From positions 1 through 50,701 of the forward strand of contig CALUTF010000011.1 of the NCBI GenBank assembly GCA_944323595.1: a stretch of DNA of 50,701 nucleotides, written 5' to 3'. The stretch comes from Candidatus Gastranaerophilales bacterium. GTDB lineage: Bacteria; Cyanobacteriota; Vampirovibrionia; Gastranaerophilales; Gastranaerophilaceae. Below, piece after piece: positions 1 to 50,701 of the stretch (the stretch's first letter is position 1; the number at the start of each line of letters is the position of its first letter). The position numbers and the translations under genes were made by a program. The notes beneath the pieces are model-generated. The model searched no databases. It had not been told where the DNA came from and saw nothing but the letters and a program-made list of their open reading frames with translations.

Positions 1-84
1 GTTAAAGAAGGCATCAAAAAAGAAGATGCTGAAGCTATCAAAAAACAACTTGAAGCTGCTGGCGCAACTGTAGAAATCAAGTAG
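1..84 (+). CDS. rplL: Ribosomal protein L7/L12, C-terminal end (partial)
   Basis: The first 27 codons end in VEIK-stop and match the C-terminal alpha/beta domain of L7/L12 (VKEGIKKEDAEAIKKQLEAAGA). The start lies outside the window. L7/L12 forms the ribosomal stalk that recruits translation GTPases. It is followed directly by a strong terminator, so it ends its transcription unit. In many bacteria rplL lies just after rplK-rplA-rplJ; here rplK-rplA are about 10.6 kb further on, so the cluster has been split or rearranged. Confidence 0.9.
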   Translation, partial: VKEGIKKEDAEAIKKQLEAAGATVEIK

Positions 85-105
85 TTGATTTTCTAAAATC
101 TTTAA

Positions 106-142
106 AAACAAGCTCCGTTGTTATTTCGGGGCTTGTTTTTTG
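106..142 (+). terminator. Rho-independent terminator after rplL
   Basis: Arms AAACAAGCTCC (106-116) and GGGGCTTGTTT (128-138) pair over 11 bases with one G-U, and the hairpin is followed by a run of T. It lies 22 bases after the rplL stop. Confidence 0.85.
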
Positions 143-183
143 TGCGCACGGATGTTAAAATTTAGTTGGAAGAGTTGGTTAAT

Positions 184-603
184 ATGAAAAAATTAGTTTT
201 AGTAATCCCTGTGTTTGTAATTATATGTGCATGTTCTGCGATATGTGCACAGACGGATGAATTTGTGCAAAGTTTTATGACATGTACACCTTATAGAGAG
301 AACAACAGGAGCGAAATGTTCGGTATGGAGGTGACTTCATCTCTGGAAGTTCTCGGTCGCCGCGGCGGTTTGTGCGGGTTTAGAAGTTCAATAAATACAC
401 AGGCTGGTAGTGCAAATATTGAATGTAATTTTACGGATGAACAGATTGCTGAACTTGTTGGTTCTATGCAGGCAAATGCTTCTGAAATTGAGGCTGTTGC
501 CCGTCAGGGACTTGATTCCAATCCGCAAATCGGTGAAAATCCTGCTGTTGTTATTTTTAATAAATATTTTACTGATACTTCGGTTTGCAGCGTTACAAAT
601 TAA
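184..603 (+). CDS. Small exported protein of unknown function
   Basis: About 139 residues. An upstream in-frame TTG at 166 exists, but ATG 184 is preferred because GGAAGAG (168-174) sits nine bases before it and the protein then begins with a classical signal peptide (MKKLVLVIPVFVIICACSA, likely cut after AICA). The mature part has few cysteines (TCTPY, LCGF, ECNF, SVCS), which may form disulfides in the periplasm. I recognise no family. It precedes another Cys-containing exported protein, so the two may be related in role, but no sequence similarity is obvious. Confidence 0.7.
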   Translation: MKKLVLVIPVFVIICACSAICAQTDEFVQSFMTCTPYRENNRSEMFGMEVTSSLEVLGRRGGLCGFRSSINTQAGSANIECNFTDEQIAELVGSMQANASEIEAVARQGLDSNPQIGENPAVVIFNKYFTDTSVCSVTN

Positions 604-679
604 AATATATAGTAGACAAGCTTAAGATGCAGTGATATAATTCTGTTAAATTTAGTGTTTCTTAATCAGGAGTTAAAAA

Positions 680-1057
680 TTGAATAGAATTGTCTCTTCA
701 GGTGTTTTATTTACTTGTATTTTAGGTTTAAGTGCTGTAGCTTGTAATGTTCCGCAGTTTCATTGTGATGGTTTTGAGAAAGGGTATATTTATTCGCCGG
801 AGCAAGGTGCAGAAGAAAGCTGCAAATGGCTGAACGGTACAGATGATTATAATCTATGCCTGAATGAGTATAACAAAATGCTCAGAGCTTATGAAGACGG
901 TGAATGCACTCCGATTTTAACTGAAAAGCATACTTCCGATTCAGGCGAAACTGTTTGTAAAGTCTATTATTTTGGTGACAGAATTCTGCAGCGTATAAAG
1001 TGCAAAGGTCCGGAAGCCGGTATACTTGAGGCTAAAGTTAAAGAAAAATTTAATTAA
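680..1057 (+). CDS. Small Cys-rich exported protein, unknown function
   Basis: 125 residues starting at a TTG, chosen because AGGAG (668-672) lies seven bases upstream and the N-terminus reads as a signal peptide (MNRIVSSGVLFTCILGLSAVAC). Cleavage could be by signal peptidase I after AVA or, less likely, lipoprotein processing at the Cys, since the residue at -3 is Ala rather than Leu. The mature part has at least six cysteines, an even-number pattern suggestive of disulfides. No family recognised. It ends two bases before the stop of the convergent XRE gene. Confidence 0.65.
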   Translation: MNRIVSSGVLFTCILGLSAVACNVPQFHCDGFEKGYIYSPEQGAEESCKWLNGTDDYNLCLNEYNKMLRAYEDGECTPILTEKHTSDSGETVCKVYYFGDRILQRIKCKGPEAGILEAKVKEKFN

Positions 1058-1058
1058 T

Positions 1059-1286
1059 TTACAGTACGAAATATAATAAATCCCGTATATCCATTTCAAA
1101 AGCATTTGCAATATTTTCAAGATTTTTTATAGTAATATTGCTTTCTCCGCGTTCTACCAATCCTATAAAATTTCTGTTCAGATTGGCAAGTTCCGCAAGT
1201 TTTTCCTGTGACATTTTTCGTTTTTGTCGTTCTACGCGGATTTTTAGACCTAATTTTTGTACAGAATTGTTGTTTATTTTTTCCAT
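1059..1286 (-). CDS. XRE-family HTH transcriptional regulator
   Basis: 75 residues forming a bare Cro/CI-type helix-turn-helix: GLKIRVERQKRKMSQEKLAE, then NLNRNFIGLVERGESNITI, the typical five-helix fold with no effector domain. Such single-domain proteins bind short palindromes as dimers. It is divergent from the prepilin-like gene, with an imperfect 18-base palindrome in the gap, so control of itself and/or of that gene is plausible but inferred. A TATAAT on its strand (1310-1305) lies 18 bases before its ATG. Confidence 0.85.
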   Translation of the reverse strand: MEKINNNSVQKLGLKIRVERQKRKMSQEKLAELANLNRNFIGLVERGESNITIKNLENIANAFEMDIRDLLYFVL

Positions 1287-1304
1287 ACATAAATTTTAAT
1301 AACT

Positions 1305-1357
1305 ATTATATTGACATTCCACCCTATATAGTGTTAATATGACTAATATATTGGTCA
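1305..1357. promoter_or_regulatory. Divergent promoter region with imperfect palindrome
   Basis: Toward the prepilin gene: TTGACA at 1311-1316, an 18-base spacer and TAATAT at 1335-1340. Toward the regulator: TATAAT on the minus strand at 1310-1305. Immediately downstream of the plus -10 lies TGACTAAT-AT-ATTGGTCA (1340-1357), arms 7 of 8 complementary. Its position over the expected start of transcription suits a repressor site; the adjacent XRE protein is the natural candidate. Confidence 0.6.
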
Positions 1358-1373
1358 ATAATTAAGGATAGTT

Positions 1374-2093
1374 ATGATAAAAAAGAAAGCGTTCACGTTA
1401 GCAGAGGTGTTGATAACTCTTGGTGTAATTGGAGTTGTTGCAGCTATGACATTGCCGATATTAATACAGAAATATAAGAGAGTTGTTGTAGAAACGCAGT
1501 TGCGGCGGGAGTATGCTTTAATTGCAAATGCCGTAAAATGGGCTGAGGTTGATAATGGTACCGGTTTTCAAATAGGAGCCGGAAATTTTGATGAAACGAA
1601 TGACGTAAACGGATTTGGCTATGAGCATAGTGAGGCTGTTTTTGAACAATATTTTAAAAAATATTTTAAAATTATATATACATATAACCGTAATGAAACT
1701 TCAGCAAAATTCAGGTATCAGGGACAAGAGGGCGGTTTACGTTCTATCAGTCATGCAAAATGTGTGAAGATTATTGATGGGACTGCACTTTGTTATATTG
1801 CTGCAGGAAACAGTGATACGATGGGATATTTTTATGTATTCCTTGAGCCTGAGAAAGAAGTAAAAATTGCAGGGCGTGATGTATTTTCTTTTGAATTTAA
1901 CCGGACAGGCGGAACATATAAGTTATATAGCCGATTAGATGATCATTATAACGAATCACAGCGCAATGAGGTCATAAATGCCTGCACTGCTCCGTCAGAA
2001 TACTGGGGGATTTGGCCGCGTCCGATGACTTGTACTTTTTTAATATGGAAAAATAATTTTAATATACCTGATGATTATCCAATAAAATTTTAG
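1374..2093 (+). CDS. Type IV pilin-like / type II secretion pseudopilin-like protein
   Basis: 239 residues. The N-terminus is a class III prepilin signal: basic MIKKKA, then FTLAEVLITLGVIGVVAAMTLP, with cleavage before Phe and the conserved Glu at mature position 5. After the hydrophobic helix comes a polar globular domain with a few cysteines (AKCVKI, TALCY, NACTAP, MTCTF). It stands alone, without pilus assembly genes, so it may be a minor pilin or an exported pseudopilin. An AAGGATA sequence upstream of ATG 1374 serves as ribosome binding site. Confidence 0.8.
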   Translation: MIKKKAFTLAEVLITLGVIGVVAAMTLPILIQKYKRVVVETQLRREYALIANAVKWAEVDNGTGFQIGAGNFDETNDVNGFGYEHSEAVFEQYFKKYFKIIYTYNRNETSAKFRYQGQEGGLRSISHAKCVKIIDGTALCYIAAGNSDTMGYFYVFLEPEKEVKIAGRDVFSFEFNRTGGTYKLYSRLDDHYNESQRNEVINACTAPSEYWGIWPRPMTCTFLIWKNNFNIPDDYPIKF

Positions 2094-2153
2094 CGATAAC
2101 TCAGGCTATCCTGATTTTATTGTTTTAATAACCGAACGGAACAATCAGAGAGC

Positions 2154-2777
2154 TTATATGCATAACTTTTGATATTCACAGTACCGGCAGTTGTTTGTAT
2201 TTTGGGGGAATTCGGTTGAGTTCATTTTCTCCAGCACATCAGAGAGAATTTTTTCATATTCGGATTGTTTTTCTTTTGAAAATTCGATTATTTTATTCTC
2301 ATTATTTTTCAGGTCTATGTACACAAATTTTATGCAGGTTGTATTTAGAAGTTTTGATGCACAGTAGAGATAAATCATTGTCTGGTAGTCATATTCAGGG
2401 TTTTGCGGGATGGAACCTGTTTTGTAATCCAGAATATAGTACATGTTTTCATCCTGCATAAGCGCATCAAGCCGTCCTCCTATCCAGTAATTATTTATTT
2501 TCGCAGATAGTGTGTATTCAGATTTAACGAATTGCTTATTGAAAAATTCATTTGTTTTAAGCTTTTGCCAAATTTCAAAATCTGCCTGCGGCAGGGCTTT
2601 TTCAAGTTTTGTTATATCCGCACCCTGCAGATAGTAAGTGGCAAGTGCGTGGATTTTTTTTCCGCGTTCAAAGGCGGAAGCTTTCTGCGGCATCACAATT
2701 TTTTTTATATATTTATATTCAAACTTGCACGGGCAATCTGCAAAAGTTTTAATCATATATGGAGAAAAATCATTCAT
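2154..2777 (-). CDS. PD-(D/E)XK nuclease of RecB/Cas4 type with probable Fe-S staple
   Basis: About 207 residues. I start it at ATG 2777 because GGGAGGTG lies five bases upstream inside the preceding gene; the longer reading frame has no such site. Active-site motifs are visible: GGRLDAL (Asp), ILDYKTG (Asp-x-Lys) and QTMIY, the QxxxY motif of RecB nucleases. A Cys pair near the N-terminus (DCPC) and a C-terminal CRYCEYQKLC match the four-cysteine iron-sulfur staple of AddB and Cas4 nucleases. Start overlaps the helicase stop by eight bases, implying translational coupling and a shared complex. No cas genes are near, so a helicase-nuclease partner is the better reading. Confidence 0.8.
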   Translation of the reverse strand: MNDFSPYMIKTFADCPCKFEYKYIKKIVMPQKASAFERGKKIHALATYYLQGADITKLEKALPQADFEIWQKLKTNEFFNKQFVKSEYTLSAKINNYWIGGRLDALMQDENMYYILDYKTGSIPQNPEYDYQTMIYLYCASKLLNTTCIKFVYIDLKNNENKIIEFSKEKQSEYEKILSDVLEKMNSTEFPQNTNNCRYCEYQKLCI

Positions 2778-5700
2778 ATTGCACCTCCCGTAAAATATCA
2801 GAGAATATAATGCTTGGTTCCTGCTGAACAAGTTTTTCAAAAGATTTTGTTTTTGTACTGACGGTAAAGAACAATTTCTTTTTAGCTCTGGTTATGGCAA
2901 CGTATAAAAGCCTTAAATTTTCCGATATAAGCTCCTGCTTGAGGTCAAATTCCGTTTTGGGCTTATATTCTGGATTAAGCCTTCTTATATTTTCCATAAA
3001 ATCAGATGATTTCAATTTTATTTGTTCAAAATCCAGAGTCAGACTTTTTTCTGTCATCTCCGGAATAAATACATAGTCAAACTCATCCCCTTTTGATTTA
3101 TGAAGTGTCATAATCTGAACTTTGCCTTCTAAAAATTCACGGTTGGATTCGTCTTCTTCCGAAAAGAATTTAAACCCGCTCAACGACGGCTTTTTAGCTA
3201 ATTCTCCCAGCCTTTCTGATATATAAGTAAGATTTTTGTTTGTTACACTTATCCGTTTAATTAAGGTTGAAATCAGGTATACGTTGGATTTTTCAATTTC
3301 ACTTTTAAAATAATAACGACCTATTTTAATGGCAAGTTCTTCTGCAGTGAGGTACGGAAAAGAGAGCCAGTAAGTTAAATCCCAGTAGAATTGCTCAAGA
3401 TATTGATTATTTAAATCGTCGCAGTTCATCTGTACAAAAGGAATTTCAAATTTTCTTATTTCTGTTCCCATCCGTTGTTTATACAGTCCGAGTTCCGCCA
3501 GAATTTCATAGTTATCAGCAATTACATTATTGTCAAAAGGTGTTAAAATCATTTGGATGACAGCAAAAATCCCTTTAAATATAGATTTTTGTTCAAGGCA
3601 TTCGCTTCTGGTAATACTTTTCAGCCCGCTGTCATTTATAAAATTCTGCCACTGTGCAACCTGATAATTGTTTCTGAGTAGAATTCCGACAGTGGCTTTC
3701 GGGTCTTTTTCAAATGTATTTTTGATAACTTTTAGAATATAATTTCTTTCTTCAAAGTAGTTTTCGAATATTTTAGCGGTAATGGCATTTTTCTGAACCG
3801 GATTTTTGCCGTCAACAGGATGCATAAATATTTTGAAAAAAGCATTTCTTGTTTCGTCATTAGTTTCTGCCCAGTTAACGAGATTATTTGCCAGTTTCCA
3901 GACATCTTCCGTACATCTTTGGGAGCAATCCATACTGACGCTGTTGCTTTCTGAGATAAATTTTCTGAACCCCTCAACATCGGCGTTTGAAAAAGTTGTT
4001 GTGATTGCCTGATTAATATCTCCGCAGCGGATAAGGTTTTTGTGCTTAGCGCTCAAGAGGTTGATGAGCCGCTGCTGGATTGAAGATGAATCCTGTGCTT
4101 CGTCTTCAATAATATAATGACAGATTTCCTGATAGTGTTTTAGGATATCTTCGTTTTCTTCGAGGAGTTTTACTGATGAAATCAGCATGTCATCGTAATC
4201 AATGAGATTTGATTCACTCATTATTCTGCTGTATTCGTTAAAAAATTCAAAGAATTTTTTTAGTTTTGCATCCGCAATACCGGCGGGCTGAATTCCCTGT
4301 GAGATTTTGAAAACGGAAGCAGCTCTGTCAAATTCTTCGGTTTCTGTTTTTTTGAGTTTTAATTTGGCAGAAATTTCTTTAACTATTCTGGTTCTTTGTG
4401 AATCATCGCAAATTTCAAAATCAGAGGACAGCCCGAGTCGTTCAAAATTCCCGTTTTCTTTCAAAATCCTGAGCGCAAGCCCGTGGATGGTACTGATATT
4501 AGGAAGTTGAGATGAATTCTGGCGTATATTTTTTATTCTTTCTCTGAAATTTCTTGCAGCTGATTCCATATATGTCATAACAAATATATTTTCAGGGTTA
4601 ACGCCGCTGTCGAGAAGTTTTACTATCAATGCAAGCAGAATAGTTGTTTTTCCAGCCCCGGGGACTGCGGATATTGCCATTTTGCCGGATTTATATTCAA
4701 GTACCGGCATCTGGTCTTTACGCGGGGTAATTTTGAAAGTTTTTTCTTTCGGTAAGTCATTAATAATACATTCTTCTGCAATATAATTCTCAATCCCGCC
4801 GAGGTTTTCGACTCCGTTACCGTCAAAGAGGCTTGAAAGCGTATAAATATGTTCATCCGCACAGAGTGTCAGTTTTCGCAATATTCTTGCTGTTTTATCT
4901 TTGCCGAGCTCTAAATTGTCGTCGATGGTAAATTCATCTTTATGCCAGTCTTTCTGGAATACCCATGCGTTATACAGCGGTCCTGTGTCGCTTTTTATCC
5001 ACTCCGAACTTGATGTATCAAGCCAGAACTGGTATTTTGTCCGAACCTGATTATCTATAATTTTTTGCGGTGTTCCTATTATCAAATCACGTTCGGATAT
5101 TTCAAGCGTTGAATAAGGATTTTCCGCTATTATGGAATTTTCAATCTGGGTTATAATTTCTTGTTTTTTTGTGTCAAACTCGTCTTTGTAAATATTTTCA
5201 AAATCCTGAAGTTGTTTTATGAAAAAGTTGAATTTCTTTAAATCTTCCGGATTTATGTATGTAAAATCGCAGAGTTCAGTGAATATTTCATAAACCTGTT
5301 CTGATAACTTCAAATTGCACGTTTCAAGCTTGTTTTTCAGATGCAAAAGTTTTGAATATCTTTCGTTGTGCTCTTCAATCGGAAAGCTATATTCAATCAG
5401 AGTTTTATTGCCCGCAAAGTTTTCAAGAATATCCTTGCAGTATTTAACAGGTATCCCGAGAAAATCAGACAATACGACCCTTAAATCAAATTCCGTTAAA
5501 TCATTTTTGAGTTCGGAGGTGAGTTTTAGAATATTTAAAGATGCGAGAACAAGTTTATTTTGTATAAGTTTTTCACTACCTGAAAGGTAGACTATGTTCA
5601 AATTTTTTAGGTTTTCAGATAGTGTAAACTTTAGCATATCGTCAATGACAGGAGTAATCACTGAAATCTCGCAGGGCAGAATGTTTTTTCCGAGAAGTTC

Positions 5701-6636
5701 CTTGATTTTTTTTGTTGTTAAGTCTATCATTCCTGCACGCTTGGACGGTGAAAATACGGAAAAATGTTTGAGCGGAGTTTTTTTATCTTCTTTCACGTTA
5801 GAGAACAGAACTTCGGCATCATTTTCAAGGTTGGAAACTGTCTCAATTTCATTTACCGGTTGTTTAAACATATTTTCAAAGCCGAATACAGAGGTTTTGT
5901 CTGCGCTTAAATATCCTGAACGGCTGGCACCCTTGCGGTCAAAAGCAATAAAGACATCTTTCAGCTGCGGTGAGATATGTTTGATAAAATCCATTGCTGC
6001 CGGTGTGAGTTCGTCTGCATCATCTATAAAAAGATATTCAATGTTTTTGAAATAGTCAGTATTTTTGTATATATATTTGAAAACCAGAGTTTGTCTTAAA
6101 TAGTCAAAATCTCTCAATTGAAGAGTTTTTGCCAGAAATTTTTTTAAAGCGGCTTTTGCATCTTCGCCGAAACTTTCTTTTAGAATTTTTGTCCGCCATT
6201 CAATTTCATCATCATTGAGATTATTCTGGACTATCAGTGCGTATCTTCTGAAAAGCTGATGCAGTAATGATTTTTTTGAATTATACCCCTTGAATTTAAT
6301 ATCTTTGACAATATCTTTCATAATGAACTGTGAAACTTCCAGTCCTGCTAGATTTGGGAGTATTTCCGGATTTTGATACGGGTTAACATTTTCCAGTACC
6401 GCCCAGTTGTCAATTACCGCATTATAGACGAGCGAGAAAAAAGAATGGATTTCAAGTTTTTCGTGCGCATCAATATTCAACAGCTTTTGAACGCGTTGTG
6501 TAAAGTTTTCTTTCAAAGATGAATTCTGTACAAGTACAAGAATTTTTGAAGAACTTATATTTTCGTTCAAAAGTGCAGCGTAATTTTTAATAAGCAAATC
6601 GGTCTTTTTTGACGCTATAGAGCCGTTTATAAGCAA
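2770..6636 (-). CDS. Double SF1 helicase protein, AddB/AddA-like fusion without nuclease domain
   Basis: 1288 residues with two UvrD-type cores. The first half (about 1-600) keeps the layout but is degenerate: Walker A reads GSIASKKT (residues 5-12), Walker B reads FIDDAD (203-208), and a weak motif V-like stretch occurs near 518. The second half is complete: Walker A PGAGKTT (659-665), Walker B IIEDEAQD (842-849), motif V TLHKSKGDEFDYV and motif VI LLYVAITRAKKK near the C-terminus. An inactive core plus an active core recalls AddB plus AddA (or RecC plus RecB) joined in one chain, the nuclease being supplied by the overlapping next gene. Likely role: double-strand break processing, possibly also anti-phage. 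Start is TTG 6636, with AAAGGAGCGGG upstream; a minus TATAAT lies at 6691-6686. Confidence 0.8.
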   Translation of the reverse strand: MLINGSIASKKTDLLIKNYAALLNENISSSKILVLVQNSSLKENFTQRVQKLLNIDAHEKLEIHSFFSLVYNAVIDNWAVLENVNPYQNPEILPNLAGLEVSQFIMKDIVKDIKFKGYNSKKSLLHQLFRRYALIVQNNLNDDEIEWRTKILKESFGEDAKAALKKFLAKTLQLRDFDYLRQTLVFKYIYKNTDYFKNIEYLFIDDADELTPAAMDFIKHISPQLKDVFIAFDRKGASRSGYLSADKTSVFGFENMFKQPVNEIETVSNLENDAEVLFSNVKEDKKTPLKHFSVFSPSKRAGMIDLTTKKIKELLGKNILPCEISVITPVIDDMLKFTLSENLKNLNIVYLSGSEKLIQNKLVLASLNILKLTSELKNDLTEFDLRVVLSDFLGIPVKYCKDILENFAGNKTLIEYSFPIEEHNERYSKLLHLKNKLETCNLKLSEQVYEIFTELCDFTYINPEDLKKFNFFIKQLQDFENIYKDEFDTKKQEIITQIENSIIAENPYSTLEISERDLIIGTPQKIIDNQVRTKYQFWLDTSSSEWIKSDTGPLYNAWVFQKDWHKDEFTIDDNLELGKDKTARILRKLTLCADEHIYTLSSLFDGNGVENLGGIENYIAEECIINDLPKEKTFKITPRKDQMPVLEYKSGKMAISAVPGAGKTTILLALIVKLLDSGVNPENIFVMTYMESAARNFRERIKNIRQNSSQLPNISTIHGLALRILKENGNFERLGLSSDFEICDDSQRTRIVKEISAKLKLKKTETEEFDRAASVFKISQGIQPAGIADAKLKKFFEFFNEYSRIMSESNLIDYDDMLISSVKLLEENEDILKHYQEICHYIIEDEAQDSSSIQQRLINLLSAKHKNLIRCGDINQAITTTFSNADVEGFRKFISESNSVSMDCSQRCTEDVWKLANNLVNWAETNDETRNAFFKIFMHPVDGKNPVQKNAITAKIFENYFEERNYILKVIKNTFEKDPKATVGILLRNNYQVAQWQNFINDSGLKSITRSECLEQKSIFKGIFAVIQMILTPFDNNVIADNYEILAELGLYKQRMGTEIRKFEIPFVQMNCDDLNNQYLEQFYWDLTYWLSFPYLTAEELAIKIGRYYFKSEIEKSNVYLISTLIKRISVTNKNLTYISERLGELAKKPSLSGFKFFSEEDESNREFLEGKVQIMTLHKSKGDEFDYVFIPEMTEKSLTLDFEQIKLKSSDFMENIRRLNPEYKPKTEFDLKQELISENLRLLYVAITRAKKKLFFTVSTKTKSFEKLVQQEPSIIFSDILREVQYE

Positions 6637-6717
6637 AAATTTCCCGCTCCTTTTTCTCCTTAATTATCTTACCATAAAAATTAGTATTATAACTCCAAAT
6701 CTAATCTAAATAAACTA

Positions 6718-6746
6718 TTGCATTTTTCTGAAATTTAAGCTACTAT
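6718..6746 (+). promoter_or_regulatory. Sigma70-type promoter of the winged-helix gene
   Basis: TTGCAT (6718-6723), 17-base spacer, TACTAT (6741-6746). A second possible -10, TATAAA, lies a few bases downstream. Confidence 0.55.
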
Positions 6747-6799
6747 TTAGCTATAAATTAAGGTTAATGTACTATTTAGACAAATTGCAGGAGGTTAAG

Positions 6800-7006
6800 A
6801 TGCAAGAATTACAAGAACAAATTGGTTTATCAGCAGGTCAAATTTATGATTATTTGAACAATAACGGGGAATCAACATTTGCTAAAATTAAAAAAGAATT
6901 AGATTTGAAAGGCAATTTTGCAGATTTAGGTCTCGGCTGGTTAGCTAGAGAAGACAAAGTAGCTATTTCTAAAAAAGGTTCTTCAGTTAACGTAAGACTT
7001 AAATAG
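6800..7006 (+). CDS. Winged helix-turn-helix protein, DUF2582-like
   Basis: 68 residues. ATG 6800 is chosen over an upstream ATG at 6767 because AGGAGG (6789-6794) is five bases before it. The sequence (EQIGLSAGQIYDYLNNNGES, then KIKKELDLKG and LGLGWLAREDKVAI) matches the small winged-helix family annotated as DUF2582, known from bacteria and archaea without a settled function. Probably a DNA- or nucleoid-binding factor. It has its own promoter and terminator. Confidence 0.75.
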   Translation: MQELQEQIGLSAGQIYDYLNNNGESTFAKIKKELDLKGNFADLGLGWLAREDKVAISKKGSSVNVRLK

Positions 7007-7030
7007 TTTTAAATTATGTTTTAATTTAAC

Positions 7031-7062
7031 AAAAAACACTTCCTGATAAGGAAGTGTTTTTT
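7031..7062. terminator. Bidirectional terminator between convergent genes
   Basis: Perfect 13-base arms AAAAAACACTTCC and GGAAGTGTTTTTT with a six-base loop (TGATAA). T-runs on both strands serve the winged-helix gene and the convergent HAD gene. Confidence 0.85.
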
Positions 7063-7409
7063 TATTTATACCACGGGGTAAATGTATTAATCCTGTGTAT
7101 TGCGGAAGTGTAATCCCCGTCAAAACAGATACACCTGTCGTCAATGTATAAAAACGCCGGTTCTTTTCTGTCTGTAATACCACTTATGTAAGATGCAATT
7201 TTATTTGTTTTTAGCCAGATATTTACTAATAAAGCAGGACGGGATGAAAATATTTTCAGTTCAAAATTTTCAGCAAGTGATGCTAAAAATTCCTTTGCTC
7301 CATCTTTGATTTCAGGTATATAATTATCTTCGTAAACTCCGTTATAATTGTTTAATACTCCATCAAGATCTATCAATATAATTTTCTTTTTATATTTATT
7401 ATTTTTCAT
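7062..7409 (-). CDS. HAD-superfamily phosphatase-like protein
   Basis: 115 residues, a minimal HAD fold. Motif I is LIDLDGVLNNY with both aspartates, motif II is the Ser in KIFSSRP, and the C-terminal IDDRCICFDGD supplies the motif IV acidic residues. There is no cap domain, as in small phage- or plasmid-type HAD phosphatases and 5' nucleotidases. Substrate unknown. It is transcribed divergently from an XRE regulator through a shared palindrome, which suggests the regulator controls it. Confidence 0.75.
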   Translation of the reverse strand: MKNNKYKKKIILIDLDGVLNNYNGVYEDNYIPEIKDGAKEFLASLAENFELKIFSSRPALLVNIWLKTNKIASYISGITDRKEPAFLYIDDRCICFDGDYTSAIHRINTFTPWYK

Positions 7410-7415
7410 ATATAC

Positions 7416-7447
7416 ATATTATTATACCAGTATACGTATAATAATAT
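7416..7447. promoter_or_regulatory. Long palindrome holding divergent -10 elements
   Basis: Perfect arms ATATTATTATAC (7416-7427) and GTATAATAATAT (7436-7447) around an eight-base centre that contains GTATAC. Each arm carries a TATAAT on its own strand (7437-7442 plus; 7426-7421 minus), one facing the XRE gene and one facing the HAD gene. A dimeric repressor bound here would shut off both genes. The adjacent XRE protein is the likely binder, by inference. Confidence 0.65.
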
Positions 7448-7485
7448 ATGGGAATTGTCAATGTCAAGTATTAAAATAATATACT

Positions 7486-7713
7486 ATGGTTACTGATTTA
7501 AATAAACTACCAAAAGATCTTGGCAAGAAAATTCATATTGAGCGTATCAAAGCTGAAATCTCACAGGAAGAATTAGCTGAATGGGCTGGTGTCAGTGTTG
7601 CCACATTGAGTAAACTTGAGCGCGGAGTGGTTCTCCCTACATTGGAAACTGCGACAAGAATTGCAAATGCACTTCAATTGACTTTGCCTGAACTTTTTAC
7701 TTTCGGTTATTAA
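7486..7713 (+). CDS. XRE-family HTH transcriptional regulator
   Basis: 75 residues, a stand-alone Cro/CI helix-turn-helix: LGKKIHIERIKAEISQEELAE, then WAGVSVATLSKLERGVVLPT and TATRIANALQLTLPELF. It has the same length and plan as the regulator at 1059-1286, though sequence identity is limited to the fold core. No clear ribosome binding site precedes ATG 7486. The palindrome 40-70 bases upstream suggests autoregulation together with the divergent HAD gene, an arrangement like small addiction or stress modules, although no toxin is recognisable. Confidence 0.85.
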   Translation: MVTDLNKLPKDLGKKIHIERIKAEISQEELAEWAGVSVATLSKLERGVVLPTLETATRIANALQLTLPELFTFGY

Positions 7714-7736
7714 TTATTTTTATATTGCAAAAAAAA

Positions 7737-7757
7737 GAGCTTTCTTAGGAAAAGCTC
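7737..7757. terminator. Possible terminator hairpin after the XRE gene
   Basis: GAGCTTTC (7737-7744) can pair with GAAAAGCTC (7749-7757) with one bulge. An A-run precedes it and a short T-run follows about eight bases later, so plus-strand termination is only moderately convincing. Confidence 0.4.
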
Positions 7758-7970
7758 CTGGAATTTTTTACAATTCCTCGTGTAAAAGGTTAGTAGGTAG
7801 AAAGTAGAAGGTATTAATATGTGTAAGTCTGTTTTGTATATCTTTCTTATATATCTATAAAGTAAAATTTATATATCAAATTGCGCAGTATACGATTTTT
7901 TGTAATAAAAATTTACATTGCTATTTAGACGTTTATTATATAATTTTTAGAAGAAACAGAAAGGACATTT

Positions 7971-8441
7971 ATGAAAATAGCAATATATCCGGGGAGTTTT
8001 GACCCCATAACCAAAGGACATTTGGATATTTTGAAGACAGGAGCCGGAATATTCGACAAAGTAATAATTGCAGTTGCCAAAAATTCTGAAAAACACGGCT
8101 TTTTAACTATAGATGAACGCGTAAAATTAATCAGGGAAAGCATTACGGATTTAAGTAATGTGGAAGTCGACTGCTTTGACGGTTTAACCGTAAACTATGC
8201 AAAAAAATGCGGTGCGCAGGTCTTAATCCGCGGTCTGCGTGCGGTTTCTGACTTTGAATATGAATTGCAGCTATCTCAGGCTAACAGTGCACTTGATTCC
8301 GATATAAAGACTGTATTTTTAACTACAAAACCTAAATACAATTTTATTTCTTCAAGTACAATCAGAGAAATACTTCTGAATGGCGGAGATATCTCAAAGT
8401 TTGTTCCTGAGCCTGTTTTTGAATATTTGACCAATCGTTAA
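7971..8441 (+). CDS. coaD: Phosphopantetheine adenylyltransferase
   Basis: 156 residues, normal length. CoaD transfers AMP from ATP to 4'-phosphopantetheine to give dephospho-CoA, the penultimate step of coenzyme A synthesis. The nucleotidyltransferase signature is clear: YPGSFDPITKGHLDIL carries the T/HxGH motif, RGLRAVSDFEYELQ is the conserved substrate-binding segment, and ISSSTIRE is the C-terminal motif binding ATP phosphates. AAAGGA precedes ATG 7971 and a TATAAT lies at 7939-7944. The next gene, for a coiled-coil protein, has its own promoter. Confidence 0.95.
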   Translation: MKIAIYPGSFDPITKGHLDILKTGAGIFDKVIIAVAKNSEKHGFLTIDERVKLIRESITDLSNVEVDCFDGLTVNYAKKCGAQVLIRGLRAVSDFEYELQLSQANSALDSDIKTVFLTTKPKYNFISSSTIREILLNGGDISKFVPEPVFEYLTNR

Positions 8442-8469
8442 GATATTTAAGCATAGCGGAATTAATTAT

Positions 8470-8498
8470 TTGACAATTATTTCAGGCTTATGTAGAAT
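8470..8498 (+). promoter_or_regulatory. Near-consensus sigma70-type promoter
   Basis: TTGACA (8470-8475), a 17-base spacer and TAGAAT (8493-8498). Transcription should begin near 8505, leaving a leader of about 15 bases before GTG 8521. Confidence 0.75.
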
Positions 8499-8520
8499 GT
8501 AAGTATTAAGAAAGGTATAT

Positions 8521-9135
8521 GTGACAAACATGCAACAAAACGGAGTATACGATTTACTAAAATTACTGGAAATATCATTGGATGAGGGGTTCCCTATCAT
8601 TCCGAGAAGATATACTATTGTTAAAACAAAAGAAATAGAAACATTAATAGACAGAATATATGCGGCATTGCCTGTTGAAGTTCAGGAGGCACGTGCATTT
8701 TTAAGACGCAGAGAAGAACTTCAGCTTGAAGCACAGCAAAAAGCCGAACGAATTATAAATGACGCACAAATGGAAGCAGACAGAAAACTCAGCGAGGCTG
8801 ATTTTATCAAAGCTCTTGAAAAAGAAGGTATTAGAATCAGAACTCAAGTACAAGAAGAATGCGAAGAAATTAAACGCAAAGCTATGGAAGAAGCTGAAAA
8901 TATCAGAATTCAGGCAACAGAAGAAGCTATGAAAACCAGAGAGGGTGCAGAACTTTATGCAGAACAGGTTCTCACTAATCTGGAACGCGATTTGACCCAG
9001 CTGCAACAGGTTGTTAAAAACGGTCAGGTCTATATGGAAAAACTAAGAGCAGATAATTACGGTGCTTATGATTATTCATCTTCATACAGCACTCGCGATT
9101 CAGCTCCTAAAATGGCTGATTACAAAATAAATTAA
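8521..9135 (+). CDS. DivIVA-like coiled-coil protein
   Basis: 204 residues. GTG 8521 is preferred to ATG 8530 because AAAGG ends five bases before it. The N-terminal part (VYDLLKLLEISLDEGFPIIP, about residues 7-28) is followed by a long heptad-rich charged coiled coil (about 60-180) and a Tyr/Ser-rich tail. This layout, and the place after coaD, recall the cyanobacterial DivIVA-like division protein often annotated as 'ATP synthase F0 subunit B-like' because of its coiled coil. It is not an ATPase subunit: it has no membrane segment. A role in septum or pole organisation is inferred. Confidence 0.6.
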   Translation: MTNMQQNGVYDLLKLLEISLDEGFPIIPRRYTIVKTKEIETLIDRIYAALPVEVQEARAFLRRREELQLEAQQKAERIINDAQMEADRKLSEADFIKALEKEGIRIRTQVQEECEEIKRKAMEEAENIRIQATEEAMKTREGAELYAEQVLTNLERDLTQLQQVVKNGQVYMEKLRADNYGAYDYSSSYSTRDSAPKMADYKIN

Positions 9136-9160
9136 TTTTTTAATAAAATCAATTTTTCTG

Positions 9161-9194
9161 AAAGAGTATCCGAAATCTCGTTTACTCTTTTTTT
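9161..9194 (+). terminator. Rho-independent terminator
   Basis: AAAGAGTA (9161-9168) pairs with TACTCTTT (9183-9190) and is followed by more T. It closes the coiled-coil gene. Confidence 0.7.
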
Positions 9195-9230
9195 ATGCAT
9201 GTTTTATGCTTATTGTTTGTTTACAATTAG

Positions 9231-9259
9231 TTTGCATTTTATTTTTTTTGTTTTATGAT
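9231..9259 (+). promoter_or_regulatory. Promoter of the rpmG-tRNA-Trp-secE-nusG-rplKA run
   Basis: TTTGCA (9231-9236), 17-base spacer, TATGAT (9254-9259). Start expected near 9266, just before the leader hairpin. Confidence 0.55.
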
Positions 9260-9275
9260 GTTAGCATAAGCCGAA

Positions 9276-9309
9276 AAAATAGAATGTGATATCTCTCACA
9301 TTCTATTTT
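9276..9309 (+). promoter_or_regulatory. 14-bp leader hairpin upstream of rpmG
   Basis: AAAATAGAATGTGA (9276-9289) and TCACATTCTATTTT (9296-9309) pair perfectly around a six-base loop. It lies within the expected 5' leader, directly before an AAAAAGGAG. It is followed by A rather than a T-run, so it looks more like a leader structure (protection, attenuation or protein binding) than a terminator. Confidence 0.6.
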
Positions 9310-9348
9310 AAAAAGGAGAAAAGTAATAACTAAATAAGGAATAAAACA

Positions 9349-9516
9349 ATGGGTATCAAAGGAAAAAATGACAGAATGGTAGTTCTTGCTTGTGAAGATT
9401 GCAAAGAAAGAAACTACACAACAGTAAAAAATAAGAAAAATACAAAAGACAGACTTGAGTTGAGCAAATACTGCCCGACTTGCAAAAAACATACCAACCA
9501 CAAAGAAACTAAGTAA
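9349..9516 (+). CDS. rpmG: Ribosomal protein L33
   Basis: 55 residues, the usual size. L33 sits near the E site of the large subunit. Zinc-ribbon cysteines are retained ([10 protein letters not shown] and [11 protein letters not shown]), so this is the zinc-containing (C+) form. The family signature [12 protein letters not shown] then [14 protein letters not shown] is clear. It starts the conserved block L33, tRNA-Trp, SecE, NusG, L11, L1. It is too short for many gene finders. Confidence 0.93.
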
Positions 9517-9620
9517 CGCGCGCGCACTCAGGGAGCCGACTTTGCGGCGTTGATTGAAAAGCAGGGTAAATGGCACTTTGGCAGTGAGCGAGCAAGACGC
9601 GGGGACATTATCCCCGGTGT
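9517..9620 (+). other. Structured GC-rich spacer between rpmG and tRNA-Trp
   Basis: This 104-base spacer is much more GC-rich than its surroundings and holds two small hairpins: GCCG/CGGC around 9537-9550 and GGGGA-CATTA-TCCCC (9601-9615), the latter six bases before the tRNA. Possibly processing signals for release of tRNA-Trp, or a remnant of another RNA. No open reading frame of note. Confidence 0.4.
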
Positions 9621-9693
9621 GCGTCCTTAGTTCAGTTGGTAGAACGTCGGTCTCCAAAACCGGATGTCGAGGGTTCGAGTCCTTCAGGGCGCG
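9621..9693 (+). tRNA. trnW: tRNA-Trp (anticodon CCA)
   Basis: A full cloverleaf: acceptor arm GCGTCCT (9621-9627) with AGGGCGC (9686-9692) and discriminator G; anticodon arm TCGGT-CTCCAAA-ACCGG with anticodon CCA; T arm GAGGG-TTCGAGT-CCTTC. The 3' CCA is not encoded. Its place between rpmG and secE is a common bacterial arrangement. Confidence 0.95.
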
Positions 9694-9722
9694 ATTTATA
9701 AAAATAAAATAAGGATTTTACT

Positions 9723-9947
9723 ATGATAGGCTCAGAAAATGCTACTCCGGCATGGATGGCACAAACAATTAATTCAATACAAACATACTTCCGCGGTGTT
9801 AAAACCGAATGGGGTAAAATTAACTGGCCTGAAAGACGTCAGGTAGTTACAGAAACAATTTTTGTTATCGCAATAGTTTTTGTATTTACCGTTGCAGTTT
9901 ATTTAATGGATATAATTTTTAAAGGGTTACTCAGTTTAATCAAGTAA
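9723..9947 (+). CDS. secE: Preprotein translocase subunit SecE
   Basis: 74 residues with a single membrane span, the short form typical outside Enterobacteria. The amphipathic segment YFRGVKTEWGKINWPERRQV carries the conserved W-P motif that clamps SecY. The membrane helix follows (about residues 45-66: TIFVIAIVFVFTVAVYLMDII). SecE stabilises SecY in the inner membrane. It lies 30 bases after tRNA-Trp and 22 before nusG. Confidence 0.95.
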   Translation: MIGSENATPAWMAQTINSIQTYFRGVKTEWGKINWPERRQVVTETIFVIAIVFVFTVAVYLMDIIFKGLLSLIK

Positions 9948-9969
9948 CTTACAAAGAATAAGGTGGCTT

Positions 9970-10608
9970 ATGACTAAAAAAGAAAAATCTATGGAAGAAG
10001 AATTGAACGAAGATTTGCAGGCGGAAAGAGAAGAAGCTGAAGCTAAGGCTCAGGCTGAAGCAGAAGCTAAAAAAGCTAAGAAAAATCAAAAACGCTGGTA
10101 CATCGTTCATACATATTCAGGACACGAAAATAAGGTTAAGGTGAACCTTGAAAAACGTATTGAATATATGAATATGGGCGAAAAAATCTTCAGAGTTGAA
10201 GTTCCTCAAAAAACAGTTACTCAGGTTAAATCCGGCAAAAAACAAGAAAGAGAAGAAAAAATCTTCCCTGGTTATGTTCTTGTTGAAATGATTATGGATG
10301 AAGACAGCTGGTATGTTGTAAGACACACTGCAGGTGTTACAAAGTTTGTCGGCTCCGCTAAAAGACCTATTCCTGCAAAAGACAGCGAAATTAAAAAGAT
10401 TATTAACCGCTCTACATCTACAACTCAAAAAATTGAGCTTGATGTTAAAGCCGGCGACAAAGTCAGAATTATCTCCGGACCGTTCGCAGACTTTATCGCA
10501 GATATTATTGAAGTTTATCCTGACAAGTATAAACTTCGTGCAAATGTTTCAATCTTCGGACGTGAAACTCCGGTTGAACTTGAATACAAACAAATTAACA
10601 AATTATAA
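9970..10608 (+). CDS. nusG: Transcription antitermination factor NusG
   Basis: 212 residues. A charged Glu/Ala/Lys-rich extension of about 40 residues precedes the NGN domain (WYIVHTYSGHENKVKVNLEKRI; later FPGYVLVEMIMDEDSWYVVRHTAGVTKFVG). The KOW domain is at the C-terminus (KAGDKVRIISGPFADFIADI). NusG binds RNA polymerase, reduces pausing and couples to the ribosome or Rho. AAGGTGG gives a strong ribosome binding site. The acidic N-terminal extension is longer than in E. coli NusG, as in some other phyla. Confidence 0.95.
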   Translation: MTKKEKSMEEELNEDLQAEREEAEAKAQAEAEAKKAKKNQKRWYIVHTYSGHENKVKVNLEKRIEYMNMGEKIFRVEVPQKTVTQVKSGKKQEREEKIFPGYVLVEMIMDEDSWYVVRHTAGVTKFVGSAKRPIPAKDSEIKKIINRSTSTTQKIELDVKAGDKVRIISGPFADFIADIIEVYPDKYKLRANVSIFGRETPVELEYKQINKL

Positions 10609-10630
10609 TAAACAATCAGTACAAAGAAAC

Positions 10631-10658
10631 GTGGAAGGGACGCCCCCGCTATAACCAC
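10631..10658 (+). promoter_or_regulatory. L1-type leader hairpin, copy 1 (before rplK)
   Basis: GTGG (10631-10634) pairs with CCAC (10655-10658) and GGG (10637-10639) with CCC (10645-10647), leaving a 2-base versus 7-base asymmetric internal loop (AA opposite GCTATAA) and a 5-base apical loop. The same architecture recurs before rplA. In other bacteria L1 represses the L11 operon by binding a leader that resembles its 23S rRNA site, so this is a candidate L1 site. It ends a few bases before the AAGGAG of rplK. Confidence 0.6.
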
Positions 10659-10672
10659 AAAAGGAGAAAAAA

Positions 10673-11098
10673 ATGGCAAAAAAAGTAGTAGGAAAAATTA
10701 AGCTTCAAATTGAAGCCGGTAAAGCAAATCCGTCACCACCGGTTGGTCCTGCACTGGGTCAACATGGTGTTAATATCATGGATTTCTGCAAGCAGTTCAA
10801 TGCTAAAACCGAATCACAAGCAGGATATATTATCCCGGTTGTTATTGATGTTTACGAAGACAGAAGCTTCTCTTTCGTAACTAAATCACCTCCGGCTCCT
10901 GTTTTAATTAAAAAGGCTTTGAATCTCTCTAAAGGTTCAGCAGCTCCAAACAAAGATAAAGTTGCTGAAATTACAAGAGAACAGCTTGAAGAAATTGCAA
11001 AAATTAAAATGAATGACTTGAACGCAACAACTATGGAAGCTGCAGTGAACATGATTAAAGGTTCTTGCAGAGCTATGGGTGTTACAGTTAAAGAATAA
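10673..11098 (+). CDS. rplK: Ribosomal protein L11
   Basis: 141 residues, full length. L11 binds the GTPase-associated centre of 23S rRNA. Signature segments are present: [37 protein letters not shown], then [15 protein letters not shown] and the C-terminal RNA-binding region [25 protein letters not shown] (quoted in part; spans residues about 112-136). AAGGAGAAAAAA before the ATG gives the ribosome binding site. Preceded and followed by the repeated leader hairpin. Confidence 0.97.
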
Positions 11099-11101
11099 TG
11101 T

Positions 11102-11129
11102 ATGGAAGGGTTTTACCCGTTATTACCAT
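11102..11129 (+). promoter_or_regulatory. L1-type leader hairpin, copy 2 (before rplA)
   Basis: ATGG (11102-11105) pairs with CCAT (11126-11129) and GGG (11108-11110) with CCC (11116-11118), with AA opposite GTTATTA (7 bases) and a 5-base apical loop. The helix and loop lengths are identical to copy 1, and the outermost pair changes from G-C to A-U, a compensatory change. It lies between rplK and rplA. Confidence 0.6.
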
Positions 11130-11146
11130 GAAAGGAAAAATTAAAA

Positions 11147-11872
11147 ATGGCAAAATTAACTAAAAAACAAAAGAAAATGCAAGAAATGCTTGAGGGTTTT
11201 GAACAGCCTTCATCAGCAGTAAATGCAGTTAAAAAATTACAGGAAATTTCAAAAGAAGTTTCTAAATTTAACGAAACAGTAGAATGCCACATGAGATTAG
11301 GTATTGACGTTCGTCAAGCTGACCAGCAAATCAGATCTACAGTTGTATTGCCTGCAGGTCTCGGTAAAGAAGTCAGAGTTTGCGTTATCGCTAAAGGTGC
11401 TAAAGTTACTGAAGCAAAAGATGCAGGTGCTGATTTTTACGGTACTGAAGAAATTATCGATAAAATTTCAGGCGGCTGGTTTGAATTTGATACATTAATC
11501 GCAACACCTGATTGTATGGGTATGTTAGGTAAATTAGGACGTGTTTTAGGTCCGAAAGGCTTGATGCCAAACCCTAAAACAGGTACTGTTACTTTAGATA
11601 TAGCTAAAGCAGTTAAAGATGCTAAAGCTGGTAAAGTTGAATTCCGTGCTGATAAACAGGGTATGATTCACTGCCCTATCGGTAAAGTTCAATTTAGCGA
11701 AGAAGATTTAATTAAAAACTTTGCAACATTGGCTGATGCTATTTTAAGAGCAAAACCATCTTCTGCAAAAGGTACTTTTGTTAAGTCAGTTTATCTGGCA
11801 ACAACAATGGGACCTGGTATTAAATTAGATCCTAAAAACCTTGCTGCTGAAGTTAAAGAAGTAATTGCATAG
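11147..11872 (+). CDS. rplA: Ribosomal protein L1
   Basis: 241 residues, usual length. L1 forms the mobile stalk near the E site and is the translational repressor of the L11 operon in bacteria studied. Family features are clear: [35 protein letters not shown], and the signature [19 protein letters not shown]; the C-terminal part matches [22 protein letters not shown] lies before ATG. It ends the unit with a strong terminator; rplJ and rplL do not follow. Confidence 0.97.
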
Positions 11873-11890
11873 GTATTTATACTTAATATA

Positions 11891-11926
11891 AAAAAGGTAC
11901 TCTCTTATATAGAGGGTACCTTTTTT
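11891..11926 (+). terminator. Strong terminator after rplA
   Basis: AAAAAGGTACTCTCT pairs with AGAGGGTACCTTTTT over 15 bases with one G-U and continues into a T-run. Confidence 0.9.
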
Positions 11927-11953
11927 GTGCTATAATTTTGTGAGGGAGGTTTT

Positions 11954-12574
11954 ATGAAAAAGGGGCTATTTATTACATTTGAGGGAGCTGACGGATGCGG
12001 CAAGACAACACAGCTTAAGCTTGCGGCAGAATATTTACAAGAAAAGGGACAGTCTGTTTTGATTACCAGAGAGCCGGGGGCAAAGGGGCTTGGTGAAAAA
12101 TTACGTGATATTCTTCTAAATTATGACGGAATAGTGTCTGACAGATGTGAATCATTTCTTTTTCTTGCGGACAGGGCACAGCATATAGATACCATTGTTC
12201 TGCCGGCGGTTGATGCCGGAAAAATTGTTCTTTGCGACAGGCATATAGATAGCACGGCGGCTTATCAGGGCTATGGCAGGGGACAGGATTTAGATCAGAT
12301 AAATAGCTTAAATATGATTGCTACAAATAACAGAAAACCGGATTTGACTATTGTGTTCGATATTGATGCTGACACTTCAATGCAGCGTGTGGGCGAACAG
12401 AAAGATCGCATGGAAAGTGCAGGTATTGAATTTTTTAACCGTGTAAGAGACGGGTATTTAAAAATCGCCCAAAAAGAGCCTGATAGAGTCAAGGTTCTTG
12501 ACGCTTCAAAATCAATAGATGAAATTCATCAGGATGTAATTAAACTAATAAATTCTCTTTTACGGGTGTTTTGA
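11954..12574 (+). CDS. tmk: Thymidylate kinase
   Basis: 206 residues. Phosphorylates dTMP to dTDP. P-loop FEGADGCGKTTQ (residues 9-20), the TREPG motif at about 39-43, the DR motif with substrate residues in LCDRHIDSTAAYQGYGRG, and the Arg-bearing lid in GEQKDRME. An extended -10 TGC-TATAAT (about 11928-11936) lies just past the preceding terminator, and GAGGGAGG precedes the ATG. The 3' end overlaps the convergent gene by 35 bases. Confidence 0.95.
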   Translation: MKKGLFITFEGADGCGKTTQLKLAAEYLQEKGQSVLITREPGAKGLGEKLRDILLNYDGIVSDRCESFLFLADRAQHIDTIVLPAVDAGKIVLCDRHIDSTAAYQGYGRGQDLDQINSLNMIATNNRKPDLTIVFDIDADTSMQRVGEQKDRMESAGIEFFNRVRDGYLKIAQKEPDRVKVLDASKSIDEIHQDVIKLINSLLRVF

Positions 12575-13172
12575 CAACATCTATAACATTCAACTCTCTA
12601 AAATGTGAGACAATTTTGATATTGTCAGGATTTTTTGCCTTTTCTCTTGCAAGTATTGCACCGATAATTGCTTCCAGCTGGGACATCGGCATCATATTAA
12701 CAGGCAGACTATCAAAGCCCCATTCGTATTTCAAAACCTGTTGCAGAAATTTGCAGTCCGCAGGTGTTCTTTCTCTAAAGCATGAATTCATGTGCAGGCT
12801 TTGACGGGTAAGGTATAATTCAAATCGGTTTACTTCAATACCCTGCTCATCAAGTGATTTAAAATACTCAGCGCCGCGAGTGGAATATCTTTGAGTCCAG
12901 TTATCCTGATTAGGCATCAAAGGATTTGTTGCAACCATCTGGTATGGCTTGGATAGTACTCTCCACTTTCCGTTGAGCATGGTCTTATCCCACGGGAGAG
13001 AGGCACAGATTTTTGATTGTTTCAGTGATGAAAAATTTTCAAAAAAATGGATTATGTCATTCATTTTATAAAATTTATCAATCATAATTATGTTATTGGT
13101 TTCATCAAGTATCGCAAGTCCTGTATCAAGTGTTGAGCCTGCTGATAATGATAATCCTACATAATAGTTCAT
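12540..13172 (-). CDS. Unknown protein, possible RNase H-like fold (DUF429-like)
   Basis: About 211 residues. ATG 13172 is chosen over TTG 13187 because GGAG lies about ten bases before the ATG. The N-terminus MNYYVGLSLSAGSTLDTGLAILD resembles the first strand pair of RNase H/actin-like folds, and the C-terminal QLEAIIGAILAREKAKN helix resembles the DUF429 family, but acidic catalytic residues are not convincingly visible. Treat function as unknown. It is the last gene of the adk-map-SMR run and overlaps tmk tail-to-tail. Confidence 0.55.
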   Translation of the reverse strand: MNYYVGLSLSAGSTLDTGLAILDETNNIIMIDKFYKMNDIIHFFENFSSLKQSKICASLPWDKTMLNGKWRVLSKPYQMVATNPLMPNQDNWTQRYSTRGAEYFKSLDEQGIEVNRFELYLTRQSLHMNSCFRERTPADCKFLQQVLKYEWGFDSLPVNMMPMSQLEAIIGAILAREKAKNPDNIKIVSHFRELNVIDVVKTPVKENLLV

Positions 13173-13190
13173 AATATATTTCTCCAAAAT

Positions 13191-13508
13191 TTATGTTGAA
13201 CTTAATTTTAAACCGGTTACACCGATTATAATTACAAGTGTGAATATTATTTTGGCGGCTGAGAGATGCTCGTTAAAGAACAATATTCCTATCGCACTTA
13301 TGCATATAATCCCTACTGCCGACCAAATTGCATAAACTATGCTGACATCCAGTTCTTTAAGAGACATTGACAAACTGGCAAAACATAAGATGTATGCAAG
13401 AAACATTAAAATAGTCGGAACAATTTCTGACATACCGTTTGATAGTTTCATCATAGTTGTACCGAAAACTTCAAGTAAAATTGCTGCGATTAAATATATC
13501 CAGCACAT
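13191..13508 (-). CDS. Small multidrug resistance (SMR) family transporter
   Basis: 105 residues and four membrane helices, as in EmrE, QacC and SugE. The essential membrane Glu is at position 13-14 (AAILLEVFGTTMMKLSNG), and VYAIWSAVGI with FFNEHLSAAKI match the family. SMR proteins work as dimers, exchanging protons for cationic drugs, polyamines or guanidinium. The motif YAIWSAVG is nearer EmrE/QacC than the SugE/Gdx guanidinium exporters. Its GGAG ribosome binding site lies inside the end of map, so the two are coupled. Confidence 0.9.
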   Translation of the reverse strand: MCWIYLIAAILLEVFGTTMMKLSNGMSEIVPTILMFLAYILCFASLSMSLKELDVSIVYAIWSAVGIICISAIGILFFNEHLSAAKIIFTLVIIIGVTGLKLSST

Positions 13509-13510
13509 AA

Positions 13511-14263
13511 TTACTCCATAAGCTTTGTCATAATCATCGGTTCGTCATCCGTAGCCAGAACTGTATGTTCAAAATGTGCGGATGCCTTATTATCAGCAGT
13601 GCTTACAGTCCATTCATCGTCTGCAACAACTACTTCATCGCATCCGAGGTTAAGCATCGGTTCAATAGCGATTACGTAGCCCTGTTTTATCAGCGTGTGG
13701 TCACCGACTCTGTAATTATATAAAAATGGTTCTTCATGCATACTTCTGCCGACACCGTGACCTCCGTATTGTCTTACAATACCGTATTTTTCACGGTTAG
13801 CAACTGCTTCAATTGCGCCGGAAATATCATCAAGTACATTCCCTGCACGCATTTTTTCAATACCTGCATAGAGAGCTTCTTCAGTTACTTGCATCAGTTT
13901 TTGTTTCTCTTCGGAAATTTTTCCGACAGCGTATGTCCATGCACTGTCGCCGACGAACCCGCCGTAAGTGGCTCCGACATCAATGCTTATGATATCACCT
14001 TCTTTTAATACTACGTCTGCAGATGGGATTCCGTGTACGACCTGTTCATTAATTGATGTACAGATGGCGCCGGGGAAGCCGTGATAACCGAAAAATGTTG
14101 GTATTGCACGATTTTCTTTAATTACCTTTCTGGCGATATTATCAAGTTCCAGTGTACTTATGCCCGGTTCTACCACTTCTTTCATCTTCTGGTGAACAAG
14201 CGCTACAATATGACCTGCATGGCGTAATCTTTTTATGTCATCTTTTGATTTACGATTAATCAT
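13511..14263 (-). CDS. map: Methionine aminopeptidase, type I
   Basis: 250 residues. Removes the N-terminal Met from nascent proteins. Metal ligands and active-site motifs are all visible: YHGFPGAICTSINEQVVHGIP (catalytic His), ISIDVGATYGGFVGDSAWTY (two Asp), GHGVGRSMHEEP (His) and IAIEPML plus FEHTVL (Glu residues). There is no N-terminal zinc-finger extension. It follows adk, an order conserved in many genomes (secY-adk-map), though secY is not here. Confidence 0.96.
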   Translation of the reverse strand: MINRKSKDDIKRLRHAGHIVALVHQKMKEVVEPGISTLELDNIARKVIKENRAIPTFFGYHGFPGAICTSINEQVVHGIPSADVVLKEGDIISIDVGATYGGFVGDSAWTYAVGKISEEKQKLMQVTEEALYAGIEKMRAGNVLDDISGAIEAVANREKYGIVRQYGGHGVGRSMHEEPFLYNYRVGDHTLIKQGYVIAIEPMLNLGCDEVVVADDEWTVSTADNKASAHFEHTVLATDDEPMIMTKLME

Positions 14264-14289
14264 TTGTTCTTCTTTCTAGTGTGCAAATT

Positions 14290-14949
14290 TTATTTAATAA
14301 CTTCAAGCAGTCTTTCCCAAACTGTATCAATGTCGCCGTTTGCATCAATACTTTTCAAAACGCCTTTATTTTTATAGTAATCAATAAGAGGTGCTGTTTC
14401 GTTGTTGTATGTATCAAATCTTGCCTGAGCAACTTCTCTTGTATCATCTTTACGTTGAGTTAGTTGTGCACCGCATTTGTCACATGTATTTTCTTTTTTT
14501 GGTGCTTTAAAAGCGAGGTTGTAAATTTCTCCGCAAACAGGGCAGGAGCGGCGGTTTACTATTCTTTCAACCAGAATGCTTGTATCTATATCAAAGTATA
14601 CTGCAATAAATTTTCTGTCAGCGTCTTTGTCAATTTCCTCATTCATTTTTTCAAGCTGTTCTGCCTGTTCTACACTTCTTGGAAATCCGTCGAGGATATA
14701 TCCATTTTGACAATCGGCTTGAGAGAGTCTGTTTTTGATAATTCTTGAAACCAATTCAACAGGAACAAGCTGACCTTTATCAATGTAAGCTTTAGCTTCT
14801 TTTCCGGCTTCTGTTTCACCTTTAATTTCTGCTCTTAACAAAGATCCGGTGTCAACGTGCGGAAATTTCAAATATTCTGCAAGTCTGTTTGTTTGAGTAC
14901 CTTTTCCGCATGCAGGCGGTCCTAAAAAAATAAGTTCTTTTTTGGTCAT
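14290..14949 (-). CDS. adk: Adenylate kinase (zinc-lid form)
   Basis: 219 residues from ATG 14949, chosen because GAGAGG lies five bases upstream; an upstream in-frame ATG at 14979 has no such site. Interconverts ATP+AMP and 2 ADP. P-loop LGPPACGKGTQ, AMP-binding HVDTGSLLR and GFPRSVEQAEQLE, and a lid with four cysteines (SCPVCGEIY and TCDKCGAQL) that would bind structural zinc. Long-form enzyme. Confidence 0.96.
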   Translation of the reverse strand: MTKKELIFLGPPACGKGTQTNRLAEYLKFPHVDTGSLLRAEIKGETEAGKEAKAYIDKGQLVPVELVSRIIKNRLSQADCQNGYILDGFPRSVEQAEQLEKMNEEIDKDADRKFIAVYFDIDTSILVERIVNRRSCPVCGEIYNLAFKAPKKENTCDKCGAQLTQRKDDTREVAQARFDTYNNETAPLIDYYKNKGVLKSIDANGDIDTVWERLLEVIK

Positions 14950-15049
14950 AAAAACCTCTCTTTCATCTAATTTATACAATAATTTTACATCAAGACTGGT
15001 TTTATTTCAAGAAACGATAAATGCAAAATACTGTCTTACCGCTACAAAG

Positions 15050-15120
15050 CAAACAGATATTATTTTCGGAAAACACGTTCATTAGTATTTGTGCTATCGC
15101 CCTCAAATAATATCTGTTTG
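15050..15120 (-). repeat. Conserved 39-nt-loop hairpin element, copy 1
   Basis: Perfect 16-base arms CAAACAGATATTATTT (15050-15065) and its complement (15105-15120) enclose a 39-base loop. Read on the minus strand (the gyrB sense) the loop begins GAGGGCGATAGCAC and ends CCGA. The same loop length and ends, inside a different stem, occur at 34491-34569 after folP. It lies 40 bases after the gyrB stop and upstream of adk, so it probably forms in the gyrB 3' UTR. Confidence 0.7.
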
Positions 15121-15159
15121 TTTTTGTATAAAGATTAATAAAAAGTCGTTTTAAATAGT

Positions 15160-17718
<2,559 letters not shown>

Positions 17719-17864
17719 TTATACCTCTATTGTAGCATAAACATACGATTTTTTCCAAAATTATTTACCTTTTGAAATATTGTCTTAACAGATTAATAGA
17801 TGTGTATATTTATTTTTTTGATATTGTTTTTTATTTTAGAAATGTAATTAAAAGGAGTTTAAAC

Positions 17865-18155
17865 ATGTCTAAATCTATTTCAAAATCTATTTACAAAATT
17901 GCAGAAAAAGTTGATTCAAACAAGATTATTCTTTTTACAAATCATTTAAAGATTGACGGAAATTTATTTTTAAAAGACGGTAAGTGCGAAGAGTGCCATG
18001 AGGATATTTTGCCTTTACAAAATGCTCTTGTCTGCCGTCTGAACGATTATTGTGTATGCGAGGACGATGAATGTAAATGCAATGATTATGTTTGCTTCAA
18101 ATATGACTGGCTGAATGTAGCAATTGCTGATATTGTAGCATATAGTATTGTTTAA
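17865..18155 (+). CDS. Cys-rich acidic small protein, unknown function
   Basis: 96 residues from ATG 17865, selected by AAAGGAG eight bases upstream; the longer frame from 17772 lacks one. Two cysteine clusters are visible: KCEECHEDI (about residue 45) and CVCEDDECKCNDYVC (about 66-80), which suggest metal binding or a small zinc/iron-sulfur site. No signal peptide, so cytoplasmic. I do not recognise a family. Convergent with the HD-GYP gene across a perfect terminator. Confidence 0.65.
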   Translation: MSKSISKSIYKIAEKVDSNKIILFTNHLKIDGNLFLKDGKCEECHEDILPLQNALVCRLNDYCVCEDDECKCNDYVCFKYDWLNVAIADIVAYSIV

Positions 18156-18189
18156 ATTAAAAGCCGCTGAATAAAGCGGCTTTTAATTT
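18154..18189. terminator. Bidirectional terminator
   Basis: Perfect 15-base arms AAATTAAAAGCCGCT and AGCGGCTTTTAATTT with a six-base loop GAATAA, between two convergent genes. Confidence 0.9.
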
Positions 18190-18194
18190 ATAAA

Positions 18195-19430
18195 TCAGAT
18201 TATTTTTTCCAATGCCTCCGTAACAACCGGATCCCATTTAGAGCCGGATTCGGATTTAATAATTTCCAGAGCTTTTTCTTTGTTCATAGCTTTTCTGTAC
18301 GGTCTGTCGGATGTCATTGCGCTGTAAGCATCTGCTACCGCAATAATTCTTGACCCGAACGGAATTGATTGACCTTTGAGTCCCTCAGGTTCGCCTGTGC
18401 CGTCAAATCGTTCTTTCTGGTATGTAATATAAGGTACAACTTCTGAAAGGAAGTTTATATTCATTAAAAGGTTAACGCCGAGGTTTGCGTGATCCTGAAT
18501 TTTTTTGAAATCTTCATCGGAAAGTTTACCGTTTGTTGCAAAGATACTTTCAGGCAGTGTAATTTTTCCGATATTTTGTAACAGGCCTGCATAGTATATC
18601 AAATCTGTTGTTTTTTCATTCAAACCTAATTCACGGCAAATTTTGCGGGCAAGTTCTGCTGTGTTCTTAGAGTGTGATACTTTGTATTGACCTTTTGTAT
18701 CTACGGCAGATGCAAGTCTTTCAACAAAGAATTGCTGGTAATCGCATAAATCACCGATAAGGGCTGTTAATTCCGCTCTTGAATGCTGCAGGTCGGTTAT
18801 ATCTGATTCTGTATCTTCAATGAGTTTATTCACAACGTCAATTTCTTTTTGCAGTGCAATTGATGTTGCAAGCAGGTTTGCGATACTTTCTACAAGCGTC
18901 AAATATTCCGGTATAATTTCTTTGGAATTTATTATGTCAATTGCGCCGATAAGGCGTGTTCCGCTAAACATTGGTACCAGAGTTCTGTTGCGGAGTTTTT
19001 GTGTTTCTTTTGTTTTGAAATCTTCAGGTTTAAATACAAATCTTGCACTTTTGCCGTCTGATGAACCTGCATGGCTGAATGATTTATCTCTGATTATATA
19101 AATATTACAAATCTTTTCTTCAATCATTTGTGTAATAGTAAACGCAATTGAGTTGAAAACGGCAGTTTCCTGCTGCGGGTCAAAGTTTAATACGCAGAGA
19201 GTTTTATCCAGTGAATATATTGATATAAGTTCTTTCAACTGGTTTATCAATCCGGCTTTTTTGTCATGGCTTTTGGCACCGATTTTCTTTGCCAGATCTT
19301 CTGAAATCAGATGCTCTGACAGAAAATCTCCTAAATTCAGCGCAAAAATTTCTTCAATCGGATCCCCCTCTATAAGGTTTTCTGATTGGCTGAATAAAGA
19401 CACTCCGTTTTTGATTTCTTCGTTATTCAT
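18195..19430 (-). CDS. GAF plus degenerate HD-GYP domain protein
   Basis: 411 residues: an N-terminal region with GAF-like features (about 60-200: VLNFDPQQETAVFN, RTLVPMFSGTRLIGAIDIIN), a coiled linker (about 200-240) and an HD-GYP fold (about 245-410). Fold residues are kept (SHSKNTAELA, QDHANLGVNLL, IPFGSRIIAVADAYSAMTSDRPY), but the HD pair reads QN in LLQNIGKI, the usual HHE reads YQKE, and GYP reads GEP. It is probably not an active c-di-GMP phosphodiesterase, more likely a ligand sensor or scaffold. It follows the rsmH/ftsL-like pair on the same strand, after about 125 bases. Confidence 0.85.
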   Translation of the reverse strand: MNNEEIKNGVSLFSQSENLIEGDPIEEIFALNLGDFLSEHLISEDLAKKIGAKSHDKKAGLINQLKELISIYSLDKTLCVLNFDPQQETAVFNSIAFTITQMIEEKICNIYIIRDKSFSHAGSSDGKSARFVFKPEDFKTKETQKLRNRTLVPMFSGTRLIGAIDIINSKEIIPEYLTLVESIANLLATSIALQKEIDVVNKLIEDTESDITDLQHSRAELTALIGDLCDYQQFFVERLASAVDTKGQYKVSHSKNTAELARKICRELGLNEKTTDLIYYAGLLQNIGKITLPESIFATNGKLSDEDFKKIQDHANLGVNLLMNINFLSEVVPYITYQKERFDGTGEPEGLKGQSIPFGSRIIAVADAYSAMTSDRPYRKAMNKEKALEIIKSESGSKWDPVVTEALEKII

Positions 19431-19556
19431 TAAAATTATCCTTTACTCTACATACATGACCTTCATATATATATACGGCATGTCATGGAAAAAACTTTAA
19501 TGATTTTTACAAAAATTCATACTTTAGTATGGGAAAGTTCAAACAAAAGTATAAGA

Positions 19557-20045
19557 TTAATATCCGATTGCCCAGTTAAACGGTGCGGAATTGTCTTTTC
19601 TTTTCGCAACAGTAACATCGGAATTTATAGCCTGAACTTCAATTACTTTTTCTGCTTTTTGCAGGGTATTATTCTGTGTCATTTTTGTGTCAACGTTATT
19701 GAATGATTTTAGTCTTTCTAAATTTGTTTCCAGTTCTGCATTTTCATCGTTTAATGCAATAATCTGTCTGTTAAGAGTATTTAGACGAAGTTCATGTGTC
19801 ATGGAGAAATAATAGCTGATGAAAGCTAACGCAATAAGCGCGCCTAACAAACCGCATAAAGTTGTATTGACCTTTCTGATTGCCATAGCTTTAATTGATA
19901 TCTCCATCTGCTTTTCTTTAGGGAAGTATCCTTCAATTACGGGATTTTCTTCTTTTATCGGATTTTCTGCATATCCGGATTGTTCATAAGAATATATAAT
20001 TTCGTCTTTTCTTACTCTTGCTGTATTCAATTTTAATGTCCCCAA
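19557..20045 (-). CDS. ftsL: FtsL-like cell-division protein
   Basis: 162 residues with one membrane span (about 61-80: TTLCGLLGALIALAFISYYF), a short extracytoplasmic coiled coil (LRLNTLNRQIIALNDENAELETNLERLKSF in total, about 88-117) and a polar tail. FtsL proteins are poorly conserved; the call rests on topology and on the location right after rsmH, where ftsL is usual. FtsL forms a complex with FtsB and FtsQ that activates septal peptidoglycan synthesis. An FtsB-like gene is at 24247. The start may be TTG 20045 or TTG 20030; the latter has GGGGA seven bases upstream. Confidence 0.7.
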   Translation of the reverse strand: MGTLKLNTARVRKDEIIYSYEQSGYAENPIKEENPVIEGYFPKEKQMEISIKAMAIRKVNTTLCGLLGALIALAFISYYFSMTHELRLNTLNRQIIALNDENAELETNLERLKSFNNVDTKMTQNNTLQKAEKVIEVQAINSDVTVAKRKDNSAPFNWAIGY

Positions 20046-20071
20046 TTATCTTTTTTTTAATTCCAGTTTGC

Positions 20072-21001
20072 TTAATTAATACATTTTGCAATTCTTAACT
20101 TAGCGCTTCTGGACGGCGGATTCTCTTTAATCTCCCTATCACTCGCCGTTATCGGTTTTTTATTTACCAGTTCCAACCTTGGAGGCGGGCATGTGCATAT
20201 CATTTGATTTTTTTCGCAATGACACCGCTGCGAGTGGTATTTGAATAAATTTTTCACTATTCTGTCTTCCAGAGAATGAAAACTTATTACACTTATTATA
20301 CCACCTGTTGCCATCAAATCCAACACATCATTCAATGTATTTTTTACATTTGTTAACTCGTGGTTAACTTCAATTCTGATAGCCTGAAATACTCTTGTGG
20401 CGGGGTGAATGCTGCTTTTAACCTTAGGCGTACAGTTTTTTATTAAATCGGCTAATTCGGTTGTTGTTTCTATCTTTTTAAGCTTTCGTTGTTCAACAAT
20501 TTTTTTTGCAATACGTTTTGAAAATCTTTCTTCACCGTATTCAGAAAAAATTCGGACTAAATCATCTTCTTTGTAAGTATTTACGACATCATAGGCTGAA
20601 AAATCTTCATCTCTGTCAAATCTCATATCAAGCGGGGCTTCTTTAGAAAACGAAAAACCTCTTTCAGCCCTGTCAAACTGGTGATATGAGGCGCCTAAGT
20701 CAAACAATACTCCGCCTGTAATTTTTTCTATTCCCAGTTCATGTAACACTTTTTTAATATTTGTGTAAGATGATTTAACTATTGTTAAGTTTTTGTAATC
20801 TTTCAGCCGTTCCGAAGCGGCTTCAATTGCATCATTGTCTATGTCAAAAGCAATGAGTCTGCCGTTTGGTTGAATTCTTTGCAGGATGAGTTCGCTGTGT
20901 CCTCCTCCTCCGAGGGTACAGTCAACATAAACAAGCCCGTCTTTGCATTCCAGAGCATCGACGGCCTCATTTTTCATTACTGTATAATGCTTAAATTCCA
21001 T
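20072..21001 (-). CDS. rsmH: 16S rRNA m4C1402 methyltransferase
   Basis: 309 residues. RsmH (MraW) methylates N4 of C1402 in the decoding centre. Features: HYTVMKNEAVDALECKDGLVYVD (N-terminal signature, quoted in part), VDCTLGGGGHSELIL (SAM-binding), FDLGASYHQFD, and SFHSLEDRIVKN. The ATG at 21001 has no ribosome binding site; instead TGC-TAAAAT ends exactly six bases before it, so the mRNA is probably leaderless. mraZ does not precede it. Confidence 0.95.
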   Translation of the reverse strand: MEFKHYTVMKNEAVDALECKDGLVYVDCTLGGGGHSELILQRIQPNGRLIAFDIDNDAIEAASERLKDYKNLTIVKSSYTNIKKVLHELGIEKITGGVLFDLGASYHQFDRAERGFSFSKEAPLDMRFDRDEDFSAYDVVNTYKEDDLVRIFSEYGEERFSKRIAKKIVEQRKLKKIETTTELADLIKNCTPKVKSSIHPATRVFQAIRIEVNHELTNVKNTLNDVLDLMATGGIISVISFHSLEDRIVKNLFKYHSQRCHCEKNQMICTCPPPRLELVNKKPITASDREIKENPPSRSAKLRIAKCIN

Positions 21002-21007
21002 AAGCAG

Positions 21008-21016
21008 ATTTTAGCA
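21008..21016 (-). promoter_or_regulatory. Extended -10 promoter, leaderless rsmH start
   Basis: On the minus strand TGC-TAAAAT is followed by six bases (CTGCTT) and the rsmH ATG. Transcription would start at or within a base of the A of ATG. Confidence 0.55.
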
Positions 21017-21022
21017 TAAAAG

Positions 21023-21271
21023 CTAGTATTTAATAAATCCGTCAGCGCCGGATTTGTCATAAATCTCAATAAATTTTTTGTAGGTATAAACTTCGGAATT
21101 TTCGCTTCTTTTTGTATCTAAAATTACGATTTTACCGCCGGCTGCACGTTTGTCCAGTGTCGAGATAAAATTAATCATGTCTGTGATGTAGTTGCTGTCT
21201 GCAAGATCTTCAAAGGTGATACTTTTCATAAATCTGAAGTCATTCGCATCAAATTTTCTTGTTGATTCCAT
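21023..21271 (-). CDS. Small conserved-looking protein, unknown function
   Basis: 82 residues, with GGAG before ATG 21271. It has no signal peptide or membrane segment. Notable stretches are KSITFEDLADSNYITDMINFI and AGGKIVILDTKRSENSEVYTYK, an alpha/beta composition. Family not recognised. It lies 21 bases upstream of rsmH on the same strand, so it may share a transcript, although rsmH has its own promoter-like element inside the gap. Confidence 0.55.
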   Translation of the reverse strand: MESTRKFDANDFRFMKSITFEDLADSNYITDMINFISTLDKRAAGGKIVILDTKRSENSEVYTYKKFIEIYDKSGADGFIKY

Positions 21272-21353
21272 AAAAATACTCCTATAAAAATTTCACAACA
21301 TGTATGCCATTTGATACGGCAATACTTCATGTAATCTTTAATGTTCAGGGCTT

Positions 21354-21375
21354 ATTGTAACAAAACTGTTACAAT
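21354..21375. promoter_or_regulatory. Perfect palindrome ATTGTAACA-AAAC-TGTTACAAT
   Basis: Nine-base arms with a four-base centre. TACAAT, a good -10 match, is formed on each strand at the outer ends. It lies about 85 bases before the 82-aa gene on the minus strand. Could be a repressor operator or a divergent promoter pair. Confidence 0.45.
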
Positions 21376-21418
21376 AGAGAATAAAACGAGTTCAAATAAT
21401 TTTGAACAACTTTAAAAT

Positions 21419-21512
21419 AGCGGCTTTTGGCGAAACCGTTCTTTCCCTCCCCGTCAGATTGACCTCTGTGAGGGGAGGGAGTAAGGGAGGGGGCAAACTC
21501 CGCTATGACATA
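21419..21512 (+). repeat. Dispersed repeat family A, copy 1
   Basis: Begins AGCGGCTTTTGGCGAAACCG, has a CCCTCCCC/GGGGAGGG stem and a G-rich stretch, and ends near TATGACAT. The second copy at 28476-28547 shares GGCGGCTTT..CGAAACCGTT, a C-rich/G-rich hairpin and TATGACAT in the same order. Confidence 0.7.
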
Positions 21513-21528
21513 CAGCAAAGTAATGTAG

Positions 21529-21548
21529 GTCGGATTTACTAATCCGAC
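21529..21548. repeat. Small palindrome GTCGGATT-TACT-AATCCGAC
   Basis: Perfect eight-base arms with a four-base loop, followed by A-run. Similar GTCGGATT/AATCCGAC palindromes are common intergenic repeats in unrelated bacteria. Confidence 0.55.
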
Positions 21549-21573
21549 AAAAAATAGAGACGTTGCGGGGAAT

Positions 21574-21696
21574 AGTCAATAAGTAAATATGTGAAAGAGT
21601 GAATAAGTGCTTTTATAAATCAGGCTCTGTGGTAATTTTACTACAACTGATTTATTATCCGACTTATTCACCTATTCACTCATTCACTTATTGACT
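21574..21696. repeat. Dispersed repeat family C, copy 1 (MITE-like)
   Basis: 123 bases bounded by perfect 11-base inverted repeats AGTCAATAAGT and ACTTATTGACT, extended imperfectly inward by GTGAATAAG-type repeats. The core CTTTTATAAATCAGGCTCTG and following TGATTTAT recur, inverted, at 28625-28725. No coding capacity. Confidence 0.7.
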
Positions 21697-21702
21697 TATA
21701 AA

Positions 21703-21742
21703 AAATTAAATCCCACTCCGTCAATAAAGTGGAATTTAATTT
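21703..21742 (-). terminator. Terminator of gltX
   Basis: Arms of 15 bases with one mismatch (21703-21717 and 21728-21742). Read on the minus strand it is followed by a T-rich tail, 28 bases after the gltX stop. Confidence 0.75.
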
Positions 21743-21770
21743 TTGTCTAATGTAATTTTAATTTATCAGT

Positions 21771-23243
21771 TTAAACAGGTTGTTTAATCGCGCTTTCGAT
21801 GCGTTTAAGAACTTTATCTTTGCCGAGTATTGCAAGGATTGCTGTCATATCTGCACCGCGTGTTCTGCCTGTTACGGCGGCTCTTATTGCCCACATTGTA
21901 ACTTTTGGCTTAATCCCCTGCTCTTTGAATTGTCCGCGGAATGCTTCCAGTTTTTCGTGAAGATTTTCTTCATCAAAATCCCAGTCCTTTGCCTGTTTTA
22001 CAAATTCTTTCAGTACGTTTTGGGAAACTTCAGTGTCAAGAACTTCAGTTTGTACTTCAGGTTCTACTTCAACACTTTCTCCGAAGAAGTACGGTACTGC
22101 ATCTGTAATATCTGACAACAGTGTCAACGGTTCACGCGTAATTTCAACCATTCTGGTATATTGTGCATCAGTCAACTCGTTGAGGTTGTATTTTGTCAGA
22201 TAAGGTTTAAGTTTTTCTTTTAATTCCGCTATAGGAAGCATTTTTATATAGTGGCTGTTCATCCAGTTTAATTTGTCGTATTCAAAAATTGAATTGGATG
22301 ATGAAATTTCGTTAATTCTGAAATCCTGTGCAATTTCGTCGACTGTTTTGATTTCCTGTCCGTCTGACGGTGACCAGCCGAGAAGTGCCACAAAGTTAAT
22401 CAGGGCATCTGTCAGATATCCTTTTTCAACAAATTCGGATACGGCAGTTGCGCCGTGACGTTTTGAAAGTTTGCTTCTGTCCGGTGCAAGTATCATACCT
22501 AAGTGTCCGAAACGCGGAACTTCCGCACCGAGTGCTTCAAATATTAAAATTTGTTTGAAAGTATTTGAAATGTGGTCTTCGCCTCTGATTACGTGGGAAA
22601 TTTTCATCAGCATATCATCTATTACTACCGCAAAGTTGTATGTCGGTGTGCCGTTTGATTTCATAATTACAAAATCGCCCAAAAGGTCTGTGTCCATGTG
22701 TAATTCACCTTTTACAAGGTCGTCAAATTTTAACATTGATGTGTCGTGGAAAGCTTTTTGTGCTTTTGCGATATTAAATCTTATCGCAGGTTTTCTGCCT
22801 TCTGCTCTTAATTTTTCCTTTTCGGCTTCGGTAAGATTTTCGCATTTTTTAGAATAAACATAAGCCTGTTTATTTTTTGTTGCGAGTTCTTTTTCTGCTT
22901 CAAGCTCTTCCGGCGTGCAGAAGCATTCATAAGCAAAGCCGCTGTCTAAAAGTTTTTGTGCATATTTAGGGTAAATATCAAATCTCTGTGATTGTGTATA
23001 TGGACCGTAAGGACCGCCTACATCCGGACCTTCGTCCCAGTTTAAGCCAAGAGCTTTAAGACTGTCAAAAATATTATCTATATATTCCTGGCTTGTACGC
23101 TCTGCATCTGTATCTTCAATTCTCAATACAAATTTGCCGTTATTTTTCTTGGCAAATAAATAGTTGAAAAGTGCTGTTCTTGCTGTACCTACGTGTAAAT
23201 TACCGCTTGGTGACGGTGCTATTCTGACTCTAACTTCTGACAT
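21771..23243 (-). CDS. gltX: Glutamyl-tRNA synthetase
   Basis: 490 residues, standard class I enzyme. HIGH-like motif SPSGNLHVGTARTALFNYLF at the N-terminus and KMSKS-like SKLSKRHGATAVSEF; RGEDHISNTFKQ and GHLGMILAPDRS are also typical. Charges tRNA-Glu; whether it is discriminating or also mischarges tRNA-Gln cannot be read by eye, but gatB at 34690 implies the transamidation route for Asn or Gln. Followed by its own terminator. Confidence 0.96.
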   Translation of the reverse strand: MSEVRVRIAPSPSGNLHVGTARTALFNYLFAKKNNGKFVLRIEDTDAERTSQEYIDNIFDSLKALGLNWDEGPDVGGPYGPYTQSQRFDIYPKYAQKLLDSGFAYECFCTPEELEAEKELATKNKQAYVYSKKCENLTEAEKEKLRAEGRKPAIRFNIAKAQKAFHDTSMLKFDDLVKGELHMDTDLLGDFVIMKSNGTPTYNFAVVIDDMLMKISHVIRGEDHISNTFKQILIFEALGAEVPRFGHLGMILAPDRSKLSKRHGATAVSEFVEKGYLTDALINFVALLGWSPSDGQEIKTVDEIAQDFRINEISSSNSIFEYDKLNWMNSHYIKMLPIAELKEKLKPYLTKYNLNELTDAQYTRMVEITREPLTLLSDITDAVPYFFGESVEVEPEVQTEVLDTEVSQNVLKEFVKQAKDWDFDEENLHEKLEAFRGQFKEQGIKPKVTMWAIRAAVTGRTRGADMTAILAILGKDKVLKRIESAIKQPV

Positions 23244-23377
23244 TTTATAATCCTTCTTTCTTATTTATAAATCAGCATAATTAAAAATATCACGCGCATG
23301 TTTTTATTTCAAGTTTGCAGGTATATGAATTTAAAAATAAAAATAGGATTCCGTCCGGATTTTTACGCATTAAGTAG

Positions 23378-23407
23378 TTGCCAAAGGTGTTGTTTTGCGG
23401 TTAAAAT
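23378..23407 (+). promoter_or_regulatory. Promoter giving a leaderless mRNA
   Basis: TTGCCA (23378-23383), 18-base spacer, TAAAAT (23402-23407), then six bases and ATG 23414. No ribosome binding site. Confidence 0.6.
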
Positions 23408-23413
23408 ATTGTT

Positions 23414-24175
23414 ATGAGAAGAGTTTGGCTGGGTATATTTTTAACGTTTTTTACATTACTTCCTTGTTATTCTTATCAGGAAGATATACTGCAAAACATT
23501 TTTATAACAGATGTTCCTGAGCCTGAGGAAAGCCCTAAAACTGTTGATGAAATAGAAACTCTGCGCGGTTATGCGGAATATATTGACGGAGAAGAAGAAC
23601 TCTATTTGACGGATGATGACGGCAAATTTGTCCTTAACCTTAAACAGCCGCAAAAAATTTCATCTGATAGTCTTCTTGATAAATCAATATCCAGAACAAC
23701 CTCTGTATCACCCGGTTTGTGTTCAAAATTTGCATCTGAAGAATACAGGGTTAGTGATATTGACAGAGCAAGTTCTGAAAAAATAGGAAATTTTTCTTTT
23801 GGAACAGCATATAGCTCAAGTATTTCTACCTCTCAGTTAGAACGTGAAACATCGCTTTTTACCAGATATGAGTATAAAAATTTTGCCTTGAATTCGTCAT
23901 ACAAAAAAACTCTCGGTACTACAGGCGGAATTTATTACGATAATATATATTTCACTCCGGAATATAAAGTAAATGATTTTTTCACTCTGAAAGATGAAAT
24001 GTCTTATGACCCTGTAAGGAACAGACGCAAAAATTCTTTTGTCCTTTCTGTTAATCCATTCGGAAAATCTGAAAAAGACAGAATGAATTTTGAAGTTAAG
24101 GCAGGGCAAACTTATGATCAGGATAATTATCTTATCAGAACACAGTTTGAATTTAATACTAAATTTAAATTGTAA
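23414..24175 (+). CDS. Exported beta-rich protein, possible outer-membrane protein
   Basis: 253 residues with a signal peptide (MRRVWLGIFLTFFTLLPCYS). After an acidic stretch (PEPEESPKTVDEIE) the second half shows alternating hydrophobic/polar strands (LFTRYEYKNFALNSSYKK, NIYFTPEYKVNDFFTLKDEM) and ends FEFNTKFKL, much like a small outer-membrane beta barrel with a C-terminal aromatic/hydrophobic signature. No family recognised. Probably leaderless (promoter six bases before ATG). Confidence 0.6.
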   Translation: MRRVWLGIFLTFFTLLPCYSYQEDILQNIFITDVPEPEESPKTVDEIETLRGYAEYIDGEEELYLTDDDGKFVLNLKQPQKISSDSLLDKSISRTTSVSPGLCSKFASEEYRVSDIDRASSEKIGNFSFGTAYSSSISTSQLERETSLFTRYEYKNFALNSSYKKTLGTTGGIYYDNIYFTPEYKVNDFFTLKDEMSYDPVRNRRKNSFVLSVNPFGKSEKDRMNFEVKAGQTYDQDNYLIRTQFEFNTKFKL

Positions 24176-24246
24176 AACTTTGCAAAGTTAATTGTATATA
24201 GTCCTGAATTAGTTTATAATTTTGATTATAAATATGAGGTATAAAA

Positions 24247-24693
24247 GTGTCTGACGTTGAAAATAATACAGAACAGGAAGCCGTTCAAGAAGAAAAACAA
24301 GCTGTAATAAAACATAAAAAAGCCACCAGAAAAAAGAAATTTTATTATTCTTTTCTCACTCTGGTTTTGCTTCTTTGTATTGTGCAGATAGGCTTTGGTA
24401 CGGTTTTGAATATTTCAAAGACAATATCAAATACTTCTAAGATAAAAACGATGGAACATATTCTTGATAATGCAGAAGCATATAACGGGCATTTAAAAAA
24501 TGAAATAAAACTATTTTCAAAAGACAAAACACTTGAAGGTATTGCCAGAAATAATCTTAAGATGGCAGGCGAGGATGAAGTGCTTGTTATAATTAATGAA
24601 GCTAACGATGAATCAAATACAGGTTCCAAAGATGCTAAAAATAAGACAAATCCAAATGATACAAAGGTTTCAACCAGTGAAACAAAAATTTAA
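24247..24693 (+). CDS. FtsB/DivIC-like septum formation initiator
   Basis: 148 residues starting at GTG 24247, with GAGG upstream. A charged cytoplasmic tail, one membrane span (about 36-56: FYYSFLTLVLLLCIVQIGFG region), then a coiled coil and the family-like segment LEGIARNNLKMAGEDEVLVII, which matches the 'IARe-LGm--pGE' motif of FtsB/DivIC. These proteins pair with FtsL in the divisome; the FtsL-like gene is at 19557. The polar C-terminal tail (NTGSKDAKNKTNPND) is longer than usual. Followed 15 bases later by the TPR gene. Confidence 0.75.
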   Translation: MSDVENNTEQEAVQEEKQAVIKHKKATRKKKFYYSFLTLVLLLCIVQIGFGTVLNISKTISNTSKIKTMEHILDNAEAYNGHLKNEIKLFSKDKTLEGIARNNLKMAGEDEVLVIINEANDESNTGSKDAKNKTNPNDTKVSTSETKI

Positions 24694-24708
24694 ATATACG
24701 GAGTAAAA

Positions 24709-26298
24709 ATGTCTGATAACAATGTATTGGAATATATAAAACAGTCATTCGATTTGAAAAATAAAGGGCTTTATAAACAGGCGATTGAAATGATTTATAA
24801 GGCACTGGAAATCGAAAATGATAATAAAGAACTTTTATTTCAACTCGGGGAGTTGTATTTTCTTTTGAATAATTACCCGCGCGCACTCCAGTATATAGAA
24901 AAGATTTTGTCAGAAGATTCCGGACATCTTGAATCCTTACAGCTTGCAGAAAAGATTTATGAGCGCGAAAATAAACTTGATGACGCTAAAAATGCTGCGG
25001 AAAAAATTTATCAAATAAAACCGGATAGTAAAAATTTGTCAGTTTTAATTTCAATTCTCGGCAGAATGAATTTGATGGAAGAAATTGAAAAATATGCAAA
25101 TTCAAACCTTGCAGATGACGAAGTTAAACTTGCTGTCGCTAAAGCTTATTTTGATAACGCTGATTACGGCAAAGCAAAGAGACTTCTGGAACCGCTTGCG
25201 GGTAAAGATTTTGAAAATGCCCGTATTTTACTCGGGAAAGTCTATTTTAATGAAAATGAATTTCACAACGCAAAAGAAATATTTGACTCATTTGATGCAA
25301 ATACGCAAAATGCTGAAGTCTTAAATTACAAAGGGCTTTTCGCGGTAGAAGACATGAAATTTATTGATGCAATCAAATATTTTTCAAAAGCTGTTAACCT
25401 GAATAATCAGAACGACAGATATTTGTTTAATCTTGCAAATGCTTATTTTTATAACGGCTGGTTTGATGAATCGGCAAACACTTATTTGAAAGCTATTTGT
25501 CTTAACCCTGAGAATATTGATTACAGATATGCTCTTGCATATTTATATTACGAAGAAAAAGCCTTTGATAAGGCACAAAAAGAACTTGATGTTATTCTGG
25601 GTAAAGATGCTTCATACTCACAGGCTGTGGTGTTGGATGCTCTTTTAAAATTGGAAAGAAAAGATTTTCTTGGCGCTCAGGCTCGTCTGGAAAAAAATCT
25701 TGAGTCAAATCCTGAGGATAAGTTTACCGGAACTTCTCTGGCAAAAGTTTATCAGGCTCTCGGATTATATGAAAAAGCAAAGAATATTATGGGTGCACTC
25801 CTTGATGAAGAACCTGATAATTTAACATTTCTCGGCGAGATGTGTGATATTTGTATCGGATGTAAAGATTATAAATCAGCATTGGATTATGCTGAAAAGA
25901 TGAAAACTGTCAATGAAAATTATATAGATGCCTATATATTCGGTGCCAGAGCTGCTTATGAAATGAAAGATTTAGAGCTTGCAAAACAGTATGCGCAGGA
26001 AGCTATATCTCTTGATATGAATTGTGCGGCCGGATATTATTATCTTGCTCTTGTTCGTTTTGATGAAGCGGATTGCGATGAAGCTATTGAATGTATGAAA
26101 CGCGCAATTATGCATGATTTGAATAATCCTCTGTATTATGCAAAAATGAGTGAAATCTATAAAGTCAGCGGGGATTTGCAATCTGCTATTGAATATATAA
26201 AAGAGGCGGAAAGTATGGATAATTCAACCGAATATAAAATAATGTATTCGGAGTTGGTTTCTTTGAACAGAAAATCAAAAAAACTTAACAATGTATAA
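24709..26298 (+). CDS. Tetratricopeptide-repeat protein
   Basis: 529 residues of about 13-15 TPR units, such as NKGLYKQAIEMIYKALEIE, YPRALQYIEKILSED and CDEAIECMKRAIMHDLNNP. No signal peptide or other domain is visible, so it is a cytoplasmic scaffold for protein partners. The unit spacing is the usual 34 residues in most of the protein. It lies 15 bases after the FtsB-like gene with ACGGAG before its ATG, so the two are co-transcribed; a role in division or envelope assembly is possible but only by context. Confidence 0.8.
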   Translation: MSDNNVLEYIKQSFDLKNKGLYKQAIEMIYKALEIENDNKELLFQLGELYFLLNNYPRALQYIEKILSEDSGHLESLQLAEKIYERENKLDDAKNAAEKIYQIKPDSKNLSVLISILGRMNLMEEIEKYANSNLADDEVKLAVAKAYFDNADYGKAKRLLEPLAGKDFENARILLGKVYFNENEFHNAKEIFDSFDANTQNAEVLNYKGLFAVEDMKFIDAIKYFSKAVNLNNQNDRYLFNLANAYFYNGWFDESANTYLKAICLNPENIDYRYALAYLYYEEKAFDKAQKELDVILGKDASYSQAVVLDALLKLERKDFLGAQARLEKNLESNPEDKFTGTSLAKVYQALGLYEKAKNIMGALLDEEPDNLTFLGEMCDICIGCKDYKSALDYAEKMKTVNENYIDAYIFGARAAYEMKDLELAKQYAQEAISLDMNCAAGYYYLALVRFDEADCDEAIECMKRAIMHDLNNPLYYAKMSEIYKVSGDLQSAIEYIKEAESMDNSTEYKIMYSELVSLNRKSKKLNNV

Positions 26299-26305
26299 AA
26301 ATAAT

Positions 26306-26333
26306 TTGCCGTCAGAAAAAATAAAATTATACT
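26306..26333 (+). promoter_or_regulatory. Promoter of the HExxH-protein gene
   Basis: TTGCCG (26306-26311), 16-base spacer, TATACT (26328-26333). Transcription start expected near 26340. Confidence 0.5.
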
Positions 26334-26373
26334 ATTATTGTAGTAAATAATGGCGGGGATAGGTATAGAAAGT

Positions 26374-27057
26374 ATGAAATTGAAACACGCGATTAAGACA
26401 TTAATAGTTACAGCGGCACTGACTGTATTCTCGGTGCCTGTTATGGCATTGAGTGAGGAAGATATTTCAATTCCTGAAAATTACCCTAAAAAATATACGG
26501 CAAAATATATTAAAATGATAGAGCCTGAATATAAGGCAATAGGGAAAGATTATATTTTTTATGTTGCATTGGATATGTTAAAAGGAACGAACGGAGAATT
26601 TTCCCGTCATGCTATTCTGGGGAATAATTTGACACAGCGTCCTGTAAAAATTGAGTTTAAAGACCTTGGCACAATTAATCCCGCTTATGCAAATTTTGAT
26701 GCACTTGGCTGGAAAAAAGGAAAAAGTTTATATATTTTTATAAATCCGCGGCATAAAGATGCCCCTCCGGGAGCAATAGCAGCACTGCTTTCCCATGAAG
26801 CATTGCATCAGGATGAATATAATTCTCTTGCGGAAGAAACATACGCTTGGACAATGGAGGCTGCCGTATGGTGCGAAATAGTTCAGCAATACCCTGAAAG
26901 TGAAGAAATACTCCATCCTCTTGTCACGAGAGAAAATACTCTTAAACAATTATTTGAAAAAGGCGGATATTCAAATAAATACATAAAGAAAACGGTGTTT
27001 TCAAACGAGGGCTACAAAAATCTTCCTGCAACATCTCCGGGGTTTGAAGATTTGTAA
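26374..27057 (+). CDS. Exported protein with HExxH zinc-protease motif
   Basis: About 227 residues from ATG 26374 (signal peptide KHAIKTLIVTAALTVFSVPVMA); an in-frame ATG at 26350 would add eight residues. The helix IAALLSHEALHQDEYNSLAE contains HEALH followed by Glu residues in EETYAW, the pattern of a small gluzincin-type metalloprotease. Surrounding sequence is not a family I can name. Secreted to the periplasm or outside. The carboxy-terminal protease follows it on the same strand. Confidence 0.65.
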   Translation: MKLKHAIKTLIVTAALTVFSVPVMALSEEDISIPENYPKKYTAKYIKMIEPEYKAIGKDYIFYVALDMLKGTNGEFSRHAILGNNLTQRPVKIEFKDLGTINPAYANFDALGWKKGKSLYIFINPRHKDAPPGAIAALLSHEALHQDEYNSLAEETYAWTMEAAVWCEIVQQYPESEEILHPLVTRENTLKQLFEKGGYSNKYIKKTVFSNEGYKNLPATSPGFEDL

Positions 27058-27110
27058 TTTATTAATATTTATAACTACCTAAAAAGTCTATTGATTATAA
27101 ATATTCATTG

Positions 27111-28355
27111 ATGTTAAATGTAGCTATGAAGAGAAAGCAATTAATACTTTTTGTACTGACTGTTATAGTTCTTGTCGGATTGAATAATTTTCTGATGAGA
27201 GTAAACAATAATCTTTTCATGGAACGTGAACATGAGATGGTTAATCATGACAGAGTCTCTTCACAAAAGTTGTTTGATTCTACATGGCAGATAATCAGAG
27301 ATAATTTTTATGATCCGACCTTGAACCATCAGGCATGGTCAAAGTGGAAAAATCACTACCACGGAAAAATTAAAACAGAAGCCGATGCAAAAGTTGCTAT
27401 AAATACCATGCTGGCTAGTCTTGACGACCCTTACTCAAAATATATGTCCAGAGAAGAATATGCAGAACAGAACAGTTCCATAAGCTCAAAAATTACGGGT
27501 ATAGGCGTTAATATTGCAACAATTTCCGGAAAAATAAAAATTATAAATGTTGTAGAGGGTACTCCTGCTCAGGCAGCAAATCTTCAACCTGATGATATTA
27601 TTCTTGAAATAAACGGTCAGGACGTAAACGGTCTGCCGCTGGCAGATGTCGCTAATCTTGTCAGAGGTCCCGAAAATACTTTTGTCGACCTGCTTATTTT
27701 GCGTAATAAAGATAAGTTTGTAAAAAGAATTTTGCGCAAAGAAATAAAAATTAAAACAGTAAAAAGTTCTGTTGATAAAAATATAGGTTATATTCAGATA
27801 ACGTCATTTATCGGAGCAACTACACCGAATGAGTTTTTAGAAGCGCTTGAAAAGACCAAAAAAGCTGATGGTTTGATTTTGGATTTACGCGGAAATACAG
27901 GCGGGCTTCTTCCTAATGCAATTTTCATTGCAAACCTGTTTATCCCTGAGGGAAAACTTGTAAGTATTGTAGGCAGAAACGGATACAAATATGATATTCA
28001 GGCTCAGGATACAGAGCTGGATATCAATAAGCCTATGATAGTTCTTGTTGACGGCGGCAGTGCAAGTGCAAGCGAAATTCTCTCAGGTGCACTGAAAGAC
28101 TATAACAAAGCAAAACTTCTAGGGACAAAAACTTACGGTAAAGGCATGGTGCAAAAAATTTATCCGATGCCGAATGAAACCGGTTTAAATCTTACAATTG
28201 CAAAATACCTGACTCCTAACGGAACCGATATCAATAAAAAAGGTATCAGTCCGGATTATGAAGTTAAATTTACGATGGATGATATAGCAAAAAATAACGA
28301 TGTTCAGCTTAACACCGCAAAAGAAATCCTGAACAATATGTTGAGTAAAAAATAA
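27111..28355 (+). CDS. ctpA: Carboxy-terminal processing protease (S41, CtpA-like)
   Basis: About 414 residues. N-terminal signal anchor (KQLILFVLTVIVLVGLNNFL), a short N-terminal helical region with DDPYSKYMSREEY, a PDZ domain (about 115-200: GIGVNIATISGKIKIINVVE and LQPDDIILEINGQDVNG), then the catalytic core. The catalytic Ser is in GGSASASEILSGAL and the Lys in GTKTYGKGMVQ. Periplasmic protease that trims C-termini. The start is uncertain: ATG 27111 and ATG 27126 are both possible and neither has a clear ribosome binding site. Confidence 0.93.
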   Translation: MLNVAMKRKQLILFVLTVIVLVGLNNFLMRVNNNLFMEREHEMVNHDRVSSQKLFDSTWQIIRDNFYDPTLNHQAWSKWKNHYHGKIKTEADAKVAINTMLASLDDPYSKYMSREEYAEQNSSISSKITGIGVNIATISGKIKIINVVEGTPAQAANLQPDDIILEINGQDVNGLPLADVANLVRGPENTFVDLLILRNKDKFVKRILRKEIKIKTVKSSVDKNIGYIQITSFIGATTPNEFLEALEKTKKADGLILDLRGNTGGLLPNAIFIANLFIPEGKLVSIVGRNGYKYDIQAQDTELDINKPMIVLVDGGSASASEILSGALKDYNKAKLLGTKTYGKGMVQKIYPMPNETGLNLTIAKYLTPNGTDINKKGISPDYEVKFTMDDIAKNNDVQLNTAKEILNNMLSKK

Positions 28356-28373
28356 CCTGCTTCGGACAAACAG

Positions 28374-28404
28374 CAAACGAAACGTTTGGCAAACATAAGT
28401 TTGC
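28374..28404 (+). repeat. Two adjacent hairpins after ctpA
   Basis: CAAACG-AAA-CGTTTG (28374-28388) is followed immediately by GCAAAC-ATAA-GTTTGC (28389-28404). All arms are perfect. The two hairpins share the CAAAC/GTTTG core, which suggests local duplication. No T-run follows, so this is not a standard terminator. Confidence 0.55.
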
Positions 28405-28475
28405 ATCAATAGGACTCTTCAACTTTCAAAAAGTCGCCTTTCGAAGATATTCAAGAAATTTTTAATATCTTTGTA

Positions 28476-28547
28476 ATGGCGGCTTTAGTCGAAACCGTTG
28501 TCCCCTCTCCTTAACAAGGAGAGGGGGAAGGGGTGAGGTATGACATT
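28476..28547 (+). repeat. Dispersed repeat family A, copy 2
   Basis: Shares ATGGCGGCTTTAGTCGAAAC, a perfect CCCCTCTCCTT-AAC-AAGGAGAGGGG hairpin, a G-rich stretch and TATGACATT with the copy at 21419-21512, in the same order and spacing. Confidence 0.7.
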
Positions 28548-28559
28548 CCACAATATAAG

Positions 28560-28624
28560 ATCCTGAAACTAGTTCAGGATGACAGTATAGTCTTTATTTC
28601 CCCTCCCTCGAGGGGCGGGGAAAT
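28560..28624. repeat. Two palindromic intergenic repeats
   Basis: ATCCTGAA-ACTAG-TTCAGGAT (28560-28580) and ATTTCCCC ... GGGGAAAT with a nested TCCCTCGAGGGG centre (28596-28624). The first resembles widespread 'TTCAGGATGACA' intergenic palindromes known from several phyla. Confidence 0.55.
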
Positions 28625-28725
28625 ATTCATAAGCGAATAATTTCTTTTATAAATCAATCATAGCAAAAATTCTGCAGAGCCTGATTTTATAAAAGAACTC
28701 ATTCACCTATTCATTGATTTTCATA
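28625..28725 (-). repeat. Dispersed repeat family C, copy 2 (inverted)
   Basis: On the minus strand it reads GTGAATGAGTTCTTTTATAA, then ATCAGGCTCTGCAG and TGATTTATAAAAGA, aligning with the core of the element at 21574-21696 at roughly 75 per cent by eye. Its terminal inverted repeats are decayed. Confidence 0.65.
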
Positions 28726-28965
28726 TCAGTTGGAGTTTTTTCTCATAAAGAAGTTTTTATTTTTTAAGTCTTTTCTGTTAACTACGAGCCCGCAGTTTCT
28801 GCACGCCAGAACCTCTCCGGTGCTGTCTATGGGCATAAAAATATGTTCGCATGCTTCGTAATCTTCATCATATAGGTTCTCCTGCATGGGGTCATAATTG
28901 TTTACAGGAGTTCTTTTTTTATTTTTTTTTATAAATGCGTTAACAATAAGTTCTATAAAATACAT
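28726..28965 (-). CDS. Small zinc-ribbon-like protein, unknown function
   Basis: 79 residues starting three bases after the cdd stop, so in the same transcript. A CxxC pair (LACRNCGLVV) and an earlier Cys/His (ACEHIF) could bind zinc as a ribbon. The N-terminus is hydrophobic then basic (FIELIVNAFIKKNKKR). No family recognised. The ribosome binding site is weak, and coupling to cdd is likely. Confidence 0.55.
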   Translation of the reverse strand: MYFIELIVNAFIKKNKKRTPVNNYDPMQENLYDEDYEACEHIFMPIDSTGEVLACRNCGLVVNRKDLKNKNFFMRKNSN

Positions 28966-28968
28966 ATT

Positions 28969-29352
28969 TTATAAGTCAAAACCATGCGGGAGCAGGTCAT
29001 TTAGTTTATAAACCTTTAATTCCCCGTTAACTTCAGTAATTACATCAACACCGTATTCCGGCTGAAATTCATAAATAACCTGACGGCAGGCACCGCATGG
29101 AAAACAATCGTCACTGTTTGGTGAATAAATTGCAATTGCTTTAATTTTTCTTTCGCCGCAGGCTATGGCTGTACCTATTGCATTTCTTTCCGCGCAGATT
29201 GTCAGACCGAAACTGGCATTTTCAAAGTTACAGCCGGTGTAGATGTTCTCATTTTCCGTTAACACACAAGCGCCTACCGGAAATTTTGAGTAAGGTATGT
29301 AGGCATTTTTTGACACCTCTTTTGCTCTGTCCATTAAATTTTGATAATCCAT
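28969..29352 (-). CDS. cdd: Cytidine deaminase
   Basis: 127 residues, the short tetrameric zinc form. Zinc and catalytic motif in TICAERNAIG (Cys, Ala-Glu) and PCGACRQVI (two Cys). N-terminal substrate segment IPYSKFPVGACVLTENENIY (residues about 18-37) is typical. Deaminates cytidine and deoxycytidine to uridine for pyrimidine salvage. GAGG precedes ATG 29352. Confidence 0.95.
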   Translation of the reverse strand: MDYQNLMDRAKEVSKNAYIPYSKFPVGACVLTENENIYTGCNFENASFGLTICAERNAIGTAIACGERKIKAIAIYSPNSDDCFPCGACRQVIYEFQPEYGVDVITEVNGELKVYKLNDLLPHGFDL

Positions 29353-29428
29353 AGCTGTTACCTCGTTCTCTAAAATTTTACTTTATTGTCAGGGATTAAT
29401 AATCATTCACACGTATGAAAATTTAGTG

Positions 29429-29437
29429 TGCTATAAT
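29429..29437 (+). promoter_or_regulatory. Extended -10 promoter giving a leaderless mRNA
   Basis: TGC-TATAAT (29429-29437), then six bases (AAAATT) and ATG 29444. CACAC (29408-29412) and GTGTG (29426-29430) form a small inverted repeat around the spacer. Confidence 0.6.
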
Positions 29438-29443
29438 AAAATT

Positions 29444-30262
29444 ATGAAATTGATTATCAAACTGTTTTTATTTCTGGTGATGTTAATTCCGCAGGCGGTA
29501 CATGCGATTACGTTCAATGTTGTAGTGCTTCCTGTTGATATTTTAAATGTGTGCAACAATTATTATTGTTTTCCGGAAGCATCGGAAATTCTTGCGCAGG
29601 ACATAATACAAAATTTTAACAAAACGGATAAAGTTAAAGCGCCTGATTTGTATGAAATAAGGGCTGCTCTTGCTGCTGATACTGATTTATATAATACAAC
29701 TGCGGCGGTGGTGAGAAAATACGATTATAACAACAGCATAGATTATGCCGGCTTGAAAAAAATTGCAAGAAATTTTGATGCTAAATCTGTTTTGATTGTA
29801 TCAAGTGTGGTTGTTGCAAATAAAGGTTTGTCAAAACGAAGTGTTTGGGAAGTTCTGGAAATTTCCAGCGCTTTTGATATTGAACAATCCTACACTCTGG
29901 AATCCGGTGCGGTTTTGATTGATGACGTAAACGATATTGTTATGTGGAGTGGAAATTACAAAAGAATTCTGGGCGAAAAATCAGGGTTTTCAGCAAGAAA
30001 TGCTTCTCAGGCAAATTCAAAATTAGATACGCTGCGGATGTATTTTTCAGATATGATAGCACAGGATATAACACAAAATGTTATATTGAGATTTTTCCCG
30101 AAAACTATAAATCCTTTAGATCAAAAACAAAAAACAGATAAAAAAGAGATTTATAAAGAGGGGTCAATGCTCCAATTTGAAAAAACACTGCCAAAGTCAA
30201 AGTCCGAAGAAATTCCTGTCACACCGAATGAAGAAATGGGTGAAATGATATTTGGAATTTAA
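29444..30262 (+). CDS. Exported protein, unknown function (TolB/CsgG-like N-domain?)
   Basis: About 272 residues from ATG 29444, with signal peptide KLIIKLFLFLVMLIPQAVHA. The mature start NVVVLPVDILN followed by ASEILAQDIIQNF and KVKAPDLYEIRAAL has the feel of the CsgG/TolB N-terminal fold (hydrophobic strand, Leu-rich helix, second strand), but this is only resemblance. The C-terminal 60 residues are charged and probably flexible. An upstream ATG at 29426 is less likely because the promoter lies between. It overlaps the next gene tail-to-tail by four bases. Confidence 0.55.
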   Translation: MKLIIKLFLFLVMLIPQAVHAITFNVVVLPVDILNVCNNYYCFPEASEILAQDIIQNFNKTDKVKAPDLYEIRAALAADTDLYNTTAAVVRKYDYNNSIDYAGLKKIARNFDAKSVLIVSSVVVANKGLSKRSVWEVLEISSAFDIEQSYTLESGAVLIDDVNDIVMWSGNYKRILGEKSGFSARNASQANSKLDTLRMYFSDMIAQDITQNVILRFFPKTINPLDQKQKTDKKEIYKEGSMLQFEKTLPKSKSEEIPVTPNEEMGEMIFGI

Positions 30263-30618
30263 TATTCATTATCATTGCTTTGCTGCTGTAAAGATTCTCC
30301 CTGACGCATTTGTCCCGGTCTTGTAATCGGACTGGCTTTTGTCGTTTGTGGAACAATGCGGTTTTCTTTAAAGCCTGTCGGTCCCTGATTAAAATTTTGT
30401 CCGGAATTTTGAATATTTCTTTCCAGCGGATTTTCAATTGATTGTTTGATTCTTGAATGTACTCCGGAGCCGTCAGAGGTTTCCGGCTGCGCTTTTATGT
30501 TTTTTTGAACTTCTGTCTGGTCGGCGATTCTGTCAAGTTCACAGAATCTGTCTTTCATATCAATATATGCCATTGTTGAAATTACAAGAACAGATAACGG
30601 TATTAGAATTTTTTTCAT
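30259..30618 (-). CDS. Small exported low-complexity protein
   Basis: 119 residues: a signal peptide or single N-terminal anchor (KKILIPLSVLVISTMAYID), then a hydrophilic, Gln/Asn/Pro-rich tail (QNSGQNFNQGPTGFKE, RQGESLQQQSNDNEY) with no predicted fold. GGAG precedes ATG 30618. Function unknown; surface-exposed linker or anchor is a guess. Confidence 0.55.
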   Translation of the reverse strand: MKKILIPLSVLVISTMAYIDMKDRFCELDRIADQTEVQKNIKAQPETSDGSGVHSRIKQSIENPLERNIQNSGQNFNQGPTGFKENRIVPQTTKASPITRPGQMRQGESLQQQSNDNEY

Positions 30619-30776
30619 AATTTATTCTCCATTTTACAAATATATTAGATTGTTTATTCAATTTGTAAAATCTCCGTCAGGCTAATTCTAATATTTATTC
30701 CGTTATTGCATAAAGTAATATTCAATGTTAAAATATATATTGTAGAAATGATTACAGATGAGAGGAAATATTTATT

Positions 30777-30950
30777 ATGGCAAGATTAGTCAGACCAACC
30801 TGGGCAATCAGATGTGTTCAATCAGGCTGCAAAACTCTATTTGAAGTTGCACAGCTTGAAGATGGCAAACAACAGGAAGTTGTATGCCCTGCTTGCGGTG
30901 AACATTATGTTTATCCGATATTAAAAGACGATGAAAATACTCAGGAATAA
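30777..30950 (+). CDS. Small zinc-ribbon protein
   Basis: 57 residues, MARLVRPTWAIRCVQSGCKT onward. Two Cys pairs, CVQSGC and CPACGEHYV, make a plausible zinc ribbon; an acidic tail ends DDENTQE. GAGAGG precedes ATG. The stop TAA shares its last base with the ATG of the next gene (TAATG), so the radical SAM gene is translationally coupled to it. No family assigned. Confidence 0.7.
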   Translation: MARLVRPTWAIRCVQSGCKTLFEVAQLEDGKQQEVVCPACGEHYVYPILKDDENTQE

Positions 30951-31918
30951 TGTCACCTCAATTAAAATATTTTAACGGCACTGACAAGTGTTACAATCAA
31001 TACAGTGCGCATTTAAAGAATAAATTCGGCGTTAAGGTTTATAAAATAACTCTTGATGCCGGTTTTTCGTGTCCTAATCGCGACGGCACTATTTCAAAAG
31101 GCGGTTGTATTTTTTGTGATGAGGGCGGAAGTTTTTCGCAGGCGCATTCAAATCTTCTTTCAGTGCCGGAACAGGTAAATGTCGGGATAGAAAATCTAAA
31201 AAACAGATTTAAAGCGCAAAAATTTATGTCCTATTTTCAGGCTTATTCAAATACATATAAACCGGTTAACGAACTTGAACAGATTTATACCTCCTCACTT
31301 AATCATCCTGATATTGTAGGAATTTCAATAGGAACACGTCCGGATTGTATTGATGAAGATAAATTAAAACTTATTTCAGGCTTCAAAGACGACTACTATA
31401 CCTGGATTGAATACGGGCTGCAATCCATACACAACAAAACTTTACGGCGGATTAACCGCGGGCATGATTTCGATTGTTTTTTGAAAGCTTACGAAAAAAC
31501 TAAAGAGTACGGTATAAATGTGTGCGTCCACGTAATTTTTGGTCTCTGGGAAACTCATGATGAAATTATGCAAACAGCCCAAAAACTTGCGGAATTAAAC
31601 GTTGATGGCGTTAAAATTCATATGCTGTGCGCATTGAAAAATACAAAACTTGCAGATATGTATTATGCCGGAGAAATTGACTTTATGGATGAGGATGAAT
31701 ATGTAAATACCTGCTGCGATTTTCTGGAATATTTGCCGGAAACTACGACTATACACAGGCTTGCGGGGAACGGATTAAAAGAAACCCTTATAGCTCCTCA
31801 ATGGCTCGGTGCAAAATTTGATTGTCTGAATAAAATTGACAGAGAATTTGTTAAGAGAAATTCATATCAAGGGTCTAAATATTGTAAACAGACTTTACAA
31901 AATTTGACAAGTATGTGA
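30950..31918 (+). CDS. Radical SAM protein, YhcC/TIGR01212-like
   Basis: 322 residues. The three iron-sulfur cysteines lie in GFSCPNRDGTISKGGCIFC (C-x11-C-x2-C spacing rather than CxxxCxxC), characteristic of the YhcC family. Further signature: GISIGTRPDCIDEDKL, TWIEYGLQSIHNKTLRRINRG and GVKIHMLCALKNTKL. Family members are implicated in tRNA or other modification but the reaction is not settled. Overlaps the zinc-ribbon gene by one base. Confidence 0.88.
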   Translation: MSPQLKYFNGTDKCYNQYSAHLKNKFGVKVYKITLDAGFSCPNRDGTISKGGCIFCDEGGSFSQAHSNLLSVPEQVNVGIENLKNRFKAQKFMSYFQAYSNTYKPVNELEQIYTSSLNHPDIVGISIGTRPDCIDEDKLKLISGFKDDYYTWIEYGLQSIHNKTLRRINRGHDFDCFLKAYEKTKEYGINVCVHVIFGLWETHDEIMQTAQKLAELNVDGVKIHMLCALKNTKLADMYYAGEIDFMDEDEYVNTCCDFLEYLPETTTIHRLAGNGLKETLIAPQWLGAKFDCLNKIDREFVKRNSYQGSKYCKQTLQNLTSM

Positions 31919-32037
31919 TAATTTGAATGTAAAAAGACAGGTTTGTAACAAATTATTAACAAAAAATTATTCAGGTAGCAAAAAAATCTGTTTTCATGTA
32001 TTAATGTGTATGCATAAATAAAAAATTGGAGTCCAAA

Positions 32038-32757
32038 ATGTTAACAATCCAACCACAAGTTACAAATTCAGTTAAATTATCCCCTGCATTCGGTCAAAGA
32101 CCTGAACCAAGATATCAAGAAATTGCGGAAGACGTAGATTATGTTGATCTTTCAGATATTAAACCCGCAGATGATGACGACGATGAAGCGAAAGGTACAA
32201 GAGCTTTCTGGGAAGAACAAAAAAGACAATTTGATGAAGCTGCAAATGATATTGCATTACCAAAACCGGTAAGAAAAGGTGCTAAAATATTTGCGATAGT
32301 TTCAGAAGCTGCAATTGATGCAATTGCTGTATTTTGTACCGGAAAAATGGTAATTGGCGGTGCTCAAAAAGCCTTGAAGTCACCAAAAGTTAAAAATGTT
32401 CTTACAGGCGGCAAAGCTGTTCGCGGGGCAATGCATACTTTTGCCTCAGGTATTTCTAACGGAGCGTCTTCTTTAGGTCGTAGAATTGCTAAAACCGATT
32501 CATATAAAGCTGTTGAAACTTTCTTAACAACAAATAAATATGCAAAACCTGTTACAGAAGGACTTAAAGCTGCAGCAGATGTTGTTTCTGAAAAATTCGG
32601 CGCATTACGAAAAACAGTTTCTGCTATTACCGCAAAACAATATAACAATGCAATATCCGGCACAATTGCAACAGGTGCAGGTATTGCAGGTGCTATTGAT
32701 GAAACTGATAAATATATCAAAGCTCAAAGAGAAGAAGAAATTCAGGAGGCAGCCTAA
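32038..32757 (+). CDS. Lineage-type protein with N-terminal AFGQ motif
   Basis: 239 residues from ATG 32038; TTGGAG just upstream serves as ribosome binding site, and the in-frame TTG at 32026 is part of it. The N-terminus (LTIQPQVTNSVKLSPAFGQR) carries an 'xxAFGQ' motif shared in form with the next gene and with the gene at 39435. After an acidic region (DVDYVDLSDIKPADDDDDE) come long alpha-helical segments, including a Gly/Ala-rich hydrophobic one near the C-terminus (SGTIATGAGIAGAI). Not recognised. Stop overlaps the next start (TAATG). Confidence 0.65.
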   Translation: MLTIQPQVTNSVKLSPAFGQRPEPRYQEIAEDVDYVDLSDIKPADDDDDEAKGTRAFWEEQKRQFDEAANDIALPKPVRKGAKIFAIVSEAAIDAIAVFCTGKMVIGGAQKALKSPKVKNVLTGGKAVRGAMHTFASGISNGASSLGRRIAKTDSYKAVETFLTTNKYAKPVTEGLKAAADVVSEKFGALRKTVSAITAKQYNNAISGTIATGAGIAGAIDETDKYIKAQREEEIQEAA

Positions 32758-33227
32758 TGGTATCAATTGCTCCTGTAAGTTTCGGTCAAAGTTTTGAGGG
32801 TTCTGCAACTCGGGCAGATCGCAGAGAAAAGGTTGAAGATGCAACCTCCAAAACCGGTGCTGCTGTTGCAGGTGGTGCTGCAGTTAAAAAAAGCATCTGG
32901 AAACAATTCAACTCAACATCCAAAATCGGACAGTTATCTCAGGAAGCACAAACTGCAATCAGAACTACTGCACAGGTTACGGACAAAGCAAATACTTTAT
33001 TCGGTGCATTCAAAAATAATGTCACAAGATTTAAAAATATAGCACTTGATTTTGCTGCAGGATTTAAATCTACACCTATAATTAAAAATGTACTGGAAAG
33101 TAAAGTTTATAGACGTATGGCAGGCGGTTTTGGCTATACGATGGCGGGCTTTGTATTCCTCAGCGGCGTTTTGAAAGCCGGTTCCGTATACGCTGCAAAA
33201 GCTGCGAATCTATCAAACGCACAGTAA
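32757..33227 (+). CDS. Lineage-type protein with N-terminal SFGQ motif
   Basis: 156 residues, MVSIAPVSFGQSFEGSATRA at the N-terminus. It is coupled to the preceding gene by a TAATG overlap, with AGGAGG inside that gene's end. Helical, basic, with a hydrophobic C-terminal segment (GGFGYTMAGFVFLSGVLKAG) that could be a membrane helix. Its middle (SKIGQLSQEAQTAI) has no known match that I can see. The pair probably forms one complex. Confidence 0.65.
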   Translation: MVSIAPVSFGQSFEGSATRADRREKVEDATSKTGAAVAGGAAVKKSIWKQFNSTSKIGQLSQEAQTAIRTTAQVTDKANTLFGAFKNNVTRFKNIALDFAAGFKSTPIIKNVLESKVYRRMAGGFGYTMAGFVFLSGVLKAGSVYAAKAANLSNAQ

Positions 33228-33238
33228 TTTATAAAATA

Positions 33239-33290
33239 TTGAGAATAAAATAAAATCGTGCTAAACTTCGGTTATGCACGATTTTGTTTT
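33239..33290 (+). promoter_or_regulatory. Terminator hairpin with the folP promoter and start codon inside
   Basis: AAAATCGTGC (33252-33261) and GCACGATTTT (33276-33285) form a perfect 10-base stem followed by GTTTTT, a terminator for the preceding operon. The 14-base loop contains TAAACT (33262-33267) and the folP ATG (33274). With TTGAGA at 33239-33244 and a 17-base spacer this is a good promoter with extended TGC, six bases before ATG. An mRNA starting at the ATG would contain only one arm and escape termination. Confidence 0.6.
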
Positions 33291-34422
33291 TAAAGAGATT
33301 ATTGACGCAGATATAAAATTAGAGCTTTCTGCAATAGGCTTTGATTCATCTTATATACATAAGGCTTGTGAAAAATTTGAATATAAAAATATAAAAGTTT
33401 TCGGGCTTTCGATTGCGCAGGCTAATATTTTAAAGCAGACAGCATTAACTGTTGGTGCGGATTGTGCAACGCACCGTGAAACTATTACAGGACGAGTGGA
33501 AGCAACGGATTGCATTTTGTGCGGAAGTGTTTCACAGATAAAAAAAATAGCAGAGAAACTTAAATTTCAGCCTTTCGGCTTAAAGGTTCTCGGGTATCAG
33601 CTCGCGGAATATGTTTCCGATGCCGGCGGAATTATGACGCCGAAAGTTGTCGGGATTTTGAATGTTACTCCTGATTCTTTTTCTGACGGCGGATTGTATA
33701 ATGATTTTGAGAACGCAAAGGAGCATCTTTTACAAATGATAGAAGACGGCGCGGATATTATCGATATCGGCGCTGAATCTACAAGACCTCATGCTCAACC
33801 TGTGGAGGAGGAAGAACAGATTAAAAAACTTCTTCCGATTATTGAATTTGCAAAAGATAAAGTAGTTTTGAGCATAGATACACGGAGTGCAAAAGTTGCA
33901 GAGGAATGCATCAAAGCCGGAGCAAGGATTATAAATGATGTTTCCGGACTTGAATATGATTCAAAGATGGCGGAAATTATCGCAAAATATGATGTGCAGG
34001 TGATAATCCAGCATTCTTCCGGTGACACTGATTCTATGGCGGAAAACCACGTGAAAACAAATCTGGCAGATGAAATATTTCTTTCCTTGAAACAAAAAAT
34101 TGATAATGCTATTAGGGCAGGAATCGGACCGGAAAATATAATTGTTGACCCCGGAATAGGGTTTGGCAAGACACGTGAGCAAAATTTTGAATTAGTAAAA
34201 CGCATCGGCGAATTGCATTCTCTCGGTTGTCTTGTGATGCTTGGAGTTTCCCGCAAAAGTCTTTTAGATATGCAAGATAAAGATAATGATTATAAAGATA
34301 TTTTTACAGTTGTGTTGAATGCCCTTGCTCTGGAACGCGGTGTTGATTATTTGCGTGTCCATAACGTCAAACTTCACAGAGAATTGATTAATCTGATGAA
34401 CAAGTTTAATGCCGTAAATTAA
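33274..34422 (+). CDS. folP: Dihydropteroate synthase with N-terminal extension
   Basis: 382 residues; the typical enzyme is about 280. It joins p-aminobenzoate to 6-hydroxymethyl-dihydropterin diphosphate in folate synthesis. The TIM-barrel begins at about residue 122 with VVGILNVTPDSFSDGG; IDIGAESTRPHA, LSIDTRSAKVAEECI, IINDVSGL, IIVDPGIGFGKT and MLGVSRKS mark the pterin and pABA sites. The first ~120 residues are an extra domain (RETITGRVEATDCILCGSVS region), also seen in DHPS of some anaerobes and of unknown role. Probably leaderless. Confidence 0.93.
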   Translation: MHDFVFKEIIDADIKLELSAIGFDSSYIHKACEKFEYKNIKVFGLSIAQANILKQTALTVGADCATHRETITGRVEATDCILCGSVSQIKKIAEKLKFQPFGLKVLGYQLAEYVSDAGGIMTPKVVGILNVTPDSFSDGGLYNDFENAKEHLLQMIEDGADIIDIGAESTRPHAQPVEEEEQIKKLLPIIEFAKDKVVLSIDTRSAKVAEECIKAGARIINDVSGLEYDSKMAEIIAKYDVQVIIQHSSGDTDSMAENHVKTNLADEIFLSLKQKIDNAIRAGIGPENIIVDPGIGFGKTREQNFELVKRIGELHSLGCLVMLGVSRKSLLDMQDKDNDYKDIFTVVLNALALERGVDYLRVHNVKLHRELINLMNKFNAVN

Positions 34423-34490
34423 CGGTCGCAAGATTATAACTAAAATCTCGATGTTTTCTCATTCATTTTCATTTGTAGTCATTATACGCG

Positions 34491-34577
34491 AGGAAAAGAA
34501 AATATTATTTGAGGACGATAGCACGAACGAAGTGAGATGCGTGTTCCGAAAATGATATTTTCTTTTCCTGTTTTTTT
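34491..34577 (+). repeat. Conserved 39-nt-loop hairpin element, copy 2
   Basis: Twenty-base arms AGGAAAAGAAAATATTATTT (34491-34510) and their complement (34550-34569, one G-U) enclose a 39-base loop (34511-34549) that starts GAGGACGATAGCAC and ends TTCCGA. A T-run follows, so it could also terminate folP. The loop matches the one after gyrB in length and in both ends, and contains an inner CACG/CGTG helix. Confidence 0.7.
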
Positions 34578-34689
34578 GAAAATTTTTTCATATCAGTTAT
34601 CAAGTTTTCACTGTTTACAATCAGCTATTCACTTTTTTATGTTCGTGATAAAATAAACGTAAAAATAACGAGTTTTTTAAGGAGAAGCT

Positions 34690-36132
34690 ATGGAAAATTT
34701 GAGAGATAAATACGAAGTTGTTATAGGTTTGGAAGTTCACGCGCAATTGAAAACAAAATCTAAAATATTTGCGCCTGACGGAACAGAATTCGGTAAAGAG
34801 CCTAATACTCAGACAAGCCCAATTACATTAGGAATGCCGGGGGTTTTGCCTGTATTGAATAAGGAAGCGGTTAATATGGGTATACTGACCGGTCTGGCTC
34901 TTAATTGTGAAATTCCGGAACGCTGCAAATTTGACAGAAAACAGTATTTCTATCCTGATCTTCCAAAAGGATACCAAATCTCTCAATACGATGAACCTAT
35001 TTGTGTAAACGGTTACCTTGATATTAAAGGCAAGAGAATCGGTATTACACGTGCACATTTGGAAGAGGATGCTGGTAAACTTGTTCACGCAGGCGCTGAC
35101 GGGCTTGCCGGTTCAAGTTATTCTCTGGTTGACCTTAACCGTGCAGGTACTCCGCTTCTTGAAATTGTATCAGAACCTGATATGAGAAGTTCTGATGAAG
35201 CAAGAGCTTATATGGAAGAATTGAGAAACATTGTCCGTTATATCGGTGTATGTGACGGGAACCTTGAAGAAGGGTCTATGAGATGCGACGCTAATATTTC
35301 TATTATGCCGAAAGGCTCAAAAGAATTCGGTACACGTGCGGAAATTAAAAACGTAAACAGCTTCTCTGCTCTTCAACGTGCTATTGAATATGAAATTGAC
35401 AGACAGATTGAAATTGTTGAAGAGGGCGGACAGGTTGTTCAGGAAACAAGATTATGGGATGACAACAGCCGCGAAACACGTTCAATGAGGGGTAAGGAAG
35501 ATGCACATGATTACCGCTACTTCCCTGAACCGGATTTGATGCCGCTTCAAATTTCCCGCGAATGGGTTCAGGAAATCAGAGATAAAATGCCTGAACTTCC
35601 TGCTCAAAAACGCGCAAGATATCAAAGCATAGGTTTGAGCGAATATGACGCAAATGTTATTGTTGAACAAATGGGGCTTGCACTTTTCTTTGATAAAGTG
35701 CTGGAACTCGGCGGCAACGCTAAAATCGCTGTAAACTTTATTATGGGTGAAATTGCTGCTTACCTGAAAGAAGAACATATCGAAATTACTGATACTAAAT
35801 TAACTCCGGAAAATCTTGTTGAACTTATCGGGTTGATTGAAAAAGGTACAATTTCAAATAATATCGGTAAACAAATTATTATTGATATGATGAAAGACGG
35901 TACAATGGCTTCTGAAATCGTTGAAAAACGCGGATTAAGCCAAATCAGCGATGAAAGTGCTATCAAAGCAATTGTACAAAAAGTTGTTGATGCTAACCCT
36001 GAACAGGTTGCTTCTTATAAAGCTGGAAAAGTTCAACTTTTAGGTTTCTTCGTCGGTCAGGTTATGAAAGAAACCAAAGGAAGAGCTAACCCGAAAACTG
36101 TTAATGAATTGTTAAAGGAAATACTTGGCTAA
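34690..36132 (+). CDS. gatB: Asp-tRNA(Asn)/Glu-tRNA(Gln) amidotransferase subunit B
   Basis: 480 residues, full length. GatB is the kinase/tRNA-binding subunit of GatCAB. Signature segments: VIGLEVHAQLKTKSKIF, PNTQTSPITLGMPGVLPV, RKQYFYPDLPKGYQISQYD, RAHLEEDAGKLVH and the C-terminal YqeY-like domain (about 405-478). gatA and gatC are not adjacent. AAGGAG precedes ATG. The stop TAA shares its last base with the next ATG. Confidence 0.96.
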   Translation: MENLRDKYEVVIGLEVHAQLKTKSKIFAPDGTEFGKEPNTQTSPITLGMPGVLPVLNKEAVNMGILTGLALNCEIPERCKFDRKQYFYPDLPKGYQISQYDEPICVNGYLDIKGKRIGITRAHLEEDAGKLVHAGADGLAGSSYSLVDLNRAGTPLLEIVSEPDMRSSDEARAYMEELRNIVRYIGVCDGNLEEGSMRCDANISIMPKGSKEFGTRAEIKNVNSFSALQRAIEYEIDRQIEIVEEGGQVVQETRLWDDNSRETRSMRGKEDAHDYRYFPEPDLMPLQISREWVQEIRDKMPELPAQKRARYQSIGLSEYDANVIVEQMGLALFFDKVLELGGNAKIAVNFIMGEIAAYLKEEHIEITDTKLTPENLVELIGLIEKGTISNNIGKQIIIDMMKDGTMASEIVEKRGLSQISDESAIKAIVQKVVDANPEQVASYKAGKVQLLGFFVGQVMKETKGRANPKTVNELLKEILG

Positions 36133-37187
36133 TGTTTAAAAATACTAATCAAAAATCCAGTATGGAGTGCGAAATTTTCGAACAGCCGGAAATTTTGAGT
36201 AATATTTTAAATACTTATGTGGACGGAGAAGTAATTAAAATTACGCTTCCGGAAAATATTAATAAAGTTGTTCTTGTTGCAAGCGGTTCATCTTATAATT
36301 GCGCAAGATTTGCAGCAGACCTTTTTGGTAATGTTGCACAAATCGAGGCAAGAGCAATTTATTCAAGTGAATTTCTTCTGAAATCAGCTGTTCCTCATGC
36401 CGAAGATATTCTTTATGTTTTTATAACACAGTCAGGTGAAACGTCAGATACTAATAAAGCTCTTAATAAGGCTAAGCAATTCGGTGTTCAAACCCTTTGT
36501 GTTACAAATAAAAAAGATTCAACTATATGGCAGGCATCTGATTTTAAAATTGACTGTATGGCAGGTGAAGAAAAAAGTATTGCTGCTACTAAATCTCTTA
36601 GCGCACAGATGCTTTGTTTGAGTCTTATTATTCTTAAATACGCTCAGTTTAAGGGTATTGATATCACTAATCATCTTGCAAATCTGTCATCTTTGCCGGA
36701 AGTTCTTACGGATACTCTCGAGCATAAAGATTGCCTTGCAGATATGGCGGGATTTCTGTCAAAATTCCAAAATATAATAGTTGCTGCTGACGGTATTTCT
36801 TATGCTATAGCAAGAGAAGCCTGTTTGAAAATTAAGGAAACCTCTTACATCAATATTTCATCAAGTATTCTGGGTGAATTTATGCACGGGCATGTAGCTG
36901 TTTTGAATAATAAGGCTGCACTTTTGTATATTTCCGTTGATGATATGAGTTATACAGCAATCAAAAATCTGAATAAAATTATAGAAGAATATGACACTCC
37001 TATATGTGTTATAGGTCAATCAAATTCTCAGGTTGATACAAAATATGTTATAGGTGTTAATTATGAAAGCGAACTTGTAAAAAGTTTTGCGTGTGTTTTA
37101 TTAATTCAGCTTCTTGCTCTGGAAATTGCGTATAAATTAAAACGAAATGTCGATAAGCCGCACGGATTAAATAAAGTCGTGCAATAA
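36132..37187 (+). CDS. SIS-domain sugar isomerase, GlmS isomerase-domain homologue
   Basis: 351 residues with two SIS domains and no glutaminase domain. The N-terminus ECEIFEQPEIL matches the start of the GlmS isomerase half, and the residues equivalent to its catalytic Glu (KIKETSYIN), His (EFMHGHVAV) and C-terminal Lys (DKPHGLNKVVQ) all appear to be kept. It could be a stand-alone aldose/ketose amino-sugar isomerase or deaminase (AgaS/FrlB/GlmD-like). Coupled to gatB by TAATG and followed by glycosyltransferases, so a link to amino-sugar precursor supply for a glycan is plausible. Confidence 0.82.
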   Translation: MFKNTNQKSSMECEIFEQPEILSNILNTYVDGEVIKITLPENINKVVLVASGSSYNCARFAADLFGNVAQIEARAIYSSEFLLKSAVPHAEDILYVFITQSGETSDTNKALNKAKQFGVQTLCVTNKKDSTIWQASDFKIDCMAGEEKSIAATKSLSAQMLCLSLIILKYAQFKGIDITNHLANLSSLPEVLTDTLEHKDCLADMAGFLSKFQNIIVAADGISYAIAREACLKIKETSYINISSSILGEFMHGHVAVLNNKAALLYISVDDMSYTAIKNLNKIIEEYDTPICVIGQSNSQVDTKYVIGVNYESELVKSFACVLLIQLLALEIAYKLKRNVDKPHGLNKVVQ

Positions 37188-37216
37188 ATAAAACTTGATA
37201 AATTTTGCGTGGTATA

Positions 37217-37918
37217 GTGAAATTATTAACGGTTATTCCTACATATAATGAGTGTGAAAATATAGAACCTCTTATTCTTAAAATTTTAGATGTTGTAAAA
37301 GGTAATATTTCTATACTTGTTGTTGACGATTCCTCTCCGGATGGCACCTCATTTATTGTTGAAAAATTGAGCAAAAAATATAACAATGTCCATCTGTTAA
37401 TAAGACCTGCAAAATCAGGGCTAGCATCAGCTTATATTGAGGGGTTTCTGTGGGGAATTGATAACGGATTTGATACATTTCTTGAGATGGATGCTGATTT
37501 CTCACACAATCCTGAGTATATTCCGGAGATGATAGAAAAAATCCAGAACAACGATGTTGTTATAGGTTCAAGAATTGTAAAAGGCGGCGGATGTAAAAAC
37601 AGAACTTTTTTGCGCGATGTGATAACCCGCGGCGGTTCTTTTTATTCCCGTTTAATTCTCAGCTGTCCGGTAAAAGACCTGACCGGCGGATTTAATATGT
37701 GGACTCTGGCGGCTTTGGAAAAAATTAATCTGAATTCAATTCTCTCAAAAGGTTATTGTTTTCAAATTGAGATGAAGTATAAGGCTTTTAAAAGCCAGTG
37801 CAAAATTGTTGAAATACCTATAATTTTTGAAGACCGCCGCGCAGGAAAATCAAAAATGAGTTCAGAAATATTTCTTGAGGCGTTGTTTGGAATTTTTAAA
37901 ATCAGGAGTTCTAAATGA
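37217..37918 (+). CDS. Family 2 glycosyltransferase, DPM1-like
   Basis: About 234 residues from GTG 37217, whose product begins VKLLTVIPTYNECENIEPLI as in polyprenyl-phosphate mannose/glucose synthases. Nucleotide and metal residues are in VVDDSSPDGTS and EMDADFSHNPEYI; GSRIVKGGGC and VKDLTGGFNMW are typical. It lacks the C-terminal membrane domain of some homologues, so it resembles soluble DPM1. Likely makes polyprenyl-phosphate sugar for the next gene's GT-C enzyme; its last four bases (ATGA) overlap that gene. Confidence 0.88.
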   Translation: MKLLTVIPTYNECENIEPLILKILDVVKGNISILVVDDSSPDGTSFIVEKLSKKYNNVHLLIRPAKSGLASAYIEGFLWGIDNGFDTFLEMDADFSHNPEYIPEMIEKIQNNDVVIGSRIVKGGGCKNRTFLRDVITRGGSFYSRLILSCPVKDLTGGFNMWTLAALEKINLNSILSKGYCFQIEMKYKAFKSQCKIVEIPIIFEDRRAGKSKMSSEIFLEALFGIFKIRSSK

Positions 37919-39438
37919 AAAAGTTTTGGTCTGTATTTTTAGTTTTTATAATGGCATTTTCTGTCCGTGTGTTTTTTATTCACCAGAAATCCGGTTTGCA
38001 TGTCGATGAAGCTCTTGCTTATGTGATTTCATCGGGCAATAATTACGGCTGGACCAATAACTTTTTTGTAAATACCGAATATACCGGCTCTGAGATTGTG
38101 AATTTAACTATAGGGAACCCTCCCTCAGTTAAGGATGCTATCAAAGATGTTGCCTCAATGTATGTTGATAATCGTGATCATCCTTTGACTAATTTGTACT
38201 ATTCTGCGCTGAGACTTTCTTCCTGCGGAGCGGAGGATTACGGGTTGAATAGTTTAATCAACCGCGGCTGTGCATTGAACCTGCTGTTTTTCTGTATATC
38301 TTTTTGCTATTTCTTTAAGCTGCTTCAGGTTTTGTTTAAGGAGGAAGATAAACAGAAATATATCCCGTTTGCGCTCTTGATTGCTTATATGAATACCGGT
38401 GCAATTTCAAATACGCTGTTTTTGCGTCCGTATCAGCTTCAGGAAACAATGTGCGTTGTTATGACGTACATATTTGTGCTTTTTTATAATGATATTAAGG
38501 AAAATAAATTTAATTTACACCCTAAAAAGTTTATACTTACAGCTTTTGTAATGTCACTGGTTACATTATCAGGATATTTCAGTTTGATTTACGAGGGGTT
38601 ACTGGGGCTGGTGCTGCTTGCGATTTGTTTTAAACATAAGGCATACAAAGCTGCGGGTAGTCTTGTTGGGCTTTTTGTTTTAAATTTAATTTTTGCTAAT
38701 TTATTATATCTCGGCTTTATCCTTGGATTTACTTCATACAGAGCTGCTGATGTCTATAGTGCGGGTGTTGATTTTATTTCTAATCTAAAACTTTCCGCGA
38801 GCCGGATTATAGTTCTTTTTACACATTATTTGTTTTATCCTGTTGTTTTGATTGCGGCTTTTATTTCTGCGTTTTTTGCAAAGAAAAAAGAGCGGAATAA
38901 TTTACTATGGATTATTGTACTCTGTGCATTTGTCTGGAGTGCGGTTGTTATGTATCTCGCTCCGTATAAAATTTTGAGATATATTGTTCCTGTTTTTCCT
39001 TTATTGAGTTTAGTGCTGGCGGATTTTGTTCAGAAAATTAATTTCAAAGCTGTTTATTTTTATTCTTTTTTATATCTGTGGGCTGCAATTTTTGCATCAA
39101 GTTTGGATTACGGCGCACCCAGACCAGAAAAAATTATACCGTTTTCAGCCCCTGTTGAAAATGTTTTCAGGCGGACAGATGAACAGTTCGCTTACCGGTA
39201 TAAGCCTGATTTGCCGGTGTTTATCAGTGAAGCAGAACCATGGACAGCGACAAATTTGTTCACTTATGTAAATCCATCGCAAAAATATAAATTTGTCGAT
39301 TTTTCGTTCTTTGAACAAAAATTATACCCGAAAAATAGTTTTATAATCTACCCGAAAGAAAAATCTCTTCCGGAAGAAGAGACTTTTCTTAAACTTGATT
39401 GCGGTTTGTATTATAAATGTTTTGAAATAACTGACTAA
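37915..39438 (+). CDS. GT-C family membrane glycosyltransferase (ArnT/PMT-like)
   Basis: 507 residues with about ten membrane helices. After the first helix comes GLHVDEALAYVISSG, with the acidic DE pair in the first external loop where GT-C enzymes hold their catalytic Asp. A C-terminal soluble part (about 400-507) is periplasmic. Such enzymes use polyprenyl-phosphate sugars as donors, which fits the preceding DPM1-like gene (ATGA overlap). Acceptor could be lipid A, a protein or another glycan. The stop overlaps the convergent small gene by four bases. Confidence 0.75.
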   Translation: MKKFWSVFLVFIMAFSVRVFFIHQKSGLHVDEALAYVISSGNNYGWTNNFFVNTEYTGSEIVNLTIGNPPSVKDAIKDVASMYVDNRDHPLTNLYYSALRLSSCGAEDYGLNSLINRGCALNLLFFCISFCYFFKLLQVLFKEEDKQKYIPFALLIAYMNTGAISNTLFLRPYQLQETMCVVMTYIFVLFYNDIKENKFNLHPKKFILTAFVMSLVTLSGYFSLIYEGLLGLVLLAICFKHKAYKAAGSLVGLFVLNLIFANLLYLGFILGFTSYRAADVYSAGVDFISNLKLSASRIIVLFTHYLFYPVVLIAAFISAFFAKKKERNNLLWIIVLCAFVWSAVVMYLAPYKILRYIVPVFPLLSLVLADFVQKINFKAVYFYSFLYLWAAIFASSLDYGAPRPEKIIPFSAPVENVFRRTDEQFAYRYKPDLPVFISEAEPWTATNLFTYVNPSQKYKFVDFSFFEQKLYPKNSFIIYPKEKSLPEEETFLKLDCGLYYKCFEITD

Positions 39439-39776
39439 GCCTTTGTGGTTTCAGATGTTTTATTGTCAGCTTTAGCTTTTCTTGTATGGTTGATTATTGC
39501 ATCCGGAATAGAGCCTAAGCCTCTTCCGATAAGAGTTATTGCTGCAACTCCTGCGGCAAGTATTCCGTATGTTGCTGCTACTGCTTTATTTGCTTTTGCT
39601 ATTCTTGCACCGGCCAGAGCTGCCCATAATTGTGCAAACCCTGTAGAGGCAACAACCGTACCGCCTATTAAACCTGCTGCAGTACCTATTCTTTTCCCGG
39701 TATTAGTCTTTTCATAAGTATTGCCCTTTTTCGTTTGGGCTAATCTTCCTGCAAATGAAACACTACTAACTTCCAT
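39435..39776 (-). CDS. Small Gly/Ala-rich protein with N-terminal SFAG motif
   Basis: 113 residues starting MEVSSVSFAGRLAQTKKGNT. Its N-terminus has the same form as the proteins at 32038 and 32757 (short polar lead, V/P-S/A-F-G/A-Q/G). Two hydrophobic Gly/Ala-rich helices follow (IGTAAGLIGGTVVASTGFAQ; YGILAAGVAAITLIG) and a charged tail. GAAAGG precedes ATG. Likely membrane-associated; function unknown. Confidence 0.65.
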   Translation of the reverse strand: MEVSSVSFAGRLAQTKKGNTYEKTNTGKRIGTAAGLIGGTVVASTGFAQLWAALAGARIAKANKAVAATYGILAAGVAAITLIGRGLGSIPDAIINHTRKAKADNKTSETTKA

Positions 39777-39872
39777 TTTCTAAACCTTTCTATTTTTACG
39801 GGTAAATATATTAAGCCCTAAACATAAAATTTTTTGTCTATGTTCAGGTAAAATTTTTACAAAATTTTACAA

Positions 39873-40907
39873 TTAAAATTGGTTTAAAAACCGGATATCG
39901 TTGTTGAAGAAAAGTCGAATGTCATCTATTGCATATTTGAGCATTGCAAGTCTTTCGACTCCCATGCCGAAAGCAAAGCCTGTATAAATTTCAGGGTCAA
40001 TGCCGACGCCTCTTAATACGTTAGGGTCAACCATACCGCAGCCGAGAATTTCAAGCCAGCCTGTACCTGAACATGTTCTGCATCCTTTGCCTTCACACAT
40101 AATACATTGAACATCAACTTCCGCAGACGGTTCTGTGAACGGGAAGAAGCTGTTTCTAAATCTTGTAGGACGACTTGCCCCGAAATATATTCTGATAAAT
40201 TCGTTCAGTACCCCTTTCAAATCGCCGAAAGTTATGTCTTTATCTACATACAGGCCTTCAATTTGATGGAAGAAATTGTTTTTTCTTGCATTGATATTTT
40301 CGTTACGGTAAACTCTGCCGGGAGCAATAATTCTGATAGGCGGTTTTTGATCCTCCATAACGTGAATTTGCGCGCCTGATGTCTGGCTTCTCAATACAAC
40401 ATTTGGAGCCAGTTTTGTGTAGAATGTATCCTGTACATCTCTTGCCGGATGGTCTTTTGGAACATTCAACATGTCAAAGTTGAAGTATTCGGTTTCTACT
40501 TCCGGTGAATTTCTGTCAGGTGCTACAGAGAAACCCAGACTCTGGAATATTGAAACAATTTCGTTCGTTGTTGATGTCAGAGGGTGAACTTTCCCTGTCG
40601 GAATAAATTTCCCCGGGAGGGTTATATCTATTCTTTCTTTTTGTAATTTTTCATTGAGTTCTTTATGATAAAATTCATCGTGTTTTGCTTTTAAAGATGC
40701 TTCCAGTTTTTGTGTAATTTCATTGGCAAGTGAACCTACAATTCTTTTATCTTCATCAGATAAATTTTTAAGATTTTTTTTGATTTCGTTAAATTCACCT
40801 TTGCGGCTCAGATATTTACCTCTTATTTCTTCAATATCACTTATTGAAGCTGCCTTTGCCAGATCTTCATTTGCATTTTTGAAAATTGTTTCAAGTTGTT
40901 GTTTCAT
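39873..40907 (-). CDS. pheS: Phenylalanyl-tRNA synthetase alpha subunit
   Basis: 344 residues, class II. N-terminal coiled coil, then HPLTSTTNEIVSIFQSLGF, VLRSQTSGAQIHVM (motif 2 region), EGLYVDKDITFGDLKG and the motif 3 GFAFGMGVERLAMLKY. It acts as the catalytic subunit of the alpha2beta2 enzyme. pheT is not adjacent in the window; in many bacteria pheT follows directly, so the subunits are unlinked here. GAGGG precedes ATG. Confidence 0.96.
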   Translation of the reverse strand: MKQQLETIFKNANEDLAKAASISDIEEIRGKYLSRKGEFNEIKKNLKNLSDEDKRIVGSLANEITQKLEASLKAKHDEFYHKELNEKLQKERIDITLPGKFIPTGKVHPLTSTTNEIVSIFQSLGFSVAPDRNSPEVETEYFNFDMLNVPKDHPARDVQDTFYTKLAPNVVLRSQTSGAQIHVMEDQKPPIRIIAPGRVYRNENINARKNNFFHQIEGLYVDKDITFGDLKGVLNEFIRIYFGASRPTRFRNSFFPFTEPSAEVDVQCIMCEGKGCRTCSGTGWLEILGCGMVDPNVLRGVGIDPEIYTGFAFGMGVERLAMLKYAIDDIRLFFNNDIRFLNQF

Positions 40908-40921
40908 ATTTCCCTCTATAT

Positions 40922-41542
40922 TTACATAAACTGGTTGTAATTCTTCTCGTGTCCTATTGTGGAAGACGGTCCGTGACCGGGATATACTTTTATGTCGTCA
41001 TCAAGGTTAAACAGAGTACCTTTTATGCTATTGAGCAATGTTTTGAAATTCCCTCCGTAAAGGTCTGTTCTTCCAACACTTTCTCTAAATAAAGTATCTC
41101 CCGAAAATAGTTTGTCGTCAATAAGATAGCAAACCCCGCCCTCGGAGTGTCCGGGGGTGTATATTGTTTTAATTTTTGTATTTCCAAACGGAAGCTCCTG
41201 ACCGTCTTCAATCAGTTCATCGTATTCCGGAACTTCGACATCCTGTGTCATCCCGAACATTGCCATTATCTGTTTTATATTATCCAGCATGAAAACATCG
41301 CCTTTATTGATGTAAACTTTTGCCCCGAGAGCCTTTTTCATTTCGTTTACGCCGAGAACGTGGTCAAAATGCCCGTGGGTTAACAGAATATATTTGACAT
41401 TTGCTCCTAGAGTTTTGACATCATCAAGAATTTCCTGTTTCATTTCGGAACAGTCAATTAATACTCCGTCTTTAGTTTCTTCATCAACGAGCAGGTAGTT
41501 ATTTGCCTCAATAGGTCCTGCTATGTATTGTTTCAAAATCAT
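40922..41542 (-). CDS. Metallo-beta-lactamase-fold hydrolase (GloB-like)
   Basis: 206 residues. Metal-binding motif THGHFDHVLG (HxHxDH) near residue 56, GHSEGGVCYLI, LFSGDTLFRESVGRTD and the C-terminal YPGHGPSS are those of the glyoxalase II/YcbL group. Likely a thiolester hydrolase with two metals. It begins four bases after kdsA ends and leads into pheS, 14 bases on. Confidence 0.9.
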   Translation of the reverse strand: MILKQYIAGPIEANNYLLVDEETKDGVLIDCSEMKQEILDDVKTLGANVKYILLTHGHFDHVLGVNEMKKALGAKVYINKGDVFMLDNIKQIMAMFGMTQDVEVPEYDELIEDGQELPFGNTKIKTIYTPGHSEGGVCYLIDDKLFSGDTLFRESVGRTDLYGGNFKTLLNSIKGTLFNLDDDIKVYPGHGPSSTIGHEKNYNQFM

Positions 41543-41546
41543 AAAA

Positions 41547-42362
41547 TTAGTTCCTTACAAGTGTAAAAATATTTTTACACATTTTAAATTCTTTTTCCGC
41601 ATCTGCAAGTGGCAGCATATTAGGCCCGTCACATAACGCTTTGTCAGGCTCTGGGTGAATTTCAAAGAACAGACCGTTTGCGCCTGCTGCCATTGCGGCT
41701 CTTGCAAGTGTCGGCACAAATCTTCTGTCTCCGCCCGATGAACATCCGTTCGCACCCGGAAGCTGTACGCTGTGGGTTGCATCAAATATGACAGGGCAGC
41801 CAAAACTGCTCATAATAGGTATTGCTCTGAAATCTACAACGAGATTATTATATCCGAACGTTACCCCTCTGTCGGTTACGAGAATGTTTGGATTTCCGCT
41901 GTCTTCAACTTTTTTTATAAGACCTTTCATCTGTTCAGGTGCAAGAAATTGTCCTTTTTTTATATTCACGATTTTGCCTGTTTTGGCAGCCGCAACGAGA
42001 AGGTCTGTTTGTCTGCATAAAAATGCAGGGATTTGCAAAATATCTGCAACTTCACTTACCGGTGCAGCTTGCTCTGCGGAATGAATATCAGTTACAATCG
42101 GAATATTGTATTTCTCTTTAATTTCCGCTAAAATTTTCAATCCTTTTTTAAGCCCCGGACCTCTGTAGTTGTCCAGTGAGGAGCGGTTTGCCTTGTCAAA
42201 AGATGATTTGAATACAAAATTTATGTCTAATTTTGTCGTAATTTCTTTCAATGTTTTGGCGGTTTCTTCCATAATGTCCATACTTTCAATAACGCATGGA
42301 CCTGCCAGAATAGTTAATTTATTTCCGCCTATTGTAAAATCTCTTAATTTTATTTCTCTCAT
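41547..42362 (-). CDS. kdsA: 3-deoxy-D-manno-octulosonate 8-phosphate synthase
   Basis: 271 residues from ATG 42362. KdsA condenses phosphoenolpyruvate with arabinose-5-phosphate to KDO-8-P, the first committed step to the inner-core sugar of LPS, and so argues for an outer membrane with LPS. Motifs: ILAGPCVIES, FKSSFDKANRSSLDNYRGPG (quoted within 20), IVTDIHSAEQ, QIPAFLCRQTDLL, CGVTF-like RGVTFGYNNLV and FDATHSVQLPG. No ribosome binding site: TATAAT (42375-42370 on the minus strand) ends seven bases before ATG, another leaderless candidate. Confidence 0.95.
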   Translation of the reverse strand: MREIKLRDFTIGGNKLTILAGPCVIESMDIMEETAKTLKEITTKLDINFVFKSSFDKANRSSLDNYRGPGLKKGLKILAEIKEKYNIPIVTDIHSAEQAAPVSEVADILQIPAFLCRQTDLLVAAAKTGKIVNIKKGQFLAPEQMKGLIKKVEDSGNPNILVTDRGVTFGYNNLVVDFRAIPIMSSFGCPVIFDATHSVQLPGANGCSSGGDRRFVPTLARAAMAAGANGLFFEIHPEPDKALCDGPNMLPLADAEKEFKMCKNIFTLVRN

Positions 42363-42409
42363 AGTTATTATTATATTAAAAATATGCCTGAAATACAAAT
42401 TATGTAATT

Positions 42410-42658
42410 TTATTCTTCAATCAGTTTGTATAAAGTAGGCGCTTCCTGAACGCTTACATTGTTTTCCGGTACACGCAGAACTTCTGCACGGACTGTTCTG
42501 TTAGCGTAAGTTATTTCTATAATGTCGCCGGTCTTAATTTGTTTTGACGGTTTTGCACTTTGACCGTTTACGCTGACTCTTCCCATGTCGGAAACTTCAT
42601 TAGCTACGGTTCTTCTTTTTATTAATCTTGATACTTTTAAAAATTTATCTAATCTCAA
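42410..42658 (-). CDS. S4-domain RNA-binding protein (RqcP/Hsp15-like)
   Basis: 82 residues, a single S4 domain: RLDKFLKVSRLIKRRTVANE, then GRVSVNGQSAKPSKQIKTGD. The start is TTG 42658 with GAGGAAAAG upstream. Such small S4 proteins include RqcP (YabO), which acts with RqcH in rescue of stalled 50S subunits, and Hsp15; by length and sequence style RqcP is the closer. First gene of the minus-strand run kdsA, MBL hydrolase, pheS. Confidence 0.8.
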   Translation of the reverse strand: MRLDKFLKVSRLIKRRTVANEVSDMGRVSVNGQSAKPSKQIKTGDIIEITYANRTVRAEVLRVPENNVSVQEAPTLYKLIEE

Positions 42659-42749
42659 TTCTTTTCCTCTTATCGTTCATAGTGTATCATACTTTGTTAA
42701 TTTATGGTATAATATTTTTGTTAAATTCAAATTTGGAGCTTTATTCGGA

Positions 42750-43583
42750 ATGAAAAAATATATATTTCTTTTGGCATCAATAATTCTTTTTGCATTTATG
42801 TCACAATCTGCGGCTTTTGCAAGAGCAAAAGAAATAAGATTTGTTCAGGTTACGGATACTCATTATTCTACTGATAATAAATATTCCGAACAGGTGCTTA
42901 AAGCGACTGTTGAAGATATTAACAACCTTAATAACGTTTCGTTTGTCGTTTTTACCGGCGATAATATAAATAAACAAAATCCGGAATATCTTAAAAGATT
43001 TATACGTATAGTTAATAAATTGAAAGCTCCGTATTATATTACACTCGGAAACCACGACGTGTTCAGAAATAACGGGCTTTCTAAACAACAGTACATGGAT
43101 ATAGTCAAAAATTACAATTTATTATATCCGACTAAAAGAGTAAATTATGTTTTCAAAAAGAAAGGGTATGTTTTCATAATAGTAGACGGTTCAAAAGAAA
43201 TTATTCCTAATAACAACGGATATTACAGAAAAGATACTCTGGAATGGCTTGATAAAAAACTTACTAAATACCATAGACATCCGGTGGTAATTTTGCAGCA
43301 TTTCCCGCTTATTCCGCCTAAAGATATCAAATCATACCGCACATATCAGGCAGATGTTTATCTTGACTTGCTCAAAAAACATCATAATGTAATTGCTGTG
43401 ATTGCCGGACATCACCATATAAACGGTGAAACTATGCAGGACGGAATTTATCACATTACTTCGCCAACGCTTTTGAACAATCCGCATCAGTATAAAATTA
43501 TTGATATTTCAACTGTAAAAGGCTTTTCTTCTATGATTTATACACAGTTGAAAGATGTCGAGGTTGATGATTCTGGATTGTAA
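42750..43583 (+). CDS. Exported calcineurin-like metallophosphoesterase
   Basis: 277 residues from ATG 42750; the preceding in-frame part overlaps the divergent S4 gene and is not used. Signal peptide KKYIFLLASIILFAFMSQSAAFA, then the metal motifs VTDTHYS (DxH), VFTGDNI (GDx), LGNHDVF (GNHD), LQHFPLI and AGHHHING. It is therefore a periplasmic or surface phosphoesterase. An extended TGG-TATAAT lies at 42705-42713 and TTGGAG before the start. Confidence 0.88.
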   Translation: MKKYIFLLASIILFAFMSQSAAFARAKEIRFVQVTDTHYSTDNKYSEQVLKATVEDINNLNNVSFVVFTGDNINKQNPEYLKRFIRIVNKLKAPYYITLGNHDVFRNNGLSKQQYMDIVKNYNLLYPTKRVNYVFKKKGYVFIIVDGSKEIIPNNNGYYRKDTLEWLDKKLTKYHRHPVVILQHFPLIPPKDIKSYRTYQADVYLDLLKKHHNVIAVIAGHHHINGETMQDGIYHITSPTLLNNPHQYKIIDISTVKGFSSMIYTQLKDVEVDDSGL

Positions 43584-43659
43584 TCTTGATTTTTATATAA
43601 AATACTATTATAATTAAAAAATAAAAGAGCTTATAATTTTAGAGGATTAAAATAATATA

Positions 43660-45021
43660 ATGGATGACTCGGCAAATACCATATTTAACTTGTTTGTAAT
43701 AGCGTTTCTGTTATTTTCAAACGGATTTTTTGTGGCTTCGGAATTTGCAATGGTAAAGGTCAGAAAGACCAGAATTGAACAGCTTGTTAATGAAGGCAAT
43801 TACAATGCTAAAATTGCACTTGAAGCTTTAAAAGATTTAGATAAATTTATCGCTGCGGTACAACTTGGTGTGACTATATCAAGTATCGGCTTAGGTTGGG
43901 TCGGTGAGGGCACTCTTGCTCATATTATTGAGCCTGTATTTGCATTTATTCCGGGTGTCGGGCAGGATATTGCAACACATACGATGGCAGTATCTATCGC
44001 TTTTGCTTTAATTACGCTGCTCCACGTTGTAATTGGCGAATTAATTCCTAAATCTATTGCTCTTGAATTTACTGAAAAAACAACTCTTATAATTGCTAAA
44101 CCAATGCAGATTATTACATTTGTCTTTAATCCTTTTATATGGATACTAAACGGTTTTGGCAACTGGTTGTTGAAATTATTCCATATCCCGCATACTCATA
44201 GAGGTTCTCTTGTTCACTCAACAGAGGAACTTGATATGCTTGTCAACGCAAGTTATGACGGCGGTGTGCTCAATGAAACCGAAAAAGATATTCTGCATAA
44301 TGCTTTTAAATTTTCTGATTTAACTGCTAAGCAGGTCATGGTGCCTAGAACTGATATGGTTTGTATTTCTATAGACGCATCTATTGAAGATTTAAATAAA
44401 CTTGCGGCTGAAAACCAATATACACGATATCCTGTTTATGAAGATGATATTGATCATATTACCGGTCTGGTTCATGTCAAGGATTTGTATTCACTTTCTC
44501 TCAAAAATGAAGAATGCCCTATAAGCCAGATTCAGAGAGAAATTCTTCTTGTTCCTGAAACTATTACAATGGATAATCTTATATTGGAATTCAAAAAACG
44601 CAAGGGTCAGATGGCAATTGTTATTGATGAATTTGGCGGTACATCAGGACTTATTACTCTTGAAGATGTCATGGAAGAGATTTTCGGAGAAGTTCAGGAT
44701 GAATTTGATGAAGAAGAGGAAGAAGAAGATATTAAGGAAATCGCACCAAATACTTATGAAGCAAACGCTATGATGCGTATTGATGAAATTGCGGAATTCT
44801 TTAATATGGATGAAAAAACTTTTGATGATGAAGATGTTGATACAATCGGCGGTCTTGTATTGAAAGAACTCGGTCGTATTGCAGAAGTTAATGACAGCGC
44901 AACCTTAAACGGGCTGACTTTTATTGTAAAAGAAATAGACGGTGCAAGAATTACAAAATTAATTATTAAAAGAGAACAGCCGCCTGAAGAAGAAAAAGAA
45001 GAAACTCAAGATAATAATTAG
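43660..45021 (+). CDS. CNNM/CorC-family transporter (DUF21, CBS pair, CorC_HlyC)
   Basis: 453 residues. DUF21 membrane domain (about 1-200, four helices, starting FLLFSNGFFVASEFAMVKVR), two CBS domains (about 215-345: MVPRTDMVCISIDASIEDL, ITGLVHVKDLYSL, IVIDEFGGTSGLITLEDVME) and a C-terminal CorC_HlyC domain (about 370-440). Homologues move or regulate Mg2+ and other divalent ions; the 'hemolysin' label is historical. AGAGGA lies before ATG. Confidence 0.92.
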   Translation: MDDSANTIFNLFVIAFLLFSNGFFVASEFAMVKVRKTRIEQLVNEGNYNAKIALEALKDLDKFIAAVQLGVTISSIGLGWVGEGTLAHIIEPVFAFIPGVGQDIATHTMAVSIAFALITLLHVVIGELIPKSIALEFTEKTTLIIAKPMQIITFVFNPFIWILNGFGNWLLKLFHIPHTHRGSLVHSTEELDMLVNASYDGGVLNETEKDILHNAFKFSDLTAKQVMVPRTDMVCISIDASIEDLNKLAAENQYTRYPVYEDDIDHITGLVHVKDLYSLSLKNEECPISQIQREILLVPETITMDNLILEFKKRKGQMAIVIDEFGGTSGLITLEDVMEEIFGEVQDEFDEEEEEEDIKEIAPNTYEANAMMRIDEIAEFFNMDEKTFDDEDVDTIGGLVLKELGRIAEVNDSATLNGLTFIVKEIDGARITKLIIKREQPPEEEKEETQDNN

Positions 45022-45053
45022 TTTGCAGGCATGCTAAAAATCTTATGATTATT

Positions 45054-45077
45054 TGAAAAGATTTATTTGTCTTTTCA
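45054..45077 (+). terminator. Possible terminator after the CorC gene
   Basis: TGAAAAGA (45054-45061) and TCTTTTCA (45070-45077) pair perfectly around an eight-base loop. No strong T-run follows. The rest of the 255-base gap up to fliA shows only the short open frame at 45244 and no other feature. Confidence 0.4.
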
Positions 45078-45243
45078 GGTATTGTGCTGATTTATATTTA
45101 GAAAGGTTTTCTATTGTTTTCTTCAGGTTTATGAAATTTGTACGCTTTACATGCATGTTTTCTCCTACATCGTCTTCAGTATTTTAGAAGTTTTTCCTCT
45201 TTTTAAATGATGTTAGTCACCGTATATTGTATAGAATAATAAT

Positions 45244-45273
45244 ATGTTAATTATTGAACAATATTTTGGGTAG
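45244..45273 (+). CDS. Possible nine-codon leader ORF before fliA
   Basis: ATG at 45244 opens MLIIEQYFG and stops at TAG 45271-45273, four bases before the fliA ATG. TAGAAT (45232-45237) lies exactly six bases before this ATG, the same spacing seen at the leaderless genes. If used, ribosomes would finish here and could restart at fliA. Speculative. Confidence 0.3.
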   Translation: MLIIEQYFG

Positions 45274-45277
45274 ATTA

Positions 45278-46105
45278 ATGGATCAGAATTTTGATTTTAC
45301 ATCTTATAATAATATCAAACGTCTTCCAGCCGAAGAATTGGAAAAATTATGGCATGAGTATTTTGAAGACAAAAATAACAAAGCTTTAAGAGATACTCTT
45401 ATTGTTCAATACATATATTTGATTCGATATGTAGTCGGTCGTGTAAAAGTTACTCTTCCTGCTACCATTTCTATAGAAGATATAGCAGGCTATGGTGTAG
45501 AGGGGCTTATCAATGCTGTCGAAAGATATTCTCCACAGAAAAATACGCGCTTTGAAACTTATGCGCTTATAAGAATCAGAGGTACAATTCTTGATAAAAT
45601 CAGAGCGGAAGATTTTCTGCCAAGAAGTGTGAGAAAGAAGATTAAAGATATTAAAGATGCTCAGGAAACTCTTAAACAGGAATTAGGCAGAACTCCTACA
45701 ACTTCCGAAGTTGCGGAATATCTTGATATGGATGTTGAAAAAATTAATCAGATTTTATCTGAAGATACAACTATGACTTCTATTTATGATAAACGCGGCA
45801 ATGCCGATGACAGTGTCGAAATTATTGATACGATTGAAGATACTCATAAACTTACCCCGCATGAAGAAGTTGAAGAAAAAAATGTTAAAGTTGAACTTGA
45901 AAAGGCTCTTAAAAGACTTCCTGAAAGGGAACGAATTATAATGGTTTTGTATTATCAGGAAAACATGACCTTAAAAGAAATCGGTGCGACTATAAATATG
46001 TCAGAATCCCGCGTCTGCCAGCTTCATGCTCAAGGGATTATGAAGCTGAAAAATATTCTTAGCGAAACAAGAGCATCAAGACTGCGTCAAAGCATTATTG
46101 CCTAG
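45278..46105 (+). CDS. fliA: Flagellar/alternative sigma factor, FliA (sigma28) type
   Basis: About 275 residues from ATG 45278 (TTG 45254 would add eight). Region 2: KALRDTLIVQYIYLIRYVVG and EDIAGYGVEGLINAVERY, then FETYALIRIRGTILDKIRAEDFLPRSVR; region 3: LGRTPTTSEVAEYLDMD; region 4: ALKRLPERERIIMVLYYQENMTLKEIG and SESRVCQLHAQGIMKLK. This is the FliA/WhiG/SigD group, which reads late flagellar promoters, and the rod operon lies 2 kb downstream. No flgM anti-sigma gene is seen. No clear ribosome binding site. Confidence 0.9.
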   Translation: MDQNFDFTSYNNIKRLPAEELEKLWHEYFEDKNNKALRDTLIVQYIYLIRYVVGRVKVTLPATISIEDIAGYGVEGLINAVERYSPQKNTRFETYALIRIRGTILDKIRAEDFLPRSVRKKIKDIKDAQETLKQELGRTPTTSEVAEYLDMDVEKINQILSEDTTMTSIYDKRGNADDSVEIIDTIEDTHKLTPHEEVEEKNVKVELEKALKRLPERERIIMVLYYQENMTLKEIGATINMSESRVCQLHAQGIMKLKNILSETRASRLRQSIIA

Positions 46106-46649
46106 TATTTTTTGCATAATCTAAGAATACAAAATCTATTCTGCTGTTTATATGCATTTTTTCATCAACGTTATCAACCGATGGCATGTATTCTCCAAAT
46201 CCGAGTGAAAATAACCTTTTGGGCGAAATTTGTCCGTATTTGATAAAATATTTTGTGATATTTTCAGCTCTTAGAAGAGAAAGTTCCCACTCTGTTTCAT
46301 AAGGCTTTCCGTCAAAATCATTCTGTTCTGTATGCCCCTCAATGACACAGCGGCTTTCTGTTTGTTTTAATGCAAGCAGAATATCATTTAATACGGGTAG
46401 ACCTGAGTATTTTATTTTTGTGCTTCCCTCGTTAAATAAATATTTTTCATCTATACTGACAATAAGTCCGCGCGGAACTCTTGTAAATTCCATTATATCA
46501 AGGTGCTTTGCATTTTGCCTCAAAAAATCTTCTATAAGTACGGAATTTTCCGTGTAATTTTTTTCAATGGTTATTGTCCGCAAGTCTGTGTAGGCAGTTT
46601 GAGTTATGCATATTATAAGCAGCAAAAAAATTTTGATAAAATTCTTCAA
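46095..46649 (-). CDS. Exported OmpA/MotB-like peptidoglycan-binding protein
   Basis: About 184 residues. TTG 46649 is preferred because GAGGTG lies six bases upstream; GTG 46658 is the alternative. Signal peptide KNFIKIFLLLIICITQTAYT, then an OmpA domain: NEGSTKIKYSGLPVLNDIL, VIEGHTEQNDF and ELSLLRAENITKYFIKYGQISPKRLFSLGFGEYMP (residues about 125-160), closest in style to MotB. The cytoplasmic tail and the long MotB stator helix are absent: the hydrophobic N-terminus looks cleavable. It may be a peptidoglycan anchor working with the motor. It overlaps fliA tail-to-tail by 11 bases. Confidence 0.78.
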   Translation of the reverse strand: MKNFIKIFLLLIICITQTAYTDLRTITIEKNYTENSVLIEDFLRQNAKHLDIMEFTRVPRGLIVSIDEKYLFNEGSTKIKYSGLPVLNDILLALKQTESRCVIEGHTEQNDFDGKPYETEWELSLLRAENITKYFIKYGQISPKRLFSLGFGEYMPSVDNVDEKMHINSRIDFVFLDYAKNTRQ

Positions 46650-46726
46650 CTTATGCACCTCAAATTTAACAATATACCTTAAAGTATTATTGCCTGATTA
46701 AAGATTTATAACCATTACCTGACAAG

Positions 46727-47941
46727 TTATGGTTTCAAGATAGATAGTACATAGTTGTCATTAAAATATTTATTGGCGCATTTTTGTATTTGTTCCGGCG
46801 TAACGTTTTTGAGTTTTTGTTTTGTCCGTTCATTAAAATCAAACCCCAGTCCAAGCACTGCATAATGTGCAGACAGAGTTGCCTGCTGATTATTGTTTTC
46901 CTGTAAAAATGCCCATTTCCCCAGAATGTTATTTCTTGCATTATCAATTTCTTCAATGCTTACAGGAGTATTTTTAATTTTATCAATTTCTTCTTTAAAA
47001 CCTTTAAGGGATACTTCAATATTTTTAGGTTCGGTTGCTATATAAATAGAAAAGTTTGCCGCAAGTGCAAGCGTTTCATAAGAACTTCTAACAACATAAG
47101 CCAGCCCTTTCTTATCTCTGAGTTCTAAAAATAATCTTGAAGATAGTCCGCTTGCCCCGAGAATTATATTTAATAGTATAAGTGCAGGATAATCTTCGCT
47201 TTCAAATGTCGGAACAAACCAGCCCTGTACTATATGAGCCTGATTAAGATCCGGTTTAATTATTTCCGGTTCTTTTTTATGCTCAAGTGCAGGGACTTTT
47301 GATACTTTTTTTTCATCTCTGGAGTTTTCAATATCTCCGAGCATTGAATTAACTTTATTGAAAACTTCATCATAAGGTAAATCACCGACAAAGGATATTA
47401 CTTTTTTACTGTTTGATATAATTTTCTTATACCCGTTAATAACGTCATCCTGAGTTATCTTATCAAGATTTTCAAGAATTTTAGTGAACGTATGCCCGTA
47501 GTAGTGACCGTCATATAAATTTTTATAATAATTTTCAAGGACTTTTGTTCTTGAAGAGTCAAGTTCTGCAATGATTTCACCGCGCATTTTCTGTATTTCT
47601 TTATTGAAATCTTCAAAAGTCACATTTTTAACAATATCCGCAAGAATTTCAACAGCTTTCGAAAAATCTTCATTCAAAGAAACAAATTTAAATCTCAGAT
47701 AATCGTGTTTTAATTCAACCGTTAATTCAATTGCATATTTGTCCAGTTCTTCGGCAAGCTGTTCTGCCGTATAAGTTGTTGTCCCCTGCATTGATAACCG
47801 GCTCATAAGAGAGTATACACCGGGGATATTTTCAGGTTCATTAATAGAAAAATTTAAACAAAGCGCCGCTCTTGGCGTATCCGCATTTTGTTTGTATGAA
47901 AAAGCAATGTTATTATCCAGATTTGCAATTTTTATTCCCAT
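46727..47941 (-). CDS. M16-family peptidase homologue lacking the zinc motif
   Basis: 404 residues with both M16 lobes. The fold is clear (QGTTTYTAEQLAEELDKYAI, MRGEIIAELDSSRTK, GDLPYDEVF, ELRDKKGLAYVVRSSYE), but where active members have HxxEH before the 'GT' segment this protein has SLMSRLSMQGT, with none of the three zinc residues. It should be a non-catalytic subunit, as in paired M16 proteins where one partner is active. No active partner is nearby. GGGAGAG precedes ATG. Confidence 0.85.
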   Translation of the reverse strand: MGIKIANLDNNIAFSYKQNADTPRAALCLNFSINEPENIPGVYSLMSRLSMQGTTTYTAEQLAEELDKYAIELTVELKHDYLRFKFVSLNEDFSKAVEILADIVKNVTFEDFNKEIQKMRGEIIAELDSSRTKVLENYYKNLYDGHYYGHTFTKILENLDKITQDDVINGYKKIISNSKKVISFVGDLPYDEVFNKVNSMLGDIENSRDEKKVSKVPALEHKKEPEIIKPDLNQAHIVQGWFVPTFESEDYPALILLNIILGASGLSSRLFLELRDKKGLAYVVRSSYETLALAANFSIYIATEPKNIEVSLKGFKEEIDKIKNTPVSIEEIDNARNNILGKWAFLQENNNQQATLSAHYAVLGLGFDFNERTKQKLKNVTPEQIQKCANKYFNDNYVLSILKP

Positions 47942-48161
47942 ATAAGTCTATCTCTCCCGATTATCAAATTCTAACGTCATCTTATCATATCAGTGGAAAA
48001 AATACAAACTTTTTAAATATCAGGAATAAATTGACTTTTTGAAAAACATCATTAAATAGAAAAACAGAAGTCATACAAATGGATGAATTTCAGGGAAAAT
48101 ATTAATCTCCAAACATAATTCTGCCGTTTGTACGATTAGGAAAGTAGTAAGAGGTATTGCT

Positions 48162-48860
48162 ATGAAGATAAACGGCGGAATACGATATGTTGAAAAAGGT
48201 ATAACGGCATCCCTTAGGGCGATGCATGTCCAGACTGAACTTATCGGTATGACAAATGAAAACATAAACGGGTTTGATAAAATAGGTTATCAACGAAAAG
48301 AGCCTGTTGTATCTTCATTGACAGAATTTATAGGTGTTCACGGGCTTTCACAAACGGTTGATGACAAAGTCGGACGGATTGCCCTTTCAGAAAATCCTCT
48401 TGATCTGGCAATTGCAACTAAAGGCTACTTCCAAACCCAGACACCTGATGGTGTAAAATTGACAAGGGATGGTCGTTTTAAGATTGACAAAGAAGGGTAT
48501 CTTCTTACTTTAGAAGACCATAATGTACTTGCCAATACTGGTATGCCGATTAAGCTGCCGTTTGTTCCCGAAAAGCTTTCTGATATAAAAGTCAGTGAAA
48601 ACGGATTGGTCAGCGTCCTGAATCTTGAAAACGGTAAACTGGAAAAAGCCGGCTACATCGGAGTCGTTGATAGCAACGGAATGCTATTGATGGAGCCACA
48701 GGTTAAGCAGGGATACAACGAATATTCAAACGTAGCACTGCAGAATGAATTCATCGGAATGATGCCTATTATCAGAAATTTTGAAGCCAACAGGCAGATT
48801 TTTATGATTCAAAACCAGAATCTGCAAAAAGTAATATCCCAACTCGGCTCAGTATCATAA
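48162..48860 (+). CDS. Flagellar basal-body rod protein, FlgF/FlgG-like
   Basis: 232 residues. The N-terminal rod motif is altered: IGMTNENINGFDKIGYQRKE where others have NN-(I/L)-AN-x-x-T-x-GYK. The middle (NPLDLAIATKGYFQTQTPDG, KLTRDGRFKIDKEGYL) is the typical FlgF/FlgG 'TRDG-F--d--G-L' core, and the C-terminus (IRNFEANRQIFMIQNQNLQK) is the helical assembly tail. First gene of the rod run; AAGAGG precedes ATG. FlgF is the more likely identity because the next gene is nearer FlgG. Confidence 0.85.
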   Translation: MKINGGIRYVEKGITASLRAMHVQTELIGMTNENINGFDKIGYQRKEPVVSSLTEFIGVHGLSQTVDDKVGRIALSENPLDLAIATKGYFQTQTPDGVKLTRDGRFKIDKEGYLLTLEDHNVLANTGMPIKLPFVPEKLSDIKVSENGLVSVLNLENGKLEKAGYIGVVDSNGMLLMEPQVKQGYNEYSNVALQNEFIGMMPIIRNFEANRQIFMIQNQNLQKVISQLGSVS

Positions 48861-48886
48861 TCTTTGAAAAAATGAGGTATTAAATT

Positions 48887-49603
48887 ATGTACAGTATGCA
48901 AGGAATAGTCAGAAGAAGCATAGATAACGCAATCAACCAGTTTGAAAGACTCGGACAGGTTGGTAACAATCTTGCCAACTTTAATACAAGAGGTTACAAG
49001 ACCATAAATTTTGAACAAATGCTTCATGAGGACGGTTATCTGACAGGTGCAGTGAGAACAGATTACAAACAGGGTTCAATTCAGATAACAAGTAATCCTT
49101 ATGATGTTGCGGTTGACGGTGTCGGCTTTATTCCTGTATTCTCTCCGTCAGGCGAAGTCGCATATACACGTGACGGTGCTTTTAAACAGGGGCGTGACGG
49201 CTATCTTGTAACAAACGATGATTGGATTGTCGGCAACGGGATAAAAATTCCTACGAACTGTTATAAGTTTGATATAAAGCCTAACGGTGATGTCATAGCC
49301 TACAGTGCGGTTGATGATGCCAATCCAAAGCTTTTGGGTAATATTCCGCTTGTAAGATTTGAAAATCCGCAGGGGCTGGAACAATATGGCAGAAATAAGC
49401 TTATTCCTACAGAAGAAGCAGGTAAAGCTATTCTGGTAAAAAATCATGACTGTTTCCGCCAAAACAATCTGGAAAACTCAAACACCAGTATTTATAACGG
49501 AGTAACGGATATGTTACGACTGAATGCTTCAATGCTGGCAAGTACAAGAATGATAAAAGTTGTCGATGATATGTACAACAAAGCAATTAACATCAGAGAA
49601 TAA
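48887..49603 (+). CDS. flgG: Flagellar basal-body rod protein FlgG-like
   Basis: 238 residues, a little shorter than FlgG of model bacteria (about 260). Rod motif GNNLANFNTRGYKT is intact; the core reads NPYDVAVDGVGFIPVFSPSG and VAYTRDGAFKQGRDGYLVTN; the C-terminal helix is TDMLRLNASMLASTRMIKVVDDMYNKA (residues about 207-233). Distal rod component. It lies 26 bases after the previous gene and 21 before flgB. Confidence 0.85.
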   Translation: MYSMQGIVRRSIDNAINQFERLGQVGNNLANFNTRGYKTINFEQMLHEDGYLTGAVRTDYKQGSIQITSNPYDVAVDGVGFIPVFSPSGEVAYTRDGAFKQGRDGYLVTNDDWIVGNGIKIPTNCYKFDIKPNGDVIAYSAVDDANPKLLGNIPLVRFENPQGLEQYGRNKLIPTEEAGKAILVKNHDCFRQNNLENSNTSIYNGVTDMLRLNASMLASTRMIKVVDDMYNKAINIRE

Positions 49604-49624
49604 TTTACGGAGGTTTAGAAAAAA

Positions 49625-49972
49625 GTGTTTACGTCATTGGATAATATGGGTAAAGTTACCTTAATGATGGATTTAATATCCCAAAGGCAAAGAGCTCTTG
49701 GGGCTAACCTTGCAAACGTGGATACTCCTGGGTACGTCAGACGTGATATAAATTTCGGGGACTATCTAAACTCTATGAACAGCCCTCTGGAAACTAAACT
49801 TTCAGAAGCTCTCGGGCCGTCCGGCGTAATAGAAGAAAGACGTTATGAAGAAATTGATCCTGCGCAGGAGTTAATGAAAATTCAACAGAACTCTATATTA
49901 TACACAATGGCTACACGCAGAATGTCAAACATCGTAACAGAGATGAAAACTGTAATAAACGTAGGTAAATAA
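49625..49972 (+). CDS. flgB: Flagellar basal-body rod protein FlgB
   Basis: 115 residues from GTG 49625 (GGAGG upstream). Contains the rod signature RALGANLANVDTPGYVRRDINF (in part) and the C-terminal assembly helix LMKIQQNSILYTMATRRMSN. FlgB is the most proximal rod protein. In most genomes flgB and flgC come first, followed by fliE; here they follow two FlgF/G-like genes. Confidence 0.93.
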   Translation: MFTSLDNMGKVTLMMDLISQRQRALGANLANVDTPGYVRRDINFGDYLNSMNSPLETKLSEALGPSGVIEERRYEEIDPAQELMKIQQNSILYTMATRRMSNIVTEMKTVINVGK

Positions 49973-50003
49973 TAAATAGCAAATAATAGACAGGAGCAAA
50001 ACA

Positions 50004-50447
50004 ATGTCAATAATGGAATCAATGAATATCGGATCAAATGCCTTGAAAGCGCACGGGCTTCGTCTTGATATTCACGCAAAGAACATAGCAAACGTAGATA
50101 CTCCGAATTATGTAAGAAGAATTCCTGTATTGAACGCAACAGAAGATATTTCTTTTCATGGCTTAATGAATGCAATGAAAGAGGATGTATTTGGTGTCGG
50201 GACGCTTCCTTACCTGCAGGGTGGAGTTGTATTCAATGGCTGTGTAGAAGATCCGACATTGGGTGATAAAATTTATAAACCTGGGCATCCGGATGCAGAT
50301 GCAGAGGGGTATATCAGAGCCTCAAACGTAAATGCGATGGTTGATATGGCAGATGCTATAATGGCACAAAGGGCTTATGAGGCAAACCTTGCGGTAATTA
50401 ACATATCAAAGTCAATGGCACAGCGTGCCCTTGAAATAGGTAAATAG
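50004..50447 (+). CDS. flgC: Flagellar basal-body rod protein FlgC
   Basis: 147 residues. Rod motif HAKNIANVDTPNYVRRIPVL, the 'GHPDADAEGYIRASNVNAMV' segment and the tail AYEANLAVINISKSMAQRALEIGK are diagnostic of FlgC. CAGGAG lies before ATG. No fliE follows: a terminator comes directly after, so export and MS-ring genes must be elsewhere. Confidence 0.95.
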   Translation: MSIMESMNIGSNALKAHGLRLDIHAKNIANVDTPNYVRRIPVLNATEDISFHGLMNAMKEDVFGVGTLPYLQGGVVFNGCVEDPTLGDKIYKPGHPDADAEGYIRASNVNAMVDMADAIMAQRAYEANLAVINISKSMAQRALEIGK

Positions 50448-50470
50448 GGAAATATTGAGTAAAACCGTGT

Positions 50471-50505
50471 AAAAACCGTCGTAAAGACTTACGGCGGTTT
50501 TAATT
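50471..50505 (+). terminator. Terminator of the flagellar rod operon
   Basis: AAAACCGTCGTAA (50472-50484) pairs with TTACGGCGGTTTT (50489-50501) over 13 bases with one G-U and a four-base loop. Confidence 0.8.
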
Positions 50506-50571
50506 TTCGGACTTATAATAAATTCCTTAAATTAGTATTTACACAAAAAAACTTTTATGTTAGGATTTTTG

Positions 50572-50691
50572 AGTGACAATTTAATGTCGGTGTGGCAAGG
50601 ACTCCGTTTTTTTGATTAAGTATCAAAAAATGGAGGGTACGAGCAAAGCAAGTACATCTACCACAAGTAGACAAAGATAATAGTGACAATT
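50572..50691. repeat. Structured element flanked by 10-bp direct repeats
   Basis: AGTGACAATT occurs at 50572-50581 and 50682-50691, flanking 100 bases. Inside, TGTGG (50591-50595) pairs with CCACA (50661-50665) and encloses two hairpins: CTCC..T-run..GAT with ATC..A-run..GGAG (50602-50635, one bulge and one G-U) and GTAC ... GTAC (50637-50655). Together they could form a three-way junction. No coding potential. It could be a small inserted element with target duplication or a structured RNA. Confidence 0.55.
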
Positions 50692-50701
50692 AAATAATTT
50701 T

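Follow-up and report, generated by a model that had tools for sequence, protein, structure and literature searches.

A protein with a degenerate and an intact SF1A helicase core in Gastranaerophilales, and its separately encoded relatives in the Cyanobacteriota

The AddAB enzymes of the Bacillus subtilis type (PDB 3U44, 4CEJ) pair one live with one dead SF1 helicase core, carry a C-terminal nuclease domain on each of their two chains, and include a PD-(D/E)XK nuclease with a four-cysteine Fe-S site. The mycobacterial AdnAB enzymes (PDB 6PPJ, 6PPR) also have UvrD-like cores of which one is crippled, with a motor and a nuclease in each of two separate chains, and RecBCD assembles a dead core of the RecC type, a live 3'-5' motor fused to the one nuclease, and the second motor RecD. 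Dead cores have been described as strand scanners, and ATP binding at the second site, in AddB, modulates Chi recognition (PMC4824097). A further group, the UvrD-Cas4 fusions and UvrD/Cas4-like operons, combines a UvrD-type helicase with a Cas4-like nuclease of family PF12705, fused at the C-terminus in the main type; a dead core is absent from their description (Hudaiberdiev et al. 2017, PMC5704561). A survey of 2005 argued that there must be presynaptic systems beyond those known (PMC1193525), and one of cyanobacteria in 2016 left room for repair genes yet to be identified (PMC5101192).

The locus described here lies in a stretch of 50,701 nucleotides from a Gastranaerophilales bacterium, the whole of which we refer to as the window. 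It shares with AddAB the combination of a live and a dead SF1 core and the Fe-S nuclease, but differs in that its 1288 aa helicase chain contains no PDDEXK domain, and in that the cores of this family are found either in one chain or as two genes that lack a nuclease, with a single nuclease encoded separately. That nuclease is not fused to the live motor as in RecBCD, and a second motor of the RecD kind lies outside the gene sets observed. Vestigial and active helicase cores are also joined in one chain in proteins of the TraI and Brr2 types, although these belong to other helicase groups (SF1B and SF2) and have unrelated roles. By analogy, the window probably holds the fused form of a phylum-wide DNA-end-processing helicase-nuclease that would act much like RecBCD or AddAB while being a member of neither.

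The dual-core gene and its two halves

The features of the locus, with the evidence for each, are as follows.

2154..2777, minus strand: Cas4-like PD-(D/E)XK nuclease, 207 aa (PDDEXK_1, cas4 model, start context)
2770..6636, minus strand: dual-core SF1 gene (ORF call, two UvrD-helicase matches, full-length relatives)
4762..6636, minus strand: dead N-terminal SF1A core, residues 1-625 (AlphaFold, fold matches, separate-gene homologues)
6601..6624, minus strand: degenerate Walker A of the dead core, GSIASKKT, residues 5-12 (alignments)
6010..6027, minus strand: altered motif II of the dead core, IDDADE, residues 204-209, catalytic Glu replaced (alignments)
2773..4740, minus strand: live C-terminal SF1A core, residues 633-1288 (Pfam, invariant motifs, tree)
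4642..4662, minus strand: Walker A of the live core, PGAGKTT, residues 659-665 (alignment)
4090..4107, minus strand: motif II of the live core, EDEAQD, residues 844-849 (alignment)
2881..2904, minus strand: motif VI of the live core, YVAITRAK, residues 1245-1252 (alignment)

The dual-core gene starts at a TTG codon preceded by GGAG (6650-6647), and a divergent ORF of 79 aa upstream of it (6767-7006, plus strand) is similar to small winged-helix proteins. The first-pass annotation had read the gene as a single chain with a dead and a live SF1 core, and the ORF, the Pfam matches to both halves and the motifs all bear this out. The N-terminal half by itself exceeds the curated cut-off of the Pfam UvrD-helicase model (28.2 bits versus 23; E 1.1e-6), and the C-terminal half matches the same model with E values of about 1.1e-51 to 3.5e-50. 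Motifs I, II, III, V and VI of the live core are all present and are invariant across its relatives. In the N-terminal core of all relatives, motif II lacks the catalytic Glu (DDVDET, DDADE, DNVEE), the Gln of motif III and the Arg of motif VI are likewise missing, and other features are conserved in their place, namely GGxRRGYLNAYP at motif III and TPQKxID...WLDxSSxxW at motif V. The altered motifs remarked on in the first reading are thus real, since their conservation rules out sequencing errors, and judged by its motifs the N-terminal core is catalytically dead by descent. Its Walker A has had a different history: it is intact (GxxGSGKT) in the basal families of Vampirovibrionia, most Cyanobacteria and Salinibacter, and has decayed in the Gastranaerophilaceae, the window included, and in the tandem-operon lineages described below. 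The intact motif of the basal forms resembles that of AddB, in which Walker A is likewise kept. A sequencing or assembly artefact as the source of the fusion was considered and rejected, the same fusion being present in more than 150 genomes that form a single clade.

The expectation that the N-terminal half folds as an SF1 core was upheld by an AlphaFold model of residues 1-625 (pLDDT 86, pTM 0.86), whose best whole-length matches among solved folds are UvrD/PcrA (Z about 29), AdnA/AdnB (24) and AddB (23). Searching the PDB with the dead core, as a single sequence or as a profile, gave no meaningful match; its relatives were reached by fold and profile comparisons only. In profile-profile comparisons the dead core can be aligned along its whole length with the live-core family (597 columns, E 1.4e-17), with PcrA at E 2e-10, and weakly with AddB over 430 columns (E 1e-6). 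When both cores were modelled together, using residues 1-1200 of a relative (L054), each core was predicted with confidence and their mutual arrangement was undefined (pTM 0.53). We regard the dead core as most likely the counterpart of AddB, RecC and AdnA.

The likeness of the dead core to AddB and AdnA in fold, together with the dead-then-live order that is generally known from addBA and adnAB operons, would be accommodated if the protein were a true AddAB or AdnAB whose subunits had fused and whose nuclease domains had been lost. The live core, however, scores only 96.5 bits with the addA_Gpos model (cut-off 707.65) and 70.1 bits with recB (cut-off 696.05), the recC model has no match in the window protein, and ADDB_N and addB (TIGR02773) match neither this protein nor the separate dead cores. 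In a tree the live-core family (28 rows) is set apart from PcrA, AddA and UvrD-Cas4 at 100/99, the nuclease is a gene of its own in every lineage with separate genes that was seen, and AddAB proper is found side by side with the fused gene in the same class. We therefore consider this explanation quite improbable. The original proposal of an AddB/AddA-like fusion holds for the dead core, which folds as expected of AddB and AdnA and is paired with a live SF1 motor as in AddAB, but not for the live core; the analogy was useful, yet the protein is not an AddAB.

The live core also falls short of the pcrA model (184.8 bits versus a cut-off of 911.2), which together with the pcrA/uvrD/rep equivalogs does not claim it, although its HMM scores are nearer to PcrA and Rep than to AddA. 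This could be taken to indicate a PcrA/Rep-like helicase of replication forks or mismatch repair, with a regulatory dead core and an incidental link to the nuclease. Against such a role, the live-core clade lies outside PcrA, the same genomes retain a normal PcrA (that of the source genome included), and the nuclease is co-inherited with the cores and shares operons with them; we judge it highly improbable.

On the further point raised in the first reading, no ordinary AddAB or RecBCD was found among the SF1 and PDDEXK_1 matches of the source genome: its other SF1 matches are PcrA, an EndoQ-like/UvrD fusion and a UPF1-like helicase, and the window nuclease is its only PDDEXK_1 match. The fusion protein (979 aa; contig C6, L007 2362-5298) joins a complete UvrD helicase to an N-terminal part that, from its sequence, we take to be PHP/EndoQ-like, Pfam having matched the UvrD part only. 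The UPF1-like SF1 helicase (contig C45, L008 3849-6485) has a DUF2726/MTES_1575-like nuclease tail and lies beside a C5-cytosine methylase-like gene and a HipA-like gene, in a setting that resembles a defence island.

The nuclease, the separate genes and a single fusion

The nuclease gene begins with an ATG at 2777, preceded by GGGAGG (2789-2784), and overlaps the end of the dual-core gene, stop codon included, by 8 nt; a type IV prepilin-like protein with an N_methyl motif is encoded convergently to it (1374-2090, plus strand). Its product matches PDDEXK_1 (PF12705) with E 1.1e-24 and scores 70.6 bits with the cas4 model, whose cut-off is 65. H43, D104, D117, K119, the QxxxY motif and Cys15, 197, 200 and 206 are invariant in the nuclease alignment, and the window protein retains all of the active-site residues and the Fe-S cysteines, in keeping with the four-cysteine nuclease of AddAB; the last cysteine is lost in several cyanobacterial members of the family. 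The nucleases of four Gastranaerophilaceae genera (g17, g18, g22 and g24) have lower scores and matches that end before the C-terminal cysteine region, and one of these nucleases (L194) is without the CxxC...C Fe-S motif.

Full-length relatives of the dual-core protein occur in nearly all Gastranaerophilales genomes, and three other families of the class Vampirovibrionia have them too. In many of them the nuclease gene follows the fused gene directly with overlapping frames, while in most others it lies elsewhere; it is non-adjacent in about half of the Vampirovibrionia loci sampled and absent from a few genomes. Several families of the class have the fused gene alongside AddA-like/AddAB-like or AdnAB-like pairs, showing that the two can coexist, and other families have ordinary AddAB. 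The dual-core gene is missing from a few Gastranaerophilaceae (G224, G226 and G136), which carry instead a UvrD-PDDEXK protein of 1019-1032 aa that is of the UvrD-Cas4 type (L120, L121, L122), and similar proteins of about 1000-1045 aa occur beside the dual core in other members of this family. In family f12 an 817 aa protein in the AddB position, upstream of an AddA-like gene, has a nuclease domain and an N-terminus with no recognisable helicase likeness (L110 200-2650), and a similar upstream ORF is present at a second locus (L111 3-2150); in genome G009 a RecJ-like ORF of 833 aa adjoins an AddA-like helicase of 1257 aa (L113 77-6342). Apparently broken copies were also seen, with the dead core split by a TAG codon (L177, G386) or into two ORFs (G361), or with two in-frame TGA codons in the live core (G351, G356), and these may be pseudogenes or errors.

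Outside this class the dead core is encoded by a gene of its own of 660-790 aa and the live core by another, mostly of 700-920 aa. Neither Pfam nor NCBIfam has a model that matches the separate dead cores of the Cyanobacteria. In several non-photosynthetic lineages (loci L155-L159, L234) the three genes form a tandem of dead core, live core and nuclease with overlapping frames, and at four of these loci (L157, L158, L159 and L234) the nuclease gene is adjoined by recJ, the gene for a 5'-3' ssDNA exonuclease; in the Cyanobacteria proper all three are present and dispersed. The fused live cores form one clade (100/99) and so do the fused dead cores (98), and as both trees agree a single fusion, within Vampirovibrionia, is sufficient. 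The suggestion that the nuclease had been moved out to another gene is correct in that it is separate, but since it is also a gene of its own in the separate-gene lineages the event was the joining of two helicase genes, with no sign that helicase and nuclease ever shared a chain in this lineage. The fusion of the two helicases in one clade is an argument for contact between their separate counterparts.

The gene set also extends beyond the phylum. On plasmid pSR56 of Salinibacter ruber M8 there is a contiguous array of dead core (313 bits; annotated as a hypothetical protein), live core (461 bits; ATP-dependent helicase), PD-(D/E)XK nuclease (161 bits) and RecJ. Ilyobacter polytropus has a homologue of the dead core with none of live core, nuclease or RecJ beside it, and searches of phages and of viral contigs, the latter by single-protein scan, found no relatives.

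Co-inheritance, RecC and transformation phenotypes

In a sample of 80 genomes of the phylum Cyanobacteriota outside Vampirovibrionia, the dead core, live core and nuclease were all present in 63, all absent from 12 and partially present in five, two of the five being fragmented assemblies. The exceptions include two genomes with dead core and nuclease and no live core (G355, G362) and one that lacks the nuclease (G322). The 12 genomes without the triad fall in three families, in one of which (f31) sister genera retain it, so the three genes were lost jointly more than once. RecC, scored as present at E below 1e-60, was found in 10 of these 12 and in two of the 68 genomes that have the dead core, although the corresponding Fisher p of 1e-8 to 1e-12 ignores shared ancestry and overstates independence, the complementarity being mainly that of one clade. 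The 10 constitute one entire family with genomes of 1.6-3.0 Mb, which would fit marine Prochlorococcus and Synechococcus; these are reported to have recBCD and model cyanobacteria to lack it (PMC5101192). Two genomes (G339, G372) have neither triad nor RecC. With this distribution, complementary to that of recC, the triad may be a stand-in for RecBCD in those cyanobacteria that are without it.

Genetic data are available from Synechococcus elongatus PCC 7942, in which loss of cas4, recJcy or a uvrD distinct from pcrA raises natural transformation and RSF1010 maintenance, as does loss of a further PD-(D/E)XK gene; the six hits named do not include the dead core (PMC10653904). All three parts of the triad were found in a genome identified by its plasmid (100% identity) as that of S. 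elongatus PCC 11801. It is likely but unproven that the published uvrD and cas4 belong to the live-core and nuclease families described here, as PCC 11801 encodes one more UvrD-like protein that is not PcrA and also a second PD-(D/E)XK nuclease of this type. The literature search turned up neither biochemical nor genetic work on the dead core.

The better uptake and retention of foreign DNA by the cas4, uvrD and recJcy mutants, the frequency of Cas4-like and UvrD proteins in defence islands (PMC5704561) and the copy on a Salinibacter plasmid are what would be expected of a module devoted mainly to defence, one that degrades plasmid or phage DNA on entry and takes no general part in repairing the chromosome. 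We think this unlikely, though worth bearing in mind, as the triad occurs almost throughout the Cyanobacteria, where its genes are dispersed and for the most part vertically inherited, unlike mobile defence islands, and swaps with RecC, a repair enzyme; PADLOC, moreover, gave generic GajB/Cas4 models only and no specific system.

A proposed DNA-end helicase-nuclease

The live and dead folds, shared operons, co-inheritance, complementarity with RecC, the fusion, the pSR56 array and the S. elongatus phenotypes lead us to propose that the triad acts as one system in processing DNA ends. The undefined arrangement of the two cores (pTM 0.53), the frequent non-adjacency of the nuclease and the coexistence with AddAB-like pairs count against this proposal. 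The live SF1A core would load onto the end of broken or linear DNA and unwind along one strand, with the 3' to 5' polarity expected of SF1A; the dead core would hold, split or scan a strand and dock the nuclease; and the separate Fe-S Cas4-like nuclease would cut the unwound strand. RecJ, encoded in the same operon in several lineages, could then complete removal of the 5' strand, giving resected ends for RecA and the destruction of incoming linear or stalled foreign DNA. From the known enzymes we infer the physical complex, the polarity, the end resection and any Chi-like scanning or control that this scheme may involve.

On balance we favour the broader proposal that dead core, live core, Cas4-like Fe-S nuclease and often RecJ make up a fourth, so far undescribed, type of bacterial helicase-nuclease for DNA ends. 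It would do the work of RecBCD in most cyanobacteria and in their relatives without photosynthesis; picocyanobacteria would have exchanged it for RecBCD, Vampirovibrionia have it in fused form, and outside the phylum it is present on a Salinibacter plasmid. No earlier description of such a three- to four-part system was found in the literature, subscription papers and preprints lying outside the search. Most cyanobacteria, the models included, are without RecBCD. For the resection of their breaks and the destruction of linear DNA that enters them, three candidate genes can now be named that are co-inherited and are missing from the clade that bears RecBCD, one of them encoding a protein of about 700 aa that has no family annotation. 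They would have a bearing on transformation efficiency in the engineering of cyanobacteria, and they suggest that a dead helicase partner recurs in another family of helicase-nucleases.

What the first reader, a model, noticed from the sequence alone, without database searches (positions are those of the whole stretch)
32038..33227. Two coupled proteins with a short N-terminal 'AFGQ/SFGQ' tag
The two proteins start LTIQPQVTNSVKLSPAFGQ and MVSIAPVSFGQS. A third at 39435-39776 starts MEVSSVSFAGR. They are otherwise dissimilar, mostly helical and Gly/Ala-rich. A short conserved N-terminal peptide on unrelated proteins is the hallmark of a targeting or encapsulation tag. None is a known signal peptide.
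Basis: partly seen in the sequence, partly recalled or inferred. Interest (0 to 1): 0.62.

Follow-up and report, generated by a model that had tools for sequence, protein, structure and literature searches.

The report
Tagged protein regulon in gut Gastranaerophilales
Dozens of otherwise unrelated proteins of a non-photosynthetic gut relative of cyanobacteria begin with the same kind of short peptide and many are switched on by the same promoter, which looks like a previously undescribed signal that sends a set of proteins to one place, perhaps out of the cell.

Summary
The three proteins and their N-termini are real, and P1/P2 overlap by one base (TAATG). The broader tag is: M-x-I/V, an Asn/Ser/Thr/Gln/Pro-rich linker, then [S/N/A/T]-F-[T/G]-[G/A/S]. 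In the first 55 residues it occurs in 39 of 919 own ORFs against 12.3±3.4 in shuffles. It is also enriched in other Gastranaerophilaceae, not in outgroups. Tagged ORFs share a promoter, TAGCAA-N17-TTTWWW: TAGCAAA lies upstream of 21/45 tagged against 19/874 untagged ORFs. P1 carries this site. A strict pattern occurs 25 times in this genome (control 1) and in 59 of 60 family members, but in 2 of 17 outer-class genomes. Of 41 unseen promoter-defined ORFs, 19 carry a loose tag against 247/1646 background. Tagged proteins include ATPase, helicase, methyltransferase, NDK and 5'-nucleotidase, without Sec signals. No microcompartment or classical encapsulin shell was found. The genome has flagellar-type export genes but no flagellin. 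Best guess: an N-terminal export or sorting signal of a dedicated regulon, possibly for that apparatus. The tag-promoter link is well supported; the destination is inferred.

The parts
31976..32004 (+). Promoter-like element of the regulon upstream of P1: TAGCAA (31976-31981), 17-base spacer, TATTAA (31999-32004); 62 bases before the P1 start
   Evidence: Leave-one-out weight-matrix score 20.7; 15 of 45 tagged and 7 of 874 untagged ORFs reach 20; sequence. It misses the strict pattern by two bases.
32038..32757 (+). P1, 239 aa, tagged protein of unknown family; one hydrophobic segment near residue 81
   Evidence: ORF; matches in 13 of 99 genomes, own included, none outside the family f1; distant relatives keep the N-terminal layout; hydrophobicity
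32038..32097 (+). N-terminal tag of P1 (MLTIQPQVTNSVKLSPAFGQ)
32757..33227 (+). P2, 156 aa, tagged; start overlaps the P1 stop (TAATG)
   Evidence: ORF; overlap; matches in 21 of 99 genomes, own included, all in f1
32757..32789 (+). N-terminal tag of P2 (MVSIAPVSFGQ)
39435..39776 (-). P3, 113 aa, tagged; hydrophobic stretches from about residues 30 and 65; first ~40 residues shared with tagged paralogues
   Evidence: ORF; matches in 14 of 99 genomes, own included; paralogue L098:15363; hydrophobicity
39744..39776 (-). N-terminal tag of P3 (MEVSSVSFAGR)
39808..39839 (-). Weak copy of the promoter element upstream of P3 (AGACAAAAAATTTTATGTTTAGGGCTTAATAT)
   Evidence: Score 6.7; 44 of 874 untagged ORFs reach 5, so weak
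48162..50447 (+). Four flagellar rod-type genes (flgF-, flgG-, flgB-, flgC-like), untagged: part of the flagellin-less type III apparatus proposed as the exporter
   Evidence: Pfam; 41-66% identity to the cluster of an order-level relative

Best explanation
P1, P2 and P3 belong to a large set of proteins in Gastranaerophilaceae, perhaps about 100 per genome by extrapolation from 45 in 0.90 Mb, that share an N-terminal peptide: M-x-I/V, a polar linker poor in acidic residues, then [polar]-F-[T/G/K/S/N/Q]-[G/A/S]. Many are transcribed from a dedicated promoter (TAGCAA-N17-TTTWWW). The peptide most likely works as a Sec-independent N-terminal sorting or export signal. The best candidate exporter is the flagellar-type type III apparatus that this lineage keeps without flagellin, so the tagged proteins would be its secreted substrates. 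Shown: the enrichment of the tag, its peptide-level nature, the promoter and its spacing, their co-occurrence, the restriction to this family and a few nearby ones, the absence of Sec signals, and the presence of export genes. Inferred: that the peptide is a signal, that its carriers leave the cytoplasm, and that type III is the route. I put the first layer (a real tag with a real regulon) at about 0.9 and the full mechanism at about 0.4.
For: Tag enrichment against shuffles and internal windows. Distant relatives of P1-P3 keep the tag while the linker varies. Varied synonymous codons at the tag (F: 26 TTT, 5 TTC; T: 6 ACA, 2 ACC, 2 ACT, 1 ACG; G and S likewise), so the peptide and not the DNA appears selected. 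Shared promoter: TAGCAAA in 21/45 tagged against 19/874 untagged ORFs; unselected positions at fixed spacing, T 20/21 twice and TTT 18, 18, 21 of 21; leave-one-out score >=11 in 27/45 tagged against 18/874 untagged. Strict pattern in 59 of 60 f1 genomes, 14 of 22 other order members at low counts, 2 of 17 outer-class genomes. Unseen promoter-defined ORFs: loose tag in 19 of 41 against 247 of 1646, p=2.8e-6; 24 of 41 by eye (8 of 9 own, 10 of 22 G027, 6 of 10 G025). Only 2 of 41 have a Sec-like stretch, against 215 of 874 untagged own ORFs. Export apparatus: FlhA kind in 94 of 99 genomes, FlhB, FliH and rod proteins, flagellin not found. Close to flhB, a 5'-nucleotidase-like protein and a papain-fold protein of the tagged set match in 70 and 67 of 80 loci. 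Type III-like composition in held-out promoter genes: no acidic residue in the first 12 in 20/35 against 163/591, p=3.6e-4.
Against: The apparatus genes themselves lack the promoter: flhA, flhB, fliH, flgF-like and FlgE-like all score below 0. The apparatus is far wider than the tag, and so is the sigma factor linked to flhB. The gate recognition motif is not enriched: hydrophobic residue at F+4 in 16/43, background 0.308. The Ser-rich rule is not met in held-out genes (5/35 against 72/591). Many tagged proteins are cytosol-type ATP- or SAM-using enzymes. G047 lacks a full FlhA match yet has FlhB and tags, perhaps an assembly gap but untested. The strict tag motif is only 4/41 (p=0.06) in the promoter-defined set. 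In five other genomes the automatic tag rule and the site did not co-occur (1 of 23 against 22 of 703). FliI and FliF were not found in the 45% of this genome that I held; FliPQR were not sought.
Confidence: 0.4

Rival explanations
1. The tag sends proteins to an intracellular place (a membrane domain, condensate or unknown compartment) through a receptor that binds F-x-[G/A/S].
For: Many carriers are cytosol-type enzymes: AAA ATPase, DEAD/DSHCT helicase, CheR-type methyltransferases, GNAT, NDK. The tagged AAA ATPase and helicase have paralogues not in the tagged set in the same genome, as expected for relocated second copies. The tag was not enriched in related genomes that have the export apparatus.
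Against: No BMC shell or classical encapsulin in 59 genomes each. A 5'-nucleotidase and a papain-fold protein, types that are often exported, are also in the set. No receptor was found or sought.
Confidence: 0.3
2. The tag is an export signal for a route other than type III.
For: No Sec-like stretch in tagged proteins (0/45, partly by selection) and in only 2/41 promoter-defined ones. The structural type III genes are not in the regulon.
Against: No other exporter was sought; two genes of the tagged set lie close to flhB in most loci.
Confidence: 0.18
3. The N-terminal peptide is a by-product of expression control: early codons of a co-regulated set tuned for translation, with no sorting role.
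For: Shared promoter; AT-rich early codons such as AAA, ATT and AAT would favour M-K-I-N.
Against: The F-[T/G]-[G/A/S] core is placed variably and uses varied synonymous codons; distant relatives keep it at the peptide level.
Confidence: 0.08
4. Chance resemblance of three N-termini.
Against: Wide-motif enrichment and the promoter link.
Confidence: 0.04

Closest known systems
HrpL regulon and type III effectors of Pseudomonas syringae (abstract of PMC3338616 read; PMC4149516 abstract start seen in a search listing)
   Same: A dedicated promoter in front of many unrelated proteins that share a loose N-terminal export pattern; aliphatic residue at position 3 or 4 and few acids in the first 12 residues are enriched here too.
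   Different: Here there is a conserved F-x-[G/A/S] core; the structural type III genes lack the promoter; Ser enrichment was not met in held-out genes; no link to HrpL was shown.
Export signals of early flagellar subunits: N-terminal hydrophobic signal plus gate recognition motif (PMC8983047, passages seen)
   Same: Unchaperoned N-terminal bipartite layout: a small hydrophobic residue near the start, then a motif further in.
   Different: The spacing is mostly shorter than the 26 or more residues reported there; hydrophobic F+4 not enriched.
Flagellum basal bodies of Buchnera (PMC8109811, abstract start seen in a search listing)
   Same: Basal body and export genes kept and expressed in a symbiont with a small genome.
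   Different: No tagged regulon is mentioned in what I saw; here the lineage is a gut relative of cyanobacteria.
Encapsulin and microcompartment cargo peptides (recalled)
   Same: Short terminal peptide on unrelated enzymes.
   Different: No PF00936 or PF04454 shell in 59 genomes; the tag region is polar and, in the one family modelled, disordered.

Membership tests
Type III export substrates | A type III export apparatus in the same genome | tested here: met
   FlhA, FlhB, FliH and rod genes; FliI and FliF not found in the part held, FliPQR not sought
Type III export substrates | No Sec signal peptide | tested here: met
   Held-out promoter-defined 2 of 41 with a Sec-like stretch against 215 of 874 untagged own ORFs; curated tagged 0 of 45, but the curation itself favoured this
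Type III export substrates | P. syringae composition rules (Ser >10% in 50, aliphatic or Pro at 3/4, no acid in first 12) | tested here: inconclusive
   Held-out: no acid 20/35 against 163/591; position 3/4 24/35 against 307/591; Ser 5/35 against 72/591; the position test also allowed Ala
Type III export substrates | Secretion depends on the apparatus | not testable with these tools
   Needs a bench test
Early flagellar substrates | Gate recognition motif, F-x-x-x-hydrophobic (pattern recalled) | tested here: not met
   16 of 43 against a background of 0.308
HrpL-like regulon | Structural type III genes under the same promoter | tested here: not met
   flhA, flhB, fliH, flgF-like, FlgE-like score below 0
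BMC cargo | BMC shell protein in the genome | tested here: not met
   PF00936 in 0 of 59 genomes, control rings
Encapsulin cargo | Encapsulin shell in the genome | tested here: not met
   PF04454 in 0 of 59 genomes, control rings; other encapsulin families not tested
Papain-superfamily protease (tagged-set protein close to flhB) | Papain-type fold with Cys-His | tested here: inconclusive
   Invariant C167 and H369 in 49 sequences; Z 10.1, rmsd 4.3, 181 aligned to bleomycin hydrolase, but no Foldseek match at E <= 0.001

The most novel reading that the evidence does not exclude
A gut lineage related to cyanobacteria has turned a flagellum without a filament into a protein-delivery machine with about a hundred co-regulated substrates marked by a conserved N-terminal address peptide, delivering enzymes (protease, nucleotidase, kinase, methyltransferases, helicase) to neighbouring or host cells.
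Probability: 0.2. Interest if true: 0.93.

Novelty: new variant of a known kind. Interest (0 to 1): 0.74.

Why it matters
Gastranaerophilales are gut bacteria known mostly from assembled genomes, whose incomplete flagellar gene sets have been read as not encoding a functional flagellum (PMC4040986, passages). A tag plus promoter gives a sequence-only way to list a large co-regulated protein set in them, and makes it testable whether the leftover flagellar genes form a secretion system. My searches of the held library listed no paper whose title or abstract start describes such a tag, promoter or secreted set; most of the papers listed were not read, and most subscription papers are not held.

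Tried and rejected
A tripeptide count at N-termini was swamped by signal peptides. Encapsulation was tested by shell families and not supported. The gate recognition motif was not enriched. The idea that the sigma factor beside flhB drives the regulon is not supported by distribution: it is also in families with few or no promoter copies. G047 as a natural FlhA loss was dropped, since FlhB and tags are present and an assembly gap is possible. The fold of P1 from one sequence is useless (mean pLDDT 37.7). A PadR-like hit (L020:8280) was dropped from the tagged set as a false call. The curated set of 45 was chosen by eye; rows of the automatic lists that I did not accept are not in it. The automatic filter asked for few acids, many polar residues and no hydrophobic stretch, so composition figures for that set are biased; the promoter-defined sets were not chosen by tag.

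In tests with the 80 flhB loci many genes are orthologues, so those counts are not independent. In five other genomes the automatic tag rule did not co-occur with the site (1 of 23 tagged against 22 of 703 untagged, p=0.53), although by eye many of the site-bearing genes there look tagged.

Full report
What was checked. P1 and P2 overlap by one base, TAATG. None has a Pfam or NCBIfam match at its cut-off. The window is contig 11 of a 2.05 Mb genome. Relatives of its FlhB are named Candidatus Gastranaerophilales, including Ca. Gastranaerophilus phascolarctosicola and Ca. Scatousia, so the lineage is the non-photosynthetic gut relatives of cyanobacteria. P1, P2 and P3 match in 13, 21 and 14 of 99 genomes, own included, all in the same family. 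Distant relatives, at about 20-55% identity, mostly keep the layout M-x-I/V ... F-[T/G]-x while the linker varies (minus-strand matches were not turned in that call and could not be read there).

Is the tag more than chance? The wider motif [SANT]F[TG][GAS] was first tested on held-out stretches: 11 of 9154 N-terminal against 39 of 102851 other positions, p=0.002. The same test failed in four other genomes with 80 kb each (1 of 7521 against 19 of 81303). With the first 55 residues and within-protein shuffles, the counts are 39 of 919 own ORFs against 12.3, 19 of 726 in five other genomes against 9.3, 41 of 1087 in 80 named loci against 16.2 (many orthologues), and 5 of 427 in outgroups against 6.3. 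Gene starts were called by a simple script of mine, so some starts are wrong.

The promoter. I curated 45 tagged ORFs by eye among 919 and compared 120 bases upstream with the other 874. The most enriched words were TAGCAAA (21 of 45 against 19 of 874) and TAGCAAAA (19 against 12). Aligning the 21 sites shows conserved bases that were not used to find them: T at +13 and +15 (20 of 21 each) and TTT at +23 to +25 (18, 18, 21 of 21), that is TAGCAA, 17 bases, TTTWWW. With each gene's own site left out, 27 of 45 tagged and 18 of 874 untagged ORFs score 11 or more. P1 has a good site 62 bases upstream (20.7), P2 follows it in the same operon, and P3 has only a weak one (6.7). A strict pattern hits 25 times in the genome against 1 for the reversed control. 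It is found in 59 of 60 genomes of the family, 14 of 22 other members of the order at low counts (1-12 per genome; controls 6 in all), and 2 of 17 outer-class genomes.

Turning it round. I fetched 40 regions chosen only by the strict pattern: 9 own places not seen before, and places in two other genera. They give 41 ORFs. By a loose automatic motif 19 of 41 are tagged against 247 of 1646 background ORFs (p=2.8e-6); by the strict motif 4 of 41 against 58 of 1646 (p=0.06). By eye I count 24 of 41 (8 of 9 own, 10 of 22 and 6 of 10 in the other genera). Only 2 of 41 have a Sec-like stretch. Codons at the tag are varied, so selection seems to act on the peptide. Some promoter-bearing genes are untagged and recur between genera: a ribose-phosphate pyrophosphokinase (L089:1421; L276) and a small lipoprotein-like protein beside flhA (L097:13809; L280).

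What the tagged proteins are. Of 32 proteins of the tagged set given to Pfam (one, PadR-like, later dropped), those over a cut-off were AAA ATPase, DEAD/DSHCT helicase, HNH, GNAT, two CheR-type methyltransferases, NDK and a 5'-nucleotidase; most had none. The tagged helicase and AAA ATPase have paralogues outside the tagged set in the same genome (40% over 482 and 35% over 226 residues). Close to flhB, the 5'-nucleotidase-like protein and a ~460-residue protein match in 70 and 67 of 80 loci. The latter has invariant Cys and His. Its model is good except for the first 38 residues, which are disordered. It resembles papain-type proteases (best Z 10.1), although no Foldseek match reaches E 0.001. 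Their N-termini vary and not all carry the F motif.

The apparatus. FlhA-type proteins are in 94 of 99 genomes, in what look like two kinds by score; this genome has the ~730-bit kind. FlhB is present, with FliH and rod-type genes, and flagellin was not found. An order-level relative has FliI, FlhA, FliH, FliF, FliE and rod genes in one cluster. Earlier work read the partial flagellar sets as not encoding a functional flagellum (PMC4040986, passages).

Mechanism. A dedicated promoter, a polar N-terminus with a conserved F-x-[G/A/S] core, no Sec signal, and exported-type enzymes close to flhB fit an N-terminal export or sorting signal; the flagellin-less type III apparatus is the best candidate for the route. 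Against it: its structural genes lack the promoter, it is more widespread than the tag, the gate recognition motif is not enriched, and the type III composition rules are only partly met. I therefore hold the tag and regulon as well supported and the route as a hypothesis.

Noticed in passing
window 45278-46105 (+): A sigma factor of the FliA/WhiG kind by recall, about 2 kb before the rod genes; no flagellin in the genome.
   Followed up: no
L137:11399-12061: A sigma factor directly after flhB, matched in 79 of 80 loci and in most of the order.
   Followed up: partly
window 31946-31981: Two TAACAAA words precede the TAGCAAA site of P1, a run of three near-copies of the -35-like word.
   Followed up: no
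L089:1421-2434 and L276: Ribose-phosphate pyrophosphokinase without tag but with the regulon promoter about 126-130 bases upstream in two genera.
   Followed up: partly
L097:13809-14309 and L280: A lipoprotein-like protein close to flhA with the regulon promoter, also in another genus.
   Followed up: no
many genomes, e.g. G003:C1:68072-69076: Proteins of about 500 residues that match only the C-terminal half of the FlhA family.
   Followed up: no
L098:11625-13773: Neighbouring related genes, two of them tagged with 39% identity over the first ~125 residues, one with a CheR-type methyltransferase domain.
   Followed up: no
L086:15737-18423: Two ORFs that look like phage structural proteins (by recall only).
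   Followed up: no
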